Source of the DNA: Halomonas sp.
GTDB lineage: Bacteria > Pseudomonadota > Gammaproteobacteria > Pseudomonadales > Halomonadaceae
Assembly (NCBI RefSeq): GCF_017515565.1
Contig: NZ_JAFWFN010000002.1
Coordinates: 19,588 to 83,587, forward strand
DNA length: 64,000 bases
Direction of reading: 5' to 3'
The notes below the pieces were generated by a model. The model searched no databases. It had not been told where the DNA came from and was given only the letters and a program-made list of their open reading frames with translations. The number at the start of each line of letters is the position of its first letter. Within the stretch, counting starts at the first letter, position 1. Both the position numbers and the translations under genes were made by a program. Positions 1-64,000 of the stretch are shown here, one piece after another.

Positions 1-156
1 GGCTGCTTTGTCGTGGGTATGCTATTAACGCCCCCCGATATTATTTCCCAGAGCCTTCTCGCAATCCCCATGTACCTGCTCTATGAAGTGGGGCTGCTGT
101 TTGGCCGCCTAGTGCGCAAGCGCAAGACCGAAGCCGCCGATGAAGAGAACGAATAG
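1..156 (+). CDS. tatC: TatC, C-terminal fragment (Sec-independent translocase)
   Basis: Only the last 51 codons are present; the gene runs off the left edge and ends at TAG 154-156. The frame reads [20 protein letters not shown] and continues into a hydrophobic stretch and a charged tail ([13 protein letters not shown]). The LTPPDIISQ segment followed by a final membrane helix is typical of the TatC C-terminus. TatC is the integral-membrane receptor of the twin-arginine pathway, which exports folded proteins. tatA and tatB would be expected upstream, outside the window. The identification is by family pattern only but is strong for such a short piece. Confidence 0.85.
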
Positions 157-182
157 CGGCTAAGCACCTATATGCGCTCATT

Positions 183-219
183 AAAAAACCCCTGCCATCT
201 TAGATGGCAGGGGTTTTTT
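183..219. terminator. Bidirectional rho-independent terminator between tatC and elbB
   Basis: An 11-bp GC-rich stem (CCCCTGCCATC / GATGGCAGGGG, 189-199 with 203-213) has a 3-nt loop. It is flanked by six A on the left and six T on the right, so it can serve both convergent genes. Confidence 0.9.
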
Positions 220-251
220 GCTCTATTTACTCAACCACGGCGAGCGTTCGT

Positions 252-911
252 TCACCCCATCATTTCATCAATACGATCAACCAGTTTAAAGATACCCGTG
301 GCGGCTTCACTAATCCGCGTGGCGAGCATATAGGCAGGCGTTGTGACGACGCGATGCTCTAAGTCCACGACAATATCCTCAACGCTACAGCTGCGGTGCA
401 GCCCGCCCATAGCACTGATAGCACCTGAAACGGCGGGGTCATGGCCGATAGTCACCGCAATGCCTTCACCCAGCAGGCGGGGTACCATGACCGGTGCAAT
501 ACACATCAGGCCAATGGGCTTAGCGTCTTGTTTAAAGCCCGCTAGCGCGTCTTTTAGGCTCTCCAGCACCTGCATGCTGTCGCCTTGCGTAGCAAAGTCA
601 GACAAGTTCTTAGCGGCACCAAACCCACCGGGCACAATCACCGCGTCAAATTCATCGGCATTTAGCTCGGTGATAGGGCTTATCTCGCCTCGGGCCAGCC
701 GGGCCGACTCTTGCAGTACGTTGCGCTGCTCCCCTTCAACAGGCGATTGGGTTAAATGATTAATCACATGGTGCTGCTCCACATCTGGCGCAAAACAGCG
801 GTAACCAATGCCCAACTGATCCAGGCGCAGCAGGGTTAGTGTGGTTTCGTAAATTTCTGAACCATCAAAAACGCCGCAGCCTGCTAATACGATTGCTACC
901 TGTTTGGTCAT
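252..911 (-). CDS. elbB: ElbB-type glyoxalase (DJ-1/PfpI superfamily)
   Basis: 219 aa, matching the roughly 217 aa of E. coli ElbB. The N-terminus has the hallmark VAIVLAGCGVFDGSEIYE. A nucleophile-elbow cysteine lies in GLMCIAP (Cys137), with VIVPGGFGAAKNLSDFA around 91-107, as in class-I-amidotransferase-like (DJ-1/PfpI) folds. The family was first linked to isoprenoid biosynthesis and its E. coli member has glyoxalase activity on glyoxal; the physiological role is unsettled. The start is ATG 911 with AAGGAG six bases upstream. It is transcribed convergently with tatC and divergently from hemB. Confidence 0.9.
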   Translation of the reverse strand: MTKQVAIVLAGCGVFDGSEIYETTLTLLRLDQLGIGYRCFAPDVEQHHVINHLTQSPVEGEQRNVLQESARLARGEISPITELNADEFDAVIVPGGFGAAKNLSDFATQGDSMQVLESLKDALAGFKQDAKPIGLMCIAPVMVPRLLGEGIAVTIGHDPAVSGAISAMGGLHRSCSVEDIVVDLEHRVVTTPAYMLATRISEAATGIFKLVDRIDEMMG

Positions 912-1043
912 GCCTATCTCCTTATGGTCGCCGTTATTTTCACCACTTGCCTAGCGACTTGGCAAACGTGTCACTTTAGTCAGTCCGCCTAACCGCCACA
1001 AGGCGGCTTTCGCCGCAGGTTATGGCTGATATACTCACTGTAA

Positions 1044-2093
<1,050 letters not shown>

Positions 2094-2120
2094 CCGCCCA
2101 CTTCCCTAATTGCGCTGCTA

Positions 2121-2153
2121 AGATGACAAACAGGTGACACCTGTTTGTCATCT
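2121..2153. terminator. Perfect 15-bp hairpin after hemB
   Basis: Arms AGATGACAAACAGGT (2121-2135) and its exact complement (2139-2153) flank a 3-nt loop. The right arm runs into TCCCCC, not a T-run, so intrinsic termination is uncertain. It could instead be an RNA-stability hairpin or a protein-binding palindrome in front of ppk1. Confidence 0.5.
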
Positions 2154-2224
2154 TCCCCCTGCATACTGCCGTAAATAAGCATTAACACGCTATGCTTGGA
2201 ATAGGTCATTTACGCGGGGCAGCC

Positions 2225-4417
2225 ATGGACAACCAACTATCAGATTCAATGCCATTAACGCCTAATGAGCCGTACAGTGGCGAAGGGGAAAGCTTGCCAC
2301 TGCGCATCAATCGCACGCCCACCGGTGTGCAGGCACGGGAGTCCCACTCGGAAGCCGACCTGGACGACCCGCAGCTCTATTTCAACCGCGAACTTTCACA
2401 TTTGCAGTTTAATATTCGCGTGTTGGAACAAGCGCTAGATGATGCGCACCCGCTTCTTAACAGACTAATGTTTCTGCTGATTTTCTCATCCAATATGGAT
2501 GAGTTTTTTGAAATTCGCGTTGCGGGCCTAAAGCATCAACTGGCACTGGGCGATGATACCACCGCTGCCGACGGCCGCTTGCCAAAGGCGCTGCTGGCGG
2601 AAGTCTCTGAGATTGCCCATCAGCAGATTGCGCGCCAGTATCAAATTTTAAATGAGGTGCTGCTGCCCGCCCTAGAGGCCCAGGGCTTACGTTTTCGGCG
2701 CCGAGATCAGTGGGATGATGCCCTAAAAGCCTGGGTACAGGCGTTTTTTGAGCGCGAAATCATGCCGGTTATTAGTCCTATCGGCCTGGACCCCTCCCAC
2801 CCCTTTCCCCGCTTAGTGAATAAAAGCCTTAATTTTATTGTTGAGCTAGAGGGTAAAGACGCCTTTGGCCGTGCGGGGGGAATGGCGATACTTCCCGCAC
2901 CCCGCTCGCTGCCTCGCTTAATGGCCCTGCCCAAAGAGCTGTGTGCAGAGGGTTTTTCGGAGTATGTGTTTTTATCCTCCATGATTCACGCCCACGCCGA
3001 GGAGCTGTTCCCCGGCATGCGTGTACGCGGTTGCTACCAGTTCCGGCTTACGCGGAATGCGGATATGACCGTTGACCCGGAAGAGGTCTCCGACCTTGCC
3101 TCGGCGCTGCGCGGCGAGCTGCTGGCGCGCCGCTATGGCAGTGGCGTCCGCTTAGAGGTAGCCGACAACTGCCCTGATGACCTTGCCGACTTTCTACTGC
3201 GCCAATTTGAGTTGGAAACCAATGACCTATACCGAGTACAAGGGCCCGTTAACTTAACCCGCATGATGGCGGTGCTCGGCGACGTTGATCGCCCAGAACT
3301 GCTGTATCGGCCTTTTACTCCCAGCGTGCCCAAAGTGCTCAAGGGCGGTAGCCTGTTTAGCGCTATCGCCAAAAGCGATATTTTGCTGCATCACCCGTTT
3401 CAAGCCTTTTCGCCTATTGAGGACTTACTTCGCGAAGCTGCCCGCGACCCGGACGTGCTGGCCATCAAGCAGACGCTTTACCGAACCGGCGCCGACTCTT
3501 CCATTGTGAGCGCCCTGGTAGAGGCCGCAAGCCACGGCAAGGAAGTCACCGTGGTGATAGAGCTACGGGCGCGTTTTGACGAAGCCGACAACCTGCAGCT
3601 AGCGGCTAGATTGCAGGAAGCGGGCGCCATCGTAATTTACGGCATTATGGCTTACAAAACCCACGCCAAAATGCTGCATATTGTGCGCCGGGAAAAAAAC
3701 GAGCTACGCTACTACGCCCACCTGGGAACCGGTAACTACCACGCTAAAACCGCCAAGCTTTACACCGACTACAGTCTGCTTACGTCGAATACAGCACTCT
3801 GCGCCGATGTGCACAAAGTGTTTCAGCAGCTTTCTGGCATGGGCCGTGCGCGCAAAATCGATACCCTCCTCCATGCGCCGTTTACGCTCCACGAGCGTTT
3901 GGTAGAGATGATCGACCGTGAGGCCCAGTTAGCCCGCAAGGGCAAGCGTGGTCATATCATTATCAAATGCAATTCACTGACAGAACCCAAGCTGATTAAA
4001 GCGCTGTACCGCGCATCCCAGGCGGGGGTGGAGTGCGACCTGATTATCCGTGGAATGTGCTGCCTTAAACCAGGCATTGAAGGCGTCTCAGAGAATATTC
4101 GCGTGCGTTCTATTATTGGCCGTTTTTTGGAGCATACCCGGGTATTCCACTTCCATAACGACGGCAAATCGGAAACCTGGTGCTCAAGCGCCGACTTTAT
4201 GTCGCGCAATATGTTCCACCGAGTTGAAACCTGCTTCCCGCTGCTGGATAAGAAGCTCGCCAACCGGGTTCGTAAAGACTTAGAAACCTATCTGGTCGAT
4301 AACTGCCAAAGCTGGCTACTGCAGAGCGACGGCAGCTATCAGCTACAGGACCCTGGTAACAGCGATGCGATTAGCGCTCAAGAAACGTTGCTCTACGCCT
4401 ACGCTTCAAAAAGCTAA
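2225..4417 (+). CDS. ppk1: Polyphosphate kinase 1
   Basis: 730 aa, within the normal PPK1 range. It polymerises the gamma-phosphate of ATP into polyphosphate, reversibly. The N-terminal domain begins at [19 protein letters not shown]. The first catalytic domain contains [10 protein letters not shown] and [18 protein letters not shown], where the His of KTHAKM is the expected phosphorylation-site histidine. The second contains [11 protein letters not shown] and [11 protein letters not shown], as in the phospholipase-D-like fold. I chose ATG 2225 because GGGG sits seven bases upstream; an in-frame ATG at 2192 would add 11 residues but has no visible ribosome-binding site. It lies 131 bp downstream of hemB in the same direction. 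Confidence 0.95.
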
Positions 4418-4426
4418 CCATACACC

Positions 4427-4457
4427 GAAAAAACCCCGCTGCTTTGTGCAGCGGGGG
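4427..4457 (-). terminator. Intrinsic terminator of metE
   Basis: A 9-bp stem CCCCGCTGC / GCAGCGGGG (4434-4442 with 4448-4456) is preceded on the plus strand by A7, which is U7 in a minus-strand transcript. It therefore mainly terminates metE. There is no T-run on the ppk1 side. Confidence 0.8.
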
Positions 4458-4479
4458 TGATGAAGTAACGCCAATGCGT

Positions 4480-6777
4480 TTACGCGTAGCGCTGCCGGAG
4501 TATTTTGGCCGCCTCCACCATATTAGCCAAGGCGGGTTCTACTTCTGCCCAGCCTCGGGTTTTCAAGCCACAATCGGGGTTCACCCATAGCCGTTCGGCG
4601 GGGATCTTTTCCAAGGCTTTCTCCATCAAATCAACCATCCAGCTCACTTCGGGGATATTCGGGGTGTGAATATCATACACCCCCGGCCCAATTTCATTCG
4701 GGTAGGCGAAGTCCTGAAACGCATCCAGTAGCTGCATATCTGAGCGGGAGGTTTCGATGGTGATCACATCGGCGTCGAGTGCCGCAATTGCGCCGATAAT
4801 GTCGTTAAACTCCGAATAGCACATGTGGGTATGAATCTGTGTGCTATCAGCAACGCCCGCGGCGCTTAGCTGAAAACTTTCTACCGCCCAGTCCAGGTAG
4901 CCTTGCCATTCGTGCTGACGCAGCGGCAGCCCTTCGCGCAGCGCTGGCTCGTCAATCTGAATCACCTGAATACCGGCTTTTTCCAGATCCACTACCTCAT
5001 CGCGCAGCGCCAGGGCGATCTGTCGACAGGTAGTGGCCCGGGGCTGGTCGTCGCGGACAAACGACCACTGTAAAATGGTGACTGGCCCGGTAAGCATACC
5101 TTTCATCGGTTTTTGGGTTAGCGTTTGGGCGAACTCGCTCCAGCGCACGGTCATCGGCGTCGGACGCGTTACATCACCAAAAATAATCGGCGGCTTAACA
5201 CAGCGGGTACCGTAACTTTGCACCCAGCCAAAGCGGGTAAAAGCAAAACCCTCTAGCTGCTCACCGAAATACTCCACCATGTCATTTCGCTCGGCTTCGC
5301 CGTGCACCGGCACATCCAGCCCTAACGCTTCCTGCCGCTCAACGGCGTAGGCGATCTCTTCACGCATACGCGCTTCGTAGTCAGCTTGGCTAAGCTCACC
5401 TGCTTTAAATGCCCGTCGCGCGGCACGAATCTCATTGGTTTGAGGGAAAGAACCAATCGTAGTAGTGGGAAACAACGGCAGCGCGAGCGACCGACGCTGA
5501 GCCACAGCGCGTGTCGCATACGAAGAACGACGCTGACTATCCTGCTCGGTAATCGCCGCTAAACGCTGGCTAACCGCCGGTTGGTGAATACGCGCGGACT
5601 CTCGGCGAGTATCTAAGGCCCGTGTTGCTTCGCTCACCCGCTGCTCGTCTACGGCGGTGGCACGATTATCGACTAGGCGAGTTAGCGTAACGACTTCATC
5701 GAGCTTTTGACGGGCGAAGGCCAGCCAACTCACTAAATCGCTATCCAGCTCGGCTTCCTGAGTAAGGTCTACCGGTACGTGTAACAGTGAGCAGCTTGGC
5801 GCTAACCATAACCGTTGTCCAAGGCGTACTTTTAGGGGCAGTAAGCGTTCACGCAGTGCCGCTAAATCCGCACGCCAAATGTTACGCCCATCCACAAAGC
5901 CAATAGAGAGCACTTGGTGAGGGCTTAACCGGTCAATCACGTTTTCAACCTGCTGGGGCGCGCGAACCGCATCGATATGCAGCCCTGCCACGGGCAAGCG
6001 GGTAGTTAATGAGAGGTTGTCGCCTAGCGCGCCAAAATACGTGGCAACCAGCACCTTAACCGGTGCCGACTGCAGCCGGTGATAAGCACGCTCAAATGCT
6101 TGCTGCCACGCCAGGGGTAGGTCCTGCACCAGCGCTGGCTCGTCCAACTGCACCCACTCAATGCCCTGGGTAGCCAATCGAGAGAGGATGGCGCTATACA
6201 CATCCAGAACGTTGTCCAACAGCGTCAAGCGGTCAAACTCGCTGCCCTTGGTTTTACCCAACCACAGCCAAGTCAGCGGGCCGGTTAGGGTTACTTTGGG
6301 GGTAAAGCCTGCCTGCAGGGCTTCGTCCACTTCGTCAAATAAGCGCTGAGAGGCCAGCGTAAACGTCTGCCCTTCGTGCAGCTCCGGCACCAGGTAGTGG
6401 TAGTTGGTATCGAAATATTTGGTCATTTCGCAGGCGGCCGCAGGTTTGCCGCTAGGCGCACGGCCACGCGCCATACGAAAGGCCGTGTCTAACGCTACGT
6501 CTCCCGCAGAGACCTCTTGTTGAGCGCCAAAGCGTCCTGGCACGGCACCCAGCATCACTGAAACGTTAAGCACCTGGTCATAGAATGCAAAATCACCGAC
6601 GCTAACAAAATCCAAGCCAGCGTTTTGCTGCGTTTGCCAATGGTGCAGACGCAGCGCCTGTCCTGCTGCCTCTAATTCTTCACGGGTTACCTCACCCTTC
6701 CAGTAAGCTTCGGTTACTTTCTTAAGTTCGCGCTGAGCGCCAATGCGGGGATAGCCGAGAATATGAGAAACTGTCAT
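4480..6777 (-). CDS. metE: Cobalamin-independent methionine synthase
   Basis: 765 aa. It transfers methyl from 5-methyltetrahydropteroyltri-L-glutamate to homocysteine, the last step of methionine synthesis. The N-terminus is [20 protein letters not shown]. The zinc ligands are visible as His651 and Cys653 ([11 protein letters not shown]), Glu675 (ITIETSRS) and Cys736 (WVNPDCGLK), the same spacing as in E. coli MetE with a 10-residue offset. The start at ATG 6777 is supported by GGAAGGA seven bases upstream; an in-frame extension of ten residues exists but lacks support. It is divergent from metR. Confidence 0.97.
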
Positions 6778-6793
6778 GATGAATCCTTCCAAC

Positions 6794-6807
6794 GTGAATG
6801 ATTTCAC
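6794..6807. promoter_or_regulatory. Candidate MetR-binding dyad in the metE/metR intergenic region
   Basis: The sequence GTGAA-TGAT-TTCAC is a perfect 5-bp-arm dyad 17 bp upstream of the metE start. Enterobacterial MetR sites are written TGAA-N5-TTCA. This one has a 4-bp spacer, so it is close but not exact. Confidence 0.5.
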
Positions 6808-6876
6808 ACAGTCTGACCACCGCCAAAAGGTGAATCAAACTAAAGTTTCTAATACCCAACATGAAATAAAATCACA

Positions 6877-7815
6877 ATGATTGAATTACGCCATCTGCGA
6901 ACGCTGCTTGCTCTGCGAGAAACAGGCTCTTTGGTGGAGGCTGCTGAGCGCGTGCACCTCACCCAGTCGGCCTTATCCCACCAGCTTAAAGACTTGGAAA
7001 GCCGAGTTGACAGCCCTTTATTCGCGCGTAAAACCCGCCCCGTTGAATTTACCCGGGCAGGGCTACGCCTGCTGGCGTTGGCCGATGAGATTCTGCCTGC
7101 GGTGCGTAAAGCCGAGCGGGATCTAGCCCGCTTAGCAGGCACCGAACAGGGGCGGCTGCATATGGCCATTGAGTGCCACAGCTGTTTTCAGTGGCTGATG
7201 CCTACGGTGGATTATTTTCGCGATCACTGGCCAGAAGTGGAGATTGATATTCCCAGCGGCCACCACTTCGACCCTTTGCCCGCACTCGCCCGCGAGCAGT
7301 TGGACTTAGTGATTACCGCAGACCCCCAGCCGCTAGAGGGCATTCACTATGCGCCACTATTTCGTTACGAGGGGCTGCTGGCCGTTGCACGACAGCATGA
7401 TTTTGCGGGGCAGGCGTTTATCGAACCCAAAGCGCTTGCCGAGGAGACGCTGATCACCTATCCGGTAGAGCACACTAGACTGGATGTATTTAGCCAGTTT
7501 TTATCCCCCGCCAACGTTCGGCCGAAAGAGATCCGCACCGCCGAGCTAACCATCATGATGATGCAGCTGGTGGCCAGTGGGCGGGGCGTCTGCGCGCTGC
7601 CGAACTGGGCGCTCACCGAGTATTTAGAGCGCGATTACGTGTGCGCCGTTAAATTAGGCGAAAACGGTATCTGGAGCACGCTATACGCCGCCATTCGTGA
7701 AGACAACTTAGAGGCGCCATGGATGCAGGACTTTCTACGCACCGCCCGGGAAACCTCCTTTGCCGTACTGTCGGGTATTAAGCCGGCAAGTCGCGACGAG
7801 GAATCAGCAGCGTAA
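6877..7815 (+). CDS. metR: LysR-type transcriptional regulator MetR
   Basis: 312 aa, the usual LTTR size. The N-terminal winged helix-turn-helix (residues 1-60) reads MIELRHLRTLLALRETGSLV and then AAERVHLTQSALSHQLKDLE. A substrate-binding-like effector domain follows from about residue 90. The divergent position next to metE and the close MetR pattern identify it; MetR activates metE with homocysteine as co-effector. There is no convincing Shine-Dalgarno before ATG 6877. The 3' end overlaps the convergent sensor-kinase gene by 38 bp. Confidence 0.92.
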   Translation: MIELRHLRTLLALRETGSLVEAAERVHLTQSALSHQLKDLESRVDSPLFARKTRPVEFTRAGLRLLALADEILPAVRKAERDLARLAGTEQGRLHMAIECHSCFQWLMPTVDYFRDHWPEVEIDIPSGHHFDPLPALAREQLDLVITADPQPLEGIHYAPLFRYEGLLAVARQHDFAGQAFIEPKALAEETLITYPVEHTRLDVFSQFLSPANVRPKEIRTAELTIMMMQLVASGRGVCALPNWALTEYLERDYVCAVKLGENGIWSTLYAAIREDNLEAPWMQDFLRTARETSFAVLSGIKPASRDEESAA

Positions 7816-9385
7816 AGCGGGCGCCCCCTAAGGTAGGGCTGGTATCGACGGTGACACTCCCCCTGTGACCCGCCATGATTTTCTGGACGATGGAGAGCCC
7901 CAGCCCATAGCCACCGGAGCTACGGGCGCGGCTATCGTCTAGCCGTGCGAAAGGTTTGAAAATATCGCCACGTGCTTCAAGGGGGATACCTGGGCCATCA
8001 TCTTCAACGTCAATACGCACGAGGTTCGGCTCATCGCACAGGCGAATCACTACCTGGGATTTGCCATAGCGGCACGCGTTACCTACCAGGTTTTGCAGTG
8101 CCCGTTGCAGGTAGCGGGGTTCCGCGTACAGCTCAATGTCAGCACCAGGATCAAGGGTTAAGTTCAACCCTTTGTGCAGCGGCAACAGCGTATCAATGAC
8201 GCGCTCAGCCATTGCTCGGCACTCGACCAGCGCCATCTCTAACTCAGCGCCATTAATCGTTTCGCCGCCTAAGCGGGCATAGGTGAGTATCTCATCGACG
8301 AGCTCATCAAGCTCTGCGATATCGGCATCAATTCCCTGGAGTTGGCGCCGAATAGCTGGCTGATCGGTCATATCTTCGACCATTTGTACCGCAAAGCGAA
8401 TACGCGCCACGGGAGTGCGCAGTTCATGGGAAACGGCGCGGATCATCTCTTGTTGCCCACGCAGTAGGGTTTGAACTTGATTTGCCATGCCATTAAACGC
8501 CATGCCGACACGACCTAAAAAATCACCACTCTCGACTTTAACGCGGGTTTCTAAACGCCCGCTGGCAATCCGCGTGGCCGCAAGCTCCAGGCGCGCCATA
8601 CGGGCTTCAATACTGCGCATAATTAAGTAGATAATTAGGCTGAGCACGATCATTAAGCCTACTAATAGCGGCAAGTGCAGATTCACTGGCAGCGTATCGC
8701 CACGGGAGATGGGGCCAGCCTGAACCCACTGGTTTTCGTCAGGTAGCTGATAGAGTAAGGTGATTGCCAGTTTATCGGTCGCAAGTCGCGTAAGAACCCC
8801 GCCCAGCGTTAGTTGAAACTGCTGTTCGAGCGTTAGGTCGTCAGGCAGCGAGGAGAGTAACGTGAGTGGCCAACTGCCTGCGCGTAACGACGCCATGGCG
8901 GCTGCCCGCTCATTGGCGGGCGTCTCGGCAAGCCACTCACCCAACAGCACAAGGCTGCCCTGCCACTGCCGCTCGCTCCACGCCACCAGGGTGGCTTCCA
9001 GCATCCAACTACCCTCGTCGCTGTCCGAGGGTAGCCGCTGGCGAAGCCGCCATGGCGATTCAGCCACAACAACATTGCCCCGCTCTATGCGAGTTCGCTC
9101 AAAATAGCCAAGCTCAGCGTCTTCCAGCGAGCTTAACGATAGCTGCATTCCCAGCGCTTCAGAGAATCGGCCAAGGCGCTCTTCACGCTGCGCCACGGGT
9201 AAATCGGCAAGCTGCTGGGTCATTAGTGACATGGGCAGTGCGGCGAGCTGCTCCCGGTAATCCTCACGGCGAACCTGCTCAATAAACGAGCGCCCACCCA
9301 AAGCAATCAGGAATACCACACATAACGCTAGCCCCAGCAGTAAATAGAACCTTAAAAAAGAGCCGTGGCTGAGCACTCGCCGCAT
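7778..9385 (-). CDS. Sensor histidine kinase, RstB-like
   Basis: 535 aa. The first membrane helix is about residues 12-30. A periplasmic domain of roughly 200 residues follows, then a second helix about 237-256 and HAMP about 257-308. The HisKA box is AVSHELRTPVARIR with phospho-acceptor His320. The HATPase domain shows NLVGNACRYG, DVEDDGPGIP and GGYGLGLSIV. It starts 17 bp after the response-regulator stop, so the two are one operon. The HK/RR pair resembles RstB/RstA; the stimulus cannot be read from the sequence. Its stop codon lies within the 3' end of convergent metR. Confidence 0.88.
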   Translation of the reverse strand: MRRVLSHGSFLRFYLLLGLALCVVFLIALGGRSFIEQVRREDYREQLAALPMSLMTQQLADLPVAQREERLGRFSEALGMQLSLSSLEDAELGYFERTRIERGNVVVAESPWRLRQRLPSDSDEGSWMLEATLVAWSERQWQGSLVLLGEWLAETPANERAAAMASLRAGSWPLTLLSSLPDDLTLEQQFQLTLGGVLTRLATDKLAITLLYQLPDENQWVQAGPISRGDTLPVNLHLPLLVGLMIVLSLIIYLIMRSIEARMARLELAATRIASGRLETRVKVESGDFLGRVGMAFNGMANQVQTLLRGQQEMIRAVSHELRTPVARIRFAVQMVEDMTDQPAIRRQLQGIDADIAELDELVDEILTYARLGGETINGAELEMALVECRAMAERVIDTLLPLHKGLNLTLDPGADIELYAEPRYLQRALQNLVGNACRYGKSQVVIRLCDEPNLVRIDVEDDGPGIPLEARGDIFKPFARLDDSRARSSGGYGLGLSIVQKIMAGHRGSVTVDTSPTLGGARFTLLIPRRDLPA

Positions 9386-9402
9386 AAGGCGAACCTCTCT
9401 AA

Positions 9403-10161
9403 TTAACTGTCTTTAACAAAAAGATAGCCCTTGCTACGCACTGTTTTAATGCGGTGAGGCTGGTTGGGATCATCGCCAATTTTGGGCCGGATACGCGAGA
9501 CACGCACATCAATTGAACGATCTTGCCCATCGTACTTGATACCACGCAGATCGCTAAAGATCTCTTCTCGGGTCAGTACCCGGCCAGCGTTACGGGCTAA
9601 TAACCACAAAAGATCAAATTCTGCGCTGGTTAGGTCAATACGCTCGCCGGATAACCACGCCTCTCGGGTCGCGTTATCTATCTCCAAATTCTCAAACTTA
9701 AGGCGCATTTCGCCATCGGCGGAGGGGCCATCAGCACGCCGCAGTAGGGCACGCATACGGGCGAGCAGCACCCGCGGCTGAACCGGCTTGGGCACATAGT
9801 CATCCGCCCCCATCTCTAGTCCCAGCACCTGGTCTAAATCATCGGTGCGGGCGGTCAACATCATAATAGGGCCGGCAAAATTAGGCCGCACACGCCGACA
9901 AATAGCTAACCCATCTTCCCCTGGCAACATTAAGTCGAGAATGACGAGATCAGGCTGTAGGGTTAAAATGCGATCAACACCCTTCGCGCCGTCGGACTCC
10001 AGCGTGACTTGAAAGCCGTTGGCTTCCAAGTAGTCGCGCGTGAGCTCCGCCAAGCGCTGGTCATCTTCAATAATCAGCACGTGGTCCTGATCAGGATAGT
10101 CAGGCACTGCTGGCTCTTGTGACCCAAGTGCTTGAAATTGCTGCTCCAAGTGATCTGTCAT
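9403..10161 (-). CDS. OmpR-family response regulator, RstA-like
   Basis: 252 aa. The receiver domain (about 27-140) has the acidic pair IIEDD, phospho-acceptor Asp76 in LVILDLMLPGEDG, and the conserved Lys in DDYVPKPVQP. The C-terminal winged helix (about 155-250) contains LTSAEFDLLWLLARNAGRVL, YDGQDRSIDVRVSRIR and a final RIKTVRSKGYLF. The YDGQDRSIDV and KGYLF segments are those of RstA. It carries an N-terminal extension of about 25 residues before the receiver domain, so the true start may lie slightly downstream. First gene of the operon with the kinase. Confidence 0.88.
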   Translation of the reverse strand: MTDHLEQQFQALGSQEPAVPDYPDQDHVLIIEDDQRLAELTRDYLEANGFQVTLESDGAKGVDRILTLQPDLVILDLMLPGEDGLAICRRVRPNFAGPIMMLTARTDDLDQVLGLEMGADDYVPKPVQPRVLLARMRALLRRADGPSADGEMRLKFENLEIDNATREAWLSGERIDLTSAEFDLLWLLARNAGRVLTREEIFSDLRGIKYDGQDRSIDVRVSRIRPKIGDDPNQPHRIKTVRSKGYLFVKDS

Positions 10162-10377
10162 CCTTTTTCTTCACTCCGCTTAGGTCGTATGTGTAAACAC
10201 CCACTTTTTTTGCTAAAAGTAGGTTGTGATAGCGTTCAGGATACCTCAAAACCACGCCAACGCCTGCCTCTTCCTGCTTATCTTGTTGAACCGTTTAGGA
10301 GCACCTTGATTATTCCATCGTCAAGCGCTAATGTGAATTAAGACTAACTGTCGACAATCTGACAGGAGGAGAGAGCG

Positions 10378-10515
10378 ATGGACAGTGGCAAAACTAAAAG
10401 TGTCATCAAGCGCGTTTATGTACCCACCCAAGTGCGCGACTTGCCCAATGGAGAAAAATTAAAAATCCCTGGGCATTACAAAGCGCCTCCCAGTAGCAAT
10501 AGCTTGCCTGACTAG
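10378..10515 (+). CDS. Small basic protein, 45 aa, function unknown
   Basis: ATG 10378 follows a near-ideal ribosome-binding site (AGGAGG, eight bases upstream), and the frame runs to TAG 10513. The product begins MDSGKTKSVIKRVYVPTQVR, is Lys/Arg-rich, has no membrane segment or signal peptide, and includes a PxQVRDLPNGEKLKIPGHY stretch. A strong intrinsic terminator follows 56 bp later, so it looks like a complete monocistronic unit. I do not recognise a family. Confidence 0.6.
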   Translation: MDSGKTKSVIKRVYVPTQVRDLPNGEKLKIPGHYKAPPSSNSLPD

Positions 10516-10570
10516 CTCACTAAGCAATCCTATCGTAACCCCATGTTTAGGTAGTGAAGAAAACACCACT

Positions 10571-10604
10571 AAAAAAGGCAGGCTCATTAGAGCCTGCCTT
10601 TTTT
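10571..10604. terminator. Bidirectional intrinsic terminator
   Basis: An 8-bp stem GGCAGGCT / AGCCTGCC (10577-10584 with 10591-10598) and 6-nt loop is flanked by A6 and T6. It serves the 45-aa gene and the convergent 59-aa gene. Confidence 0.9.
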
Positions 10605-10640
10605 ACGCTTGTTTGCCTAAACAGAGTAGCGTCCAACTCG

Positions 10641-10820
10641 CTATCCTTTGGGCCCAAGCAAGAACCAGGCGATCAAACCAACCAGTGGGAAAAACAGCAA
10701 TACTAAGATCCACAACAGCTTCGATACACCGCCAGCAGAACTTTTGGCAACCTTAACCACGGCCCAAATCACAATAATGAGCCAAATAAGACCTAATAAA
10801 CCACCTACTTCAATACCCAT
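10641..10820 (-). CDS. Small two-helix membrane protein with PLDc_N-type domain, 59 aa
   Basis: Start ATG 10820 has AAGGAG six bases upstream; stop TAG at 10641-10643. The product has two hydrophobic helices, GLLGLIWLIIVIWAVVKVAK (about 7-26) and SKLLWILVLLFFPLVGLIAW (about 33-52), and ends FLLGPKG. The W-I-L-V-L-x-F-P-L-V-G-x-I-x-W-x-L-x-G pattern is that of the cardiolipin-synthase/phospholipase-D N-terminal membrane domain found in many stand-alone small proteins. No catalytic HKD domain is attached. The function of such short members is unknown. Confidence 0.8.
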   Translation of the reverse strand: MGIEVGGLLGLIWLIIVIWAVVKVAKSSAGGVSKLLWILVLLFFPLVGLIAWFLLGPKG

Positions 10821-10898
10821 AGCAACTCCTTAGCGTGTTGGCATCCATGAGTTTCCAGCTAATCACAACATGTCGCCGCTGACAAGTTTGACCCATCG

Positions 10899-11408
10899 TC
10901 ACGGTAGGCTCAGCACCATTTCACCATCACGCATTTCAATCGCCAGCAAGTTTAAAAAACTCATTCCAAGCAGCACCGTATCGCGCTCCATACCTGGGCT
11001 AATCGACCCCTGAACGTTGTTTGCGCGTATACCGCCTAAGGTCACTTCATCTAGCATGGTTAAGCTGCCTTCAACACGCCCATTCGCCGTGTTAAACCAG
11101 GCGCTGCGGCCTGGTTCTAAGCCTAGGCTGGCGGCTAAATCCCGAGGCACTGCAACGTAGGTAGCGCCGGTATCCAGCAAAAATGTAACCGGTTCGCCGT
11201 TAATCTCACCTGGTGCCTCAAAATGCCCCGCGCGCGTGCGCTTTAGGGTGACAGGGCCACCATCAGGCGTTGCGTTCATAACATGGGCGTTGGGTGTCAT
11301 GATGTTGTCAAAGCCACCGTCAACCAACCAAGTGCCCGCTCCGATAAGCAACACCCAGAAAAGCAGCATCATGACGATACCACCGCGCTGCGCTGTGTAT
11401 GAAGTCAT
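10899..11408 (-). CDS. Membrane-anchored retropepsin-like aspartic protease (clan AA)
   Basis: 169 aa. It has one N-terminal membrane helix (about 12-29) and a periplasmic domain with the catalytic motif FLLDTGATYVAVP (Asp79). This is followed by a flap region and VLLGMSFLNLL, the second hydrophobic-hydrophobic-Gly motif of retropepsins. A single DTG motif means it should work as a homodimer, as in the TIGR02281-type family. The substrate is unknown. ATG 11408 has AAGGAGG close upstream. The gene starts 25 bp after the MFS carrier stop, so the two are probably co-transcribed. Confidence 0.85.
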   Translation of the reverse strand: MTSYTAQRGGIVMMLLFWVLLIGAGTWLVDGGFDNIMTPNAHVMNATPDGGPVTLKRTRAGHFEAPGEINGEPVTFLLDTGATYVAVPRDLAASLGLEPGRSAWFNTANGRVEGSLTMLDEVTLGGIRANNVQGSISPGMERDTVLLGMSFLNLLAIEMRDGEMVLSLP

Positions 11409-11433
11409 GCGCCTCCTTAGGCTTTACGCTTTT

Positions 11434-12777
11434 CTACGCGCTTTTCCATGCGAGCGCGGCTTCGCGCCCTCGCCGCTCATTAACCCTTGCACAAATCAGC
11501 ATGGCGATAATAAATAACCCCACACACAATAGAATAGACGCTTGCAGGCCAATAAGCGTTTGCAACACACCGAGCATGACAATACCCAGTACGCCTGCCA
11601 ACTTGTTAGCTAACCCCCAGAAGCCAAAAAATTCGGCTGACTTCGCCAGCGGCGAAAACAACCCGACAAGTGCCCGACTAGCGGACTGGCTAGACCCCAA
11701 ACTTAGGCCCGCTAAACAGCCCACCACTAAAAACACGTGCTGCGCCTGCCACTGCCAGCCAAAGCGGCTATTTGCCCAAACAGTTAACTCTGGGGTGGCC
11801 CAAATAGCCACAATCGCCGTTACCCATAGCGCTAGGGTCATTTGATACGTGCGTTTGGCACCCAGCTTATCCTGAAGAAACCCAAACCCAAGCGCCCCCG
11901 CCGCCGCGGTAATTTGCACAATAATAAACATGATATTGCGGACGCTCTCATCCCAACCAATGACCTGGGCGCCATAGATAAAGGCAAAGGCAATAATGAT
12001 GTAGACCCCCGCCATCGAAAACAGCAGCGACACCAAGAAAATGCTTAAATCTTTGAAATAGCGGATTTCATGAAGTGTCGAAAGTACGCGCTGCTGAGCT
12101 ATTTGACGATAGGCAACGCCGCGAGGCTGCGGCGTTCCCCGCTCCTTAAGCCATAAAAATGTAGGAATGGCAGCCAATAGGAAAAAACCAGCAGCGAAAG
12201 GCCCTACCCAGCGTATCCGCTCAAAATTCTCTAGCGTGGCCTCGCCAAGCACTGCCAGCGTAAACCCTGCAGCGAAGAGGCCACCTATGTAGCCTAATGC
12301 CCAACCAAAACCAGAAATCTTACCCAGCGCGTTCGGCGGCCCAAGCTCCGGTAAAAAAGCAGCAATAAAGGACTCTCCCATGGAGTACGCGTAGTTAGAG
12401 AGCACAATTAACAGTAACCCCACCACGACAAAACCTGGCTCCACAAAATAGAGCATCGCGGTCGTCAACACCGTGGCAAGATAACTAATGAACAAAAAGC
12501 GCTTTTTTTCAGCACGGTAATCCATCACCGCACCGCACAGTGGGGCCGTTATTACTACCATCAAATAGCTGATGGCCAGCCCTAAGCTCCATAGAAAGTT
12601 GGCAAGCCGAAAACCGTCTCCCCGGTCGCCCACAATCACCGTGGTAAATAGCTCACCAAAAACAACCGTAATAATAAGTAAGGTATAGGCCTGATTGGCA
12701 AAATCGAACATCGCCCAGCCAAAAATTTCGCGGCGCGATGCATAGGAAGCAACCGGTGCAGCAGTAGCAGGCAGCAT
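11434..12777 (-). CDS. MFS transporter, UMF1 (Atg22-like) family
   Basis: 447 aa with about 12 hydrophobic segments. The N-terminal signature REIFGWAMFDFANQAYTLLI and the SNYAYSMGESFIAAFLPEL segment are typical of the unknown-major-facilitator / vacuolar effluxer Atg22-like family. FLQDKLGAKRTYQ is the cytosolic loop before the second half. Yeast Atg22 exports amino acids from the vacuole; bacterial substrates are not established. It is probably the first gene of a pair with the retropepsin-like protease. Confidence 0.85.
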   Translation of the reverse strand: MLPATAAPVASYASRREIFGWAMFDFANQAYTLLIITVVFGELFTTVIVGDRGDGFRLANFLWSLGLAISYLMVVITAPLCGAVMDYRAEKKRFLFISYLATVLTTAMLYFVEPGFVVVGLLLIVLSNYAYSMGESFIAAFLPELGPPNALGKISGFGWALGYIGGLFAAGFTLAVLGEATLENFERIRWVGPFAAGFFLLAAIPTFLWLKERGTPQPRGVAYRQIAQQRVLSTLHEIRYFKDLSIFLVSLLFSMAGVYIIIAFAFIYGAQVIGWDESVRNIMFIIVQITAAAGALGFGFLQDKLGAKRTYQMTLALWVTAIVAIWATPELTVWANSRFGWQWQAQHVFLVVGCLAGLSLGSSQSASRALVGLFSPLAKSAEFFGFWGLANKLAGVLGIVMLGVLQTLIGLQASILLCVGLFIIAMLICARVNERRGREAALAWKSA

Positions 12778-12831
12778 TGATGACTCTCTCTAAAGGGGGT
12801 GACAGGCAACAGACTGCCGTTCGAGCACAAT

Positions 12832-12870
12832 CAACGACTAACGCCCGGCGAGGCCGGGCGTTAGTCGTTG
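12832..12870. repeat. Perfect 18-bp inverted repeat with 3-nt loop
   Basis: Arms CAACGACTAACGCCCGGC (12832-12849) and its exact complement (12853-12870) flank GAG. It lies between the 48-aa gene and the MFS gene, both on the minus strand. There is no T-run on either side, so it is either a rho-assisted terminator for the BCCT unit or an RNA/protein-recognition element upstream of the MFS gene. Confidence 0.8.
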
Positions 12871-12899
12871 CGACGTTCAGTATTCACAACAGACAGCTT

Positions 12900-13046
12900 T
12901 CACAAAAGCCAGTGCGCAACAACGGCAGCTAACCCGATCACTATGGCAGTCACAACAGCTACGGTGACAACACGATCTAGCCAGCGGTCAAACGCCACGT
13001 TTTTAGACGACCGGCGCGTTGCGCCGTGACGTACTTGCCGGGCCAT
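12900..13046 (-). CDS. Small single-pass membrane protein, 48 aa, unknown function
   Basis: ATG 13046 to TGA 12900-12902. The N-terminal half is strongly basic (MARQVRHGATRRSSKNVAFD). The C-terminal half is one hydrophobic helix (about 28-47, VVTVAVVTAIVIGLAAVVAH) ending in WLL, a positive-inside single-pass topology. It lies 55 bp downstream of the BCCT carrier on the same strand, so it may be an accessory of that carrier. The ribosome-binding site is weak, and an in-frame GTG lies two codons upstream. No family recognised. Confidence 0.5.
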   Translation of the reverse strand: MARQVRHGATRRSSKNVAFDRWLDRVVTVAVVTAIVIGLAAVVAHWLL

Positions 13047-13101
13047 TAGCACGCTCGTTCCATGTGTGCGCTCTCCCACAAGTGAGGCTGGTTATTAAGG
13101 A

Positions 13102-14727
13102 CTAGCTATTGATACGCCGATTGATGACGTTTGGCGAGCGCCGCAAACGCTCCTCTTCACCCAACTGTTCCGCTTCAAACGCATCTGCGCCAACCGGCGT
13201 TTCACCATGGCGGCGATAGAGCTGTGTCAGCATCGCTTTACGGTCGGCCCGCAGCTCACGTATTAGTACTACTATCATCATATACAGAATAAACGTAAAC
13301 GGTAGTGCCGAAAGCACTGCCGCCGACTGCAGCCCTGACAGACCCCCTGCCACAATAAGCGTGAAGCAGATGGCGGCAATTAACACCCCCCATATTAGCC
13401 GTTTATATAAGGGCGGATTGATAGAACCGTTATCCGTCATTTGCGCCACGATATAGGACGCTGAATCCGCCGAGGTTACCAAGAAAATAAAGATCAGCAG
13501 CATCGCCACGACTGATAGCACGTTTGAGTAAGGCATTAGCTCGAACATCTCAAACAAGGCAACAGTGATATTGGCTTGGGTGGCAGCGGCAAGCCCCACG
13601 TTTTCGCCATTTAGCTCCATGTGCAGCGCGGCACCGCCAAATACGCCCATCCATAGGCAGGCCAGTAGCGGTGGAACCAGTAACACGCCAAATACATACT
13701 CTTTAATAGTCCGACCACGGGAAACGCGGGCAATAAACGTACCGACAAACGGCGACCATGCAATGACCCAGGCCCAGTAGAAAATCGTCCAGCTACTGGC
13801 CCACTCATTATCGCTGTAAGGTGAAATACGTAGGCTCATGCCGATGAAGTTTTGTAGGTAATCACCAATGCCAAGCGTAATGGTTTCAAGAATGGCAATG
13901 GTCGGCCCCGTTACCAGCACATAAAGCATTAAGCCAATGCACAGGATCATATTTAAGTTCGACAGGCGCTTAATCCCTTTATCAAGCCCCGACCACGTAG
14001 AAAGCATATAGGCACAGAACATCACAAAGAGAATGATAAACTGCCACAAGCCATTCTCTGGCAAGCCGAAGACCGCGTTAAGGCCGCCGTTCATTTGCAG
14101 AACACCTAACCCTAGGGAGGTAGCCACCCCCATCACGGTGGCAACGACGGCAAACACATCCAACCAAGAAGCGTAAGGGCGAACCCGGGGATGCTTTGCG
14201 GTAACCGATGAAAGCACAGAAGAGACAAGCCCAGCTTGGCCTTTACGAAACTGAAAATAGGCAATGATTAAACCCACCACGGCGAAGGCAGCCCACTGAT
14301 GGATGCCCCAGTTAAAATAGCTGTACTGGATGGCATACCGCGCGGCGGCTTCGGTTTCTGCGGGCATATCCCCATAAGGCGGGCTGATATAGTGGCTCAT
14401 GGGCTCTGCCATGCCGTAAAACACTAAGCCGACACCAAACCCCGCGGCCAGCAGCATGCTTATCCAGGAGAAAAACGTGTAGTTTGGGGTGCTGTCCTGG
14501 GGTCCAAGGCGCACTTTGCCGTATTTGCTCAGCGCTAATCCGAATAAAAAGATGACAAAGCCAAATACCGAGAAGAGATAAAACCAACCGAACAGCTCAG
14601 TCACAGTGGCTAATGCCGATTCCGCCGCATTACCAAAGCCGACAGGAAAAGCGGCCCCCGCTACAACTAAGCCGAAAATGATGATCGCTGACGCGATAAA
14701 CACCGACTTTCCTCCATGACTTGCCAT
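13102..14727 (-). CDS. BCCT-family transporter (betaine/choline/carnitine type)
   Basis: 541 aa with about 12 hydrophobic segments. The family signature is clear: AAGFGVGLVFYGMAEPMSHY in helix 3, NWGIHQWAAFAVVGLIIAYF, and the tryptophan-rich FYWAWVIAWSPFVGTFIARV followed by SRGRTIKEYVFG. The Gly-rich GFGVG segment resembles Na+-coupled carriers more than proton-coupled ones. In a halophile the likely substrates are betaine or another compatible solute (inference). The C-terminal tail of about 50 residues is charged and could be osmosensory. ATG 14727 has a strong AAGGAGGT ribosome-binding site. Confidence 0.9.
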   Translation of the reverse strand: MASHGGKSVFIASAIIIFGLVVAGAAFPVGFGNAAESALATVTELFGWFYLFSVFGFVIFLFGLALSKYGKVRLGPQDSTPNYTFFSWISMLLAAGFGVGLVFYGMAEPMSHYISPPYGDMPAETEAAARYAIQYSYFNWGIHQWAAFAVVGLIIAYFQFRKGQAGLVSSVLSSVTAKHPRVRPYASWLDVFAVVATVMGVATSLGLGVLQMNGGLNAVFGLPENGLWQFIILFVMFCAYMLSTWSGLDKGIKRLSNLNMILCIGLMLYVLVTGPTIAILETITLGIGDYLQNFIGMSLRISPYSDNEWASSWTIFYWAWVIAWSPFVGTFIARVSRGRTIKEYVFGVLLVPPLLACLWMGVFGGAALHMELNGENVGLAAATQANITVALFEMFELMPYSNVLSVVAMLLIFIFLVTSADSASYIVAQMTDNGSINPPLYKRLIWGVLIAAICFTLIVAGGLSGLQSAAVLSALPFTFILYMMIVVLIRELRADRKAMLTQLYRRHGETPVGADAFEAEQLGEEERLRRSPNVINRRINS

Positions 14728-14893
14728 AGAACCTCCTTGTTAGATAAGCATTATGCACATCTATCGAGTGCGTATAGGTAAATACTAACATTTGAGCATC
14801 GCAATCGCATGCGTGCTGATGGGTGGATCATCTAGCAGTGAACTTGATAGCGCCTCTATGTTCCAATGGGACAAATGAACGATGGAGGCTTTC

Positions 14894-15250
14894 ATGCCAC
14901 AGATGAATCGTGACCAACGTAACGCCGCTTGGCAGGCTGCCAATCAATGGCGTGCGAGGGCAACTCAAACGCAGCCTACAGGCTTACTGGGCAGTTTAAA
15001 GCTGCTGCTTACTTGGCTTGCGTTTGGCGCCTTGATGATTGTTGGCGTGGTGCTCGGCTTATTCTTCTTGTTGATTGGCTGGGCAATGATGCCTTTTGTT
15101 CGCCATAAGATGAAAAAGCGAATGGAGCAGATGCGTGCCGACCAAGCGCAGGATATCGGTAGTGGTTATGCTAGTTCGCGGCATCAGCCCAAACAATATG
15201 ACGCGCTTGAAGGTAGTTATGAAGTTAAAGACGAAACTCACCGCCGCTAA
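14894..15250 (+). CDS. Hypothetical membrane protein, 118 aa
   Basis: I chose ATG 14894 because GGAGG (14885-14889) is at the right distance; an ATG 12 bases upstream overlaps that site. The N-terminal 35 residues are polar. A long hydrophobic region (about 36-70, WLAFGALMIVGVVLGLFFLL and beyond) follows and could hold one or two helices. A basic segment RHKMKKRMEQMR and a polar tail ending YEVKDETHRR come last. It is divergent from the BCCT gene. No family recognised. Confidence 0.7.
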   Translation: MPQMNRDQRNAAWQAANQWRARATQTQPTGLLGSLKLLLTWLAFGALMIVGVVLGLFFLLIGWAMMPFVRHKMKKRMEQMRADQAQDIGSGYASSRHQPKQYDALEGSYEVKDETHRR

Positions 15251-15360
15251 CGTTTCACTCTCTGCGAATACCACGCTGTTTTATTAGCGCGTCTTCTGGC
15301 CTAGCGCGATTTACTTTTTCGCCATATCCATACTTAGCGTGTTAGTACCTTGGTTTTAAA

Positions 15361-15381
15361 GCGCCGCTATTAAAGCGGCGC
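15361..15381 (-). terminator. Hairpin overlapping the stop of the AEC-family gene
   Basis: An 8-bp stem GCGCCGCT / AGCGGCGC (15361-15368 with 15374-15381) whose loop contains the stop codon of the AEC carrier. On the minus strand it is followed by TTTAAAA, a weak U-tract. Confidence 0.45.
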
Positions 15382-16263
15382 ATAAATCCAGGCAAACGCC
15401 GCGGCCAGCGTCAATGGCATCACAATCAAGCTACCCAAGTTTCCAATGAGCACCAACGACGCCACTTTCTGTGGCTGCAGTTTGTACTGCTCGGCGACTA
15501 AGTAATTAAGCACCGCGGGGGGTAGCGCTGCAAATACCAGCAATACCGCAGTTTGCAGCGGGTTAAGGGGCAATAACCACATGAGCGGTAGCGCAATAAC
15601 GACGCCGGAGAGCGGGCAAAGCACCGCGCCCAGAAGCCCCGTGCGCCAGTCACTAAAGTCAATCTCCAGTAAGCGTACGCCCAGCGCAAATAGCATCAGT
15701 GGAATACACACCCCACCCAGCATATGCATCGCTTCCAGCAGCCAGCTGGGGAGCGGCACCCCACCAACGTTAACCGCTAAACCCGCTACGCTAGCTGCGA
15801 CAATCGGCATGCGCAGCAGCCGCCACAGCGACGTGCACGGGTCGAGCATATAAAGCCCTACCGAAAAGTGGAGCAACATTTCGACGATAAACACCACGAC
15901 CGCCGCAGGAAGCGCTTCTGGCCCAAAGGCGAGCACCAGCAGCGGCACTCCCATATTTCCCGAGTTGTTAAACATCATCGGCGGCAGAAATACTTTTAAA
16001 TCCAGCGACAGCCATTTGGCGACAGGCCACAGTAACAGCCCAGAGCCTAAAACAATGGCCGCCGCGGCGGTGGCAAGCCACGCATAGTCCGCCAGAGGCG
16101 CTTGGCGATCGGCGAGTACCGCAAAGACTAAAAGCGGTACAAAAAGCTCCATATTGAGGGTGTTGAGACTTCTAATATCCGGCGTGCGGAAGCGCCCATA
16201 AGCCGCACCACAACCCGCAATAAGAAACACCGGCAGCAGCGTTGCAAGAATATGCCCGGTCAT
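15370..16263 (-). CDS. AEC (auxin efflux carrier) family permease
   Basis: 297 aa with about 10 hydrophobic helices in two five-helix halves. Family segments include LNTLNMELFVPLLVFAVLAD near the N-terminus, MMFNNSGNMGVPLLVLAFG in the crossover region, and ALPPAVLNYLVAEQYKLQP in the second half. Bacterial AEC carriers move dicarboxylates or other organic acids; the substrate here is unknown. It stands alone, convergent with the small membrane-protein gene and 133 bp beyond the glnE stop. Confidence 0.88.
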   Translation of the reverse strand: MTGHILATLLPVFLIAGCGAAYGRFRTPDIRSLNTLNMELFVPLLVFAVLADRQAPLADYAWLATAAAAIVLGSGLLLWPVAKWLSLDLKVFLPPMMFNNSGNMGVPLLVLAFGPEALPAAVVVFIVEMLLHFSVGLYMLDPCTSLWRLLRMPIVAASVAGLAVNVGGVPLPSWLLEAMHMLGGVCIPLMLFALGVRLLEIDFSDWRTGLLGAVLCPLSGVVIALPLMWLLPLNPLQTAVLLVFAALPPAVLNYLVAEQYKLQPQKVASLVLIGNLGSLIVMPLTLAAAFAWIYAPL

Positions 16264-16396
16264 AAATGCGTCACTTCCGGGCGAACAGTTACGTCGCGCA
16301 GTGCCAGCATCGCAGTGTTCCTTATCGTTATTCGGAATAATTTGTTATCAGGCTAACTCCCCTGCTGATGCTACTTAAAAAGTGTTAGGTCGCCAA

Positions 16397-19396
16397 TCAT
16401 GTCTCTAGAAAACGCTGCCAAAGTGCAATAACAAATTCGCGCGGGTCTTTAAACTCGCCTGCTTTCACGGTAGTTTTTTCTCCCGTCAACGCGACGCGGT
16501 GGGTGCGGCTTCGGTAAGCCAGATAGGCTTCACGTAGCTGATCAGCCTCTGCTTGAGAGATATGCCCACTCGCCGAGAGGGTTTCTAAAATTCGAATATT
16601 ATCGCTGTACGTAATTAGCGACGGGGTTTGGTGCGCCAGCGCCAGCACGGCGTACTGACAGAGAAACTCGATATCCACCATGCCGCCAGCGTCGTGTTTC
16701 AAGTCAAACTGCGCTGTCTCATCATCGCTTGCAGCACCTGCCGTCGCCTGCCCTCTTGCCCCTGGCCCTTTCGTGCCTAAATGATCGCGCATTTTATGGC
16801 GCATACTGACCACATCACCGCGTAAGCTTTCACGGTCTCGCTCGCGGCAAAGGATATCGCCACGTACTTTATCAAAGGCTTCTGCTAAGGCTGCGTTACC
16901 GGCGACCACTCGGGCGCGTACCAGGGCCTGATGCTCCCAGGTCCAGGCATTTTGGCGCTGATATTCGGCGAAGGCGGCAAGCGACGTTACCAGCAACCCG
17001 GCGTTGCCTGAAGGGCGTAGGCGCATGTCTACTTCGTAGAGGCTGCCTGCCGGAGTGACCGCTGTTAATAGGTGGATAATACGCTGCCCCAAGCGAGCAA
17101 AAAACACCGGCGTATCCACCGGCCTAGGGCCATCGGTACTGCCCTTACCATCGCTGTCGTGAAGAAATACCAGGTCCAGATCAGAGCCGTAGCCAAGCTC
17201 AATCCCCCCTAGCTTGCCGTAGCCGATAATCAAAAAAGCGGGCTCTTGAGTATTAAGCCCCTCAGGGACCCCGTGTTTACGGGTAACGTGCTTCCACGCC
17301 ATGGCCAGTACCGCATCTAAAATCACTTCAGCGATATAGGTTAAGTAATCACTTACTTTCATGAGATGGCGGGTTCCCGCCACATCAGAAGCGGCAACGT
17401 GCAGCATTTGCGCGTGTTTGAATACCCGCAGAGCTTCTAACTGTGCCTCATCATCGTCTTCCGGCAGCCGGTTTAGGGTTTGGCGCAGTTCATCGGCAAG
17501 GCGTTCTTTGTCCGCTGGGGTATAGAGCGTTTCTGGGGTGAGCAGCTCATCGAGCAGAATCGGGTAACGCGCCAGCTGTTCGGCAATCCAAGGGCTTGCC
17601 GAACACAGGCGCATTAAATGCTCAAGCGCGTGGGGGTTTTCACGTAGCAGTGCCAGGTAAGCCGTGCGGCGCAATACCGACTCAATCAACGGCTGTACTC
17701 TGGCAAGCGCGGTATCCGGCGTTTCGTTATCCGCTATGGCGTCTAGCAGCAGCGGCATCAGAGCATCCAGGCGCTCAAAGCCGATGCGCTGCATGCTTTG
17801 TACCTGACGGGAGTGATAGAGGCTGTGCAGCCGCTTGAGCGCTTTTTCAGGCTCCTTAAAGCCAGCCTTAGCAAGATGGGCAAGCGCCTCTTCCTGCTCT
17901 TGCTCACCACGCCAGATCAAGCGCCACTCACTTAAGTTGAGGCTTGCCTCGTCATTGCTTTCATCAACGTCCTCTTCAGGGTCGGCAATGACCGCGTCAA
18001 AGTGTTGGCGAACTCGCTGGCGCACTTCATCTAACTGTGCCACCAGCCCTGGCCAGTCTTCATGGCCCATGGCGAAGGCCACGCGCTCCCGGTCGATGTC
18101 ATCGGTTGGCAGCATTTGGGTTTGGCGGTCTTCCAGTGCCTGGAGAACGTGCTCCACATCCCGCAGGAAGGCATAATCCGGCAAGAGTTCGTCGACCACG
18201 GCTTGAGGTAATAGCCCTAATGCAGGAAGGCGATTAAGCGCTGTTTTTAGCGAACTCACCTGAAGCTCGGTATCCCGGCCGCCGCGAATGAGCTGGAACG
18301 CCTGAACAACGAACTCTACTTCACGTATGCCGCCCGGCCCCAGCTTGATATTGCTCTGCATACCCTTGCGCTTAACTTCGCGATTAATCATCGCTTTTAG
18401 CTCGCGCAGCGACTCAATCGCACCAAAATCCAGGTAGCGGCGGTAAACAAAGGGCCGAAGGCTTGCTAGGAGCTCATCGCCCGCTTCTAAATCACCGGCA
18501 ACGGGGCGCGCTTTTAGCATGGCGTAGCGCTCCCACTCCCTGCCCTGGTCTTGATAGTAGCTGGAGAGCATGGAGAAACTACCCACTAAGGGACCACCAT
18601 CGCCTAAGGGGCGCAGACGCATGTCGACTCGAAAGACAAAACCGTCGGCAGTCATGGCATCCAGCGCGGCGATTAAGCGCTGCCCAAGCTTGGTGAAGTA
18701 CTCCTGATGCGCTAGGGGTTTACGCCCCCCTTCGGTTTCGCCTTTTTCGGGGAATGCGAAAATCAGGTCGATATCCGAGGATAAATTCAGCTCACCGGCC
18801 CCTAGCTTCCCCATCCCCAGCACCACCAGCCGTTGGGGGTCGCCGTCATTACGTAGGGCTGGCAGACCCCAGCGTGGCGCGTAGAAATGCTCTAGCCACG
18901 CCAACGCGGCTTCAATACAGACTTCCGCTAACCACGACACTGATTGAGCGGTATCCCACATGCTATAGCCAGCGGGGCGATTAAGGTCGCGCCAAACAAT
19001 ACCCAGCATTCGGGCACGACGAAAACGGCGGATAACGCCGTGCATCGCCTCTTCATCGTCAACACTTTCCAGCGCGTCTTCCAGCCAGCGCGTCTGGTCA
19101 TCTTTACTCGGTGCAGCATCCAGCTCACCGGCAACGTCCAGTTCCACCAGCCAGTGGGGAAAGCGCGTTAAGGTGTCTAAGGCAAATGTCGATACGCTAA
19201 GTACCTTGGTAAGGGCTTCCCGACGTGGCTCAGAGAGCGCCTCCCAACTGCTAGAGGGCAGCGGCTGCTTGGTCATTTCAGCCACATTATCTGCTTGGCT
19301 AAGGGCCTCACTCAGCCGTTGCCACGCTTTTTGCGCAACCGGCTTAAGTGGCGACGGCAGCACTTCTCTAGGTAAAAACGCATCGTTCAATTGCAT
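16397..19396 (-). CDS. glnE: Bifunctional glutamine synthetase adenylyltransferase/deadenylylase
   Basis: 999 aa (E. coli GlnE has 946). It attaches and removes AMP on glutamine synthetase in response to PII. There are two nucleotidyltransferase domains. The N-terminal (deadenylylase) half has LNLSSDIDLIFAFPEKGETE and the C-terminal (adenylylase) half has ELGYGSDLDLVFLHDSD, both with the paired catalytic aspartates. The linker FKHAQMLHVAASDV and the C-terminal GGMVDIEFLCQYAV helix-rich domain are also present. ATG 19396 has GAGG five bases upstream. It is the last gene of a five-gene minus-strand run. Confidence 0.97.
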   Translation of the reverse strand: MQLNDAFLPREVLPSPLKPVAQKAWQRLSEALSQADNVAEMTKQPLPSSSWEALSEPRREALTKVLSVSTFALDTLTRFPHWLVELDVAGELDAAPSKDDQTRWLEDALESVDDEEAMHGVIRRFRRARMLGIVWRDLNRPAGYSMWDTAQSVSWLAEVCIEAALAWLEHFYAPRWGLPALRNDGDPQRLVVLGMGKLGAGELNLSSDIDLIFAFPEKGETEGGRKPLAHQEYFTKLGQRLIAALDAMTADGFVFRVDMRLRPLGDGGPLVGSFSMLSSYYQDQGREWERYAMLKARPVAGDLEAGDELLASLRPFVYRRYLDFGAIESLRELKAMINREVKRKGMQSNIKLGPGGIREVEFVVQAFQLIRGGRDTELQVSSLKTALNRLPALGLLPQAVVDELLPDYAFLRDVEHVLQALEDRQTQMLPTDDIDRERVAFAMGHEDWPGLVAQLDEVRQRVRQHFDAVIADPEEDVDESNDEASLNLSEWRLIWRGEQEQEEALAHLAKAGFKEPEKALKRLHSLYHSRQVQSMQRIGFERLDALMPLLLDAIADNETPDTALARVQPLIESVLRRTAYLALLRENPHALEHLMRLCSASPWIAEQLARYPILLDELLTPETLYTPADKERLADELRQTLNRLPEDDDEAQLEALRVFKHAQMLHVAASDVAGTRHLMKVSDYLTYIAEVILDAVLAMAWKHVTRKHGVPEGLNTQEPAFLIIGYGKLGGIELGYGSDLDLVFLHDSDGKGSTDGPRPVDTPVFFARLGQRIIHLLTAVTPAGSLYEVDMRLRPSGNAGLLVTSLAAFAEYQRQNAWTWEHQALVRARVVAGNAALAEAFDKVRGDILCRERDRESLRGDVVSMRHKMRDHLGTKGPGARGQATAGAASDDETAQFDLKHDAGGMVDIEFLCQYAVLALAHQTPSLITYSDNIRILETLSASGHISQAEADQLREAYLAYRSRTHRVALTGEKTTVKAGEFKDPREFVIALWQRFLET

Positions 19397-19446
19397 AACC
19401 ACCTCGCTAACAAGCGTTTTAAATTATTATTTCAACTACCAAAACC

Positions 19447-19818
19447 TTAGCCAAAGAATTTCTGCCAGCCAAGCACGCCCCATGTCAGCCCCGCCATTAT
19501 CAGCGAGAGCATCACCGCTGCAGAGCCAATATCCTTCGCCCGCCCTGAAAGTTCATGGTGCTCGGTGCCTATGCGGTCGACAACATTTTCAACGGCGCTA
19601 TTAAGCAGCTCCACTATCAGTACCAGAAACAGGCTGCCTACCAGCAGCAGCCAACTGATTGACGTGTCTGCAATCCACCAAGCTAATGGTAGTAATACGG
19701 CAGTAATCACTACCTCTTGACGAAAGGCGGTTTCGTTTCTAAACGCAGCTTTAAGGCCTTTCCACGAATAGCGTGTGGAATACATTAAATGGGTTAACCC
19801 GGTATGTCTTGGCTTCAT
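19447..19818 (-). CDS. dgkA: Diacylglycerol kinase (prokaryotic, membrane)
   Basis: 123 aa with three membrane helices, as in E. coli DgkA. It recycles diacylglycerol, released during periplasmic glucan and lipid turnover, to phosphatidic acid. The signature ELLNSAVENVVDRIG carries the catalytic glutamate and metal-binding residues, followed by RAKDIGSAAVML. The N-terminal amphipathic segment is YSWKGLKAAFRNETAFRQE. ATG 19818 has GGGGAG six bases upstream. It lies between dacB and glnE, 31 and 50 bp apart. Confidence 0.96.
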   Translation of the reverse strand: MKPRHTGLTHLMYSTRYSWKGLKAAFRNETAFRQEVVITAVLLPLAWWIADTSISWLLLVGSLFLVLIVELLNSAVENVVDRIGTEHHELSGRAKDIGSAAVMLSLIMAGLTWGVLGWQKFFG

Positions 19819-19849
19819 GCACGCTCCCCACCCTGCAAATAATTCATCA

Positions 19850-21364
19850 TTAGTTAGCCAGTATCATTGCGTCCAGATCCAGCGACAGCGGGTCGAGCAC
19901 CTCGGGCCAGCTTAGATAAGGGGTGCTACCACTGCCGTTCACTAACACGGTAAAAACGCCCCATCGCCCCTGGGCGGTACGGAAATACCCAGCAATGGCA
20001 CGCACCGCAAAGGGTTGGTTCAGCGTGCCGGTTTTAACCATGACGTTGCTCTGGAAGGTCGGTGAACCTCGGCGTATAAAACGCATTACCCCGTTGGCCG
20101 GGGACTGGAAAGACGCCACAAAGCTTGGGAACAGGGCACTATGGCGAAACATATCCTCCAACATCACGTTCACGCCTTGGGCGGAGGTGCGGTTGTCGGT
20201 GGTTAAACCACTGCCGCTGGAAAACGTCAGTGGGCCGTGTCCTGGCAAGCTCTGGGCGTAAACCTCAATAGCTTGGCCCGCTTGGCGCAGCTGTGCCTGA
20301 GGTGTTTCCACTAAGTTAAGCGCCAGCACATCGGCCATATAGTTATTGGAGTAGTTCATGGTGCGCAGCAGCAGTTCCTGTAGCGGCATGCTGTCCACTG
20401 CCGCTAAACGCTGCGCGCCGGCGGGGCGCGTACTGCTGACCCGCCATGGGTCGCGTACCGTAATCCCCGCCTGGTTTAGCATGCTCAGCAGTACTTGAGC
20501 GGTTTTTTCTGCAGCATCCCCTGCACCACGGTAGACATCCCTGGCAGCAGCATTGGTCGAGATTTGCCCCGTCAGGCGCATCACATCGCCGCGCTCATCG
20601 GTAATACGTTCAGCACTAATTTCGGTGCCGCTATTGGCTGGCCGAGTCACCACTTGATTATCGATCGCAATCAGCGGTTGCGGGCTGTCACACAGCCCCA
20701 CACGGGCGGGCTCTCCTGCGCTATTAGCGGGCGCCACGTTGACACACCAAGTGCCAAAGTTAACCCCCGCAGAGGTAAGCGGGGCACTGTAAGCATTCGC
20801 TACCCGGGTACGCGCGTTACAGCGGTCAGTGGTAAGACACTCCACCGGGCCAAAGCGCCACTGACTAATCACCAGAGCGCCGTCAACTTCGCGCACCCCG
20901 GAAAGCTGAAGGCGCTGCACAAGGCGCCATAAATCTTCTGTGGTCAGGCCCGGGTCACCGCCGCCTTCAAACACAAGGTCGCCGCGCAGCACGCCGCTAT
21001 CAACAGCGCCCACGCTCACCAGCTGGCTGGTAAAGCGGTGCTGAGGGCCATAGCGATTAAGCGCCGCTGCCGCCAGATACGCTTTAGTAACCGACGCGGG
21101 AGAGAGTTGCCGCTCGGGGTTAAGGCTGCCCAACAGGGCATTACTGCCGGCATCCGCATCCAGTAAGCGTGCTTCAGCACTGATCGAAAAGCCTTTGTTT
21201 TGCAGCTGGCCTAGGCGGCTGAAGTCGGCAAAAAGCGCGGTACTAACGCCAAAGGTAGCGGTGGCGACGCTGGCCACAATCATCCCCCGCAGCCAACTCA
21301 CAGGAGAAGTACGCGAGCGTTTAGCTCGGCTATTAACACGGTATTTACCCATACAGTACGTCAC
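19850..21364 (-). CDS. dacB: D-alanyl-D-alanine carboxypeptidase/endopeptidase (PBP4, DacB)
   Basis: 504 aa. A basic N-terminus and one hydrophobic export segment (about 28-47) precede the penicillin-binding domain. Its motifs are SVTK (in LSPASVTKAYLAAAAL), SNN (in YSNNYMAD) and KTG (in NVMVKTGTLNQPF). The long insertion after SxxK is typical of class-C PBP4 (S13 peptidases), which trim and cleave peptidoglycan cross-links. The start is GTG 21364, with GAGG nine bases upstream; an ATG four codons later lacks a ribosome-binding site. Confidence 0.95.
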   Translation of the reverse strand: MTYCMGKYRVNSRAKRSRTSPVSWLRGMIVASVATATFGVSTALFADFSRLGQLQNKGFSISAEARLLDADAGSNALLGSLNPERQLSPASVTKAYLAAAALNRYGPQHRFTSQLVSVGAVDSGVLRGDLVFEGGGDPGLTTEDLWRLVQRLQLSGVREVDGALVISQWRFGPVECLTTDRCNARTRVANAYSAPLTSAGVNFGTWCVNVAPANSAGEPARVGLCDSPQPLIAIDNQVVTRPANSGTEISAERITDERGDVMRLTGQISTNAAARDVYRGAGDAAEKTAQVLLSMLNQAGITVRDPWRVSSTRPAGAQRLAAVDSMPLQELLLRTMNYSNNYMADVLALNLVETPQAQLRQAGQAIEVYAQSLPGHGPLTFSSGSGLTTDNRTSAQGVNVMLEDMFRHSALFPSFVASFQSPANGVMRFIRRGSPTFQSNVMVKTGTLNQPFAVRAIAGYFRTAQGRWGVFTVLVNGSGSTPYLSWPEVLDPLSLDLDAMILAN

Positions 21365-21375
21365 GTTCAGCTACC

Positions 21376-21705
21376 TCAATGCACGTTCATTTTGGAGAAA
21401 ACTTGCAGCGTGACCACACCGGCCACAATCAGACTAATGCCAATGACTGCAGGTAAATCAGGTTTTTCACCGAAGGCCACTATGCCTACCAGGGTAACTA
21501 GCACAATCCCCAGGCCCGCCCAGATGGCGTAGGCAATACCTACCGGCAGTGTTCGTAGTACTAAACTCAGCAGATAAAACGCTACGCCGTAGCCTACCAC
21601 TACTAGCAGGCTAGGGAGGGGGCGTGTAAACCCCATTGAGGCTTTTAGCGCGCTGGTCGCCATCACCTCTGCCATAATCGCCAGCGTTAGAAACACAAAG
21701 GTCAT
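21376..21705 (-). CDS. Small multidrug resistance (SMR) efflux protein, EmrE/QacE-like
   Basis: 109 aa with four helices. The essential membrane glutamate is in IMAEVMATSALKAS (Glu13), as in EmrE Glu14. The AYAIWAGLGIVLV segment carries the conserved Trp of helix 3. SugE-type (guanidinium exporter) members usually read differently around this Trp, so a drug/cation antiporter is favoured. The start overlaps the stop of the methyltransferase gene by 4 bp (ATGA), and dacB follows 11 bp later, so all three are translationally close. Confidence 0.88.
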   Translation of the reverse strand: MTFVFLTLAIMAEVMATSALKASMGFTRPLPSLLVVVGYGVAFYLLSLVLRTLPVGIAYAIWAGLGIVLVTLVGIVAFGEKPDLPAVIGISLIVAGVVTLQVFSKMNVH

Positions 21706-22367
21706 GTTCGCTCCAGTTCAATGCATAAACGCCATAGCGTTTGGCCACTTTGATCGTACTTAGCTTCAAAAGGGGTCAAATAGTCACCGTTGGGGGAAAA
21801 CACACTAACCGCTGCTTGTCGTCCCGTCACTTGAGCCACCGCCAGGGCGAACTCTTCTACATAAAGCGGCCAGTTAGAACGCACTTCCAACGCGCCGCCT
21901 AGCGCCAACAAAGTAGGTAACACGGGGTGCCCGTGCCAGCGCATTTTTAAGTGTGCCGCTTTCGGATAAGGATTGGGATAAAGCAGGTAGTGGCGCTCAG
22001 GCGCCCAGCCTGCCTGCTCGGCCAAGCGCCAAAAGTCGACTAAATCCGCCCGCACCAGCCGCGCATTCGCGGGCAAGTCACCGTGGTCACGCCCTAAGCG
22101 ATCCTCGCTACGGTCAACACCAATAACAGCATGCTGAGGAAAACGTTCAGCCAAACGGCGGGTGGATAACCCAACACCGCAACCTGCATCTAAAATCAGC
22201 GGCGCTTGACGCTGTTGATACCAGGCTTGAACCTCTTCAAACGCTTGCTGGGTATGAGCCGCAATGGGTTTACGCAGCGGGTTCGCCAGCGCTCGGGCCA
22301 CTCGACGTGCCAAATCGTGATGCGGGCCTGGCTGATTGGAAATTACCGGTCGCGAATTATGCTGCAT
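21702..22367 (-). CDS. TrmB-like SAM-dependent methyltransferase
   Basis: 221 aa from ATG 22367, which has an AGGGGG site four to six bases upstream. The Rossmann SAM site is LILDAGCGVGLSTRRLAERF, followed by VIGVDRSEDRL and ARLVRADLVDFWRLA. The YLLYPNPYPKAAHLKMRWHG segment corresponds to the FFPDPWPKxRHxKRR motif of tRNA(guanine-N7)-methyltransferase, but with Tyr-Pro-Asn replacing Phe-Pro-Asp. It is therefore a TrmB-family paralogue and may not be the housekeeping enzyme. First gene of a run with SMR, dacB, dgkA and glnE. Confidence 0.8.
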   Translation of the reverse strand: MQHNSRPVISNQPGPHHDLARRVARALANPLRKPIAAHTQQAFEEVQAWYQQRQAPLILDAGCGVGLSTRRLAERFPQHAVIGVDRSEDRLGRDHGDLPANARLVRADLVDFWRLAEQAGWAPERHYLLYPNPYPKAAHLKMRWHGHPVLPTLLALGGALEVRSNWPLYVEEFALAVAQVTGRQAAVSVFSPNGDYLTPFEAKYDQSGQTLWRLCIELERT

Positions 22368-22547
22368 GCCACCCCCTGCTGGAAAAGGCGTGATTCTAGC
22401 AGTCTCCGGCGCGTGCGGCATGACGCCGTTGCACGCCCGGTGCTATGATCACTCTCGAGTTACTTATTAAGTGTGAATGAACAGCTTTTCGGTTGTGCAT
22501 TTGCCAATAATCGTTACTAACAACCACCGCACCACGAGGAACCCGGC

Positions 22548-24949
<2,402 letters not shown>

Positions 24950-25012
24950 CTATCGACATTGTTGAGTAAAACACTCGGGTATTGGCCTACCCGAGTAGCC
25001 AGCCATTCGTGA

Positions 25013-25270
<258 letters not shown>

Positions 25271-25279
25271 CGCCACCTC

Positions 25280-26581
25280 GTGCGTATTTGGACCCTCGCC
25301 TGGCCAATCATCCTCTCTAATATCACCGTTCCTCTACTGGGGCTGGTAGATACCGCCGTGGTTGGGCACCTGCCCGACTCGCGCTACCTCGCCGGGGTCA
25401 CCCTCGGCGCTACGCTGTTTAGCTTCCTCTATTGGGGCTTTGGCTTTTTACGCATGGGCACAACGGGGCTGGTCGCCCAGGCCATAGGCCGCGAAAACGA
25501 CAGCGATGTGCGCAACCTGCTAGGCCAATCGCTGATCATGGCGGGTGTTATTGGCGCACTGCTCATCGTGCTGGGTTCGCCGCTTATTTCTTTGGGACTT
25601 TGGCTGTTAGACGGCAGCGAAGCAGCAACACCGCTGGCCCGGGAGTATGCTGAAATCCGCCTATGGTCGGCGCCAGCAGTGCTGGCTAACTACGCGATTC
25701 TGGGCTGGTTTTTAGGCCAGCAGAACTCTCGGGTCACGCTGATGATTTTGTTGCTCACCAACAGTGTCAATATCGTGCTCGACCTATGGTTTGTGATCGG
25801 GCTAGGCATGACCAGCAACGGCGTAGCGTTGGCCAGTGTGATTGCTGATTATAGCGCCCTCGCTTTTGGCGGCTTTTTAGTACTGCGCCAGCTGGGGCAT
25901 TTAGAAGGCACCTTTCAGCGCCAGCGGCTGCTCGTGCTATCGGCTTACTCGGCGCTGTTCAACGTCAACGCCAACCTCTTTGTGCGTACCCTAGGTCTTT
26001 TGTTTGCCATGGCTTTTTTTACCGCCCAGGGGGCTCGCCAAGGCGACACGGTGCTCGCCGCCAACGCCGTACTGCTGCAGTTTATTATGCTCACCAGCTA
26101 CGCGCTGGATGGCTTTGCCCACGCAGCAGAGTCCTTGGTGGGCCGCGACTACGGGCGGCGCAACTGGCAGGCGTTTGCCAACACGGTGCGTGCTACCGCC
26201 CGATTCTCTTTCTGGACCGCCGCCGCAGCAACGCTGGCCTTCGCCGTAGGCGGTAACGCCCTTATTGCACTGCTCACAGGGCTCGACGAGGTTCGTGCCA
26301 CTGCGGCTATTTACTTACCCTGGATGGTCGCCATGCCCCTACTGGCCGTATGGAGTTACCTGCTTGACGGGGTATTTATCGGCTCCTCTGCCGTGCGTGA
26401 AATGCGCAACAGCATTTTCATCGGCCTGGCTATTTACCTGCCTACCTGGTGGTTGACCCAGGGCCTAGGCAACCACGGCCTTTGGCTCGCCTTCACCCTC
26501 TTTACCTTGGCGCGCTCTGCCGTGCTTATCGGCTACTATCGTCACTATCGTCAGACCCGCTGGCGCGCGGAATACCCTTAA
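25280..26581 (+). CDS. dinF: MATE-family efflux transporter, DinF-like
   Basis: 433 aa with about 12 helices. The N-terminus reads IWTLAWPIILSNITVPLLGL, then VDTAVVGHLPDSRYLAGV, the classic DinF-subfamily MATE opening. FLYWGFGFLRMGTTGLVAQA follows. Members export cationic drugs and are linked to oxidative and bile-salt stress. The start is GTG 25280, only nine bases after the ferredoxin stop and in the same frame, with no recognisable Shine-Dalgarno. Translation is probably coupled to the ferredoxin gene. Confidence 0.88.
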   Translation: MRIWTLAWPIILSNITVPLLGLVDTAVVGHLPDSRYLAGVTLGATLFSFLYWGFGFLRMGTTGLVAQAIGRENDSDVRNLLGQSLIMAGVIGALLIVLGSPLISLGLWLLDGSEAATPLAREYAEIRLWSAPAVLANYAILGWFLGQQNSRVTLMILLLTNSVNIVLDLWFVIGLGMTSNGVALASVIADYSALAFGGFLVLRQLGHLEGTFQRQRLLVLSAYSALFNVNANLFVRTLGLLFAMAFFTAQGARQGDTVLAANAVLLQFIMLTSYALDGFAHAAESLVGRDYGRRNWQAFANTVRATARFSFWTAAAATLAFAVGGNALIALLTGLDEVRATAAIYLPWMVAMPLLAVWSYLLDGVFIGSSAVREMRNSIFIGLAIYLPTWWLTQGLGNHGLWLAFTLFTLARSAVLIGYYRHYRQTRWRAEYP

Positions 26582-26737
26582 TTAACCGACCGTTGAAGCC
26601 TGCAACGCTCGCTCGGCTCTGACTACGCTAACGTACTTTTAGGCGCCGGTGTATGCTGCCCAACGAGAGATGAAAAATACGGCACGCCCCCGTATATTAG
26701 CGTCGCACTTCCTAATAACGATTATAGCGAGCATCCC

Positions 26738-28048
26738 ATGCTAAAATTCATATCCAAGCCAGCAGTTAAACTGGTCGAGCGCTATTTGCCTGACCCCTAT
26801 ATTTTTGTACTGATATTAACGCTGATCGCAGCGGTTGCAGCCATTGCCGTAGAGCGCCAGACCCCCCTGGCCGTTCTGCGCATGTGGGGCGACGGCTTCT
26901 GGGGCCTACTCACCTTCTCCATGCAGATGCTGCTGGTGTTAGTGACTGGCTTTATGTTGGCCAGCTCCCCCCCTATCAAACGCTTCCTGCAAAAAATTGC
27001 CAGCACCGCAAAAAGCCCTGGCGGCGCCATTATCTTAGTCACCCTGGTATCGCTTGCTGCCAGCTGGATTAACTGGGGTTTTGGGCTAGTGGTCGGCGCC
27101 CTGTTTGCGAAAGAGTTGGCCCGTGTGATTCGCGTCGACTACCGCTTACTGGTCGCCAGTGCGTATTCGGGTTTTGTGGTATGGCACGGGGGTCTAGCAG
27201 GTTCAGTGCCGCTCACTATCGCGACCGAGGGCCACTTCTCCGCTGACCAGATCGGGGTGATCAGCACTAGCTCCACCATTTTTGCCTTTTTTAACTTAGC
27301 CATTGTGCTTTGCTTGTTTATTGCGGTTCCGCTGGTCAACCGCATGATGCTGCCAGATGAAAAAGACAGCGTTTATATCGATGCCAAGCTGCTCGACGAT
27401 GAACCAGAAACGCAAGGCCGTATTACCCGTCCCGCAGAAAAGCTCGAAAACAGCATCCCGCTAGCCCTGTTGGTAGGCGTACCAGGACTGCTGTTCCTGC
27501 TTGACCACTTCTTACTACGTGACGGCGGCTTAAACCTAAACATCGTTAACTTCTTGTTTCTATTCTTAGCAATTGTGCTGCACCGTACGCCGCGAAACCT
27601 GCTTAACAGCTTAAATGAAGCGATTAAAGGCGGGGCGGGTATCGTGATTCAGTTTCCATTCTACGCTGGCATTATGGCGATTATGGTGCAGTCGGGTTTG
27701 GCACAAAGCATGTCAGAGTGGCTGGTCTCTTTTGCTACCGCCACTTCGCTGCCGTTCTGGTCGTTCCTTAGCGCAGGGATTGTTAACCTGTTTGTACCTT
27801 CCGGTGGTGGCCAGTGGGCGGTACAAGCACCCGTTATGCTACCGGCAGCGGAAGCGTTAGGGGCCGATATTTCCCGTATTGCCATGGCCGTTGCCTGGGG
27901 TGATGCCTGGACCAACCTGCTGCAGCCATTCTGGGCACTACCGGTACTGGCAATTGCGGGCTTAAAAGCCAAAGACATTATGGGCTTCTGCCTGATTCAG
28001 CTGTTTATTACCGGCATCATTATTTCCGTTGGCTTAGTCTGGTTCTAG
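26738..28048 (+). CDS. atoE: Short-chain fatty acid transporter, AtoE-like
   Basis: 436 aa with about 12 hydrophobic segments. Family blocks include LVERYLPDPYIFVLILTLIA, SWINWGFGLVVGALFAKELA, WHGGLAGSVPLTIATEGH and IVNLFVPSGGGQWAVQAPVM near the C-terminal third, matching the AtoE/TIGR00366 family. It takes up short-chain fatty acids such as acetoacetate or butyrate. It stands alone here, without ato catabolic genes next to it. A short 24-codon frame overlaps its start. Confidence 0.85.
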   Translation: MLKFISKPAVKLVERYLPDPYIFVLILTLIAAVAAIAVERQTPLAVLRMWGDGFWGLLTFSMQMLLVLVTGFMLASSPPIKRFLQKIASTAKSPGGAIILVTLVSLAASWINWGFGLVVGALFAKELARVIRVDYRLLVASAYSGFVVWHGGLAGSVPLTIATEGHFSADQIGVISTSSTIFAFFNLAIVLCLFIAVPLVNRMMLPDEKDSVYIDAKLLDDEPETQGRITRPAEKLENSIPLALLVGVPGLLFLLDHFLLRDGGLNLNIVNFLFLFLAIVLHRTPRNLLNSLNEAIKGGAGIVIQFPFYAGIMAIMVQSGLAQSMSEWLVSFATATSLPFWSFLSAGIVNLFVPSGGGQWAVQAPVMLPAAEALGADISRIAMAVAWGDAWTNLLQPFWALPVLAIAGLKAKDIMGFCLIQLFITGIIISVGLVWF

Positions 28049-28148
28049 GTTCTTGCTGTCAGCTATTGCGATCAGCTCTAAAGTTTAAGCACGACGTGCT
28101 AACACCTATGGTTAACGCTTAGCCAAAAAAGGCTTGCCCACATCCATC

Positions 28149-28168
28149 GCCCGCCCAACTGGGCGGGC
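28149..28168 (+). other. GC-rich hairpin upstream of the thioesterase gene
   Basis: An 8-bp stem GCCCGCCC / GGGCGGGC with loop AACT lies 24 bases before the thioesterase start codon. There is no immediate U-tract, though GGTTTTTCT follows 13 bases later. It may be a weak terminator of atoE transcripts or a 5'-UTR structure. Confidence 0.5.
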
Positions 28169-28192
28169 ATCTTCAGCCCGTAAGGTTTTTCT

Positions 28193-28717
28193 ATGTCTGA
28201 AACGCCCAACCTTGAACACAGCGCCCTGCCCGGCCAGCATGAACTCTCCATGACCGTACTAATGACACCGGATATGGCTAATTTCAGTGGCAAAGTGCAT
28301 GGCGGTGCTATTCTTAAAAAGCTTGATGAAGTGGCCTACGCCTGCGCCAGCCGCTATTCAGGTCACTATGTGGTCACACTTTCCGTCGACCAAGTACTGT
28401 TTAAACAGCCCATCCATGTGGGCGAACTGGTGACCTTTTTAGCCAGCGTCAACCATGTAGGCCGCTCCTCCATGGAAGTGGGGGTTAAAGTCGTGGCAGA
28501 GGACATTCGCCATAAGCTAATTCGCCACACCAATAGCTGCTATCTCACCATGGTGGCGGTAAATGCCGACGGTAAGCCCGCCAAAGTACCGCCTTTAGCG
28601 CTGGAAACATCACTGCAAAAGCTGCGCTATGACAAAGCAGCCCTGCGCAAAAAGCTGCGCAAACAGGCCGAAAAGGAAGAGCTGTTAACGCAACAGCATC
28701 ATCAGCAAAACCACTAG
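28193..28717 (+). CDS. Hotdog-fold acyl-CoA thioesterase (YciA/ACOT-like)
   Basis: 174 aa. The hotdog core has MANFSGKVHGGAILKKLDEV, with the catalytic Asp in LDEVAY, and then VTLSVDQVLFKQPIHVGELV and HTNSCYLTMVAV. It hydrolyses acyl-CoA to free acid and CoA. The C-terminal 30 residues are Lys/Glu-rich and end in a His/Gln tail (QQHHQQNH). It sits downstream of a short-chain fatty acid carrier, which fits a role in acyl-CoA balance, but the spacing (144 bp) does not prove an operon. Confidence 0.9.
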   Translation: MSETPNLEHSALPGQHELSMTVLMTPDMANFSGKVHGGAILKKLDEVAYACASRYSGHYVVTLSVDQVLFKQPIHVGELVTFLASVNHVGRSSMEVGVKVVAEDIRHKLIRHTNSCYLTMVAVNADGKPAKVPPLALETSLQKLRYDKAALRKKLRKQAEKEELLTQQHHQQNH

Positions 28718-28756
28718 CCTACTTTTACCTCATTAATGCGATGACAAGGAGTCTTC

Positions 28757-29761
28757 ATGCCCGCCAGGGAGCGCTACCCACACCTGCCTAAAGCCGTTGA
28801 GTATGCGCATATCGGCTGGGATTTTTTAATTCTTGCGGCGGTTATTATTAACCTGAGCCTGCTGCTGTTTGATTCACTGTTCCTAATTGACACGATCAAC
28901 CAAGCGGTCGCGTCCATTGCACCCGGTTTTCACGATTTCTACGACACAACGATCCACAGCCGCTTTACGGTTATTGATCTCTATTTTGTAGCTTTTTTTG
29001 TGGCCGACGTACTGCTGGGCTGGGCGGTAGCGATTGCCGAACGACGCTATCACCGCTGGTTTTTCTACCCCTTTGTTCATTGGTACGACGTGCTTGGCTG
29101 TATCCCGCTGAGCGGCTTCCGCTGGCTGCGTGTCCTGCGGGTGGTGTCGCTACTGAATAGATTGCACCGACTGCGGTTAATCGACGTCACTCGCTGGAAG
29201 AGCTATCAGTTTGCCGCCAAATACTACGATATTCTGTTAGAAGAACTCTCCGATCGGATTGCCCTGCGCCTGTTAGGCAATGTGCAACAGCAGATTGTGG
29301 CCAGTGACTCACTCACAGAGCAAGTCATTGACCGGGTTATCATGCCCCGTAAAGACCAGCTCATTCACGAAATTGCCCAACGGCTAGAAGGCACGGTCGG
29401 CCAAGCCTATCAGCAGAATCGCACCGCCATTATGAAGGCCATTGATGACTTGGTAAGCCGCACCCTGCGGGAAAGCCCTGAAATCCAAAAGCTGCACCGT
29501 CTGCCCATGGGGCAAACGGCATCCAGCGCCATGCAGGCATCGCTAAGCGGGGTGGCCCAGCGTCTGGTAGATGAGCTGGCACTGGGCATTCACTCGACAG
29601 AATTCCGCCAGCTCGTTGAAAAGACAGCGGAAAGCGGCTTTGAAAGCTGGCTAACCGTCGATGAAGGCAGCGCCCACGTCACCGAGCAGGTGCTCTACGA
29701 CATTATCGAGATGCTCAAGGAGCAGGTGCGTCGCCAGCGCTGGAAGGGGCGTTATGAGTAA
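28757..29761 (+). CDS. Membrane protein with voltage-sensor-like N-terminus and no pore
   Basis: 334 aa; ATG 28757 has AAGGAG six bases upstream. Hydrophobic helices lie at about 22-44 and 72-93 (with Asp84). A third segment, about 102-117, contains WYDVLGCIP (Asp111). An S4-like helix about 121-143 reads GFRWLRVLRVVSLLNRLHRL, with an Arg roughly every third residue. This is the S1-S4 order of a voltage-sensing domain, but no S5-P-S6 pore follows. Residues 145-334 are soluble and helix-rich. Its function is unknown. Its stop overlaps the lysE-type gene by 8 bp. Confidence 0.7.
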   Translation: MPARERYPHLPKAVEYAHIGWDFLILAAVIINLSLLLFDSLFLIDTINQAVASIAPGFHDFYDTTIHSRFTVIDLYFVAFFVADVLLGWAVAIAERRYHRWFFYPFVHWYDVLGCIPLSGFRWLRVLRVVSLLNRLHRLRLIDVTRWKSYQFAAKYYDILLEELSDRIALRLLGNVQQQIVASDSLTEQVIDRVIMPRKDQLIHEIAQRLEGTVGQAYQQNRTAIMKAIDDLVSRTLRESPEIQKLHRLPMGQTASSAMQASLSGVAQRLVDELALGIHSTEFRQLVEKTAESGFESWLTVDEGSAHVTEQVLYDIIEMLKEQVRRQRWKGRYE

Positions 29762-30362
29762 CGAATGGTTAATTCTTGGCCCTGCTGCGCTTTTTATGAT
29801 GTCGATGACGCTAACCCCTGGGCCTAACAATATTATGCTAACCGCTTCGGGGGCTAACTTTGGCTTTCGGCGCACTATGCCGCATATGTGGGGTATTTTA
29901 GGCGGCTGCTTTTTGTTATTTGCCACCAGTATTGCGCTAGGGCTCGGGGTGGTATTTGAGCGTTTCCCGCTGGTGCAAACCACCTTGCGCTGGGTGGGGA
30001 GCGCCTACTTGCTCTATCTCGCGTGGAAAATAGCCACCGCGCCGCCGCCTAATCTTGAAGGGGATCTGCAGGGCGTACCGTTAACGTTTTGGCAGGCGGC
30101 AATGTTTCAGTTTGCTAACCCAAAGGCCTGGGTAATGGGGCTGGCGCTAATGGCAGGCTTTTTACCCGAAAGCGGCCAGCCGGTTATCAATGCCTTGGTA
30201 CTAGCCGGTTTTGCGGAGATGGTGGCGCTACCCTGTATTGCTCTCTGGGCAGCTTTTGGCACGGCGATTGGTCAGTGGATCAAAAGCGACGGGGCATGGC
30301 GCGCGTTCAATATCGCCATGGGGCTACTCACCGCCGCTTGTGTCGTACTAATTCTGCGTTAA
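29754..30362 (+). CDS. LysE/RhtB-family amino acid exporter
   Basis: 202 aa with about six helices. The family opening MMSMTLTPGPNNIMLTASGA is clear, followed by FANPKAWVMGLALMAGF, which matches the LysE-type FxNPKAW motif. ATG 29754 has AAGGGG five to six bases upstream and lies inside the end of the preceding gene, so translation is coupled. Members export amino acids or related metabolites; the substrate is not predictable. The 3' end meets the convergent I78 lipoprotein gene with a shared stop-codon region. Confidence 0.9.
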   Translation: MSNEWLILGPAALFMMSMTLTPGPNNIMLTASGANFGFRRTMPHMWGILGGCFLLFATSIALGLGVVFERFPLVQTTLRWVGSAYLLYLAWKIATAPPPNLEGDLQGVPLTFWQAAMFQFANPKAWVMGLALMAGFLPESGQPVINALVLAGFAEMVALPCIALWAAFGTAIGQWIKSDGAWRAFNIAMGLLTAACVVLILR

Positions 30363-30721
30363 CCGCAGCGCAGCGCTTCAATGGTATCGTCGCTATCTAA
30401 ATGAATATTCAGGCGATCTTCCCGGTAGTCCATGGTGGCAACGCTGTCGGGGCGCAGCACCCGCACTTGGCGAGCACCGCTCTCGCTTTGTAGCTGAGGG
30501 ACAGTGGCGTCGTTAAATAGCTCGCCTATGGCGTGCTGCACGGCGTCACTATCGCAGCTAGCTCCATTGGTAGTTACTTCACTCTGGCCAACGGTGGGCG
30601 GAGCCGGCGCACGAACAGGCTCAGGCCCGCTGGCACAGGCGGTCAGTAATGAGGCCGCTAGCAGCACGGCAAAGCTGCTTCCAAAACGTCTTTTCGTTGA
30701 GCCGCTAAATACGTTAACCAT
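30359..30721 (-). CDS. Lipoprotein with peptidase inhibitor I78 domain
   Basis: 120 aa. ATG 30721 has AAGGA nine bases upstream. A signal peptide ends at lipobox LLTAC (Cys about 29). The C-terminal 65 residues match the I78 pattern: CDSDAVQHAIGELF, SGARQVRVLRPDSVATMDYR and DRLNIHLDSDDTIEALRCG, with Cys at both ends. I78 proteins inhibit serine proteases. The stop overlaps that of the convergent LysE-type gene by 4 bp. Confidence 0.85.
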   Translation of the reverse strand: MVNVFSGSTKRRFGSSFAVLLAASLLTACASGPEPVRAPAPPTVGQSEVTTNGASCDSDAVQHAIGELFNDATVPQLQSESGARQVRVLRPDSVATMDYREDRLNIHLDSDDTIEALRCG

Positions 30722-30763
30722 ACATTCTCTTCCTTGTTGAACCGTGGTGACCCCACCACAAAA

Positions 30764-30791
30764 CGGGCTAGGCAATAATGCCCAGCCCGCT
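30764..30791 (-). terminator. Terminator of the entericidin-like gene
   Basis: Imperfect stem with outer arms CGGGCT / AGCCCG (30786-30791 with 30764-30769, read on the minus strand), inner GGC/GCC pairs and loop ATTATT. TTTT follows on the minus strand. Confidence 0.6.
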
Positions 30792-30830
30792 TTTATACCC
30801 TTACCCTACCTAATACCGCTATCTAGAGCA

Positions 30831-30962
30831 TTAACTCGCTGCATCCTGAACGGCTCGTCCGCCTTCCTGTACATCCTGTCCTGCGCCTGCCATCGTATTA
30901 CAGCCCGCCAACGCACCTGCGGTGATGAGCAAAATAAAGCTGGTAGCGATGAGTTTTTTCAT
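30831..30962 (-). CDS. Entericidin A/B-family small lipoprotein, 43 aa
   Basis: ATG 30962 with AAGGAG upstream; stop TAA at 30831. The product is MKKLIATSFILLITAGALAG followed by the lipidation Cys21 (AGALAGC), then NTMAGAGQDVQEGGRAVQDA. This Cys-N-T-x-x-G-x-G-x-D-V-x-x-G-G pattern is the entericidin signature. Entericidins are small outer-membrane lipoproteins studied as antidote/toxin pairs under stress. Only one member is present here. It is followed by its own terminator. Confidence 0.88.
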   Translation of the reverse strand: MKKLIATSFILLITAGALAGCNTMAGAGQDVQEGGRAVQDAAS

Positions 30963-31161
30963 GGGTGTTCTCCTTAACAAGTCAGTCAGTTGACCTACCG
31001 TCAACTTAGCGAAGCTCCATAGGCAGCGTTACCGCGTAGGAGTACTCTTAGCGTAACAGCGTTTTGCCTGTTGCGCCTAGTTTGCAGCCCTGTCTTGTCG
31101 CGGCGCCATGCGCAGCTGCTATGATGCTAATCATCACTTGGCTGCCTGGAGCACTTCGCCT

Positions 31162-31593
31162 TTGGATACCTTTGATCTCGATTCACGCTTAGCTGAAGAC
31201 ACCCTGCCCCTCGCCGACTTGCCTTTGTGTCGTGCCGTATTAATGAACGACGCCCGCTACCCCTGGGTAGTTTTGATACCGAGAGTCCCATCAGTCAGCG
31301 AAGTATTTGAACTATCTAACCAAGACCAAGCGCAGCTTTGGCGTGAGGCAACAGCGCTTGGGGAGGCAATGAAAGGCGCGTTTCACGGCGACAAGCTCAA
31401 CATAGCCACGCTGGGCAATGTCGTCAGCCAGCTGCACCTTCATTTGGTAGTGCGTTACCAGAATGATGCAAGCTGGCCTGCCCCCGTCTGGGGCAACGGC
31501 ACGCCTGAGCCTTATAGCTTAGCCTTACAGGGCCAGCGCCGTGAGCAGCTACTCGCTCAAATTGATGGGCTCAACACAGCGCTAAGCCAATAG
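31162..31593 (+). CDS. HIT-family (histidine triad) protein
   Basis: 143 aa from a TTG start at 31162, with GGAGC ten bases upstream; this gives MDTFDLDSRLAEDTLPLADL, the usual beginning of this subfamily. An upstream in-frame start would add 18 unlikely residues. The motif reads NVVSQLHLHLVVR, with Gln replacing the first His of the HxHxHxx triad, as is common in this gammaproteobacterial group. Such proteins hydrolyse or bind nucleotide phosphoramidates or dinucleotides; the specific substrate is unknown. Confidence 0.85.
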   Translation: MDTFDLDSRLAEDTLPLADLPLCRAVLMNDARYPWVVLIPRVPSVSEVFELSNQDQAQLWREATALGEAMKGAFHGDKLNIATLGNVVSQLHLHLVVRYQNDASWPAPVWGNGTPEPYSLALQGQRREQLLAQIDGLNTALSQ

Positions 31594-31596
31594 GCG

Positions 31597-31623
31597 TGTA
31601 GTGGTTTGTATTTCTCCACTACA
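31597..31623. terminator. Terminator-like hairpin between HIT and NicO genes
   Basis: An 8-bp stem TGTAGTGG / CCACTACA (31597-31604 with 31616-31623) with an 11-nt T-rich loop lies between convergent genes. No flanking T-run. Confidence 0.4.
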
Positions 31624-31632
31624 ACACTAATC

Positions 31633-32652
31633 TTAGCGGCCTAATAGCGAAGGACCCTGCCGCGGGGCAGGGTCGTTTAACAGCGGCCCGCTGGCTGGCT
31701 GGGCGGCCCCTGCGAGAGAAAGCGACACGCCTAGCGCAATGATAAGAGCACCGCCCGTGAGCGCTACCCAGCCAGCTACTTTCTCGGCCATCTGCTGGCT
31801 ACGCTGTTTTTGCAGGCGCTTAGCAGCCCAGCCCCTGGCCACAATGCTGGCAATCGCCAGAAAGGAAACCGTGATTCCTGTTCCCAGGGACATAGCAATG
31901 ACCGAAGCAACGCCTACATAGAACTGCCCTAGCAGGCTTGCCGCCCCCAGCATAAGTACTGCCCCCGTACAGGGACGCATACCAATGGCCCCTACGGTCA
32001 TCAGTGCAGTGCGCCAATCAAGCGCTTGCTGTGGCTCTATATGGTGAGCACCGCCACAGCAGTGCGCATGGTCATGGCTGTGGCTGTGGCTGTGGCTGTA
32101 GCTGTGGCTGTGGCTGTGTTCAACAGCATCATGATGACTACCTGCGTAGGCACGGCGCAGTTGCTTAATGGCTCGCCAGCATAGCCAAGCGCCTAACATT
32201 GCCACCAATATAAAGCTCGCTTGCTCTACCCATACCACGCTGCCCATGGCTTGGCGGGTAACCCAGCCCAGCCCATGCACCAGCACCGCCACCATGGCAA
32301 TCGCCGTTACCCCCTGCAGTAGCGATGCAGCAAAGGAGAGCCCCAATGCCCGCCGGGTGGCACCTCCGTGAGAGGCTAAATAGGTTGCCAATACTGCTTT
32401 ACCATGCCCCGGCCCAGCAGCGTGAAAGACGCCGTAAGCGAAGCTAACCCCCAGCAACGACAGCCAGGTAGCCGTAGTAGGTGTGCGGGAAAGCTCAGTA
32501 ATCGCCAGCGTCAAGCTACGGTGTAAATCCCGCTGCCAAGACAGCAGTTGGAAGCTTGCGCCCTGCAGGTTGGCCTGCACAACAAATACAATGAGCGCTG
32601 CGCCGACTAAGGCAAGCGCCCCCCAGACAAGTTGATGCCGCGTTAGAGGCAT
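31633..32652 (-). CDS. NicO/RcnA-family nickel/cobalt transporter with His-rich loop
   Basis: 339 aa. Helix 2 region has GVSFAYGVFHAAGPGHGKAV, the NicO signature (HAAGPGHGK at about 78-86). A cytosolic loop about 173-204 is a run of His-Ser repeats with HDHAHCCGGAHH, a metal-binding stretch. The second half contains GAIGMRPCTGAVLMLGAASL. Such proteins move Ni2+ or Co2+ across the inner membrane, usually outward. Start ATG 32652 has GGAGGGG upstream. It is the last gene of a four-gene operon with a DUF1007 protein, a commonly seen partner. Zinc is an alternative substrate. Confidence 0.88.
   Translation of the reverse strand: MPLTRHQLVWGALALVGAALIVFVVQANLQGASFQLLSWQRDLHRSLTLAITELSRTPTTATWLSLLGVSFAYGVFHAAGPGHGKAVLATYLASHGGATRRALGLSFAASLLQGVTAIAMVAVLVHGLGWVTRQAMGSVVWVEQASFILVAMLGAWLCWRAIKQLRRAYAGSHHDAVEHSHSHSYSHSHSHSHDHAHCCGGAHHIEPQQALDWRTALMTVGAIGMRPCTGAVLMLGAASLLGQFYVGVASVIAMSLGTGITVSFLAIASIVARGWAAKRLQKQRSQQMAEKVAGWVALTGGALIIALGVSLSLAGAAQPASGPLLNDPAPRQGPSLLGR
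32075..32116. repeat. Hexanucleotide tandem repeat encoding His-Ser
   Basis: Seven head-to-tail copies of TGGCTG, one of them TAGCTG, lie within the NicO gene. They encode the alternating His-Ser loop on the minus strand. Copy-number change would alter loop length by two residues per unit without frameshift. Confidence 0.9.
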
Positions 32653-32671
32653 TCTCCCCTCCGAAAAAAGT

Positions 32672-32690
32672 TATAAAGTAACACTTTATA
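32672..32690. promoter_or_regulatory. Perfect AT-rich dyad between DUF1007 and NicO genes
   Basis: Arms TATAAAGT and ACTTTATA (8 bp each) are separated by AAC, 20 bp upstream of the NicO start codon. It looks like an operator for a dimeric regulator, possibly metal-responsive. No T-run follows, so it is not a terminator. Confidence 0.5.
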
Positions 32691-32711
32691 CACGACTACC
32701 TCTGCAAACAG

Positions 32712-33407
32712 CTAGAGGCAGACGACGCGCCCTGTTTCGGCGAAGTGTCTTCCTAAGCCAGGCTCACCCTGTTCATCAACATCCAGTAACGCCGCCTGCA
32801 TGACCAGCTCAGGGTCAGGGTTCGCTGGCAAAATAGTTAGTTCGCAACTTGGCTCTCCATTCAGAATGAGCGCCTGCTCAGAAGGAGAGCCGTCCTCCTC
32901 ATCGTGCACCACTTCAAGGTAGTAGGTAGGGTCAAACACTTGGTACTCAAGCGTATGGCCCGCTAGCGGCTGAGGCGATGACAGCGGCAAGATGAACATG
33001 AAGGTTAAGCGGCCATCGCGCTCCAGCGCTGTATATTCAGTTACCTCGCCTAGAGACTGGCGCTTGCCATCAATGCGCACCTCAGTGAAGTAGTGTTGTT
33101 GAGCCAAGTTATTGCGGATCTCACTGCCTAGCTGGTCAAGGCCCTGTGTAAGATCCGCTCCCGGCACCTGCTGAAGCTCTTCAAATACCACCAAACTGTA
33201 GAAAGGATCCATTTGCCACGTTTGATGCAGGGCACTCACTACTCCCTGATCATCGGTGACCACCCGCACATTTAGATCTATCCAGCCGTGAGGGTGGGCT
33301 AACACGCTTGGGCTTATAAAGAGGCCAGCAAGGCCAATGGCTAACGCGCCACTCCAGGCGCGCGCCTTACTTTTTAGACCGGTAAGCCTGGGTGTTACTG
33401 CTGTCAC
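32712..33407 (-). CDS. DUF1007 family periplasmic protein
   Basis: 231 aa. Start GTG 33407 overlaps the preceding lipoprotein stop (GTGA). A basic N-terminus and hydrophobic segment end at SVLAHPHGWIDL, a likely signal-peptidase-I site after Ala. The mature protein begins HPHGWIDLNVRVV, the hallmark of DUF1007, which often neighbours NicO-type transporters. The HPH near the mature N-terminus could bind metal and deliver it to or receive it from NicO (inference). Confidence 0.88.
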   Translation of the reverse strand: MTAVTPRLTGLKSKARAWSGALAIGLAGLFISPSVLAHPHGWIDLNVRVVTDDQGVVSALHQTWQMDPFYSLVVFEELQQVPGADLTQGLDQLGSEIRNNLAQQHYFTEVRIDGKRQSLGEVTEYTALERDGRLTFMFILPLSSPQPLAGHTLEYQVFDPTYYLEVVHDEEDGSPSEQALILNGEPSCELTILPANPDPELVMQAALLDVDEQGEPGLGRHFAETGRVVCL

Positions 33408-33766
33408 GGTGCTTCTCCCAATTTATTCTGTAGCTCGACTAGCCATGGATCCAACAAGTAGGGCGGCAGCGGTTGATTTCCCCGCAGGGCTGAGACGCGT
33501 ACCCGGCTGCCGCTGCCCTCTTCGCTAACCTGGAGCTGTAACCGGTACTCCGGCCAGCGGGCAAGGGAGGCTTCCGCACGCCCTAAGGCTAAATCCGCAT
33601 GCCTTACCACATACCCTTGGGCCATCATCAGCTCTACGGCCTGACGAAAGGTCTGCTCTGTTGACGCAGCGTAACGAAGCTCGCGGGTTTCAGCCGGTTG
33701 TTGGGTAGCGCAGCCAGCCAGCACCAACAGGGCACTGACGATTAACATACAGCGAAGTCTCTTCAT
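33404..33766 (-). CDS. Small lipoprotein, 120 aa, unknown function
   Basis: MKRLRCMLIVSALLVLAGCA is a lipoprotein signal with lipobox LAGC (Cys19). The mature region has a two-layer alpha/beta look: TFRQAVELMMAQGYVVRHAD, then LALGRAEASLARWPEYRLQL. No known domain is recognised with certainty. It overlaps both neighbours by 4 bp, so it is translated as part of the lipoprotein-DUF1007-NicO operon. Confidence 0.75.
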   Translation of the reverse strand: MKRLRCMLIVSALLVLAGCATQQPAETRELRYAASTEQTFRQAVELMMAQGYVVRHADLALGRAEASLARWPEYRLQLQVSEEGSGSRVRVSALRGNQPLPPYLLDPWLVELQNKLGEAP

Positions 33767-34371
33767 GGCGCGCTCTCAATGCTGGAGGATTGCGGTAGCG
33801 CTGCCTGGAAGCGCTGACAAAAATCATCGTTACTAGCGCTATAGGACTCGCGAAGATCACTCAAGTGATCATAACGGCGAATATCCCGCGAGATGCGCAC
33901 GTAGCCGTCATTTATTAACAGCGAAACTCGCTCGACCTCAACCGGCCGCTGGCCGACGCCACCCCCGAACCCTGTCCCAATCCCTAAACCGATGCTGGAA
34001 CCGCCACGCCCGCCCAATCCGATACCTCCAAATACCCGCATACCATGCCCGTACCCATAAGCGTTATCGTAAGGATCGTAATAACCAATCAGATCCCGCT
34101 GGCGACTAGCACTTACTAGCCCCAAGTGGGTATCCGTAGAAACAAGCTCAAAGCCCCACGCTTCCAACACAGCAACACTTTGGGCCAGCACTTCTTGCGC
34201 CAACGCCTCTTGATCTTGCCCGCCCCCTGTTACCTGTGGCACTGCTGCCGAGCCTATAGGAAAGTAACACGATGCCGCCGGGGCAGGATCGGCTTGGGGC
34301 AGCCGATCAGGTACGGTCTGACAGCCCACCAACAGCAGCAGACAACTCATACCCAGAGTGATTATCTTCAT
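33763..34371 (-). CDS. Glycine-rich lipoprotein, 202 aa, unknown function
   Basis: ATG 34371 has AGAGGA seven bases upstream; longer in-frame starts lack a ribosome-binding site. Signal MKIITLGMSCLLLLVGC gives lipidated Cys17. A central Gly-rich stretch (about 110-145, GGIGLGGRGGSSIGLGIGTG) follows a Tyr/Asp-rich stretch (YYDPYDNAYGYGHG). The N-terminal domain contains VAVLEAWGFELVSTDTHLGL, similar in style to the next lipoprotein (QGYVVRHADLALG), so the two may be distant paralogues. First gene of the operon that ends with NicO. Confidence 0.7.
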   Translation of the reverse strand: MKIITLGMSCLLLLVGCQTVPDRLPQADPAPAASCYFPIGSAAVPQVTGGGQDQEALAQEVLAQSVAVLEAWGFELVSTDTHLGLVSASRQRDLIGYYDPYDNAYGYGHGMRVFGGIGLGGRGGSSIGLGIGTGFGGGVGQRPVEVERVSLLINDGYVRISRDIRRYDHLSDLRESYSASNDDFCQRFQAALPQSSSIESAP

Positions 34372-34486
34372 GTTAGTTCCTCTAACTGTCGTCATGGCTG
34401 GTGTGGCATCGGGTAGCACGCTAAGCTCGCCAGCAGCGATCACTATATAGCAGCAAACTGGGACAATAGTTTAAATAGCGTATTTT

Positions 34487-34597
34487 AAAGACTGTGTTTC
34501 AAAGACTGTATTTCAAAGACAGTGTTTCAAAGATTGCGCTTCAGAGACTGTTTTTCACAGACGTTTTTCAAAGACGGCGTTTTAGAGACAATCATTA
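34487..34597 (+). repeat. 14-bp degenerate tandem repeat upstream of garK
   Basis: About eight units of the form AAAGACTGTGTTTC run head to tail, with starts near 34487, 34501, 34515, 34529, 34543, 34557, 34570 and 34584. One unit is 13 bp. The first three are nearly identical; later ones drift. The array ends just before the ribosome-binding site (GGAGGT, 34600-34605) of glycerate kinase. Confidence 0.85.
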
Positions 34598-34611
34598 ACG
34601 GAGGTTGTGCG

Positions 34612-35751
34612 ATGAATGTACTGCTTTGCCCCGATAGCTTTAAAGATGCCTTAAGCGCCGAACAGGCGGCTCAGGCAATGGCCAGAGGTGTTAAGCGCGC
34701 AACGCCTGCCGCCACCCTTACGGTTTGCCCACTGGCCGATGGCGGCGAAGGCAGTCTTGAAGCACTGATTGCCGCCACCGGCGCCGAACGTCGCGAGCTA
34801 ACCGTACAAGACGCCTTGGGGCGACCCCGCCTAGCTTCCTGGGGCTGGCTCAGCCAACAGCGTACCGCGTTTATCGAACTGGCAGAAGCCAGCGGGTTAC
34901 AACATCTGTCTGCTCAAGAGCGCAATGCCCTTCACACTTCTACTTATGGCGTAGGCGAACTATTTACAGCTGCCTTAGATGCGGGTGCCGAAAAGGCCCT
35001 TCTGCTGCTCGGCGGTAGCGCCACTAACGATGCAGGGGCAGGTATGCTGCAAGCATTAGGTGCTCAATTGCTGGATCAGCATAGTTCCCCACTCCCCCCT
35101 GGTGGAGCAGCGCTCCAGCAACTGGCTACCCTGGATCTTGCAGCGCTGGACCCCCGCCTTGCCACGCTCAAGGTTGAGGCGGCGGTGGATGTGGACAACC
35201 CGCTACTCGGCGAGCGGGGAGCAAGCGCCGTGTTTGGCCCACAAAAAGGCGCTTCTCATGACGACGTCGCGCAGCTGGATCGTGCCCTTAATCACTTCGC
35301 CGATATATGCGCAGACGCGCTTGGCCGCGATGACCGAGAGCTTGCTGGGGCAGGGGCTGCCGGCGGCATGGGCTTTGCAGCGCACACGTTTTTAAACGCC
35401 ACGCTCACGCCGGGTATTGAAATGATTATGCAGCAAGCCAAGCTTTCTGAGTTGCTCGCCCAGGCTGATTTGGTCATCACCGGTGAAGGCCGCTTGGATG
35501 GCCAAAGCCTTGCTGGAAAAACGCCAATTGGCGTTGCCCGCGCAGCACACCGGCAGGGTAAACCCGTGATTATTTTAGCCGGTAGCTTAGGCGATGGCTG
35601 GCAGGCCTGCTTTGAAGAAGGCGTTACTGCTGCCTTTGCCCTGGCAGATGGCCCCATAAGTCTTGAGCAAGCCCTGCCGCGCACAGCAGAGTTATTAGCA
35701 GCGCGCTGTGAGAGCATTGCTCGCTTATGGATAGCGCGAGATAGGCCGTAG
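34612..35751 (+). CDS. garK: Glycerate 2-kinase (GarK/GlxK type)
   Basis: 379 aa, the normal family length (about 380). It phosphorylates D-glycerate, feeding glycerate from glucarate, galactarate or glyoxylate into glycolysis. The N-terminus MNVLLCPDSFKDALSAEQAA is diagnostic, with CPLADGGEGSLEAL, LLLGGSATNDAGAGMLQALG, GAGAAGGMGFAAHTF and DLVITGEGRLDGQSLAGKTP further on. ATG 34612 follows GGAGGT at good spacing. A tandem repeat occupies its leader. No pathway genes adjoin it. Confidence 0.95.
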   Translation: MNVLLCPDSFKDALSAEQAAQAMARGVKRATPAATLTVCPLADGGEGSLEALIAATGAERRELTVQDALGRPRLASWGWLSQQRTAFIELAEASGLQHLSAQERNALHTSTYGVGELFTAALDAGAEKALLLLGGSATNDAGAGMLQALGAQLLDQHSSPLPPGGAALQQLATLDLAALDPRLATLKVEAAVDVDNPLLGERGASAVFGPQKGASHDDVAQLDRALNHFADICADALGRDDRELAGAGAAGGMGFAAHTFLNATLTPGIEMIMQQAKLSELLAQADLVITGEGRLDGQSLAGKTPIGVARAAHRQGKPVIILAGSLGDGWQACFEEGVTAAFALADGPISLEQALPRTAELLAARCESIARLWIARDRP

Positions 35752-35979
35752 ATGAATAGATATATCTTAGCTTAGTGCTAACCCTTGAAAAGCCGGGCTA
35801 GCGCCTGCATCTCTAAGTGAGACGTAAGCTGTATCAGCTTGCTGCCAGTATTATGTTATGGCGCTATTGCCGCGATGCAAAAAACCTGTTTTGCAGCTTA
35901 AGGTAAGCGTCTTAAGCTAAATCAAATGATTTGATGGCCGTTAAACATTAACGCGGCTCCAACCATGGAGGAGCATCAC

Positions 35980-36456
35980 ATGACCGACACCAACAGCATT
36001 GGCTTGCACGAAGGCAGCGCCAGTCAACTGGCCGAAAAACTCAACCATCTGCTGGCCAACTACCAAATTTTTTATATGAACGTCCGTGGCTATCACTGGA
36101 ACGTAAAAGGCAGCGACTTTTTTGAGCTGCACGCTAAATTCGAAGAGCTCTACACCGACCTGCTCACCAAGGTAGACGAAGTAGCCGAGCGTATCCTTAC
36201 GTTAGGCCATAAGCCGGTGCACGCGTATAGCGACTACATAACGCTATCGCACATCCAGGAAGATAAAGACGTGCACGACGGCAAGACCTGCGTGAAAGGG
36301 GTGCTGACCGGTTACCAAACGCTGATTGAGCTGCAGCGCGAACTGCTGTCGCTCGCCTCGGATGCTGACGACGAAGGCACTGCTGCCCAAGCAGGCGACT
36401 ACATCCGTGAGCAGGAAAAAACGGTGTGGATGCTGAATGCTTATTTAGGCAAGTAA
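35980..36456 (+). CDS. dps: Dps-family DNA-binding ferritin-like protein
   Basis: 158 aa. Ferroxidase-site residues are His39 (GYHWNVKG), His51, Glu55 and Glu70 (spaced as in E. coli Dps His51/His63/Asp67/Glu82). DLLTKVDEVAERILTLGHKP is the conserved block. It stores iron, detoxifies H2O2 and protects DNA in starvation. ATG 35980 has GGAGGA eight bases upstream. The 228-bp upstream region holds no other gene and presumably carries the stress promoter. A bidirectional terminator follows. Confidence 0.93.
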   Translation: MTDTNSIGLHEGSASQLAEKLNHLLANYQIFYMNVRGYHWNVKGSDFFELHAKFEELYTDLLTKVDEVAERILTLGHKPVHAYSDYITLSHIQEDKDVHDGKTCVKGVLTGYQTLIELQRELLSLASDADDEGTAAQAGDYIREQEKTVWMLNAYLGK

Positions 36457-36480
36457 GCGTTAATAGATACGCTAAACACG

Positions 36481-36511
36481 AAAAAACGGCACCTACGCGG
36501 TGCCGTTTTTT
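36481..36511. terminator. Bidirectional intrinsic terminator between dps and pepD
   Basis: A 7-bp stem CGGCACC / GGTGCCG (36487-36493 with 36499-36505) is flanked by A6 and T7. Confidence 0.9.
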
Positions 36512-36532
36512 TGGGGCGGACTAACGAAGCCG

Positions 36533-37996
36533 TTAACGCACAGTCGCTAATTGCTCAATCAGCGCACGCAGCATATCCCAAAACTCCGCCACTGAATCCA
36601 GCTCCACTCGCTCATCTGGGGAGTGAGCACCGCGAATCAGCGGGCCGAACGAAATCATATCCAGATGCGGATATTTACTGCCTAAAATACCGCACTCAAG
36701 CCCCGCATGAATCACCTTCACCTCAGGCTGGCGGCCAAGAAGCTCAGCGTGGCGCTGTTTAAACGTCGCTAACAGCTCACTTTCCGGGTTAGGCGCCCAG
36801 CCAGGATAGCCGTTTTCCACCTTCACCCGCGCGCCCATCAGCCCAAACAGCGCTTGAAAGCGGTCGGCCATCGCATCCGTCGCACTATCGTGCAGCGAGC
36901 GTACTAGCGCGCATAGATGAAAACGCCCGGCCTCCAAACTCAGGACACCCAGATTATTCGAGGTTTCCACCACGCCCGGCACGTCGGCACTCATACGCTC
37001 AACACCACAGGGGGCCGCATGCAGGGTGGCGAGCAGCATAGCGCTGGTATCTCGGGTGAGCGGCTCTGTCTCAGGAGGCGCTATACGCTGGGCGGTTAGC
37101 GTTAGGCCGCTATCACCGCTCCCAAGCTCTGCTTTTAAGGTACGCTCTAAGCTTGCCACTGTGGCTAGCGCCGCTTCTACATCGTCGGCAGGCAGGGCCA
37201 CCTGGGCAAATGCCTCCCGGGGAATCGCATTGCGTAAGGTGCCGCCTTGATAGCTGATGAGCCGTACATCAAAGGTTTCCAGCGCACGTAGTACCCGCAC
37301 CAGCAAGCGGTTGGCATTGCCCAGCGGCTTATGAATATCCATACCCGAGTGACCGCCCTTCAAGCCGGTCAGCGCTAGCGATAACACTTGCTCGTCTTCA
37401 TGCAGCTTGGCGCTGGGTAGCTGAGCATCCACCACTACATCGGCGCCCCCTGCACAGCCGATATAGACTTGGCCGCGGTCTTCGCTGTCCAAGTTGAGCA
37501 GCAGAGAACCCTCCAACCAATTTTCGGCTAGGTTTAACGCGCCTCCCATGGAGGTTTCTTCTTCTAAGGTAAACAGCGCCTCAAGCGGCCCATGGGTAAG
37601 CGCAGGGTCTTCCAGTACGGCAAGAATTGCCGCCACACCCAGCCCATTGTCAGCCCCCAGGGTGGTGCCCTCGGCATGTAGCCAGCCCTCTTTAACGTAG
37701 GTGCTGATCGGGTCACGGGTAAAGTCGTGATCCTTACCCGCATTTGCCTGGGCCACCATATCCAAATGCCCCTGCAATACCACCCCCGGCGCCTGCTCGC
37801 ACCCCGGCGAGGCCGGCTTGCGAAGCCGCAAATTCCCAAAGGCATCACGGTCGTGGGCAAGCCCTTGGGCATCGGCCCAGGCTTCAAGGGTAGCTACCAG
37901 CGCGGCTTCATGACCAGAGGGGCGCGGCGTGTTGCATAGCGTACGGAAATGGCGCCAAACAAGGTTTGGTGCGAGCGCTTCTAAATGTGCGTTCAT
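36533..37996 (-). CDS. pepD: Aminoacyl-histidine dipeptidase (peptidase D, M20 family)
   Basis: 487 aa (E. coli PepD 485). It hydrolyses Xaa-His dipeptides such as carnosine. Dinuclear zinc site residues are visible: VLQGHLDMVAQ (His77, Asp79), GADNGLGVAA (Asp116), TLEEETSMGGA (Glu145/146), LNLDSEDRG (Asp) and IRGAHSPDERVEL (His near the C-terminus). It is transcribed alone, downstream of tmcA, with a pyrimidine-rich stretch in front. Confidence 0.95.
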   Translation of the reverse strand: MNAHLEALAPNLVWRHFRTLCNTPRPSGHEAALVATLEAWADAQGLAHDRDAFGNLRLRKPASPGCEQAPGVVLQGHLDMVAQANAGKDHDFTRDPISTYVKEGWLHAEGTTLGADNGLGVAAILAVLEDPALTHGPLEALFTLEEETSMGGALNLAENWLEGSLLLNLDSEDRGQVYIGCAGGADVVVDAQLPSAKLHEDEQVLSLALTGLKGGHSGMDIHKPLGNANRLLVRVLRALETFDVRLISYQGGTLRNAIPREAFAQVALPADDVEAALATVASLERTLKAELGSGDSGLTLTAQRIAPPETEPLTRDTSAMLLATLHAAPCGVERMSADVPGVVETSNNLGVLSLEAGRFHLCALVRSLHDSATDAMADRFQALFGLMGARVKVENGYPGWAPNPESELLATFKQRHAELLGRQPEVKVIHAGLECGILGSKYPHLDMISFGPLIRGAHSPDERVELDSVAEFWDMLRALIEQLATVR

Positions 37997-38061
37997 GGGA
38001 GCTCTTATTTATCGATAACTGATCTATCCTAACGCTCTGAACCACGTCAGGAAAGCGTGTG

Positions 38062-38137
38062 CTTTCTATCTATTCATCTACATATCTATCTGCCTGCCTC
38101 CCCCGCCTCTGCTATCTACTTACCTATTCCTCTTTCT
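38062..38137. repeat. Pyrimidine-rich low-complexity stretch between pepD and tmcA
   Basis: The plus strand is almost free of G, with TCTA/TCTG/CCTG-like tetramers (CTATCTATTCATCTAC, TATCTATCTGCCTGCCTCCC). It forms the short intergenic region and the last codons of tmcA. On the transcribed minus strand it is purine-rich. Confidence 0.6.
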
Positions 38138-40263
38138 TGACTGAGTATGCACTGTACAGCCTGACGCAGTCGGCTAACCGCCTCGCCGTGAGCTTTCGCC
38201 AAGGGCTGGTTTTGAAACGCCCAGGCGGCCAGCTGCTGATGGACTAAGCTTGCCTGCTCATCCAGCGACCAGCGGCTTGCTTCCCGGGCCAGAGCTTGGA
38301 GCGCCGCCCGGGCAAGCGCGGGGTCGCGGTGAGCATGCGCAACGTCGTCAACTGCCTGCCTATCTACCTGGTTAAGTGGCTCGCCCTGGAGCGAAGGTAA
38401 TAAAAGCACCAGCACAGCGGCAGGCAGCGCGGCCAATTCAAACGCCAATAGGCTCGGTAATGAAGCAGCAAATTGACGCTGCAGCGCCTTAAGCACCGCT
38501 TCGCCTTCGGCATTTAATGCCTGCGCCACCATTACTGCATACTCTCCGGTGGCTATTTCGCGGGTAACGCCCAGGCGCACCGGTACAAACCCTAACGCCA
38601 GCCAAAAACGTAGCAGTGACGCCTCGGCGCCAAAGGTGGCGCCATATAGCGCGATCCCTTGCTGGGCGGCGTCAGCGGTATCCTCTTTTAAAAGCCGCCG
38701 CGCGAGCCCTTCCCGTCGTCGCTCAGGGTGAGTCGCAATTCGTGATACCCGACGCCAGCGGGCGGTCAACGCTTCCCGGCTGCCACTGTGCGCTGCCAGT
38801 GACTGGGCAAGCAGATGCCCCTGGGGGCGGCGCTCGCCACGCGCCACCTGCTCTGCAAGCTCCGCTGCAAAATCGCCCTCCTCGCGGGTAACTAGCACCG
38901 CCTGGGGTTCATCTTCATGGGTAATGATACGCAGCCCCGTGCCAGGGCCATCCAATAGCTGGCGTACATCGCTAGGGGTGGTGCGGTAGTGTGACTGCAC
39001 CAAGAGGCCAAATAGCTTTTCTAGCAGTGGTTCTTGCTGAGCGAGTTCGGCTTGAACCAAAAGAACACTTCTTCCTGCGCCTTGCTTGGCGTGTGGCAGC
39101 GGCGCCTTTAACAGCAGCAGTTGCTGAATCGCCGCCTCGAGAGGGTCTGATGACGACCAGCGGACAGGCTCTGTGAGTTCAATTGCTCGCCACTGAGGTG
39201 CTTGGTGATTGAGCACCTCACGAAAGCGCAAAGCGAAACCTCGCCCTGAGCCCTCGTAACCATGCACCGTGGTCGCAAAGGCAATACGCGGAAACGCAGC
39301 CAGCCACTGCCCTAGTAGCGCCGCAGGAATGGCAGCGGCTTCATCAACCAGCAAGTAACTGCCGTCACCGCCAAGGCGCTGGTCGTTAACGTACTCAGTG
39401 AGCAGGTCTGGCGGTACAAAATCCACTGCGGCACCGCTTGGCATCACAAAGCGTCCTGGCGCTTCCCGCTGACCTTCGGGGCAGAGCGCTGCTAAACGCG
39501 CAAAAAAGCTTTCCAGGGAGCTTAACCGAGGAGCTGTCACCACAACCTGTGCTACGCCTTTGGCCAGCAGCCGAGCGCCGGCAATCCCCAGCGCTGCACT
39601 TTTACCGCGCCCCCGGTCAGCGGTAATCACCAGTGGTCGGCGCCGTTTAAGCCCCACCAACCCGGCAACGGCCCTGGCTTGATCTAGCGTTAGGCAGTCG
39701 GCGTCATCGGCATAAGCAATACGCTGGGCGCTTGCAGGTAGCTTAGGTAGCGTCAACCCTCCATCAGCTGACCAGCGAATAATGCCGGGAGCTGACAGCA
39801 AACGCGCCATACGCGCTAAGTAGTGCGCAGTGAGGGACTTCCAGTGCCAGGGGTGATCAGCAAAACGGGCGTAATCAGGGTCAGGATGACGACCAAAGCA
39901 CGCGGGCGTGATCACAACGCACAACCCACCTGCCGTCACGGTGCCTGCTAATGCGCCCAAGGCATCCGGGTCTAGCCCCTGGGCACCGCTGGCATCAATC
40001 ACCATTAGTTGATGCTCGGCACCTAGCCGGGTACGCGCCTTGCGTGCCGTTACGCAGGGGGAAACCGGCGCTTCCTCTGCATCACCTACCCAAAGCGGCG
40101 ACTGCCAAGGTGCTGCTTGCCAAAGCTGCAGGGCCTGCTTACGGCACTCGTTTGGCGGCCCAGATAACCACACTAGCTGTCGCCAGCGGCGGCGCTGCAA
40201 GCGCGCTGCGTGACAAGCCAGTGCGTAAACGTGACGGGGACGCGTAGTACTCAATGAGGTCAT
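38116..40263 (-). CDS. tmcA: tRNA(Met) cytidine acetyltransferase TmcA
   Basis: 715 aa. It uses ATP/GTP and acetyl-CoA to form N4-acetylcytidine at the wobble base of elongator tRNA-Met. The N-terminal DUF1726-like domain contains WLSGPPNECRKQALQLWQ. The helicase-like domain has Walker A ITADRGRGKSAALG and Walker B LVDEAAAIP. The GNAT acetyltransferase domain contains SRIATHPERRREGLARRLL. A C-terminal tRNA-binding tail follows. ATG 40263 has GGAAG five bases upstream; a TTG four codons earlier is in frame but less likely. Confidence 0.94.
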   Translation of the reverse strand: MTSLSTTRPRHVYALACHAARLQRRRWRQLVWLSGPPNECRKQALQLWQAAPWQSPLWVGDAEEAPVSPCVTARKARTRLGAEHQLMVIDASGAQGLDPDALGALAGTVTAGGLCVVITPACFGRHPDPDYARFADHPWHWKSLTAHYLARMARLLSAPGIIRWSADGGLTLPKLPASAQRIAYADDADCLTLDQARAVAGLVGLKRRRPLVITADRGRGKSAALGIAGARLLAKGVAQVVVTAPRLSSLESFFARLAALCPEGQREAPGRFVMPSGAAVDFVPPDLLTEYVNDQRLGGDGSYLLVDEAAAIPAALLGQWLAAFPRIAFATTVHGYEGSGRGFALRFREVLNHQAPQWRAIELTEPVRWSSSDPLEAAIQQLLLLKAPLPHAKQGAGRSVLLVQAELAQQEPLLEKLFGLLVQSHYRTTPSDVRQLLDGPGTGLRIITHEDEPQAVLVTREEGDFAAELAEQVARGERRPQGHLLAQSLAAHSGSREALTARWRRVSRIATHPERRREGLARRLLKEDTADAAQQGIALYGATFGAEASLLRFWLALGFVPVRLGVTREIATGEYAVMVAQALNAEGEAVLKALQRQFAASLPSLLAFELAALPAAVLVLLLPSLQGEPLNQVDRQAVDDVAHAHRDPALARAALQALAREASRWSLDEQASLVHQQLAAWAFQNQPLAKAHGEAVSRLRQAVQCILSQERGIGK

Positions 40264-40579
40264 ATCAGCTTCCAAACGGGCGTTATGCTTACAACTTTGG
40301 TATTGAAAACACTGCTTTTCAACGCTGAAACTCTTCTTCTTACTGCCATACAGATGTCATAAATGCTTGTTAAGTTTAGTAATTACAACCAAGTAACCGA
40401 TAAGCATGGCGTTAGTTCTATTAAACACTGATATTGCGCCGCAGCGGGTAGGTTGTGATAGCTTAGGTTTGCAGCGGGACGGACTCAGCGCTTTACGTAA
40501 ACGTAACCTCTCGCTCATTAATTTCCTGTCTCCAGGTAACAAACACTAATAAATCCGTACGCCAAACCAGGAAAACATC
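40264..40579. promoter_or_regulatory. Divergent tmcA / TRAP promoter region with dyads
   Basis: 316 bp without a supported gene. At 40303-40322 there is a perfect dyad TTGAAAA-N6-TTTTCAA, about 40 bp upstream of tmcA. At 40492-40501 there is the palindrome TTTACGTAAA, about 80 bp upstream of the TRAP binding-protein gene. Either could be an operator; which regulator binds is unknown. Confidence 0.45.
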
Positions 40580-41683
40580 ATGAAAAAAATGACAAAATTC
40601 GCCCTAACAGGCCTTGCGGCTGGCGTTGCCTTCGCCGCACTCACCACTACCGCTCAGGCACAAGAACAGTGAACAATGACCTCCACTTGGCCCGACAACT
40701 TAGACCTAATTAAAATCGATCAGCACTGGGCTGAGCTAGTTAACCAGCTTGCCGGTGATGAGCTACAAATCAATTTCCGCGCGGGCGGCACGTTAATGCC
40801 TGGTACTGAGGTATTTGATGCCACTGAAACCGGCAGTATCGAAGCCGCGGGCGACTGGCCAGGCTATTGGGCTGGCACAAACCCAGCTTTCTCGCCACTA
40901 GCCACCACTACCAGTTTGTTTAACGCCGTTGACTATATTAACTGGATTCAGCGGTGGGGCGGCCGTGAGCTCTACGAAGAGATCTACGGTCAGTACGACA
41001 TGATGTACCTGCCTTATGCAGCGCTAAATAATGAGTCTGGCTTTATGGGGCGCACCCCCATTGAGAGCCTCGCTGACTTGGAAGGTAAGCGACTGCGCCT
41101 CTCTGGCCGCGACCAGGGCCGTGTACTTGAAGAGCTAGGCGGCTCTCAGGTCACACTCGCTGGTGGCGAAGTGTACCAAGCCATTGAGCGTGGCGTTATC
41201 GATGCTGGCGAGTTCTCAACCCCCGGCGTTGACTACAACGCAGGCTTTGCAGAAGTAGCTGATTACTGGGCCACCCCCGGCTGGCACCAGTCTGCTAGCG
41301 TCTTCGGGGTAATGATTAACATGGACGCGTGGAATGCTCTCACCGAAGAGACCCAGCAGAAGCTAAGAATCGCTGCGGACGCCACCATGGCTTGGTCGCT
41401 GGCGTGGTCTGAGCGTGAATCTACCGATGCAACCCAGAAGTTTATTGACGCGGGCGTCACCATCAACCAGTTCTCAGAAGAGGATCTGGAGCGCATTCAG
41501 CAAATCACCAACGAAGTGATCGTACGCGGCGCGTGTGAGAACACTGATCACGCGAAAGTCTATCACTCCATGGTTAGCTACCTGGAAGACTACGCTAAAT
41601 GGCGCGACATCTCTGCGCCATTCAATATGAGCCGCACCATGGACAACCTGCCCTCATTGGAAGAGATCGAAGCCTGCCTATAA
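40580..41683 (+). pseudogene. TRAP transporter substrate-binding protein, interrupted by in-frame TGA
   Basis: Starting at ATG 40580 the frame encodes a signal peptide (MKKMTKFALTGLAAGVAFAA then LTTTAQAQEQ). It then meets TGA at 40670-40672 and continues in the same frame as T-MTSTWPDNLDLIKIDQHW through a complete DctP-type protein to TAA 41683. The downstream part has GGDWPGYWAG-like and GKRLRLSGRDQGRVLEELGG blocks. In relatives I expect Trp (TGG) at the interrupted position (WTMTSTWP), so TGG to TGA is the simplest lesion. Re-initiation at ATG 40676 would lose the signal peptide, so no functional periplasmic protein is expected. It sits directly before the permease genes. Confidence 0.85.
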
Positions 41684-41695
41684 GGCGCTTCTGCG

Positions 41696-41724
41696 CCGCC
41701 CCGGTTCGCCGGGGCGGTTTTTTT
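41696..41724 (+). terminator. Strong intrinsic terminator between TRAP binding-protein and permease genes
   Basis: A 9-bp GC stem CCGCCCCGG / CCGGGGCGG with a TTCG tetraloop is followed by T7 and lies 23 bp before the dctQ start. It would limit permease expression relative to the binding protein by partial readthrough. Confidence 0.88.
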
Positions 41725-41746
41725 GTGCTGACCGCGGAGATCTTCC

Positions 41747-42250
41747 ATGAATGCGATTGCCAAGGCGATCGATGCGATTAACGAGTTATTCGGGCGAATC
41801 GTTGCTCCGTTAATTGCCATCATTACCCTCATTGTTCTTTTTGACATTGCGTCACGCTTTTTCTTTGGGCGTCCCAGCGACTGGGCGTTCGATGTGACCA
41901 AAATGCTCTTTGGCGCCCATTTTATGCTGATGGCTGCCTATGGGTTACGCCACCACGCCCATGTTGAAGTAGACGTCATCAAGCGGTTGCTGTCCCGTAA
42001 GCGCCAAGCATTAGTTGAGGTAATCGGTTATCTGGTTTTCTTTGTTCCCTTTATCTGGATGCTGCTGACCTTCGGCTGGCGCTTCTTTGAACGCTCCTTT
42101 AGCCGTGGTGAAACCACCTATGGCATGGTGTCGATCCCGGTTTACCCCGTTAAGGGCGTCATTGTAGTGGCCGCGGCACTTCTGTTGCTGCAGGCAATTG
42201 CCATTGTACTGCGGGCCATTATGCAAATGCGCGAGGAGAAATCAGTATGA
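41747..42250 (+). CDS. TRAP transporter small permease (DctQ-type)
   Basis: 167 aa with four helices. It contains the family blocks FDIASRFFFGRPSDWAFDVT and YGLRHHAHVEVDVIKRLLS. DctQ pairs with the large DctM subunit in Na+-driven uptake that depends on the periplasmic binding protein. ATG 41747 has GGAG seven bases upstream. It overlaps dctM by 4 bp. The frame is intact although the binding-protein gene upstream is broken. Confidence 0.92.
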   Translation: MNAIAKAIDAINELFGRIVAPLIAIITLIVLFDIASRFFFGRPSDWAFDVTKMLFGAHFMLMAAYGLRHHAHVEVDVIKRLLSRKRQALVEVIGYLVFFVPFIWMLLTFGWRFFERSFSRGETTYGMVSIPVYPVKGVIVVAAALLLLQAIAIVLRAIMQMREEKSV

Positions 42251-43578
42251 ATCTGAGTCCTGAACTACTTGCGCTAGTGATGTTTGGCGGGCTGCTCATC
42301 GGCCTTTTTATGGGTCATCCGCTGGCCTTTGTACTCGGCGGCGTGGCCGTAATCGGCGCGTTTTTAGGCCCGGGTGAGCGCGTACTAGGCACACTGATTA
42401 ACAACATTTTTGGTAATGCCATGGACAACTATGTCCTGGTGGCTATTCCCCTATTCGTATTAATGGCGAGGTTTCTTAACGACTCAGGCGTCACGGAGAA
42501 GATGTTTGATGCCATGCGCCTGCTGCTTGCCAATCTACGGGGTGGCTTGGCGCTCACGGTCGTTATTGTATCGGTGCTGTTGGCAGCGACTACCGGCATT
42601 GTTGGGGCATCCATTGCAGTGATGGGCATGATCGCCTTAGTGCCGATGCTTAAGTATGGCTACAACAAAGAGCTAAGTGCTGGCGTCATTATGGCCAGCG
42701 GCTGCTTAGGCATTCTTATTCCCCCCAGCATCATGCTGATTTTAATGGCTAGCTACTCGCCTGTATCTGTCGGTGCGCTGTTTGCTGGCGCAATGATCCC
42801 GGGTTTAATGCTCGGCGTTATGTACGCACTGTACGTGCTGCTGATCTGCCATTTTAAACCTTCTTACGGCCCGCCAGTGCCCAAGGAGGAGCGTGCGGAA
42901 GTGAGCACCAAGCAGCTGCTTATTATGCTGGGTAAATATGTTGTTCCACCCATGTCGTTAATCTTAGGCGTACTTGGCGCGCTGTTCACCGGCATCGCTA
43001 CTGCCACCGAAGCCTCTGCCATTGGGGTGTTTATCGCCTTTATTCTGTTTATGATTTTTGGCGATCGGAAGATCAAAACCTGCTACAACACGCTGATTGA
43101 AGCAGGCAAGACCACCACCATGGTAATGCTGGTACTGGTAGGGGCCACTGCGTTTACCGGGGTGTTCTCGCGCGGCGGCGGTATGCAGGTAATTCAAGAT
43201 TTGCTGCTAGCCATGCCGGGTGGCACCACCGGCGCGCTGATTATGATGCTGTTCTTAGTGTTTATTCTGGGTATGTTCCTAGACTGGACAGGCATTGTGC
43301 TACTCAGCTTCCCGATTATGCTGCCCATCGTCCAGCAGATGGGTGTTGACCCGCTCTGGTTCGTGGTAATGGTGGCCGTGGTTCTTCAAACCTCGTTCCT
43401 CACCCCGCCGTTTGGCTATGCGCTGTTCTACTTAAAAGGGGTGGCACCGCCAGGGGTAGAGATCGTCGATCTTTACAAAGCGGTTATCCCCTTTGTAGCG
43501 CTGGTTCTACTAGCTTGCTTGTTGATGTCGTTCTTCCCGTGGCTGGTAACCGGGCTACCTAAAATATTGCTAGGGTAA
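42247..43578 (+). CDS. TRAP transporter large permease (DctM-type)
   Basis: 443 aa with about 12 helices. Family blocks include GHPLAFVLGGVAVIGAFLGP, AMDNYVLVAIPLFVLMARFL, ASGCLGILIPPSIMLILMAS, and the C-terminal TSFLTPPFGYALFYLKGVAP. The DctPQM order is standard. From the neighbouring enzymes the substrate is probably a small hydroxylated acid, polyol or sulfonate (inference). Confidence 0.94.
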   Translation: MNLSPELLALVMFGGLLIGLFMGHPLAFVLGGVAVIGAFLGPGERVLGTLINNIFGNAMDNYVLVAIPLFVLMARFLNDSGVTEKMFDAMRLLLANLRGGLALTVVIVSVLLAATTGIVGASIAVMGMIALVPMLKYGYNKELSAGVIMASGCLGILIPPSIMLILMASYSPVSVGALFAGAMIPGLMLGVMYALYVLLICHFKPSYGPPVPKEERAEVSTKQLLIMLGKYVVPPMSLILGVLGALFTGIATATEASAIGVFIAFILFMIFGDRKIKTCYNTLIEAGKTTTMVMLVLVGATAFTGVFSRGGGMQVIQDLLLAMPGGTTGALIMMLFLVFILGMFLDWTGIVLLSFPIMLPIVQQMGVDPLWFVVMVAVVLQTSFLTPPFGYALFYLKGVAPPGVEIVDLYKAVIPFVALVLLACLLMSFFPWLVTGLPKILLG

Positions 43579-43592
43579 TAATTCAACAACCC

Positions 43593-43621
43593 AAAAAGCC
43601 GCCTCGCTAATGCGAGGCGGC
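43593..43621. terminator. Terminator between dctM and the LacI-type regulator
   Basis: A 10-bp stem GCCGCCTCGC / GCGAGGCGGC with loop TAAT is preceded by A5, which is U5 for the minus-strand regulator transcript. It probably also stops dctM transcripts. Confidence 0.8.
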
Positions 43622-43673
43622 GTACTTTCAAACCCAGCTTTTATATCTTTAAAGGTCTTGGGGCTTTCGCCTT

Positions 43674-44675
43674 TTAACGGCGCACGCTGGCCCTGACAAT
43701 GGGCGTCACTGGCAGCACCTTATGCTCACCCGCCACATGGCCGCTGGCAATTTGGGCTAACAGTAATGATGTAGCTTCATCCACCATTGCTTCTATAGGT
43801 TGCTGCACCGTGGTTAGCTGATAGCTTGGCCACGCCGCTACCGGGATATTATCAAACCCCACCACCGCCACATCCTCGGGCACCCGCAAGTCCATTTCCG
43901 CTTTTAACGTGTCGATCACGGCTATTGCCATATGATCATTCGCGGCAAACACCGCATCCGGGTAGACATCGGCCGTGAACAGCTCACGCGTTACTGCTTG
44001 AGCGGTGGCGAACTGATAGTCACCTCGCGCCTCCGCCCAGCATGCTCTTCCATGGGCCGCCAGAGCATCCAGAAACCCTTGCCGACGCTGGCTACTAGTA
44101 GACGATTCGGCTAACCCGGCTATAAAGGCAATCCGCTCGCAGCCACGCTCAATCAAAAACTCACCAACCCAGTAGCCGCCGTGGTAGTTGTCGCTGGCGA
44201 CTTGACTGACGCCTTCAAACGCAACGGTACGATTGATCATCACAACCGGAATACTCCGCGCCACACACTCGCCGGCAAAAGACGAAGAGAGCGTCGCAGA
44301 CAGCATCAAAATACCATCCGCCTGGCTTTGTAAAATTTCAGCCATGACGCTGGCTGACTCTTGCTCATCGCTACTCATAAACAGAAGCAGGTGATAGCCA
44401 TGCTGCTGAAAACGCCGTGACGCGTACTCCAGCATTTGCGCATAAAAGGGGTTATCCAGTTGCGACATAACAACGGCAATTGTGCGTGAGGTGCGGGTGA
44501 TTAATGACCGCGCGATGGCGTTAGGTCGATAGCCTAACTGCTTAGCAGCAGCTAATACTTTCTCTCTGGTTTTCGGTGCGATGCTCGCATTGGGTGAAAA
44601 ACAGCGGCTCACCGCTGATTGCGACACACCGGCAAGCGCCGCCACTTCTTGGGATGTCACCGGCCGTTTTCTCAT
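43674..44675 (-). CDS. LacI-family transcriptional regulator
   Basis: 333 aa. The N-terminal helix-turn-helix reads TSQEVAALAGVSQSAVSRCF, followed by a hinge helix with RPNAIARSLITRTSRTIAVV. The periplasmic-binding-protein-like effector domain includes DNPFYAQMLEY and VAVVGFDNIPVAAWPSYQLT. It is most like the GntR/KdgR-type sugar-acid regulators of the family (impression only). It lies 30 bp downstream of the dehydrogenase gene and probably controls the surrounding locus. ATG 44675 has GAGGT five bases upstream. Confidence 0.9.
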   Translation of the reverse strand: MRKRPVTSQEVAALAGVSQSAVSRCFSPNASIAPKTREKVLAAAKQLGYRPNAIARSLITRTSRTIAVVMSQLDNPFYAQMLEYASRRFQQHGYHLLLFMSSDEQESASVMAEILQSQADGILMLSATLSSSFAGECVARSIPVVMINRTVAFEGVSQVASDNYHGGYWVGEFLIERGCERIAFIAGLAESSTSSQRRQGFLDALAAHGRACWAEARGDYQFATAQAVTRELFTADVYPDAVFAANDHMAIAVIDTLKAEMDLRVPEDVAVVGFDNIPVAAWPSYQLTTVQQPIEAMVDEATSLLLAQIASGHVAGEHKVLPVTPIVRASVRR

Positions 44676-44705
44676 TTACACCTCATATAAAAAACAACAC
44701 CGCCG

Positions 44706-45641
44706 TTAACTGCCTGGCTGCGCTTGCTTGTGGGCAATCAACGCCATCAAACGCCGGTCGCGCCAAGCTTGGCGGCCTGCCAACTGGTTATTGGGCAGGG
44801 CCTCTCGGCGCTGTTCATCCAGCTCTTGCAGTGTTTGCGCCTCCCAGGGGTTATCACCACTGCGTTGAGTATCAACATCGCGATAGAGCGGGCCATAACG
44901 CCCGGCGTAATCCACTACCCCTTTTGGCGCATTGAGGTCTATGGTTTCAAAAGGCCCCATAAATGACCACCGAAGCCCTAGCCCATGCTTTACAGTTTTA
45001 TCCAGATCTTCTGATGATACATAGCCATCGCGAAAAAGCCTTAGCGCCTCGTTTAGTAGCGCCCCCTGCAAGCGATTCAAGATAAAGCCCTGCACCTCTT
45101 TATTAACAAGAATGGGCTCTTGCTCGACTTGGCGCATTAACGCCATGGTGCGCTCAATCACTTGAGCGCTGGTGGCATTCGAGGGCACTACCTCCACCAG
45201 CGGAATTAAATAGGGCGGGTTCACCGGGTGTGCAACTAGGCAGCGCTCTGGATGCTCCAAATGCGCAGTAAACTGTGAGGCAACAATCCCCGACGTCGAG
45301 CTAGCAAGGATTGTATCGGGTTCTGAAGCGGCTTCAAGCTGGGTGTAAATGGCCTGCTTAGCCGCAACATCTTCTGGCCCGCACTCCTGCACATACGCTA
45401 CCCCGGTTAGCGCTTTAGTAAGATCTGCCTGTACGTCAATACGTGCCAAAATAGCCGCTGGCTCCTCGACCAACCCCGCTTTTTGAAGGTCTTCAAGCGA
45501 CTCATTTATCCGGCTAAGCACCGAGTCGAGCTGAAGATGGTCAACATCGTATAAACGTACGGCAAGCCCTGCACGAGCAAACACAATTGCCCACGCCCGG
45601 CCAATCAGCCCTGCCCCTACTACGGCTACGGTCATAGTCAT
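44706..45641 (-). CDS. 3-hydroxyacyl-CoA-dehydrogenase-fold dehydrogenase (lambda-crystallin / L-gulonate 3-dehydrogenase-like)
   Basis: 311 aa. The Rossmann NAD site is TVAVVGAGLIGRAWAIVFAR. A catalytic block follows with SSTSGIVASQFTAHLEHPER and LVAHPVNPPYLIPLVEVVP, the AHPVNPPYxxPLVE pattern of the lambda-crystallin/L-gulonate dehydrogenase subgroup. The C-terminal helical domain has GFILNRLQGALLNEALRLF. Several ATG codons cluster at the start; ATG 45641 has AGGA eight bases upstream. It oxidises a hydroxy acid rather than acyl-CoA if the subgroup assignment holds. Divergent from the HisD-like gene. Confidence 0.85.
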   Translation of the reverse strand: MTMTVAVVGAGLIGRAWAIVFARAGLAVRLYDVDHLQLDSVLSRINESLEDLQKAGLVEEPAAILARIDVQADLTKALTGVAYVQECGPEDVAAKQAIYTQLEAASEPDTILASSTSGIVASQFTAHLEHPERCLVAHPVNPPYLIPLVEVVPSNATSAQVIERTMALMRQVEQEPILVNKEVQGFILNRLQGALLNEALRLFRDGYVSSEDLDKTVKHGLGLRWSFMGPFETIDLNAPKGVVDYAGRYGPLYRDVDTQRSGDNPWEAQTLQELDEQRREALPNNQLAGRQAWRDRRLMALIAHKQAQPGS

Positions 45642-45677
45642 CATTATCATCCTATTTATTGCTGTTATTGCGGATAC

Positions 45678-45699
45678 ATTGCCACTAATACGTGGCAAT
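45678..45699. promoter_or_regulatory. Operator-like dyad 1 in the divergent catabolic promoter
   Basis: Perfect 8-bp arms ATTGCCAC and GTGGCAAT separated by 6 bp, 37 bp upstream of the lambda-crystallin-like gene. Confidence 0.55.
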
Positions 45700-45731
45700 C
45701 AGGCGCTTAATATAGCACTCACACAAACTAT

Positions 45732-45747
45732 TTGCATTCGTATGCAA
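45732..45747. promoter_or_regulatory. Operator-like dyad 2, LacI-type
   Basis: TTGCAT-TCGT-ATGCAA has 6-bp arms around a central CG, the architecture of LacI-family operators. It lies between the divergent dehydrogenase genes. The 11-mer TATTTGCATTC that includes its left arm recurs at 50999-51009 upstream of the iron-ABC ATPase, so a Fur-type reading cannot be excluded. Confidence 0.5.
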
Positions 45748-45848
45748 CAACGCCTAGCCTTACTTCCAGGCGCATAACGTACGCCATCCAATAACAAACC
45801 CTTTGTTAAAAGCCACCACACCACAACGCCTAATTAAAAGGAGCTTTT

Positions 45849-47158
45849 ATGATTCGCCACTTAAAATCCGGTGCCTCCGTTGAGTCTCGTAACGAAGCTG
45901 ATCGCCAAGTGCGGGAAACCGTCGAAAAGACGCTTGCTGATATTGAGGCTAACGGTGACAAAGCCGTGCGCCAGCTATCTGAAAAGTTTGATAACTGGTC
46001 ACCTGATTCTTTTCGTTTGAGCGACGCCGATATCGCCCAGGCGATGAGCCAGGTGTCTGAGCGCGACCTTGAAGATATTCGTTTTGCCCAGGCGCAAATT
46101 CGCCACTTTGCCGAGGCCCAACTCGCCTCAATGCAGCCGGTCGAAATCGAAACTCGCCCAGGCGTCGTGTTAGGCCACAAGCACCTGCCGATCAACTCAG
46201 TGGGCTGCTACATTCCCGGCGGCGCCTACCCTATGGTGGCGTCAGCCCATATGAGCGTGCTGACCGCTAAAGTGGCGGGCGTAAAACGCGTCATTGCCGC
46301 CGCGCCGCCGCACAAAGGCAAGCCTCACCCGGCCATTGTGGCAGCTATGCACCTGGCAGGCGCCGATGAAATCTTAGTGCTGGGTGGTGTTCAAGCAGTA
46401 GGCGCCATGGCGATTGGTACAGACACCATTGAACCTGTCGATATGCTGGTCGGCCCAGGCAACGCCTTTGTGGCCGAAGCCAAACGCCAGCTGTTTGGCC
46501 GTGTCGGCATTGACCTCTTCGCAGGCCCAACGGAAACGCTCGTAATCGCCGATGAGAGTGTCGATGGCCTGCTATGTGCCACTGACCTGTTAGGCCAAGC
46601 CGAACATGGCCCCACCTCCCCTGCTGCCCTGCTAACCAATTCAGAAAAACTCGCCAATGACACCTTGGCCGCTATTGAGGCGCTGCTCGAAAAGCTACCC
46701 ACGGCTGAGATCGCCCGCCAAGCGTGGGACACCCATGGTGAGATCATTGTGTGCGATAGCCATGAAGAGATGCTGCAGGTGGCTAATGAGATGGCCTACG
46801 AGCACGTTCAGGTAATGACCGAAGACCCCGAGCTTTACCTAGAAAAAATGACCAACTACGGCGCGCTGTTTCTTGGCCCGCGCACCAACGTGGCCTACGG
46901 CGATAAAGTTATCGGCACCAACCACACCCTGCCGACCAAAAAAGCCGCCCGCTATACCGGTGTCTTTGGGTGGGTAAATTCCTTAAAACCTGCACCTACC
47001 AGCGCGTGCTGACTGACGAAGCCTCCGCTGAGATTGGTAGCTACTGCTCGCGCCTATGCGCCTTAGAGGGCTTTGCGGGCCATGGCGAGCAGGCGAATGA
47101 GCGGGTTCGTCGTTATGGCAAACGCGATGTCCCTTACGCATCAGCGGTGGATGCATGA
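45849..47158 (+). pseudogene. Histidinol-dehydrogenase-like (HpsN-type) dehydrogenase, frameshifted near the C-terminus
   Basis: The reading frame from ATG 45849 encodes a HisD-fold NAD+-dependent dehydrogenase: [68 protein letters not shown] (Gln and His zinc ligands) and [16 protein letters not shown] (catalytic Glu-His, Asp ligand). Around 46959-46964 the frame is lost: observed ACC GGT GTC TTT, expected ACC GGT GGT CTT TGG GTG GGT AAA. One missing G explains it. The -1 frame then reads [20 protein letters not shown] to TGA 47158, and contains the last zinc ligand in [12 protein letters not shown]. The truncated protein ends at 47012. It is a paralogue outside the his operon, similar to sulfopropanediol dehydrogenase HpsN. 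Confidence 0.85.
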
Positions 47159-47907
47159 CGCTACCGCAAACACCCAGCCTGCAGCTAACCGGAAAGCGGG
47201 CGTTAGTGACGGGGGCAAGCCAAGGGATTGGCTTTGCTTGCGCCTGTGCGCTGGCGCAAGCAGGCGCGGATGTCACCCTGGTTGCCCGCAGTAAAAATAC
47301 GCTAAACGAAGCCGTTAGCGCCTTGCAAGCCGCTGGATACAGCGCTTCTGGGTTGGCGCTGGATGTTAACGACCATGCGACGCTAACCCAGACGTTGGCG
47401 GGGCGTTCGTTTGATATTTTGGTGAATAACGCAGGCACTAACCGTCCCAAACCGCTGCAGGAAACCACGGCAGATGACTATGCAGCGGTGATGGATTTGA
47501 ACGTTAAAGCCACGTACTTTCTCACTCAAACCATCGTTGCCCAGATGCCCAAAGGCGGCAGCGTGATTAATATCTCATCGCAAATGGGCCATGTAGGGGC
47601 CGCTAATCGCAGCCTTTACTGCGCTTCAAAAGCCGCTGTCGAAGGAATGACCCGCGCCATGGCGGTTGAATTAGGCCCGCGTGGGGTTCGCGTCAACACA
47701 ATCTGCCCTACCTTTGTTGAAACTCCCATGACACGGCCGTTTTTTGATCAACCCGGCTTTTTGGAGAGCGTGATCGCCAACATTCCCCTGGGGAGATTAG
47801 GCCAGCTGGAAGACATGATGGGGCCCGTAGTGTTTTTGGCCTCTCCGGCATCTGCACTGGTGACGGGCAGCGCCTTAATGGTGGACGGTGGCTGGACAGC
47901 ACGATAA
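47155..47907 (+). CDS. Short-chain dehydrogenase/reductase (SDR)
   Basis: 250 aa. It has the NAD(P) motif [24 protein letters not shown] ([12 protein letters not shown]), catalytic Ser ([12 protein letters not shown]) and YxxxK ([12 protein letters not shown]), and a C-terminal [12 protein letters not shown]. Its ATG overlaps the true stop of the HisD-like gene (ATGA), so both were one operon. In hps loci SDRs (HpsO/HpsP) interconvert enantiomers of dihydroxypropanesulfonate for HpsN; that role here is only an analogy. The frame is intact. Confidence 0.9.
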
Positions 47908-47934
47908 CCCAGATTGCCCCTTCCTACTCTTGAT

Positions 47935-47958
47935 AAACCCCGCTCCTAGGCGGGGTTT
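47935..47958 (+). terminator. Terminator of the HisD-like/SDR operon
   Basis: A 9-bp stem AAACCCCGC / GCGGGGTTT with loop TCCTAG, the 3' arm ending in TTTCT. Confidence 0.7.
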
Positions 47959-48086
47959 CTAATATGGGAGGTAGGTTAGCTGCAGCCGCGAAGCGCAAGT
48001 GTTACTATTTGCACCCGTAACTTTTTCGCATTGACGTTCGCATTTGCAATGCGGTCACTGCACGCCTCGACCTAGGAGACAACGAC

Positions 48087-49787
48087 GTGTCGCTACCTGC
48101 TCGCCGTTCACCGCTGGCTCTACTTTCAGGTTTGGCCTCGCGTTTTACGCTGTCGCTAAACCCTTGGTCGATTGCGCTATTTTTGATAGCCCTGTCGGTG
48201 GCACTGCCTATCCTCGTGGTGTTTGGACATATCGTGGTTCCCACGGAGGGCGTGTGGCAGCATCTTGCCAGCACCGTACTTCCCCGCTATCTCTCTAATA
48301 CTTTTTGGCTGGTACTGTGGGTAGGGCTGGGTACGCTGATTATCGGCGCTAGCTCTGCCTGGCTGGTGGTGATGTGCCGTTTCCCTGGCAAGCGAATCTT
48401 TGAGTGGGCCTTACTGCTCCCCTTGGCGGTGCCAACCTACGTGATCGCCTATGCTTACACCGACTTCTTGCAGGTAGCCGGGCCGTTGCAAAGCGCGCTG
48501 CGCGAGTGGTTTGGCTGGCAGTTCGGCGATTATTACTTTCCGAATATACGCTCGTTAGGCGGGGCCGCCACACTCATCACCTTTGTGCTCTACCCCTACG
48601 TCTACCTGCTCGCACGCGCCTCTTTTCTTGAGCAGTCGGTGTGCGTGCTGGATGTGGGCCGCACGTTAGGCCGCGGCCCATGGCATCTGTTTAGCAGCGT
48701 TGCCCTACCGCTGGCGCGCCCCGCATTAGTGGGCGGGGTGTCGTTGGTGCTGATGGAAACGCTCAATGAGTTTGGCGCCGTGCAGTTTTTTGGCGTGGAT
48801 ACCTTTACCACCGGCATCTACCGAACATGGTTTGGCTTAGGTGAACCAGTGGCCGCCGCTCAGTTGGCGGCTTGTTTGCTTACCTTTGTGATTGTGCTGG
48901 TGCTACTGGAGCGCTACTCCCGTGGTAAGCGTCGCTATTTCCACACCACCAACCGCTACCAGCAGTTGCCTGAGTACCGCCTACGCGGCTGGCGTGCGTT
49001 TGGCGCAACCATGGTGTGTTTGCTGCCTATCGTGATCGGCTTTTTACTGCCCAGCGGCATCTTGCTGAACTTGGCCATTCACCAGGGCGACACCCTGTTT
49101 GGCACTCGTTTTATTCGCTTCGCCACCAATAGCTTGAGCCTTTCACTGGTTGCCGCCTTAATTGCGGTGGGCATGGCGGTGCTACTGAGCTACGGCGTTA
49201 GATTGCACAACTCGGCAAGTGCCAGGCTATTCACCCGCGTAGCGGCCATGGGCTATGCGATTCCTGGCTCGGTAGTGGCGGTGGGGATCTTGATTCCCTT
49301 CGCCTGGCTGGATAACACCCTTAATACTTGGCTACATGAGCACTACGGAAAAATCATCGGACTGGTGTTTAGCGGCTCGGCGTTTATTTTAATTTATGCC
49401 TATGTGGTGCGCTTTTTAGCGGTGTCGTTCAATGCCGTAGAAGCAAGCCTGGGGAAAGTCACGCCGAGTATGGACGCGGCCTCGCGCACTTTGGGCCAGA
49501 CCGCCGGCGGCACGCTGCGCAAGATACATACCCCCTTAATGCGCAGCAGTTTGCTGGCAGCGGGTATTTTAGTGTTCGTAGACGCTATGAAAGAGCTTCC
49601 CGCTACGATGATTCTTCGGCCGTTTAACTTCGATACGCTAGCAGTGCGCGCCCACAGCCTAGCCTCCGACGAGCGCTTGGCAGAAGCATCCACGGCGTCA
49701 CTTACCATTGTGGTGGTGGGGATATTACCGGTCATACTACTCAGCTTGGCGATGCGCCGGGCGCGGCCCGGCAGCCAAGCTGAGTAG
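48087..49787 (+). CDS. fbpB: Iron(III) ABC transporter permease (FbpB/AfuB-like)
   Basis: 566 aa, a fused two-domain permease with about 12 helices. Each half carries an EAA-type loop: FLEQSVCVLDVGRTLGRGPW followed by PLARPALVGG in the first, and VEASLGKVTPSMDAASRTLG followed by PLMRSSLLAAG in the second. The FALPLAVPTYVIAYAYTD-like segment (LLPLAVPTYVIAYAYTDFLQ) is typical of ferric permeases. Start GTG 48087 has TAGGAG eight bases upstream. It is convergent with the ATPase gene instead of being in one operon with it. Its 3' end contains a long hairpin. Confidence 0.88.
   Translation: MSLPARRSPLALLSGLASRFTLSLNPWSIALFLIALSVALPILVVFGHIVVPTEGVWQHLASTVLPRYLSNTFWLVLWVGLGTLIIGASSAWLVVMCRFPGKRIFEWALLLPLAVPTYVIAYAYTDFLQVAGPLQSALREWFGWQFGDYYFPNIRSLGGAATLITFVLYPYVYLLARASFLEQSVCVLDVGRTLGRGPWHLFSSVALPLARPALVGGVSLVLMETLNEFGAVQFFGVDTFTTGIYRTWFGLGEPVAAAQLAACLLTFVIVLVLLERYSRGKRRYFHTTNRYQQLPEYRLRGWRAFGATMVCLLPIVIGFLLPSGILLNLAIHQGDTLFGTRFIRFATNSLSLSLVAALIAVGMAVLLSYGVRLHNSASARLFTRVAAMGYAIPGSVVAVGILIPFAWLDNTLNTWLHEHYGKIIGLVFSGSAFILIYAYVVRFLAVSFNAVEASLGKVTPSMDAASRTLGQTAGGTLRKIHTPLMRSSLLAAGILVFVDAMKELPATMILRPFNFDTLAVRAHSLASDERLAEASTASLTIVVVGILPVILLSLAMRRARPGSQAE
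49740..49784. terminator. Long hairpin inside the 3' end of fbpB
   Basis: Outer 11-bp arms CTCAGCTTGGC (49740-49750) and GCCAAGCTGAG (49774-49784) enclose inner arms GCCGGG / CCCGGC. The structure encodes the last codons of the permease and ends in AGTTTGGG. It probably acts as a shared terminator between the convergent fbpB and fbpC. Confidence 0.6.
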
Positions 49788-49816
49788 TTTGGGCTGGGTA
49801 GCCCCAGTAGAAAGGG

Positions 49817-50914
49817 TTAGCGAGGAAAGATAAACACCTGGGAGTGGTCCAAGTCGATATCAATCGGCTGGCCTTCCTGGGGAAGAAACACCCCAGGCAC
49901 ACGGGCGTGCAAGTGAGCTTCCTGCCCATCTTCGCCGTGGGCACACAGGTGAATTAAGCTGGTACGGCCCAGCAGTTTTGCCATCACCACGTGACTGTGA
50001 TTATGGGCCTCGGCAGGTAGGTCGCGCTCTTTAATGCGCAGCGCTTCGGGGCGAATCATGATTTGCGCTTCACTCCCCTCCTCCAGCCAACTGGCGTCTA
50101 CCGCGCCTACCGGAGTCTGCACTTTACCATCGTGAACCGTGCCGCTTAGCTCGTTGACCTCCCCAAAAAACGTCACCACAAACGGGTCAATCGGTGCGCA
50201 GTAAAGCTCGCGCGGGGTGCCGGTTTGGATAATTCTGCCATCACGCATCAGCGCAATACGATCCGCCATAAACATGGCTTCTTCAGGGTCGTGGGTAACC
50301 AGCAAGGTGGCAGACCCCAGCTTCTTAAGCACGTGAAGCGTATCGTCGCGAATGCGATCCCGCAGCCGGGCATCCAAGCTAGAAAACGGCTCATCCAGCA
50401 GCATTAACTTTGGCGTAGGCGCCAAGGCACGCGCTAGCGCCACGCGCTGCTGCTGACCACCCGACAACATATGCGGGTAAGTTTCAATGTAGTTGGCCAT
50501 ACCCAGCTGGGTAAGCAGCTCTACCGCACGCTCGCGGCGCTCGCGGCTGGGCAGGTGCTTGAGGCCAAAGGTGACGTTTTCCAGCACGCTTAAATGCGGG
50601 AACAGCGCCGAGTCTTGAAAGGCAAGGCCAACATTACGCTTTTCCGGCGGCACATGGCGCTTACCGGGCGCAGCAATGGGGTTTCCATCCAGGCTAACCG
50701 CGCCATCCTGTAGCACTTCCAACCCCGCAGCAATGCGCAACAAGGTGGTTTTTCCACAGCCCGACGGCCCCAATAGACAAACAACCTCCCCTGGGGCGAT
50801 GTTTAAATCTATCCCTTTGACGACTTGATTAGTCGCAAACGTATGATGGACCTCTCGCAAAGACAGAGCCGGTGCGGGGGCCGCCACATCGGGAAGTGAC
50901 ACAGTTGCCGTCAT
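49817..50914 (-). CDS. fbpC: Iron(III) ABC transporter ATP-binding protein (FbpC-like)
   Basis: 365 aa. Walker A is LLGPSGCGKTTLLR, Q-loop LAFQDSALFPHLSV, signature MLSGGQQQRVALARAL, Walker B KLMLLDEPFSSLD and switch LLVTHDPEEAMF. A C-terminal regulatory TOBE-like domain (about 250-365) ends in SQVFIFPR. The length and domain plan fit ferric-ion importers. It is divergent from the binding-protein gene and convergent with the permease gene. Confidence 0.88.
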   Translation of the reverse strand: MTATVSLPDVAAPAPALSLREVHHTFATNQVVKGIDLNIAPGEVVCLLGPSGCGKTTLLRIAAGLEVLQDGAVSLDGNPIAAPGKRHVPPEKRNVGLAFQDSALFPHLSVLENVTFGLKHLPSRERRERAVELLTQLGMANYIETYPHMLSGGQQQRVALARALAPTPKLMLLDEPFSSLDARLRDRIRDDTLHVLKKLGSATLLVTHDPEEAMFMADRIALMRDGRIIQTGTPRELYCAPIDPFVVTFFGEVNELSGTVHDGKVQTPVGAVDASWLEEGSEAQIMIRPEALRIKERDLPAEAHNHSHVVMAKLLGRTSLIHLCAHGEDGQEAHLHARVPGVFLPQEGQPIDIDLDHSQVFIFPR

Positions 50915-51112
50915 TTTTTCACCATTGCTTTATTCGACCATCGTTTCGTTCGACCATCGTATTGCTAACGCAATACAGTTACGAACACGGTTGAAAGTTA
51001 TTTGCATTCTAATTTCTATTGCGGTGAGATGCACGCCTCATCCATACATTGAATGATTTTAGTTACCATTTAGCTTGACGCCGACGCCAAGAACCGCTTG
51101 AATACCCGTTAC

Positions 51113-51131
51113 GATAATGCAACTTATTCTC
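51113..51131. promoter_or_regulatory. Fur box upstream of fbpA
   Basis: GATAATGCAACTTATTCTC matches the 19-bp consensus GATAATGATAATCATTATC at 14 positions by direct count. It lies 23 bp upstream of the fbpA start codon. A weaker A/T-rich relative (TTATTTGCATTCTAA, 50998-51012) lies nearer fbpC. Confidence 0.7.
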
Positions 51132-51154
51132 ATAAGCATTCAGGGGTATTTTTA

Positions 51155-52180
51155 ATGAACAAAACACGCCTTTCCGTATCTGTCGCTGCCATCATGGCGG
51201 GCGCTGCATTCGCTAGTAGCACCTTGGCCAATGAGGTCAATATTTATTCAGCGCGCCACTACGACTCAGACGAGATCCTTTATAGTGCGTTCACCGAGGA
51301 AACCGGTATTAAAGTGAACGTACTGGAAGGTGATTCTGACCAGTTGATGCAACGCATGCGCCGCGAGGGCATCGCCAGCCCCGCCGACGTGATGCTGACA
51401 GTGGATGCAGGTCGTCTTTGGCGTGCAGAGCAAGATGGGCTTTTCCAAGCCGTGGATTCTGAAGAACTTAATGAGCGCATTCCCGAGTCCATGCGCCACC
51501 CAGAAGGCAAGTGGTTTGGCTTTAGCCAGCGCGCACGGGTCATTTTTTACAACCGCGAAAATTTTGACCCCAGCCAAATCGCTACCTATGAAGATCTAGC
51601 CGACCCACAGTTTGAAGGCCAGGTGTGTATCCGTTCATCGAACAACATTTACAACCAGTCGCTGCTCGCTTCGATGATTGAGCACCACGGCGAAGAGGGC
51701 GCAGAAGAGTGGGCAAAGGGCGTGGTTAACAATCTGGCGCGCTCTCCTGAGGGTGGCGATACTGACCAAATCCTGGGCACTGCCAGCGGCGAATGTAACC
51801 TAGCGGTCGCCAACCACTACTACTACGTTCGCTTGCTGCACTCGGATAACGCATCCGATCGTGAGGCGGCGCGCAAAGTAGGCGTTATCTTCCCCAACCA
51901 GGACGACCGCGGCACCCATATTAACGTAGGCGGCGCAGGCCTGGTGGCAAACGCGCGAAACGCAGAAAACGGCATTCGCTTCCTAGAGTTCTTAGCCTCT
52001 GACCAAGCGCAAGAGGTGCTGGCTGAGCGCAACTACGAGTTCCCCATAGCTGAGGGTATCAAGAAAGACCCAGTGCTAGAGTCATGGGGTGACTTCGCAA
52101 GAGACGGCGTTAACATCAACGTGCTGGGTGAAAACAACCCGGAAGCGATCCGCATTTTTGATCGCGTTGACTGGCGTTAA
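51155..52180 (+). CDS. fbpA: Iron(III) ABC transporter substrate-binding protein (FbpA-like)
   Basis: 341 aa. ATG 51155 has AGGGG upstream; it encodes a signal peptide with likely cleavage after STLA-N. The mature protein starts NEVNIYSARHYDSDEILYSA, the common FbpA/FutA opening (iron-ligand His/Tyr region). It contains CIRSSNNIYNQSLLASMIEH and the tandem tyrosines NHYYYVRLL expected to bind Fe3+. C-terminal blocks are HINVGGAGLVANARNAENGI and FLEFLASDQAQEVLAERNYE. Expression is likely Fur-repressed from the upstream box. Confidence 0.92.
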   Translation: MNKTRLSVSVAAIMAGAAFASSTLANEVNIYSARHYDSDEILYSAFTEETGIKVNVLEGDSDQLMQRMRREGIASPADVMLTVDAGRLWRAEQDGLFQAVDSEELNERIPESMRHPEGKWFGFSQRARVIFYNRENFDPSQIATYEDLADPQFEGQVCIRSSNNIYNQSLLASMIEHHGEEGAEEWAKGVVNNLARSPEGGDTDQILGTASGECNLAVANHYYYVRLLHSDNASDREAARKVGVIFPNQDDRGTHINVGGAGLVANARNAENGIRFLEFLASDQAQEVLAERNYEFPIAEGIKKDPVLESWGDFARDGVNINVLGENNPEAIRIFDRVDWR

Positions 52181-52220
52181 GCCTAGAGACCTATGGTTAG
52201 GCTTGAGGTAATGCAACCCT

Positions 52221-52254
52221 AAAAAAATCACCCGCAGCTTGGCTGCGGGTGATT
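52221..52254. terminator. Terminator between fbpA and polA
   Basis: A 13-bp stem AATCACCCGCAGC / GCTGCGGGTGATT with loop TTG is preceded by A7. This gives a U-run in the minus-strand polA transcript; the fbpA side has only a short T-run. Confidence 0.85.
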
Positions 52255-52300
52255 TGCGTTATCGCTTGGAAATAAAGCCCCCTGCGGCTTGGGCAAGACG

Positions 52301-55069
52301 CTAGTGCGCTTCATCCCAATTAGCGCCGCTCTCTGCTTCCACAATCAGCGGCACTTTTAGCTCAGCCGCGCCCTGCATGCGCTTTTGCACTTGCTCGATA
52401 AAAGCATCGACCTGCGTTTCGGCCACTTCAAACACCAGCTCATCGTGTACCTGCATGACCATTAGCGCATCGAATTCGCCTTCGGCAAGCCAGGCATCCA
52501 CATCAATCATCGCCTGCTTGATAATATCGGCGGCCGTCCCCTGCATGGGCGCATTAATCGCGGTGCGCTCGGCACCCTGACGACGGTTGCGGTTTTGCGA
52601 CTGAATTTCCGGCAGATAGAGGCGCCGACCCAGCACGGTTTCCACAAAGCCATCTTTCGCGGCTTGTGAGCGGATACGATCCATGTAGCGGGCAACACCG
52701 GGGTAGCGATCAAAGTAACGGTCGATGTAGGTTTGCGCCTGGTTACGATCAATATGCAGCTGACGCGATAACCCCCAGGCGCTCATGCCATAAATCAGGC
52801 CAAAGTTAATCGCTTTGGCGCTGCGCCGCTGGTCTCCCGATACCTTATCTAACGATGTACCAAAGACTTCCGCAGCAGTGGCGGTGTGGATATCACGCCC
52901 ATCGGCAAACGCATCTAGCAGCCCTTTATCTTCGGAAAGATGCGCCATTATGCGCAGCTCAATTTGCGAGTAGTCGGCCGCGACAATGCGGTAACCAGGG
53001 CGAGCGATAAACGCCTGGCGAATTTTGCGCCCCTCTTCAGTACGAATAGGGATGTTCTGTAAGTTTGGATCAGACGATGACAGCCGCCCAGTGGCGGTAA
53101 CCGCTTGGTGGTAGCTGGTGTGCACCCGGCCAGTGGCTTTATTGAGCAGGCGCGGTAGCTTGTCAGTGTAGGTAGATTTCAGCTTGGCAAGGCCACGGTG
53201 TTGCATAATCACTTTGGGCAACGGGTAATCCAGCGCCAGCTCTTCAAGCACGGCCTCCGCCGTGGAGGGTGCCCCTTTCGGCGTCTTCTTGATGACCGGA
53301 ATCTTCTGCTCTTCAAACAGGATCTGCCCCAACTGTTTGGGCGACCCTAGATTAAACTCACGGCCTGCCAATTCAAACGCTTGGCTTTCCAGTTCACGAA
53401 TACGGCTTTCAAGCTGCTGGCTTTGCGCGTGGAGGCGTTCAGCATCGAGCGCAACGCCGTTGCGCTCGATGCGTGAGAGTACGTTGATCAACGGTAGCTC
53501 AAGGTTGTCCAGCACTTCGGCTAGGCGACCTTCCCGCTCGACCTGGGGCCGCAGGGTTTCCTGAAGGCGTAGGGTGATATCGACATCTTCACAGGCGTAA
53601 GGCGCCGCTTGCTCTAGGGCAATTTGATTAAAGGTGAGCTGCTTTGCCCCTTTACCGGCGATCTCCTCAAATGAAATCGTCTTTTCGCCCAAATACTTCA
53701 GCGCCAGCGAGTCCATATCATGGCGTGTGGCGGTGGAGTTCAGTACATAAGAGGCCAGCATGGTGTCGGCCAATGGCCCTACCACGGCAACCTCATAGTT
53801 GGCCAGCACCGAAATATCGTACTTCAGGTTTTGGCCAATCTTGGTTTTGTTTGGGTCTTCCAGCAACGGTTTTAGCGCGGCCAGCACCGCTTTACGGTCT
53901 AATTGTTTGGGGGCATCCAGGTAGTCGTGGGCTAGCGGAATATAGGCCGCTTCACCCGCTTCCAGCGCCAAGCCAATGCCAACAATTTCGGCGTCCATAT
54001 AGTTGAGGCTGGTGGTTTCCAGATCAAAACAGAAACGCTCAGCGTGGTTCAGGCGGTCGAGCCAGGTTGCAAACTCGCTCTGCTCTACAATAACGTGGTC
54101 GTGACGCTCAGCAGGCGCTGCGGGGGGGCCATCCTCTTGCGTACCTTCTGGCACTGGCTCGCCACCTTTTACGTCATCCACACCCTCGTCTTTGCCTTCC
54201 AGCAGCTCGCCCAACCACTGGCGGAACTCCATCTCTTTATAGAGCTCAACCAGCGCTTCACGATCAGGCTGGGCGATATCCAGATCATCCAAGCCTACCG
54301 GTAGCTCGCAGTCTGTTTTAATAGTCGCCAGCTGATACGAAAGAAACGCCTGTTCACGGTGCTCTTCGAGCTTCTTAGGCAAGGTTTTCGCACCCCGGAA
54401 GGTGAGCGTCTTTACCCGTTCTAAATCGCCATAAATAGTGTCTAACCCACCGCCCATGCCTTGCAGCAGGCCGATAGCAGTCTTTTCACCCACGCCGGGC
54501 ACACCGGGGATGTTATCGACTTTGTCTCCCATTAAAGCAAGAAAATCGATAATCAGCGCGGGCGGTAAACCGAACTTAGCTTCCACGCCCGCCTCGTCCA
54601 GGGTTTCATCCTTCATGGTGTTAACCAGCGTGATGTGGCTATTTACTAACTGCGCCATATCTTTGTCGCCGGTAGAAATGACGGCATCGCGCCCCGCTTG
54701 CGTTGCGTGGTGCGCCAGCGTGCCGATTACGTCATCTGCCTCAACACCTTCTATACATAACAGCGGCAAGCCCAGCGCTTTCACACAGGCGTGCAGCGGC
54801 TTAATTTGGCTGCGTAGCTCATCAGGCATCGGCGGGCGATGCGCTTTGTACTCGCTGTACATCTCATCGCGGAAGGTTTTACCCGGCGCATCAAATACCA
54901 CCGCCATGGGGCTATCCGGGTAGTCCTTGATCAGCCGCTTCAGCATATTGATAACGCCTTTCACCGCACCGGTCGGCTGGCCGTTAGAGGTGGTTAGCGG
55001 CGGCAGCGCATGAAACGCGCGATACAGGTACGAAGAGCCATCGACAAGCACGATTGGGGCACGGGCCAT
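52301..55069 (-). CDS. polA: DNA polymerase I
   Basis: 922 aa (E. coli 928). The 5' nuclease domain begins APIVLVDGSSYLYRAFHALP. The 3'-5' exonuclease domain has FCFDLETTSLNYMDAEIVGI, with the catalytic DxE intact, so proofreading should be active. Polymerase motifs are A (DYSQIELRIMAHLS), B (RRSAKAINFGLIYGMSAWGL) and C (QVHDELVFEV). It fills gaps after primer removal and repair. ATG 55069 is chosen over a TTG two codons upstream. Confidence 0.97.
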   Translation of the reverse strand: MARAPIVLVDGSSYLYRAFHALPPLTTSNGQPTGAVKGVINMLKRLIKDYPDSPMAVVFDAPGKTFRDEMYSEYKAHRPPMPDELRSQIKPLHACVKALGLPLLCIEGVEADDVIGTLAHHATQAGRDAVISTGDKDMAQLVNSHITLVNTMKDETLDEAGVEAKFGLPPALIIDFLALMGDKVDNIPGVPGVGEKTAIGLLQGMGGGLDTIYGDLERVKTLTFRGAKTLPKKLEEHREQAFLSYQLATIKTDCELPVGLDDLDIAQPDREALVELYKEMEFRQWLGELLEGKDEGVDDVKGGEPVPEGTQEDGPPAAPAERHDHVIVEQSEFATWLDRLNHAERFCFDLETTSLNYMDAEIVGIGLALEAGEAAYIPLAHDYLDAPKQLDRKAVLAALKPLLEDPNKTKIGQNLKYDISVLANYEVAVVGPLADTMLASYVLNSTATRHDMDSLALKYLGEKTISFEEIAGKGAKQLTFNQIALEQAAPYACEDVDITLRLQETLRPQVEREGRLAEVLDNLELPLINVLSRIERNGVALDAERLHAQSQQLESRIRELESQAFELAGREFNLGSPKQLGQILFEEQKIPVIKKTPKGAPSTAEAVLEELALDYPLPKVIMQHRGLAKLKSTYTDKLPRLLNKATGRVHTSYHQAVTATGRLSSSDPNLQNIPIRTEEGRKIRQAFIARPGYRIVAADYSQIELRIMAHLSEDKGLLDAFADGRDIHTATAAEVFGTSLDKVSGDQRRSAKAINFGLIYGMSAWGLSRQLHIDRNQAQTYIDRYFDRYPGVARYMDRIRSQAAKDGFVETVLGRRLYLPEIQSQNRNRRQGAERTAINAPMQGTAADIIKQAMIDVDAWLAEGEFDALMVMQVHDELVFEVAETQVDAFIEQVQKRMQGAAELKVPLIVEAESGANWDEAH

Positions 55070-55244
55070 AACCAAATTCCATTGTTAGCAAAACAGGTAA
55101 AAAGTCTGTTGGTTATGATACGCGTTCATAGCAGCCGATGCAGAAACAACCACCGCTAATAACCGCTTTGAAAGCGTAACAACGCTGCCAACTGACGCGG
55201 CAAGCCGCTACAATAACGGGCTTAGCAACCTGGGCGAGACTCAA

Positions 55245-56201
55245 ATGGCTGTATTCACCCCGCTTAGCGACGCACAGGTCGCCGCGTTTTTGGAAAAGTT
55301 TGATGTAGGTAGCTTCGTTTCACTTCAGGGTGTGGCGGGCGGCACGGAAAATTCGACATTTTTTGTCACCACCGACCGCCGCGAACTGGTGTTAACCCTG
55401 TTTGAACAAGGCGAACATGAAGAGCTGCCGTTTTTTGTCGATTTATTAGATTACCTGGATGAACACCGTTTACCGGTGCCCGGCACCATACACGACCGTG
55501 AAGGTATTGCGCTGCACAGTTTAGCGGGCAAGCCGGCGCTGCTGTTCCCGCGCCTGCCAGGCCGTCATCCTGAAGCACCGAACATCACCCAGTGCCAAGT
55601 GTTGGGCGACACCCTTGGCCGCCTGCACGGGGTGTCTCAGCGCTTTCAAGGCCAGCGCCCGAACCCCCGTGACCTGCATTGGCTTCGGGCAGTGCACCAC
55701 AAGGTACTCGCCTACCTCAGCCCGGAAGACCAGGCGCTGATGAAGGATGAAGTGGATGACTTCGAGAGTGCCTTTAGCAAGCATGGCGAACTGCCCCAAG
55801 GCGCGCTGCACGGCGATTTATTCCGCGACAACACGCTTTACGACGGCGATAAGCTGGGCGGCATCATCGATTTCTATAATGGCTGCACCGGGGATTTGCT
55901 GTTCGATCTCGCGATTGTGATTAACGACTGGGCATCTAATGCGGATGGCTCGCTAAATGCGCAGCGCCATGATGCGATTCTTAGCGCTTATCAGGCGCGT
56001 AGACCGCTAACCGCCGATGAAAAAGTGTTGTGGCCAACCATGCTGCGCATGACGGCGCTGCGCTACTGGCTTTCGCGTTTGCTCGTGGTTTATGTGGACC
56101 CGCCGGCCCACGACTTAACGCCCCACGACCCTGCGCGTTTTCGAACTATTTTAAAGGCACGCATCTTATTAGGTGCGCTACCGCTTCCAGAGGCTTCTTA
56201 A
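55245..56201 (+). CDS. thrB: Homoserine kinase (ThrB, APH-fold type)
   Basis: 318 aa. It phosphorylates homoserine in threonine synthesis. This is the aminoglycoside-phosphotransferase-fold form of Pseudomonas, not the GHMP-kinase form of E. coli. It has FVSLQGVAGGTENSTFFVTT, the catalytic loop GALHGDLFRDNTLYDGDKLG and the metal site GGIIDFYNGCTGDLLFDLAI. Its TAA stop overlaps the ATG of speA by one base (TAATG). No other threonine genes adjoin it. Confidence 0.94.
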   Translation: MAVFTPLSDAQVAAFLEKFDVGSFVSLQGVAGGTENSTFFVTTDRRELVLTLFEQGEHEELPFFVDLLDYLDEHRLPVPGTIHDREGIALHSLAGKPALLFPRLPGRHPEAPNITQCQVLGDTLGRLHGVSQRFQGQRPNPRDLHWLRAVHHKVLAYLSPEDQALMKDEVDDFESAFSKHGELPQGALHGDLFRDNTLYDGDKLGGIIDFYNGCTGDLLFDLAIVINDWASNADGSLNAQRHDAILSAYQARRPLTADEKVLWPTMLRMTALRYWLSRLLVVYVDPPAHDLTPHDPARFRTILKARILLGALPLPEAS

Positions 56202-58120
56202 TGAGCGAAACGGTCACCAGCAGCAGCCCCGCGCTTCGCGCACGTCGCACGTGGAATATTGACCAGTGGGGCAGCGGCTACTTTGATGTAGACGATCTCG
56301 GCCAAGCGTTAGTACGCCCGCTTGGCAACGACGCCGAAGGGCCTGCGCTGCCCATTAGCGGCCTGGTGCGCCAGCTTCAACAGGCCGGGCTACGGTTGCC
56401 GGTACTGGTACGCTTCAGCGACATTCTCCACGATCGGGTAGAGCAGCTTTGCGGCGCCTTTGACGCCGCTATGCAAGATGCGGACTACCAGGGCGGCTAC
56501 ACCGCGGTATACCCCATTAAGGTTAACCAGCAGCGCCGCGTGGTAGAGGAAATTTTAGCCACGGCGGAGCGCGGCAATGGCCGCGTGGGGCTGGAAGCCG
56601 GCAGCAAACCAGAGCTTCTGGCCGTGCTTGCCCTGTCAGACGGCGGCTCTTCGCTGATTGTGTGCAATGGCTATAAAGACCGTGAGTACGTCCGCCTTGC
56701 CCTGTTAGGCGAAAAGCTGGGGCACCGGGTTTACCTCGTGGTTGAAAAACTCTCTGAGTTAACGGTGATTCTGGAAGAAGCCCGCGAACTGGATGTTATG
56801 CCGCGCATTGGTTTACGAGCACGGCTTGCCTCGGTGGGCAAAGGCAAGTGGCAAAATACCGGCGGCGAAAAATCTAAGTTTGGTTTGACCGCAAGCCAGA
56901 TTCTTGAAGTCGTAGAAACACTTCATGCCCAGGATGCACTGGCTAGCCTACAGCTGGTTCACTTCCACCTTGGCTCACAGATTGCCAATATTCGCGATAT
57001 TCAACGCGGCTTGCGTGAGTGCGCGCGTTTCTACCAGAACTTGATTACCCTGGGCGCGCCTATTGATACCGTGGATGTGGGCGGCGGCCTGGGCATTGAC
57101 TACGAAGGCACCCGCTCGCGCAGCTACTGCTCAGCCAACTACTCCATGCGTGAATATGCCCGTAACGTCGTGAACGCGTTTGCCCAGCTGTGCCAAGAAG
57201 CTAACCTGCCCCAGCCTCACTTGATCAGTGAGTCAGGCCGCGCGCTGACGGCGCACCATGCGGTACTGGTGACCAACGTCATTGGCGAAGAACGTATCGA
57301 CGATACCCCCCCGGAGCGAACGCCTCAGGATGACCCCCAGGTAGAAGCGCTGTGGCGAGTTTTTGAGCAACTGGCCGAGGTTCAAGAACCGAGAGTACTC
57401 GTAGAGGCATGGCACGACTTGCTGCAGGCCGTGAGTGAGCTTCAAGACCGCTTTGTGCTAGGGCTAAGCGACATCAACGCCCGTGCAATAGGTGAGCGGC
57501 TCTACATGGCTGCCTGCGCGAGACTGCGAGGCCAGTTGGATACCCGCAACCGCGCCCACCGTGAAATTTTGGATGAGTTAGCTGAAAAGCTGGCCGACAA
57601 ACTTTTTGTGAACTTCTCGCTTTTCCAATCGGTGCCTGACGTATGGGGGATTGAGCAGATTTTCCCAGTACTGCCGCTTAGCGGGTTAGATCAAGCGCCA
57701 ACGCGACGTGCCGTTATCCAGGACATTACCTGCGACTCTGATGGCCGTATCGACAGCTATGTGGATGGCCAAGGCGTAGAAAGCACGCTGCCGCTACCTG
57801 AGTGGAAGAGTGAAGATGAGCGCTGGATTGGCTTTTTCCTGGTGGGGGCTTATCAGGAAATTCTCGGCGACCTGCACAACTTATTTGGCGATACCGACTC
57901 GGTAGATGCCGCACTTGATGCCGATGGCAACTGGGTTATCTCTAACGCCCAGGCCGGTGATTCGGTGGCCGATGTGCTGGCTTACGTCAACTTTGACGCT
58001 AAGGTGCTTAAGCGAAAACTCTTTGCGCAGCTTGAGGCGGCTAATTTCTCCCCCCAGGAGCAGGCGCACTTTGCCGCTAGCTTAAATGAAGGACTTGAGG
58101 GCTATACGTATTTGGAGTGA
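56201..58120 (+). CDS. speA: Biosynthetic arginine decarboxylase
   Basis: 639 aa. It converts arginine to agmatine for polyamine synthesis (PLP-dependent, alanine-racemase fold). The PLP lysine is in YPIKVNQQRRVVEEI (Lys107). IGLRARLASVGKGKWQNTGG, LVHFHLGSQIANIRDIQRGL and DVGGGLGIDYEGTRS are the conserved barrel segments. The second-domain substrate block is SLFQSVPDVWGIEQIFPVLP. ATG 56201 overlaps the thrB stop, which gives the normal family length. A strong terminator follows. Confidence 0.97.
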   Translation: MSETVTSSSPALRARRTWNIDQWGSGYFDVDDLGQALVRPLGNDAEGPALPISGLVRQLQQAGLRLPVLVRFSDILHDRVEQLCGAFDAAMQDADYQGGYTAVYPIKVNQQRRVVEEILATAERGNGRVGLEAGSKPELLAVLALSDGGSSLIVCNGYKDREYVRLALLGEKLGHRVYLVVEKLSELTVILEEARELDVMPRIGLRARLASVGKGKWQNTGGEKSKFGLTASQILEVVETLHAQDALASLQLVHFHLGSQIANIRDIQRGLRECARFYQNLITLGAPIDTVDVGGGLGIDYEGTRSRSYCSANYSMREYARNVVNAFAQLCQEANLPQPHLISESGRALTAHHAVLVTNVIGEERIDDTPPERTPQDDPQVEALWRVFEQLAEVQEPRVLVEAWHDLLQAVSELQDRFVLGLSDINARAIGERLYMAACARLRGQLDTRNRAHREILDELAEKLADKLFVNFSLFQSVPDVWGIEQIFPVLPLSGLDQAPTRRAVIQDITCDSDGRIDSYVDGQGVESTLPLPEWKSEDERWIGFFLVGAYQEILGDLHNLFGDTDSVDAALDADGNWVISNAQAGDSVADVLAYVNFDAKVLKRKLFAQLEAANFSPQEQAHFAASLNEGLEGYTYLE

Positions 58121-58172
58121 GGCAACCCCATAAGCAGCTCTTAGTACTCCTTCAAGCACTCGCTTTAAAACC

Positions 58173-58211
58173 AAACGCCCCGGCGCTAGATACAGCGCCG
58201 GGGCGTTTTTT
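58173..58211 (+). terminator. Intrinsic terminator of speA
   Basis: A 15-bp stem AAACGCCCCGGCGCT / AGCGCCGGGGCGTTT with a 6-nt loop runs into T6. Confidence 0.93.
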
Positions 58212-58285
58212 ATCGCTAATTGAAGGGGTGGCTCAATTAGCGAGCGAGTCGAGGGGTAACTCTCAACCGCTCATCGCTTAGCGAC

Positions 58286-58951
58286 TCATTCTACCACGCT
58301 AGTGGTGATGTCTAGCCCACCGGTCAGCGTTAAACGTAGTTTGGCACCACGTGGCAAAACACCCACGCCAGCAGGCGTACCGGTGAGAATGATATCGCCT
58401 GGCTCCAAGGTAAAGTGGCGGCTCATTTCCGCTACCAAGGTAGGGATAGCAAAAATCATGTCGGCGCCTTCACCGTGCTGACGCTGCTCCCCATCAAGCT
58501 CCAACGTAAAACTCAGCGCATTCCAGTTAGGTACGCGGCTTAGTGGAAGAAACGGCGAAAGCGGGCAAGCGCCGTCGAACGCTTTGGCGATTTCCCAAGG
58601 GTGGCCTTTCTCTTTTAGCTGCGTTTGCACATCGCGCAGCGTGAGATCCATAGCAAGACCAATACCGGTAATCGCCCGCTCGGCTTCATCGTGGGTAGCA
58701 TGGGTAAGCGTCTCACCGACGAGAAGCGCTAACTCGACTTCGTAATGTACATCACCCCTAGAAAAAGGCGGATCCAGCGGCTTGGTTAAATCAACAACGC
58801 TCGTCGCTGGTTTAATAAATAGCAGTGGCTCACTGGGAACAGGATTATCCAGCTCTTTGGCGTGGTCGGCATAGTTGCGGCCGACGCATACGACTTTACC
58901 CAGCGCGTGGGGAAACTCCTGGCCATCGGTAAATTGTGGAACAAAACGCAT
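58286..58951 (-). CDS. Fumarylacetoacetate hydrolase-family protein (YcgM/FAHD1-like)
   Basis: 221 aa (E. coli YcgM 219). Family blocks are VVCVGRNYADHAKELDNPVP, LFIKPATSVVDL, DVHYEVELALLVGE (metal-binding Glu-x-Glu), GIGLAMDLTLRDVQ (Asp ligand) and GDIILTGTPAGVGVLPRG. Small FAH-fold proteins act as oxaloacetate tautomerases/decarboxylases or acylpyruvate hydrolases. ATG 58951 is preferred because AAGGAG lies ten bases upstream; an earlier ATG would put that site inside the coding region. Confidence 0.9.
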   Translation of the reverse strand: MRFVPQFTDGQEFPHALGKVVCVGRNYADHAKELDNPVPSEPLLFIKPATSVVDLTKPLDPPFSRGDVHYEVELALLVGETLTHATHDEAERAITGIGLAMDLTLRDVQTQLKEKGHPWEIAKAFDGACPLSPFLPLSRVPNWNALSFTLELDGEQRQHGEGADMIFAIPTLVAEMSRHFTLEPGDIILTGTPAGVGVLPRGAKLRLTLTGGLDITTSVVE

Positions 58952-59082
58952 GGCGGGTACTCTCCTTCTCATTATGCGTGCCGCATTCGCAACGACAGGC
59001 GCATTAGTCTACCCCACCTATACGTATGTTCCACAACCTAACGCTGGCTTTTTACTCGGCTGCTGGCTATCCGCCCCAGCAA

Positions 59083-60051
59083 CTAGCGGCCTTCTAGCCC
59101 GTGAGCTAGAAAGTCAGGACGCGGCTTTGGCGCCGCAAACGGTTTAACGCAGCGGTTATCGGGGCGATTAAACACGAAAAACACATTGCTACGAGGATCC
59201 GGTGAAAGGTTCGCGTTTGACGCATGCAGCGTGTTGCAATCGAACAGCAATAAGCCGCCTGCTTTACCCTTTGGGGCTTCAATGCCGTGTTCATCCACTA
59301 GCTTCGTTAACGCCTCTGCGCTTGGGATGCCCACCTCTTGCGCTTTTAGCGAGCTTTTGTGGTTGTCCTCTGGGGTTTCACCCAGGCAAGGCACAAACTG
59401 TAGATGCGAGCCAGGAATCAACATCAGCGGGCCATTGAACTCGTGATTATCAGTAAGAATCAGCGAGGCACTGACGGCGTGCATATTCGGCATGCCGTCT
59501 TCCGCGTGCCAAGTTTCAAAATCAGAGTGCCAGTCAAATCCCTTACCGGCGAACCCAGGCTTATAGTTGATGCGCGACTGGTGTACATAAGGGTCATCAC
59601 CAATAATCTGCCGCGCGGCACCCGCTAAGCGCTCATCGCTGGCAAGTTTTCCAAGCCGGTCAGACAGCTTATGGATAGCAAAGAGCGAGCGTATCTCATG
59701 GCTCTCTGGTTCGGTGACGCTGAACTCTTTATCTCGATAGGCATCGTTATTCATCAGCCCACTCATCTCTTGGCGCAAAGCATCTAGCTCGTCACCACTG
59801 ATAAGATTGGGAATAAACAGAAAACCTTTGCGTTCAAACTCATCTAACTGTGCCTCGGTCAACGGCCCGGCTAGGTGGCGCCCTTTTACGACGGCCTCAT
59901 GACGCGGCTGGGTTACATAGGCTGGTGCCCTAAATAAACGCGTAGGATACTTATCTAGTGCCTTTACGCTATGGGCGGATGGCATGTCGGTCATTTCGCT
60001 GTACTGCTTGTGGGCGGTGACCGCGTTGAGGGGCGTGCTTCTGACTGTCAT
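59083..60051 (-). CDS. ectD: Ectoine hydroxylase
   Basis: 322 aa. A non-heme iron, 2-oxoglutarate-dependent dioxygenase that converts ectoine to 5-hydroxyectoine. The EctD signature FDWHSDFETWHAEDGMPNMH holds iron ligands His175 and Asp177; the third, His276, is in NTLHASNANLS. RSNVFFVFN carries the 2-oxoglutarate-binding Arg. It is separate from ectABC, as is common in Halomonas. The N-terminal 30 residues before DKYPTRLFR are longer than in many relatives, so an internal start is possible, but ATG 60051 has AAGGAG nine bases upstream. Confidence 0.96.
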   Translation of the reverse strand: MTVRSTPLNAVTAHKQYSEMTDMPSAHSVKALDKYPTRLFRAPAYVTQPRHEAVVKGRHLAGPLTEAQLDEFERKGFLFIPNLISGDELDALRQEMSGLMNNDAYRDKEFSVTEPESHEIRSLFAIHKLSDRLGKLASDERLAGAARQIIGDDPYVHQSRINYKPGFAGKGFDWHSDFETWHAEDGMPNMHAVSASLILTDNHEFNGPLMLIPGSHLQFVPCLGETPEDNHKSSLKAQEVGIPSAEALTKLVDEHGIEAPKGKAGGLLLFDCNTLHASNANLSPDPRSNVFFVFNRPDNRCVKPFAAPKPRPDFLAHGLEGR

Positions 60052-60399
60052 CTAATCCACTCCTTGTATGATTAAATTTCAGATCAAATGTAATACCGTT
60101 AAAAAATAAACGACTTCCGTTGTGCATAAGCTTATTTTAATAAAAACTTAGCACACTGATTAATGTAGCCATTATAAGCAAGCTTGCAACCTACACGTAG
60201 CCGCTTTATAACCCAGGTTATAATATCAAACATTCAATTGATAAATTGAAGCACCAAAATTCCCAAAAAGCTGTATAAAAATCAATACTTACAATACCAA
60301 AAAATAACTTCAACAAAAATTAAAAATCACCTGCTTTTTAAACCTCCAATAGGCCACAGAAAGAAATTAAACCGTCGCCAAAGTGCCCTACCTAAACTA
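60052..60399. promoter_or_regulatory. AT-rich ectD upstream region with two adjacent dyads
   Basis: 348 bp with no supported gene. It contains TATAACC-CA-GGTTATA (60207-60222) and TTCAATT-GATA-AATTGAA (60233-60250), both with perfect 7-bp arms and centres about 27 bp apart. They lie 150-200 bp upstream of ectD and could be operators, for example for the adjacent Crp/Fnr-type regulator (inference). Confidence 0.5.
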
Positions 60400-61203
60400 T
60401 TAATTCAAACGCACATGCCCATAAACAAACTCCTTATCAAAATCTGTAATTTTCGCCATCTCCTCGGGCTGTATTAGCTTGATGCTACTGCGCGTTTTAC
60501 GAATGAGTTTTTTCTGCTCCAGCGCTGTCATACAGCGGCTAACATGAACACTGGTCATTCCGAGAAGTTCCCCCACTACATTTTGCGTCACGGGAAATGA
60601 AAAAACATTGCTGGTTAACAGCCCTTTAAATTTAAATCTTTCATAAACCTCAAGTAAAAAATGCGCTACGCGCTCTTCTGAGCGGTGATGTGTGCAGCTT
60701 CTAAGCCGCTCGATGGAAATATTGTCATTCACAAGCACATAAGAAGTAGCAGCTTCTCTCACTTCATCACGTTCTCTAAAAAGCTGATGCAAGTCACTCA
60801 CAGAAAATTTTTCTAGTTTACAATTAGTTAACGCCAATATCGCGATATCATGATTATCAAAAAAACTCTCACGCAACCCAATAACATCGCCGGGCATAAA
60901 GATATTGCATATATCCTGCCCTCTTTTATTTGCAGCATGCGCCAAGCTAACCCAACCCTCTTTTACTAAAAAAAGATCCGCCTGCTCATTACATGACGAA
61001 AAAATTTTCTGGTTCTTTTTTAGCTCCACGTCTCTTTTACGCACCTGAGACAGGGCATCTACTGACTCTTCATCAAGGGAACCGTAAAGGTTAAAAACCT
61101 TCTCTAAACGAATATTTAAATTATCACTACCTATGCCTGCCAACCTGGTATCTTTATTTTCATTCCCTGGCCACTTATACTCATCTGCAGTTACTTTATT
61201 CAT
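60400..61203 (-). CDS. Crp/Fnr-family transcriptional regulator
   Basis: 267 aa. A cyclic-nucleotide-binding-like beta-barrel (about 45-160) includes FLVKEGWVSLAHAANKRGQD and IFMPGDVIGLRESF. The C-terminal winged helix has FPVTQNVVGELLGMTSVHVS followed by RCMTALEQKKLIRK. No Fnr-type N-terminal Cys cluster is seen; Cys residues are scattered. The gene is clearly AT-richer than the rest of the window and uses A/T-ending codons. It lies upstream of ectD and downstream of the catalase genes on the same strand. ATG 61203 has AAGGAAG upstream. Confidence 0.88.
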   Translation of the reverse strand: MNKVTADEYKWPGNENKDTRLAGIGSDNLNIRLEKVFNLYGSLDEESVDALSQVRKRDVELKKNQKIFSSCNEQADLFLVKEGWVSLAHAANKRGQDICNIFMPGDVIGLRESFFDNHDIAILALTNCKLEKFSVSDLHQLFRERDEVREAATSYVLVNDNISIERLRSCTHHRSEERVAHFLLEVYERFKFKGLLTSNVFSFPVTQNVVGELLGMTSVHVSRCMTALEQKKLIRKTRSSIKLIQPEEMAKITDFDKEFVYGHVRLN

Positions 61204-61536
61204 CTCTACACTTCCTTGTAGCTAGACAAAAACTATACATTAAATAAATACACCTACTAATATAAAATATAAATTAAAATAACGAGCAGAAAATATAGTC
61301 AAACATGGCTAAAACAGCAAGGAACGATTTACATTACTAAAAATAACATAAAAATGATTTTATCGAGAACTCTAATGCTAAGCGCCGCTTTATTAAAAAT
61401 ATAACTTATTAAAAAATACAATGACTACAAAAAACAGGTTTTATTCATGAAAAACCCCGGCAATAAATACCGGGGCACTGGTCAAATACTCGTCATCCAA
61501 AACAGCTTAAAGAGTTATAAAGCTAGCAGATTAGGC
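61204..61536. other. AT-rich intergenic region
   Basis: 333 bp with no credible gene, rich in A/T runs. It presumably holds the promoter of the Crp/Fnr gene and ends in the terminator at 61450-61475. Confidence 0.7.
61450..61475 (-). terminator. Terminator of the DUF892/Mn-catalase unit
   Basis: A 6-bp stem CCCCGG / CCGGGG (61455-61460 with 61470-61475) with a 9-nt loop. On the minus strand it is followed by TTTTT. Confidence 0.7.
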
Positions 61537-62040
61537 TCAGTTTTTAGCATCCAGATCACTGTTTTCTGAACGCTGTAAAAACTGTTCAGTGGTTTCCTCA
61601 AGATGTTCAGCTAGCCAGTCTGCCATTGCCTGCTCTTCCTGAAGGATTTCTTTACACACGCGTACTAATTCTGGCTGACTTGCATGTTCAGCTGCTTGGA
61701 TTAATGCCTTGTAATTAGCAATTTCAAAACACTCAAAAGCATAGCTAGCGATAGCTCCTTTCACCACTTCATCGCTTGCCATTGCCCCGCCCATGGCTTG
61801 TCCAAATGCGGTCAATTTACCGCCAAGATCTTTTACCACAGACGTATCAATATCAAGGCTCGACATCACCTGCTCTAACTTCTTGGCTTGACCCTTGGTT
61901 TCTTCGAGGTGTTGCTCAATACGTGTGCGCAACACGGGGTAATGATCCAGTCGCTTCGCTTGCGCACTCAGCATCTCTTCCGCTTGCTTTTCCATAGCAT
62001 GCGCATCACGCAACCAATCTTCTATATGCTTGGTTTCCAT
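61537..62040 (-). CDS. DUF892 ferritin-like protein (YciE/YciF-like)
   Basis: 167 aa, all-helical. It has IEDWLRDAHAMEKQAEEMLS, HLEETKGQAKKLEQVMSSLD, and AFECFEIANYKALIQAAEHA followed by LQEEQAMADWLAEHLEETTE. Glu and His residues are placed for a di-metal site in a four-helix bundle, as in the stress-induced YciE/YciF family. The function is unproven; stress induction is usual. It is 35 bp downstream of the Mn-catalase gene on the same strand, with AAGGAG before ATG 62040, so both form an oxidative-stress operon. Confidence 0.88.
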   Translation of the reverse strand: METKHIEDWLRDAHAMEKQAEEMLSAQAKRLDHYPVLRTRIEQHLEETKGQAKKLEQVMSSLDIDTSVVKDLGGKLTAFGQAMGGAMASDEVVKGAIASYAFECFEIANYKALIQAAEHASQPELVRVCKEILQEEQAMADWLAEHLEETTEQFLQRSENSDLDAKN

Positions 62041-62075
62041 CGTGCGGCTCCTTCAGTTGTAGGCGGTAAAATAAC

Positions 62076-62912
62076 TTACTTATCAGGGTCGACTTGCGCT
62101 TTCTGAGCACCCGAATTTGGTTTGGCTCCCCCCAGGCTTGGCTCTTGGCCTTCTGCCTCTGGCTGGTCACGTACGCTGTACTCACCACGGCCATCAAGAG
62201 AAGGGCCTTCTGCCCAGCGGCCTTTTGGTGCTTTCTTGTCCAATAATGTGTTCAGGTAATAATAAGAGTGCTGCATGGCTTCGTTATCTTCAGGCGTAGT
62301 ATTGGGAATGGGAAGCTGCGCTTCCATGCCACCCAATTCTTCAATTACGGCGAGCCATTGCTGCTGGTGATAGGTATCCCGCGCAATTAAGAAAGACAGA
62401 AAATCCTTCATGCCATGGTCGTCGGTCCAGTTATATAGGCGTGAAGCAAGTACTCGGCCACCCGCCTCTGCGGCCACGTTCGCCAACATATCAGCGGCGA
62501 CATTACCCGTGGCATACACATGGCTCATATCAAAGGGAACGCCATTGGCATTTACCGGCATTGCGGAAAGACCCGAAGATAATAGATGGCGTGGATTCGC
62601 TCCCCCTAAGATAGCGTTCATTACGGGGTCTTTTGCGGTAGCCTCTTGATAAGAAACCGGAGCACCCTCCAAGTTAAGCGCCACCGCATGCCCAAGCATT
62701 TCAATATGCGAGAGCTCTTCTGTCGCCGTTGACATCAACATGTCACGGATACGGTCATCGCCCCGTGCGCCCATTGCTTGAAAAAAGTACTGCATGGCAA
62801 CACGAATTTCGCCTTCAATACCGCCAATGGCTTGCTGCAGTAGCATCGCAAACTCAGGGTTAGGTTTATCTACCTTGACGGGGTACTGCAGTTTTGCCGA
62901 GTGATGAAACAT
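62076..62912 (-). CDS. Manganese (non-heme) catalase
   Basis: 278 aa. Dimanganese-site ligands are Glu35 (GGIEGEIRVAMQY), Glu66 and His69 (ATEELSHIEM), Glu149 (NVAAEAGGRVL) and His182 (ARDTYHQQQW). The numbering matches Lactobacillus plantarum catalase to within one residue. It disproportionates H2O2 without heme. The C-terminal 50 residues are hydrophilic (DGRGEYSVRDQPEAEGQEPS). ATG 62912 has AGGAGA nine bases upstream. First gene of the pair with DUF892. Confidence 0.95.
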   Translation of the reverse strand: MFHHSAKLQYPVKVDKPNPEFAMLLQQAIGGIEGEIRVAMQYFFQAMGARGDDRIRDMLMSTATEELSHIEMLGHAVALNLEGAPVSYQEATAKDPVMNAILGGANPRHLLSSGLSAMPVNANGVPFDMSHVYATGNVAADMLANVAAEAGGRVLASRLYNWTDDHGMKDFLSFLIARDTYHQQQWLAVIEELGGMEAQLPIPNTTPEDNEAMQHSYYYLNTLLDKKAPKGRWAEGPSLDGRGEYSVRDQPEAEGQEPSLGGAKPNSGAQKAQVDPDK

Positions 62913-63708
62913 AATTTAGCTCTCCTAATACATATGCCTGAGGCCTATCCCCTGGCACTCACCATAATGTTTATGCGCAGGCAGCTTTTGATACTTTTTA
63001 TGGCAACTCTCTTGTTCTTTTAACCATTACCCAAAGGGTTTACTAAAAACTCTTCTATCACTTATCGAGCTTCTAACCCTCGTAGGCATAGCTTAAAAAA
63101 CGTGAGATTAACACTTTCCTAAAAGCATTCTGCAGCCTGCTAAACATCTAAATAGTTAATCGTTCTAAGGACTTCTCATCCTTTCTCCCTGTGCCAACGC
63201 TTATCGCATTACGGCACTTTAAACGCTTAATACCCTTTAGATTAGGAGTTACTACCAAGCCTCATGGGAGCGAACGTCCCGCCTTACTCGTACCGCTTTA
63301 CCAGCCTTCAATCTCCATTTATATTACAGGCAATAGTTTCGATAATTTTCTGATATGTAACAGAAAATTATAGCGCTAATGTTGATCAACCAAATAACAA
63401 AAGCACTATCTTCCCGCCACTCGGTTTTTAACCGAGTAAACTGAGGGTAGCGAAACACAAATGCTTATCAAGCTAAATAAGGCATGGAGGGCGATATTTA
63501 ATATTTATAATGTTTTCACAACAAAAAAGTTAATATTTGTTATGAGATTACTTGGCGCATCCATCACTTGCACGGGGAAATTATCAATGGCTGACCATTA
63601 CAGAGAGGGATCGGTGATAAGCAGAAGCAAATGGGCCCAAGAGGGTGTCGAGAAGATGCAGCAAGCTGAGCAGCAATAGCGCTATGAGCACGTTATAGAC
63701 ACATACGA
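62913..63708. other. AT-rich, gene-free stretch upstream of the Mn-catalase gene
   Basis: About 800 bp without a convincing gene. It contains a perfect 11-bp-arm hairpin at 63342-63371 and the palindrome GTTGATCAAC at 63381-63390. It also has a 30-codon frame at 63587-63679 (MADHYREGSVISRSKWAQEG...) preceded by GGGGA, which I cannot support as a gene. Codon use and length give no other coding signal. It may be promoter DNA plus remnants of older insertions. Confidence 0.6.
63342..63371. repeat. Perfect AT-rich inverted repeat (11-bp arms)
   Basis: Arms ATAATTTTCTG and CAGAAAATTAT are separated by 8 nt. There is no neighbouring gene within 400 bp on the left, and no T-run. Confidence 0.8.
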
Positions 63709-63733
63709 AAAAGCCGCCCTATTAAGGCGGTTT
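63709..63733 (-). terminator. Terminator of the tRNA-Gln/tRNA-Thr unit
   Basis: Stem AAGCCGCC / GGCGGTTT (one G-U pair) with loop CTATTAA. On the minus strand it is followed by a T-run (TTTTTCG). It lies 41 bp after the 3' end of tRNA-Thr. Confidence 0.7.
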
Positions 63734-63773
63734 CATCATGTTCTCTAACGCTTTGCTTTTAAACCACTTTTAG

Positions 63774-63849
<76 letters not shown>

Positions 63850-63921
63850 GCTTCACGTTTTCTTGAGAATTTGACTGGTTTACGTTTAAGCTAGTCAGTC
63901 AACAAGAAATCTTGTTGGCAA

Positions 63922-63996
63922 TGGCTGGGGTACCAGGATTCGAACCTGGGAATGCCGATACCAAAAACCGGTGCCTTACCACTTGGCGATACCCCA
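63922..63996 (-). tRNA. tRNA-Gln (anticodon TTG)
   Basis: 75 nt including encoded CCA. The sequence starts TGGGGTATCGCCAAGTGGTA. The acceptor stem pairs with TACCCCA, and the anticodon loop TTTTGGT in stem CCGGT/ATCGG (one G-U pair) gives TTG (CAA codons). The T-arm has GGTTCGAATCC. It closely follows the bacterial tRNA-Gln pattern. It lies 72 bp upstream of tRNA-Thr on the same strand. Confidence 0.96.
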
Positions 63997-64000
63997 GCAA

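Follow-up and report, generated by a model that had tools for sequence, protein, structure and literature searches.

The HisD-fold dehydrogenase gene found in the window (the whole stretch of 64,000 nucleotides of Halomonas sp. that was analysed) raises two questions: does the break in its reading frame reflect a real loss of function or an error of the draft sequence, and which kind of enzyme did this gene encode? The window lies inside contig C54 of a 3.76-Mb draft assembly of 86 contigs, and the searches placed its closest relatives among Halomonas and Vreelandella genomes. The reading favoured here, with a probability of roughly 0.7, is that, in this Halomonas-group lineage, two independent point lesions have very recently inactivated a TRAP catabolic operon (dctPQM, the HisD-fold dehydrogenase and an SDR).

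Organisation of the operon

The features of the locus are the following.

40580..40672, + strand: 5' part of dctP (TRAP solute-binding protein, signal peptide), closed by an in-frame TGA (40670-40672) that is TGG (Trp) in relatives
40676..41683, + strand: mature part of dctP, after the stop and in frame with the 5' part (PF03480, 132.1 bits)
41747..42250, + strand: dctQ, TRAP small permease, intact (90% identity to G010)
42247..43578, + strand: dctM, TRAP large permease, intact (TIGR00786)
43674..44675, - strand: LacI-type regulator, intact, differing between relatives
44706..45650, - strand: 3-hydroxyacyl-CoA-dehydrogenase-like gene, intact (NF004783), differing between relatives
45849..46961, + strand: HisD-fold dehydrogenase, conserved residues 1-371 (PF00815)
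46960..46965, + strand: site of the one-base loss, from DNA alignment with relatives
46962..47012, + strand: 16 out-of-frame residues and premature stop TGA (47010-47012), from reading of the frame
46988..47158, + strand: conserved tail, now in another frame, carrying the zinc-ligand histidine (GHGEQ) and the stop TGA (47156-47158)
47155..47907, + strand: SDR dehydrogenase, intact, whose start overlaps the old dehydrogenase stop

The gene dctQ has no NCBIfam match, and its name rests on its position and on its counterparts in the reference genomes G010 and G024. The start used for the 3-hydroxyacyl-CoA-dehydrogenase-like gene is 45650, the ORF list giving TTG 45698. No frame break relative to the reference ORFs was found in dctQ, dctM, the SDR gene, the LacI gene or the 3-hydroxyacyl-CoA-dehydrogenase-like gene, the last two being compared with G024 only.

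These last two genes, located between dctM and the dehydrogenase (43674-45650), vary among the loci compared (L114, L127, L128, L131). G010 and G081 have no space for them at this place, LCM1.Bin22 carries the LacI gene alone of the pair, and G094 has a fragmentary copy of the 3-hydroxyacyl-CoA-dehydrogenase-like gene. Moreover, in the loci of G081 and G094 (L127, L131), the 2 kb or so downstream of the dehydrogenase contain no SDR match above 60% identity.

A frameshift in the dehydrogenase and a nonsense codon in dctP

The 0-frame of the dehydrogenase runs from ATG 45849 to 47012 and encodes 387 aa, namely 371 residues of the HisD family followed by 16 unrelated ones. The conserved C-terminus with GHGEQ is found in the next frame (46988-47155). 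In DNA alignments, the window is one base shorter than its relatives at about 46960-46965, and the one-base loss near 46962 that the first-pass annotation had proposed is thus confirmed, as is the end of the repaired tail at TGA 47156-47158, which overlaps the SDR ATG at 47155. The same annotation had restored a G at this point. The protein reading that it deduced, [19 protein letters not shown], is encoded by all 12 reference loci inspected (10 genomes, L034/L128 and L037/L117 each being taken as one genome), but the gap column for the missing base varies by relative in BLAST, so that the exact base is not assignable.

When the 436-aa ORF of G010 was used in tblastn, its residues 1-371 matched the window with 95% identity in one frame and its residues 373-436 with 98% in the next. 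Because such identities are found in adjacent frames, this split match is not due to chance. The Gln, His and Asp zinc ligands are encoded in the 0-frame of the window and the C-terminal His in the other one, whereas all four belong to a single reading frame in the relatives whose contig reaches the tail. With its frame broken and that of its relatives intact, the dehydrogenase gene looks like a pseudogene in the assembly.

The gene is present at E <= 1e-120 in 12 of the 82 genomes of the genus, own genome included; the operon is thus accessory, which makes its loss plausible. All the 11 other orthologs of the genus have open frames of 439-482 aa, that of the own genome reaching 392 (eight tails were read directly, as well as that of G028 (L009), and G068 and G097 were judged by frame length). 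A search with residues 1-371 alone as query led to the same picture: the C-terminal histidine is in frame in 79 of 80 loci (the best 80 of 588 relatives), and the remaining one, L104, stops at a contig edge.

The other lesion, absent from the first-pass annotation, affects dctP. From 40580, this gene encodes a signal peptide (recognized by eye), meets the TGA at 40670-40672 and then encodes the mature protein in the same frame. The stop is replaced by TGG in the four relatives aligned (L114, L034, L117, L035), and the corresponding Trp is visible in 10 of the 12 references, the sequence of L130 ending before it with an open frame and that of L037 (Vreelandella malpeensis) covering only a later part of the gene. 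Translation may start again at ATG 40676; the binding protein would then be devoid of signal peptide.

Age of the frameshift

The displaced tail has remained highly conserved. Compared with G010, it shows a dS of 1.07, a dN of 0.008 and a dN/dS of 0.0075, synonymous sites being near saturation in several of these gene comparisons. When LCM1.Bin22 is also considered, its 56 codons display 8 synonymous and 0 amino-acid changes specific to the window. A tail that evolved neutrally along the whole window branch would be expected to have accumulated about 60-70 replacement changes (half of dS x about 126 sites). Since none is seen, the lesion occurred in the last few per cent of this branch or is an error, in agreement with the initial view that it is either recent or artefactual.

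The other genes of the operon do not all follow this pattern. In the SDR gene, 27 amino-acid changes are specific to the window, whereas the G010 and LCM1.Bin22 branches have 5 and 9; the corresponding numbers for dctQ are 13, 4 and 3. No excess on the window branch is found for dctP (6, 8, 2), dctM (5, 7, 9) or the first part of the dehydrogenase gene (12, 7, 9). The excess in the SDR is not explained by so recent a lesion and does not fit the simple story.

Inactivation, assembly error or residual function

Accessory catabolic operons are often lost through point lesions, and draft genomes also contain errors of this type. The dehydrogenase gene could therefore be intact in the cell, the draft having dropped one base in it and miscalled another in dctP. 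This explanation is unlikely but deserves serious attention, as the source is a draft in many contigs and the tail bears no sign of relaxed selection. Furthermore, in the noisy relative G070 (L129; completeness 80%, contamination 4%) the frames of dctP, dctM and the SDR gene are interrupted, probably through assembly noise, which indicates that such noise can resemble the lesions of the window. However, two independent errors of different kinds, an indel and a substitution, would be needed in the same operon. The frameshift site is not a long homopolymer, and both lesions are internal to contig C54, away from its ends. Comparison of the window with G010 also argues against it: among 48 non-overlapping reference ORFs matched over 49,260 bases, only dctP and the dehydrogenase are broken, the 46 others being intact. 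The comparison with G024 gave 13 matched ORFs, four of which were flagged (the dehydrogenase and three antisense ORFs). The reference ORFs of this set were retained without overlap, the longest first, which gave 61 ORFs with a match and six flagged ones: the dehydrogenase with both references, dctP with G010 and three antisense ORFs from L117. One of these three had taken the place of the own dctP of G024, and other true genes may have been displaced by the same rule. The unfiltered set of 117 ORF matches included 44 flagged ones, many of which arose from ORFs lying out of frame or antisense over longer genes.

The frequency of such lesions was also estimated by scanning the own genome for six families: PF03480 (13 matches), PF00005 (79), PF13561 (17), PF03466 (29), PF00171 (21) and PF06808 (20), or 179 in total. 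These scans, which are blunt since the dctP of the window itself scored as stop-free, its TGA being outside the matched stretch, revealed one other internal stop, an in-frame TAA in an ABC exporter gene on C17 (L133, G000:C17:131000-135000). A partial ABC match on C32 sits at a contig end. Such lesions are rare, yet present elsewhere, in this assembly, and the chance that a second random one would fall in the operon can be put at about 1/7 (7.3 of 54 kb). Because two unlike lesions fall in one operon, a real and recent inactivation is favoured over base-calling error, without being proven, and the TGA of dctP shifts the balance from such an error toward a real decay of the locus. Both lesions are directly visible in the assembly, each flanked by conserved sequence on its two sides and facing intact frames in relatives, and both are probably present in the organism as well.

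It is very improbable that a working product persists, whether by ribosomal or transcriptional slippage, as a split enzyme whose second part is initiated in the tail frame (at GTG 46970 or GTG 47006), or in the 387-aa form itself, should that be sufficient. The full conservation of both the N-terminal part and the tail, the near overlap of GTG 47006 with the premature stop and the presence of an A6 run upstream, where both frames are open, would be compatible with it. However, the sites tested include no strict slippery heptamer and only six half-matches, and L005 and L034 carry the same A6 run without any shift, so that nothing appears adapted to A6; programmed -1 frameshifting was rejected on these two grounds for that portion of the overlap which was scanned. 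After a shift or restart elsewhere, the conserved residues near [14 protein letters not shown] would be altered or missing. In addition, CpHpsN requires a ligand from the C-terminus of its partner (PMC11382572, in extract).

Putative consequences of the lesions

If the operon has indeed been inactivated, both uptake and oxidation would be affected. The nonsense codon directly following the signal peptide of DctP should abolish uptake. In the dehydrogenase, the one-base loss would replace the last 65 residues (of 436 in relatives) by 16 unrelated ones and remove the C-terminal domain with its zinc-ligand histidine. According to the extract of PMC11382572, this domain of CpHpsN contributes to dimerisation and provides the partner subunit with a histidine that acts as zinc ligand; because it has been lost, the 387-aa product is predicted to be inactive. 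The tail aligns with the region of CpHpsN bearing His411, the ligand given to the partner subunit (PMC11382572, in extract), which supports the earlier proposal that the frameshift removes the last zinc ligand. As translation would now end 143 bases upstream of the SDR start, the coupling through the ATGA overlap should also be lost and the expression of the SDR may drop.

Nature of the dehydrogenase

Residues 1-371 match the PF00815 profile with 423.9 bits (positions 4-362 of 411), which places the protein in this superfamily, and among solved structures it is closest to the (R)-DHPS dehydrogenases 8wwe (E 1.3e-101) and 8v35 (E 3.2e-101). The extract of PMC11382572 lists the zinc ligands of CpHpsN as Gln248, His251 and Asp352, to which the other subunit adds its His411. 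It also describes His126, located in the motif G-R-Y-A/S-H, as responsible for sulfonate recognition and as setting HpsN apart from HisD (for background on RpHpsN, see PMC11131964, also in extract). The corresponding motif of the window is G-A-Y-P-M. The qualification as HpsN-like initially given to the gene is thus appropriate at the level of the fold family but not at that of the HpsN marker, and the Met found at the His126 position led to reject the filing of the gene as HpsN.

The form G-x-[YF]-P-[ML], in which Met or Leu takes the place of His126, is found in all the 86 aligned relatives with at least 60% identity among the matches listed (rows of the own genome excluded; L006 and L037 probably represent the same genome). 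These relatives also keep the Gln, the His, the Asp and the following Lys, as well as the C-terminal His where the contig reaches it. Among the rows near 50% identity, three of four have the final His of HpsN, and L011 has GRYPI. The HisD rows carry GKA[AS]Y (19 of 20) or GLAPL (one), and the own genome has a separate intact HisD. On the basis of these markers, the gene qualifies neither as HpsN nor as HisD. Considering the sequence alone, DHPS could still be a substrate.

The neighbourhood of the gene in relatives includes SDR and LacI matches in many of 82 loci, TRAP genes in Halomonas loci and ABC transporters in the two loci scanned, which suggests a small hydroxylated carbon source. The latter two, both from Alphaproteobacteria, encode ABC transporter parts along with a cupin and Meth_synt_2 (L069) or Lactamase_B (L043). 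Of their ten neighbour ORFs, only the ATPase of L069 is above the NCBIfam cut-off (UgpC subfamily). Deduction of the substrate from these neighbours was abandoned, as the ten ORFs converge on no single compound.

A broader proposal, which we put forward tentatively and at slightly less than even odds, would be that the enzymes with G-x-[YF]-P-[ML] make up an uncharacterised class of their own, the third among HisD-fold dehydrogenases, with members in Halomonadaceae and in numerous Alphaproteobacteria. Their genes often have an SDR and a LacI-type regulator as neighbours, together with a TRAP or sugar-type ABC transporter in the loci examined for it. According to this proposal, these enzymes would oxidise a small hydroxylated compound other than histidinol and DHPS, and two independent hits, in uptake and in oxidation, would just have deprived this strain of the pathway. 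The literature searched mentioned neither this clade nor a comparable lesion in Halomonas. The widespread HisD-like clade lacking the sulfonate histidine of HpsN (L034-L113) is the more interesting part of these results, and this enzyme class deserves biochemical attention. The locus also represents a risk for annotation, which would list a short histidinol dehydrogenase and a DctP lacking its signal peptide, masking a probably dead operon.

Comparison with known systems

The pair of lesions is itself probably real and would correspond to an ordinary recent inactivation of an accessory catabolic operon. Like other recent bacterial pseudogenes of such operons, it associates a frameshift and a nonsense codon in conserved genes with a patchy distribution of the operon, and no notable difference from them was found.

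The dehydrogenase shares with HisD the PF00815 and TIGR00069 families, the fold (by homology) and the zinc ligands. It differs from it by its motif, by DK instead of DY and by an identity of only about 36% to the HisD encoded on C35 of the own genome. In the same way, it shares with HpsN (sulfopropanediol 3-dehydrogenase, which converts R-DHPS to sulfolactate; 8wwe, 8v35) the Gln, His and Asp ligands, the Glu-His catalytic pair, Asp-Lys and, in relatives, the C-terminal His, whereas Met replaces His126, G-A-Y-P-M replaces G-R-Y-A/S-H (PMC11382572, in extract) and the tail is displaced in the window by the frameshift.
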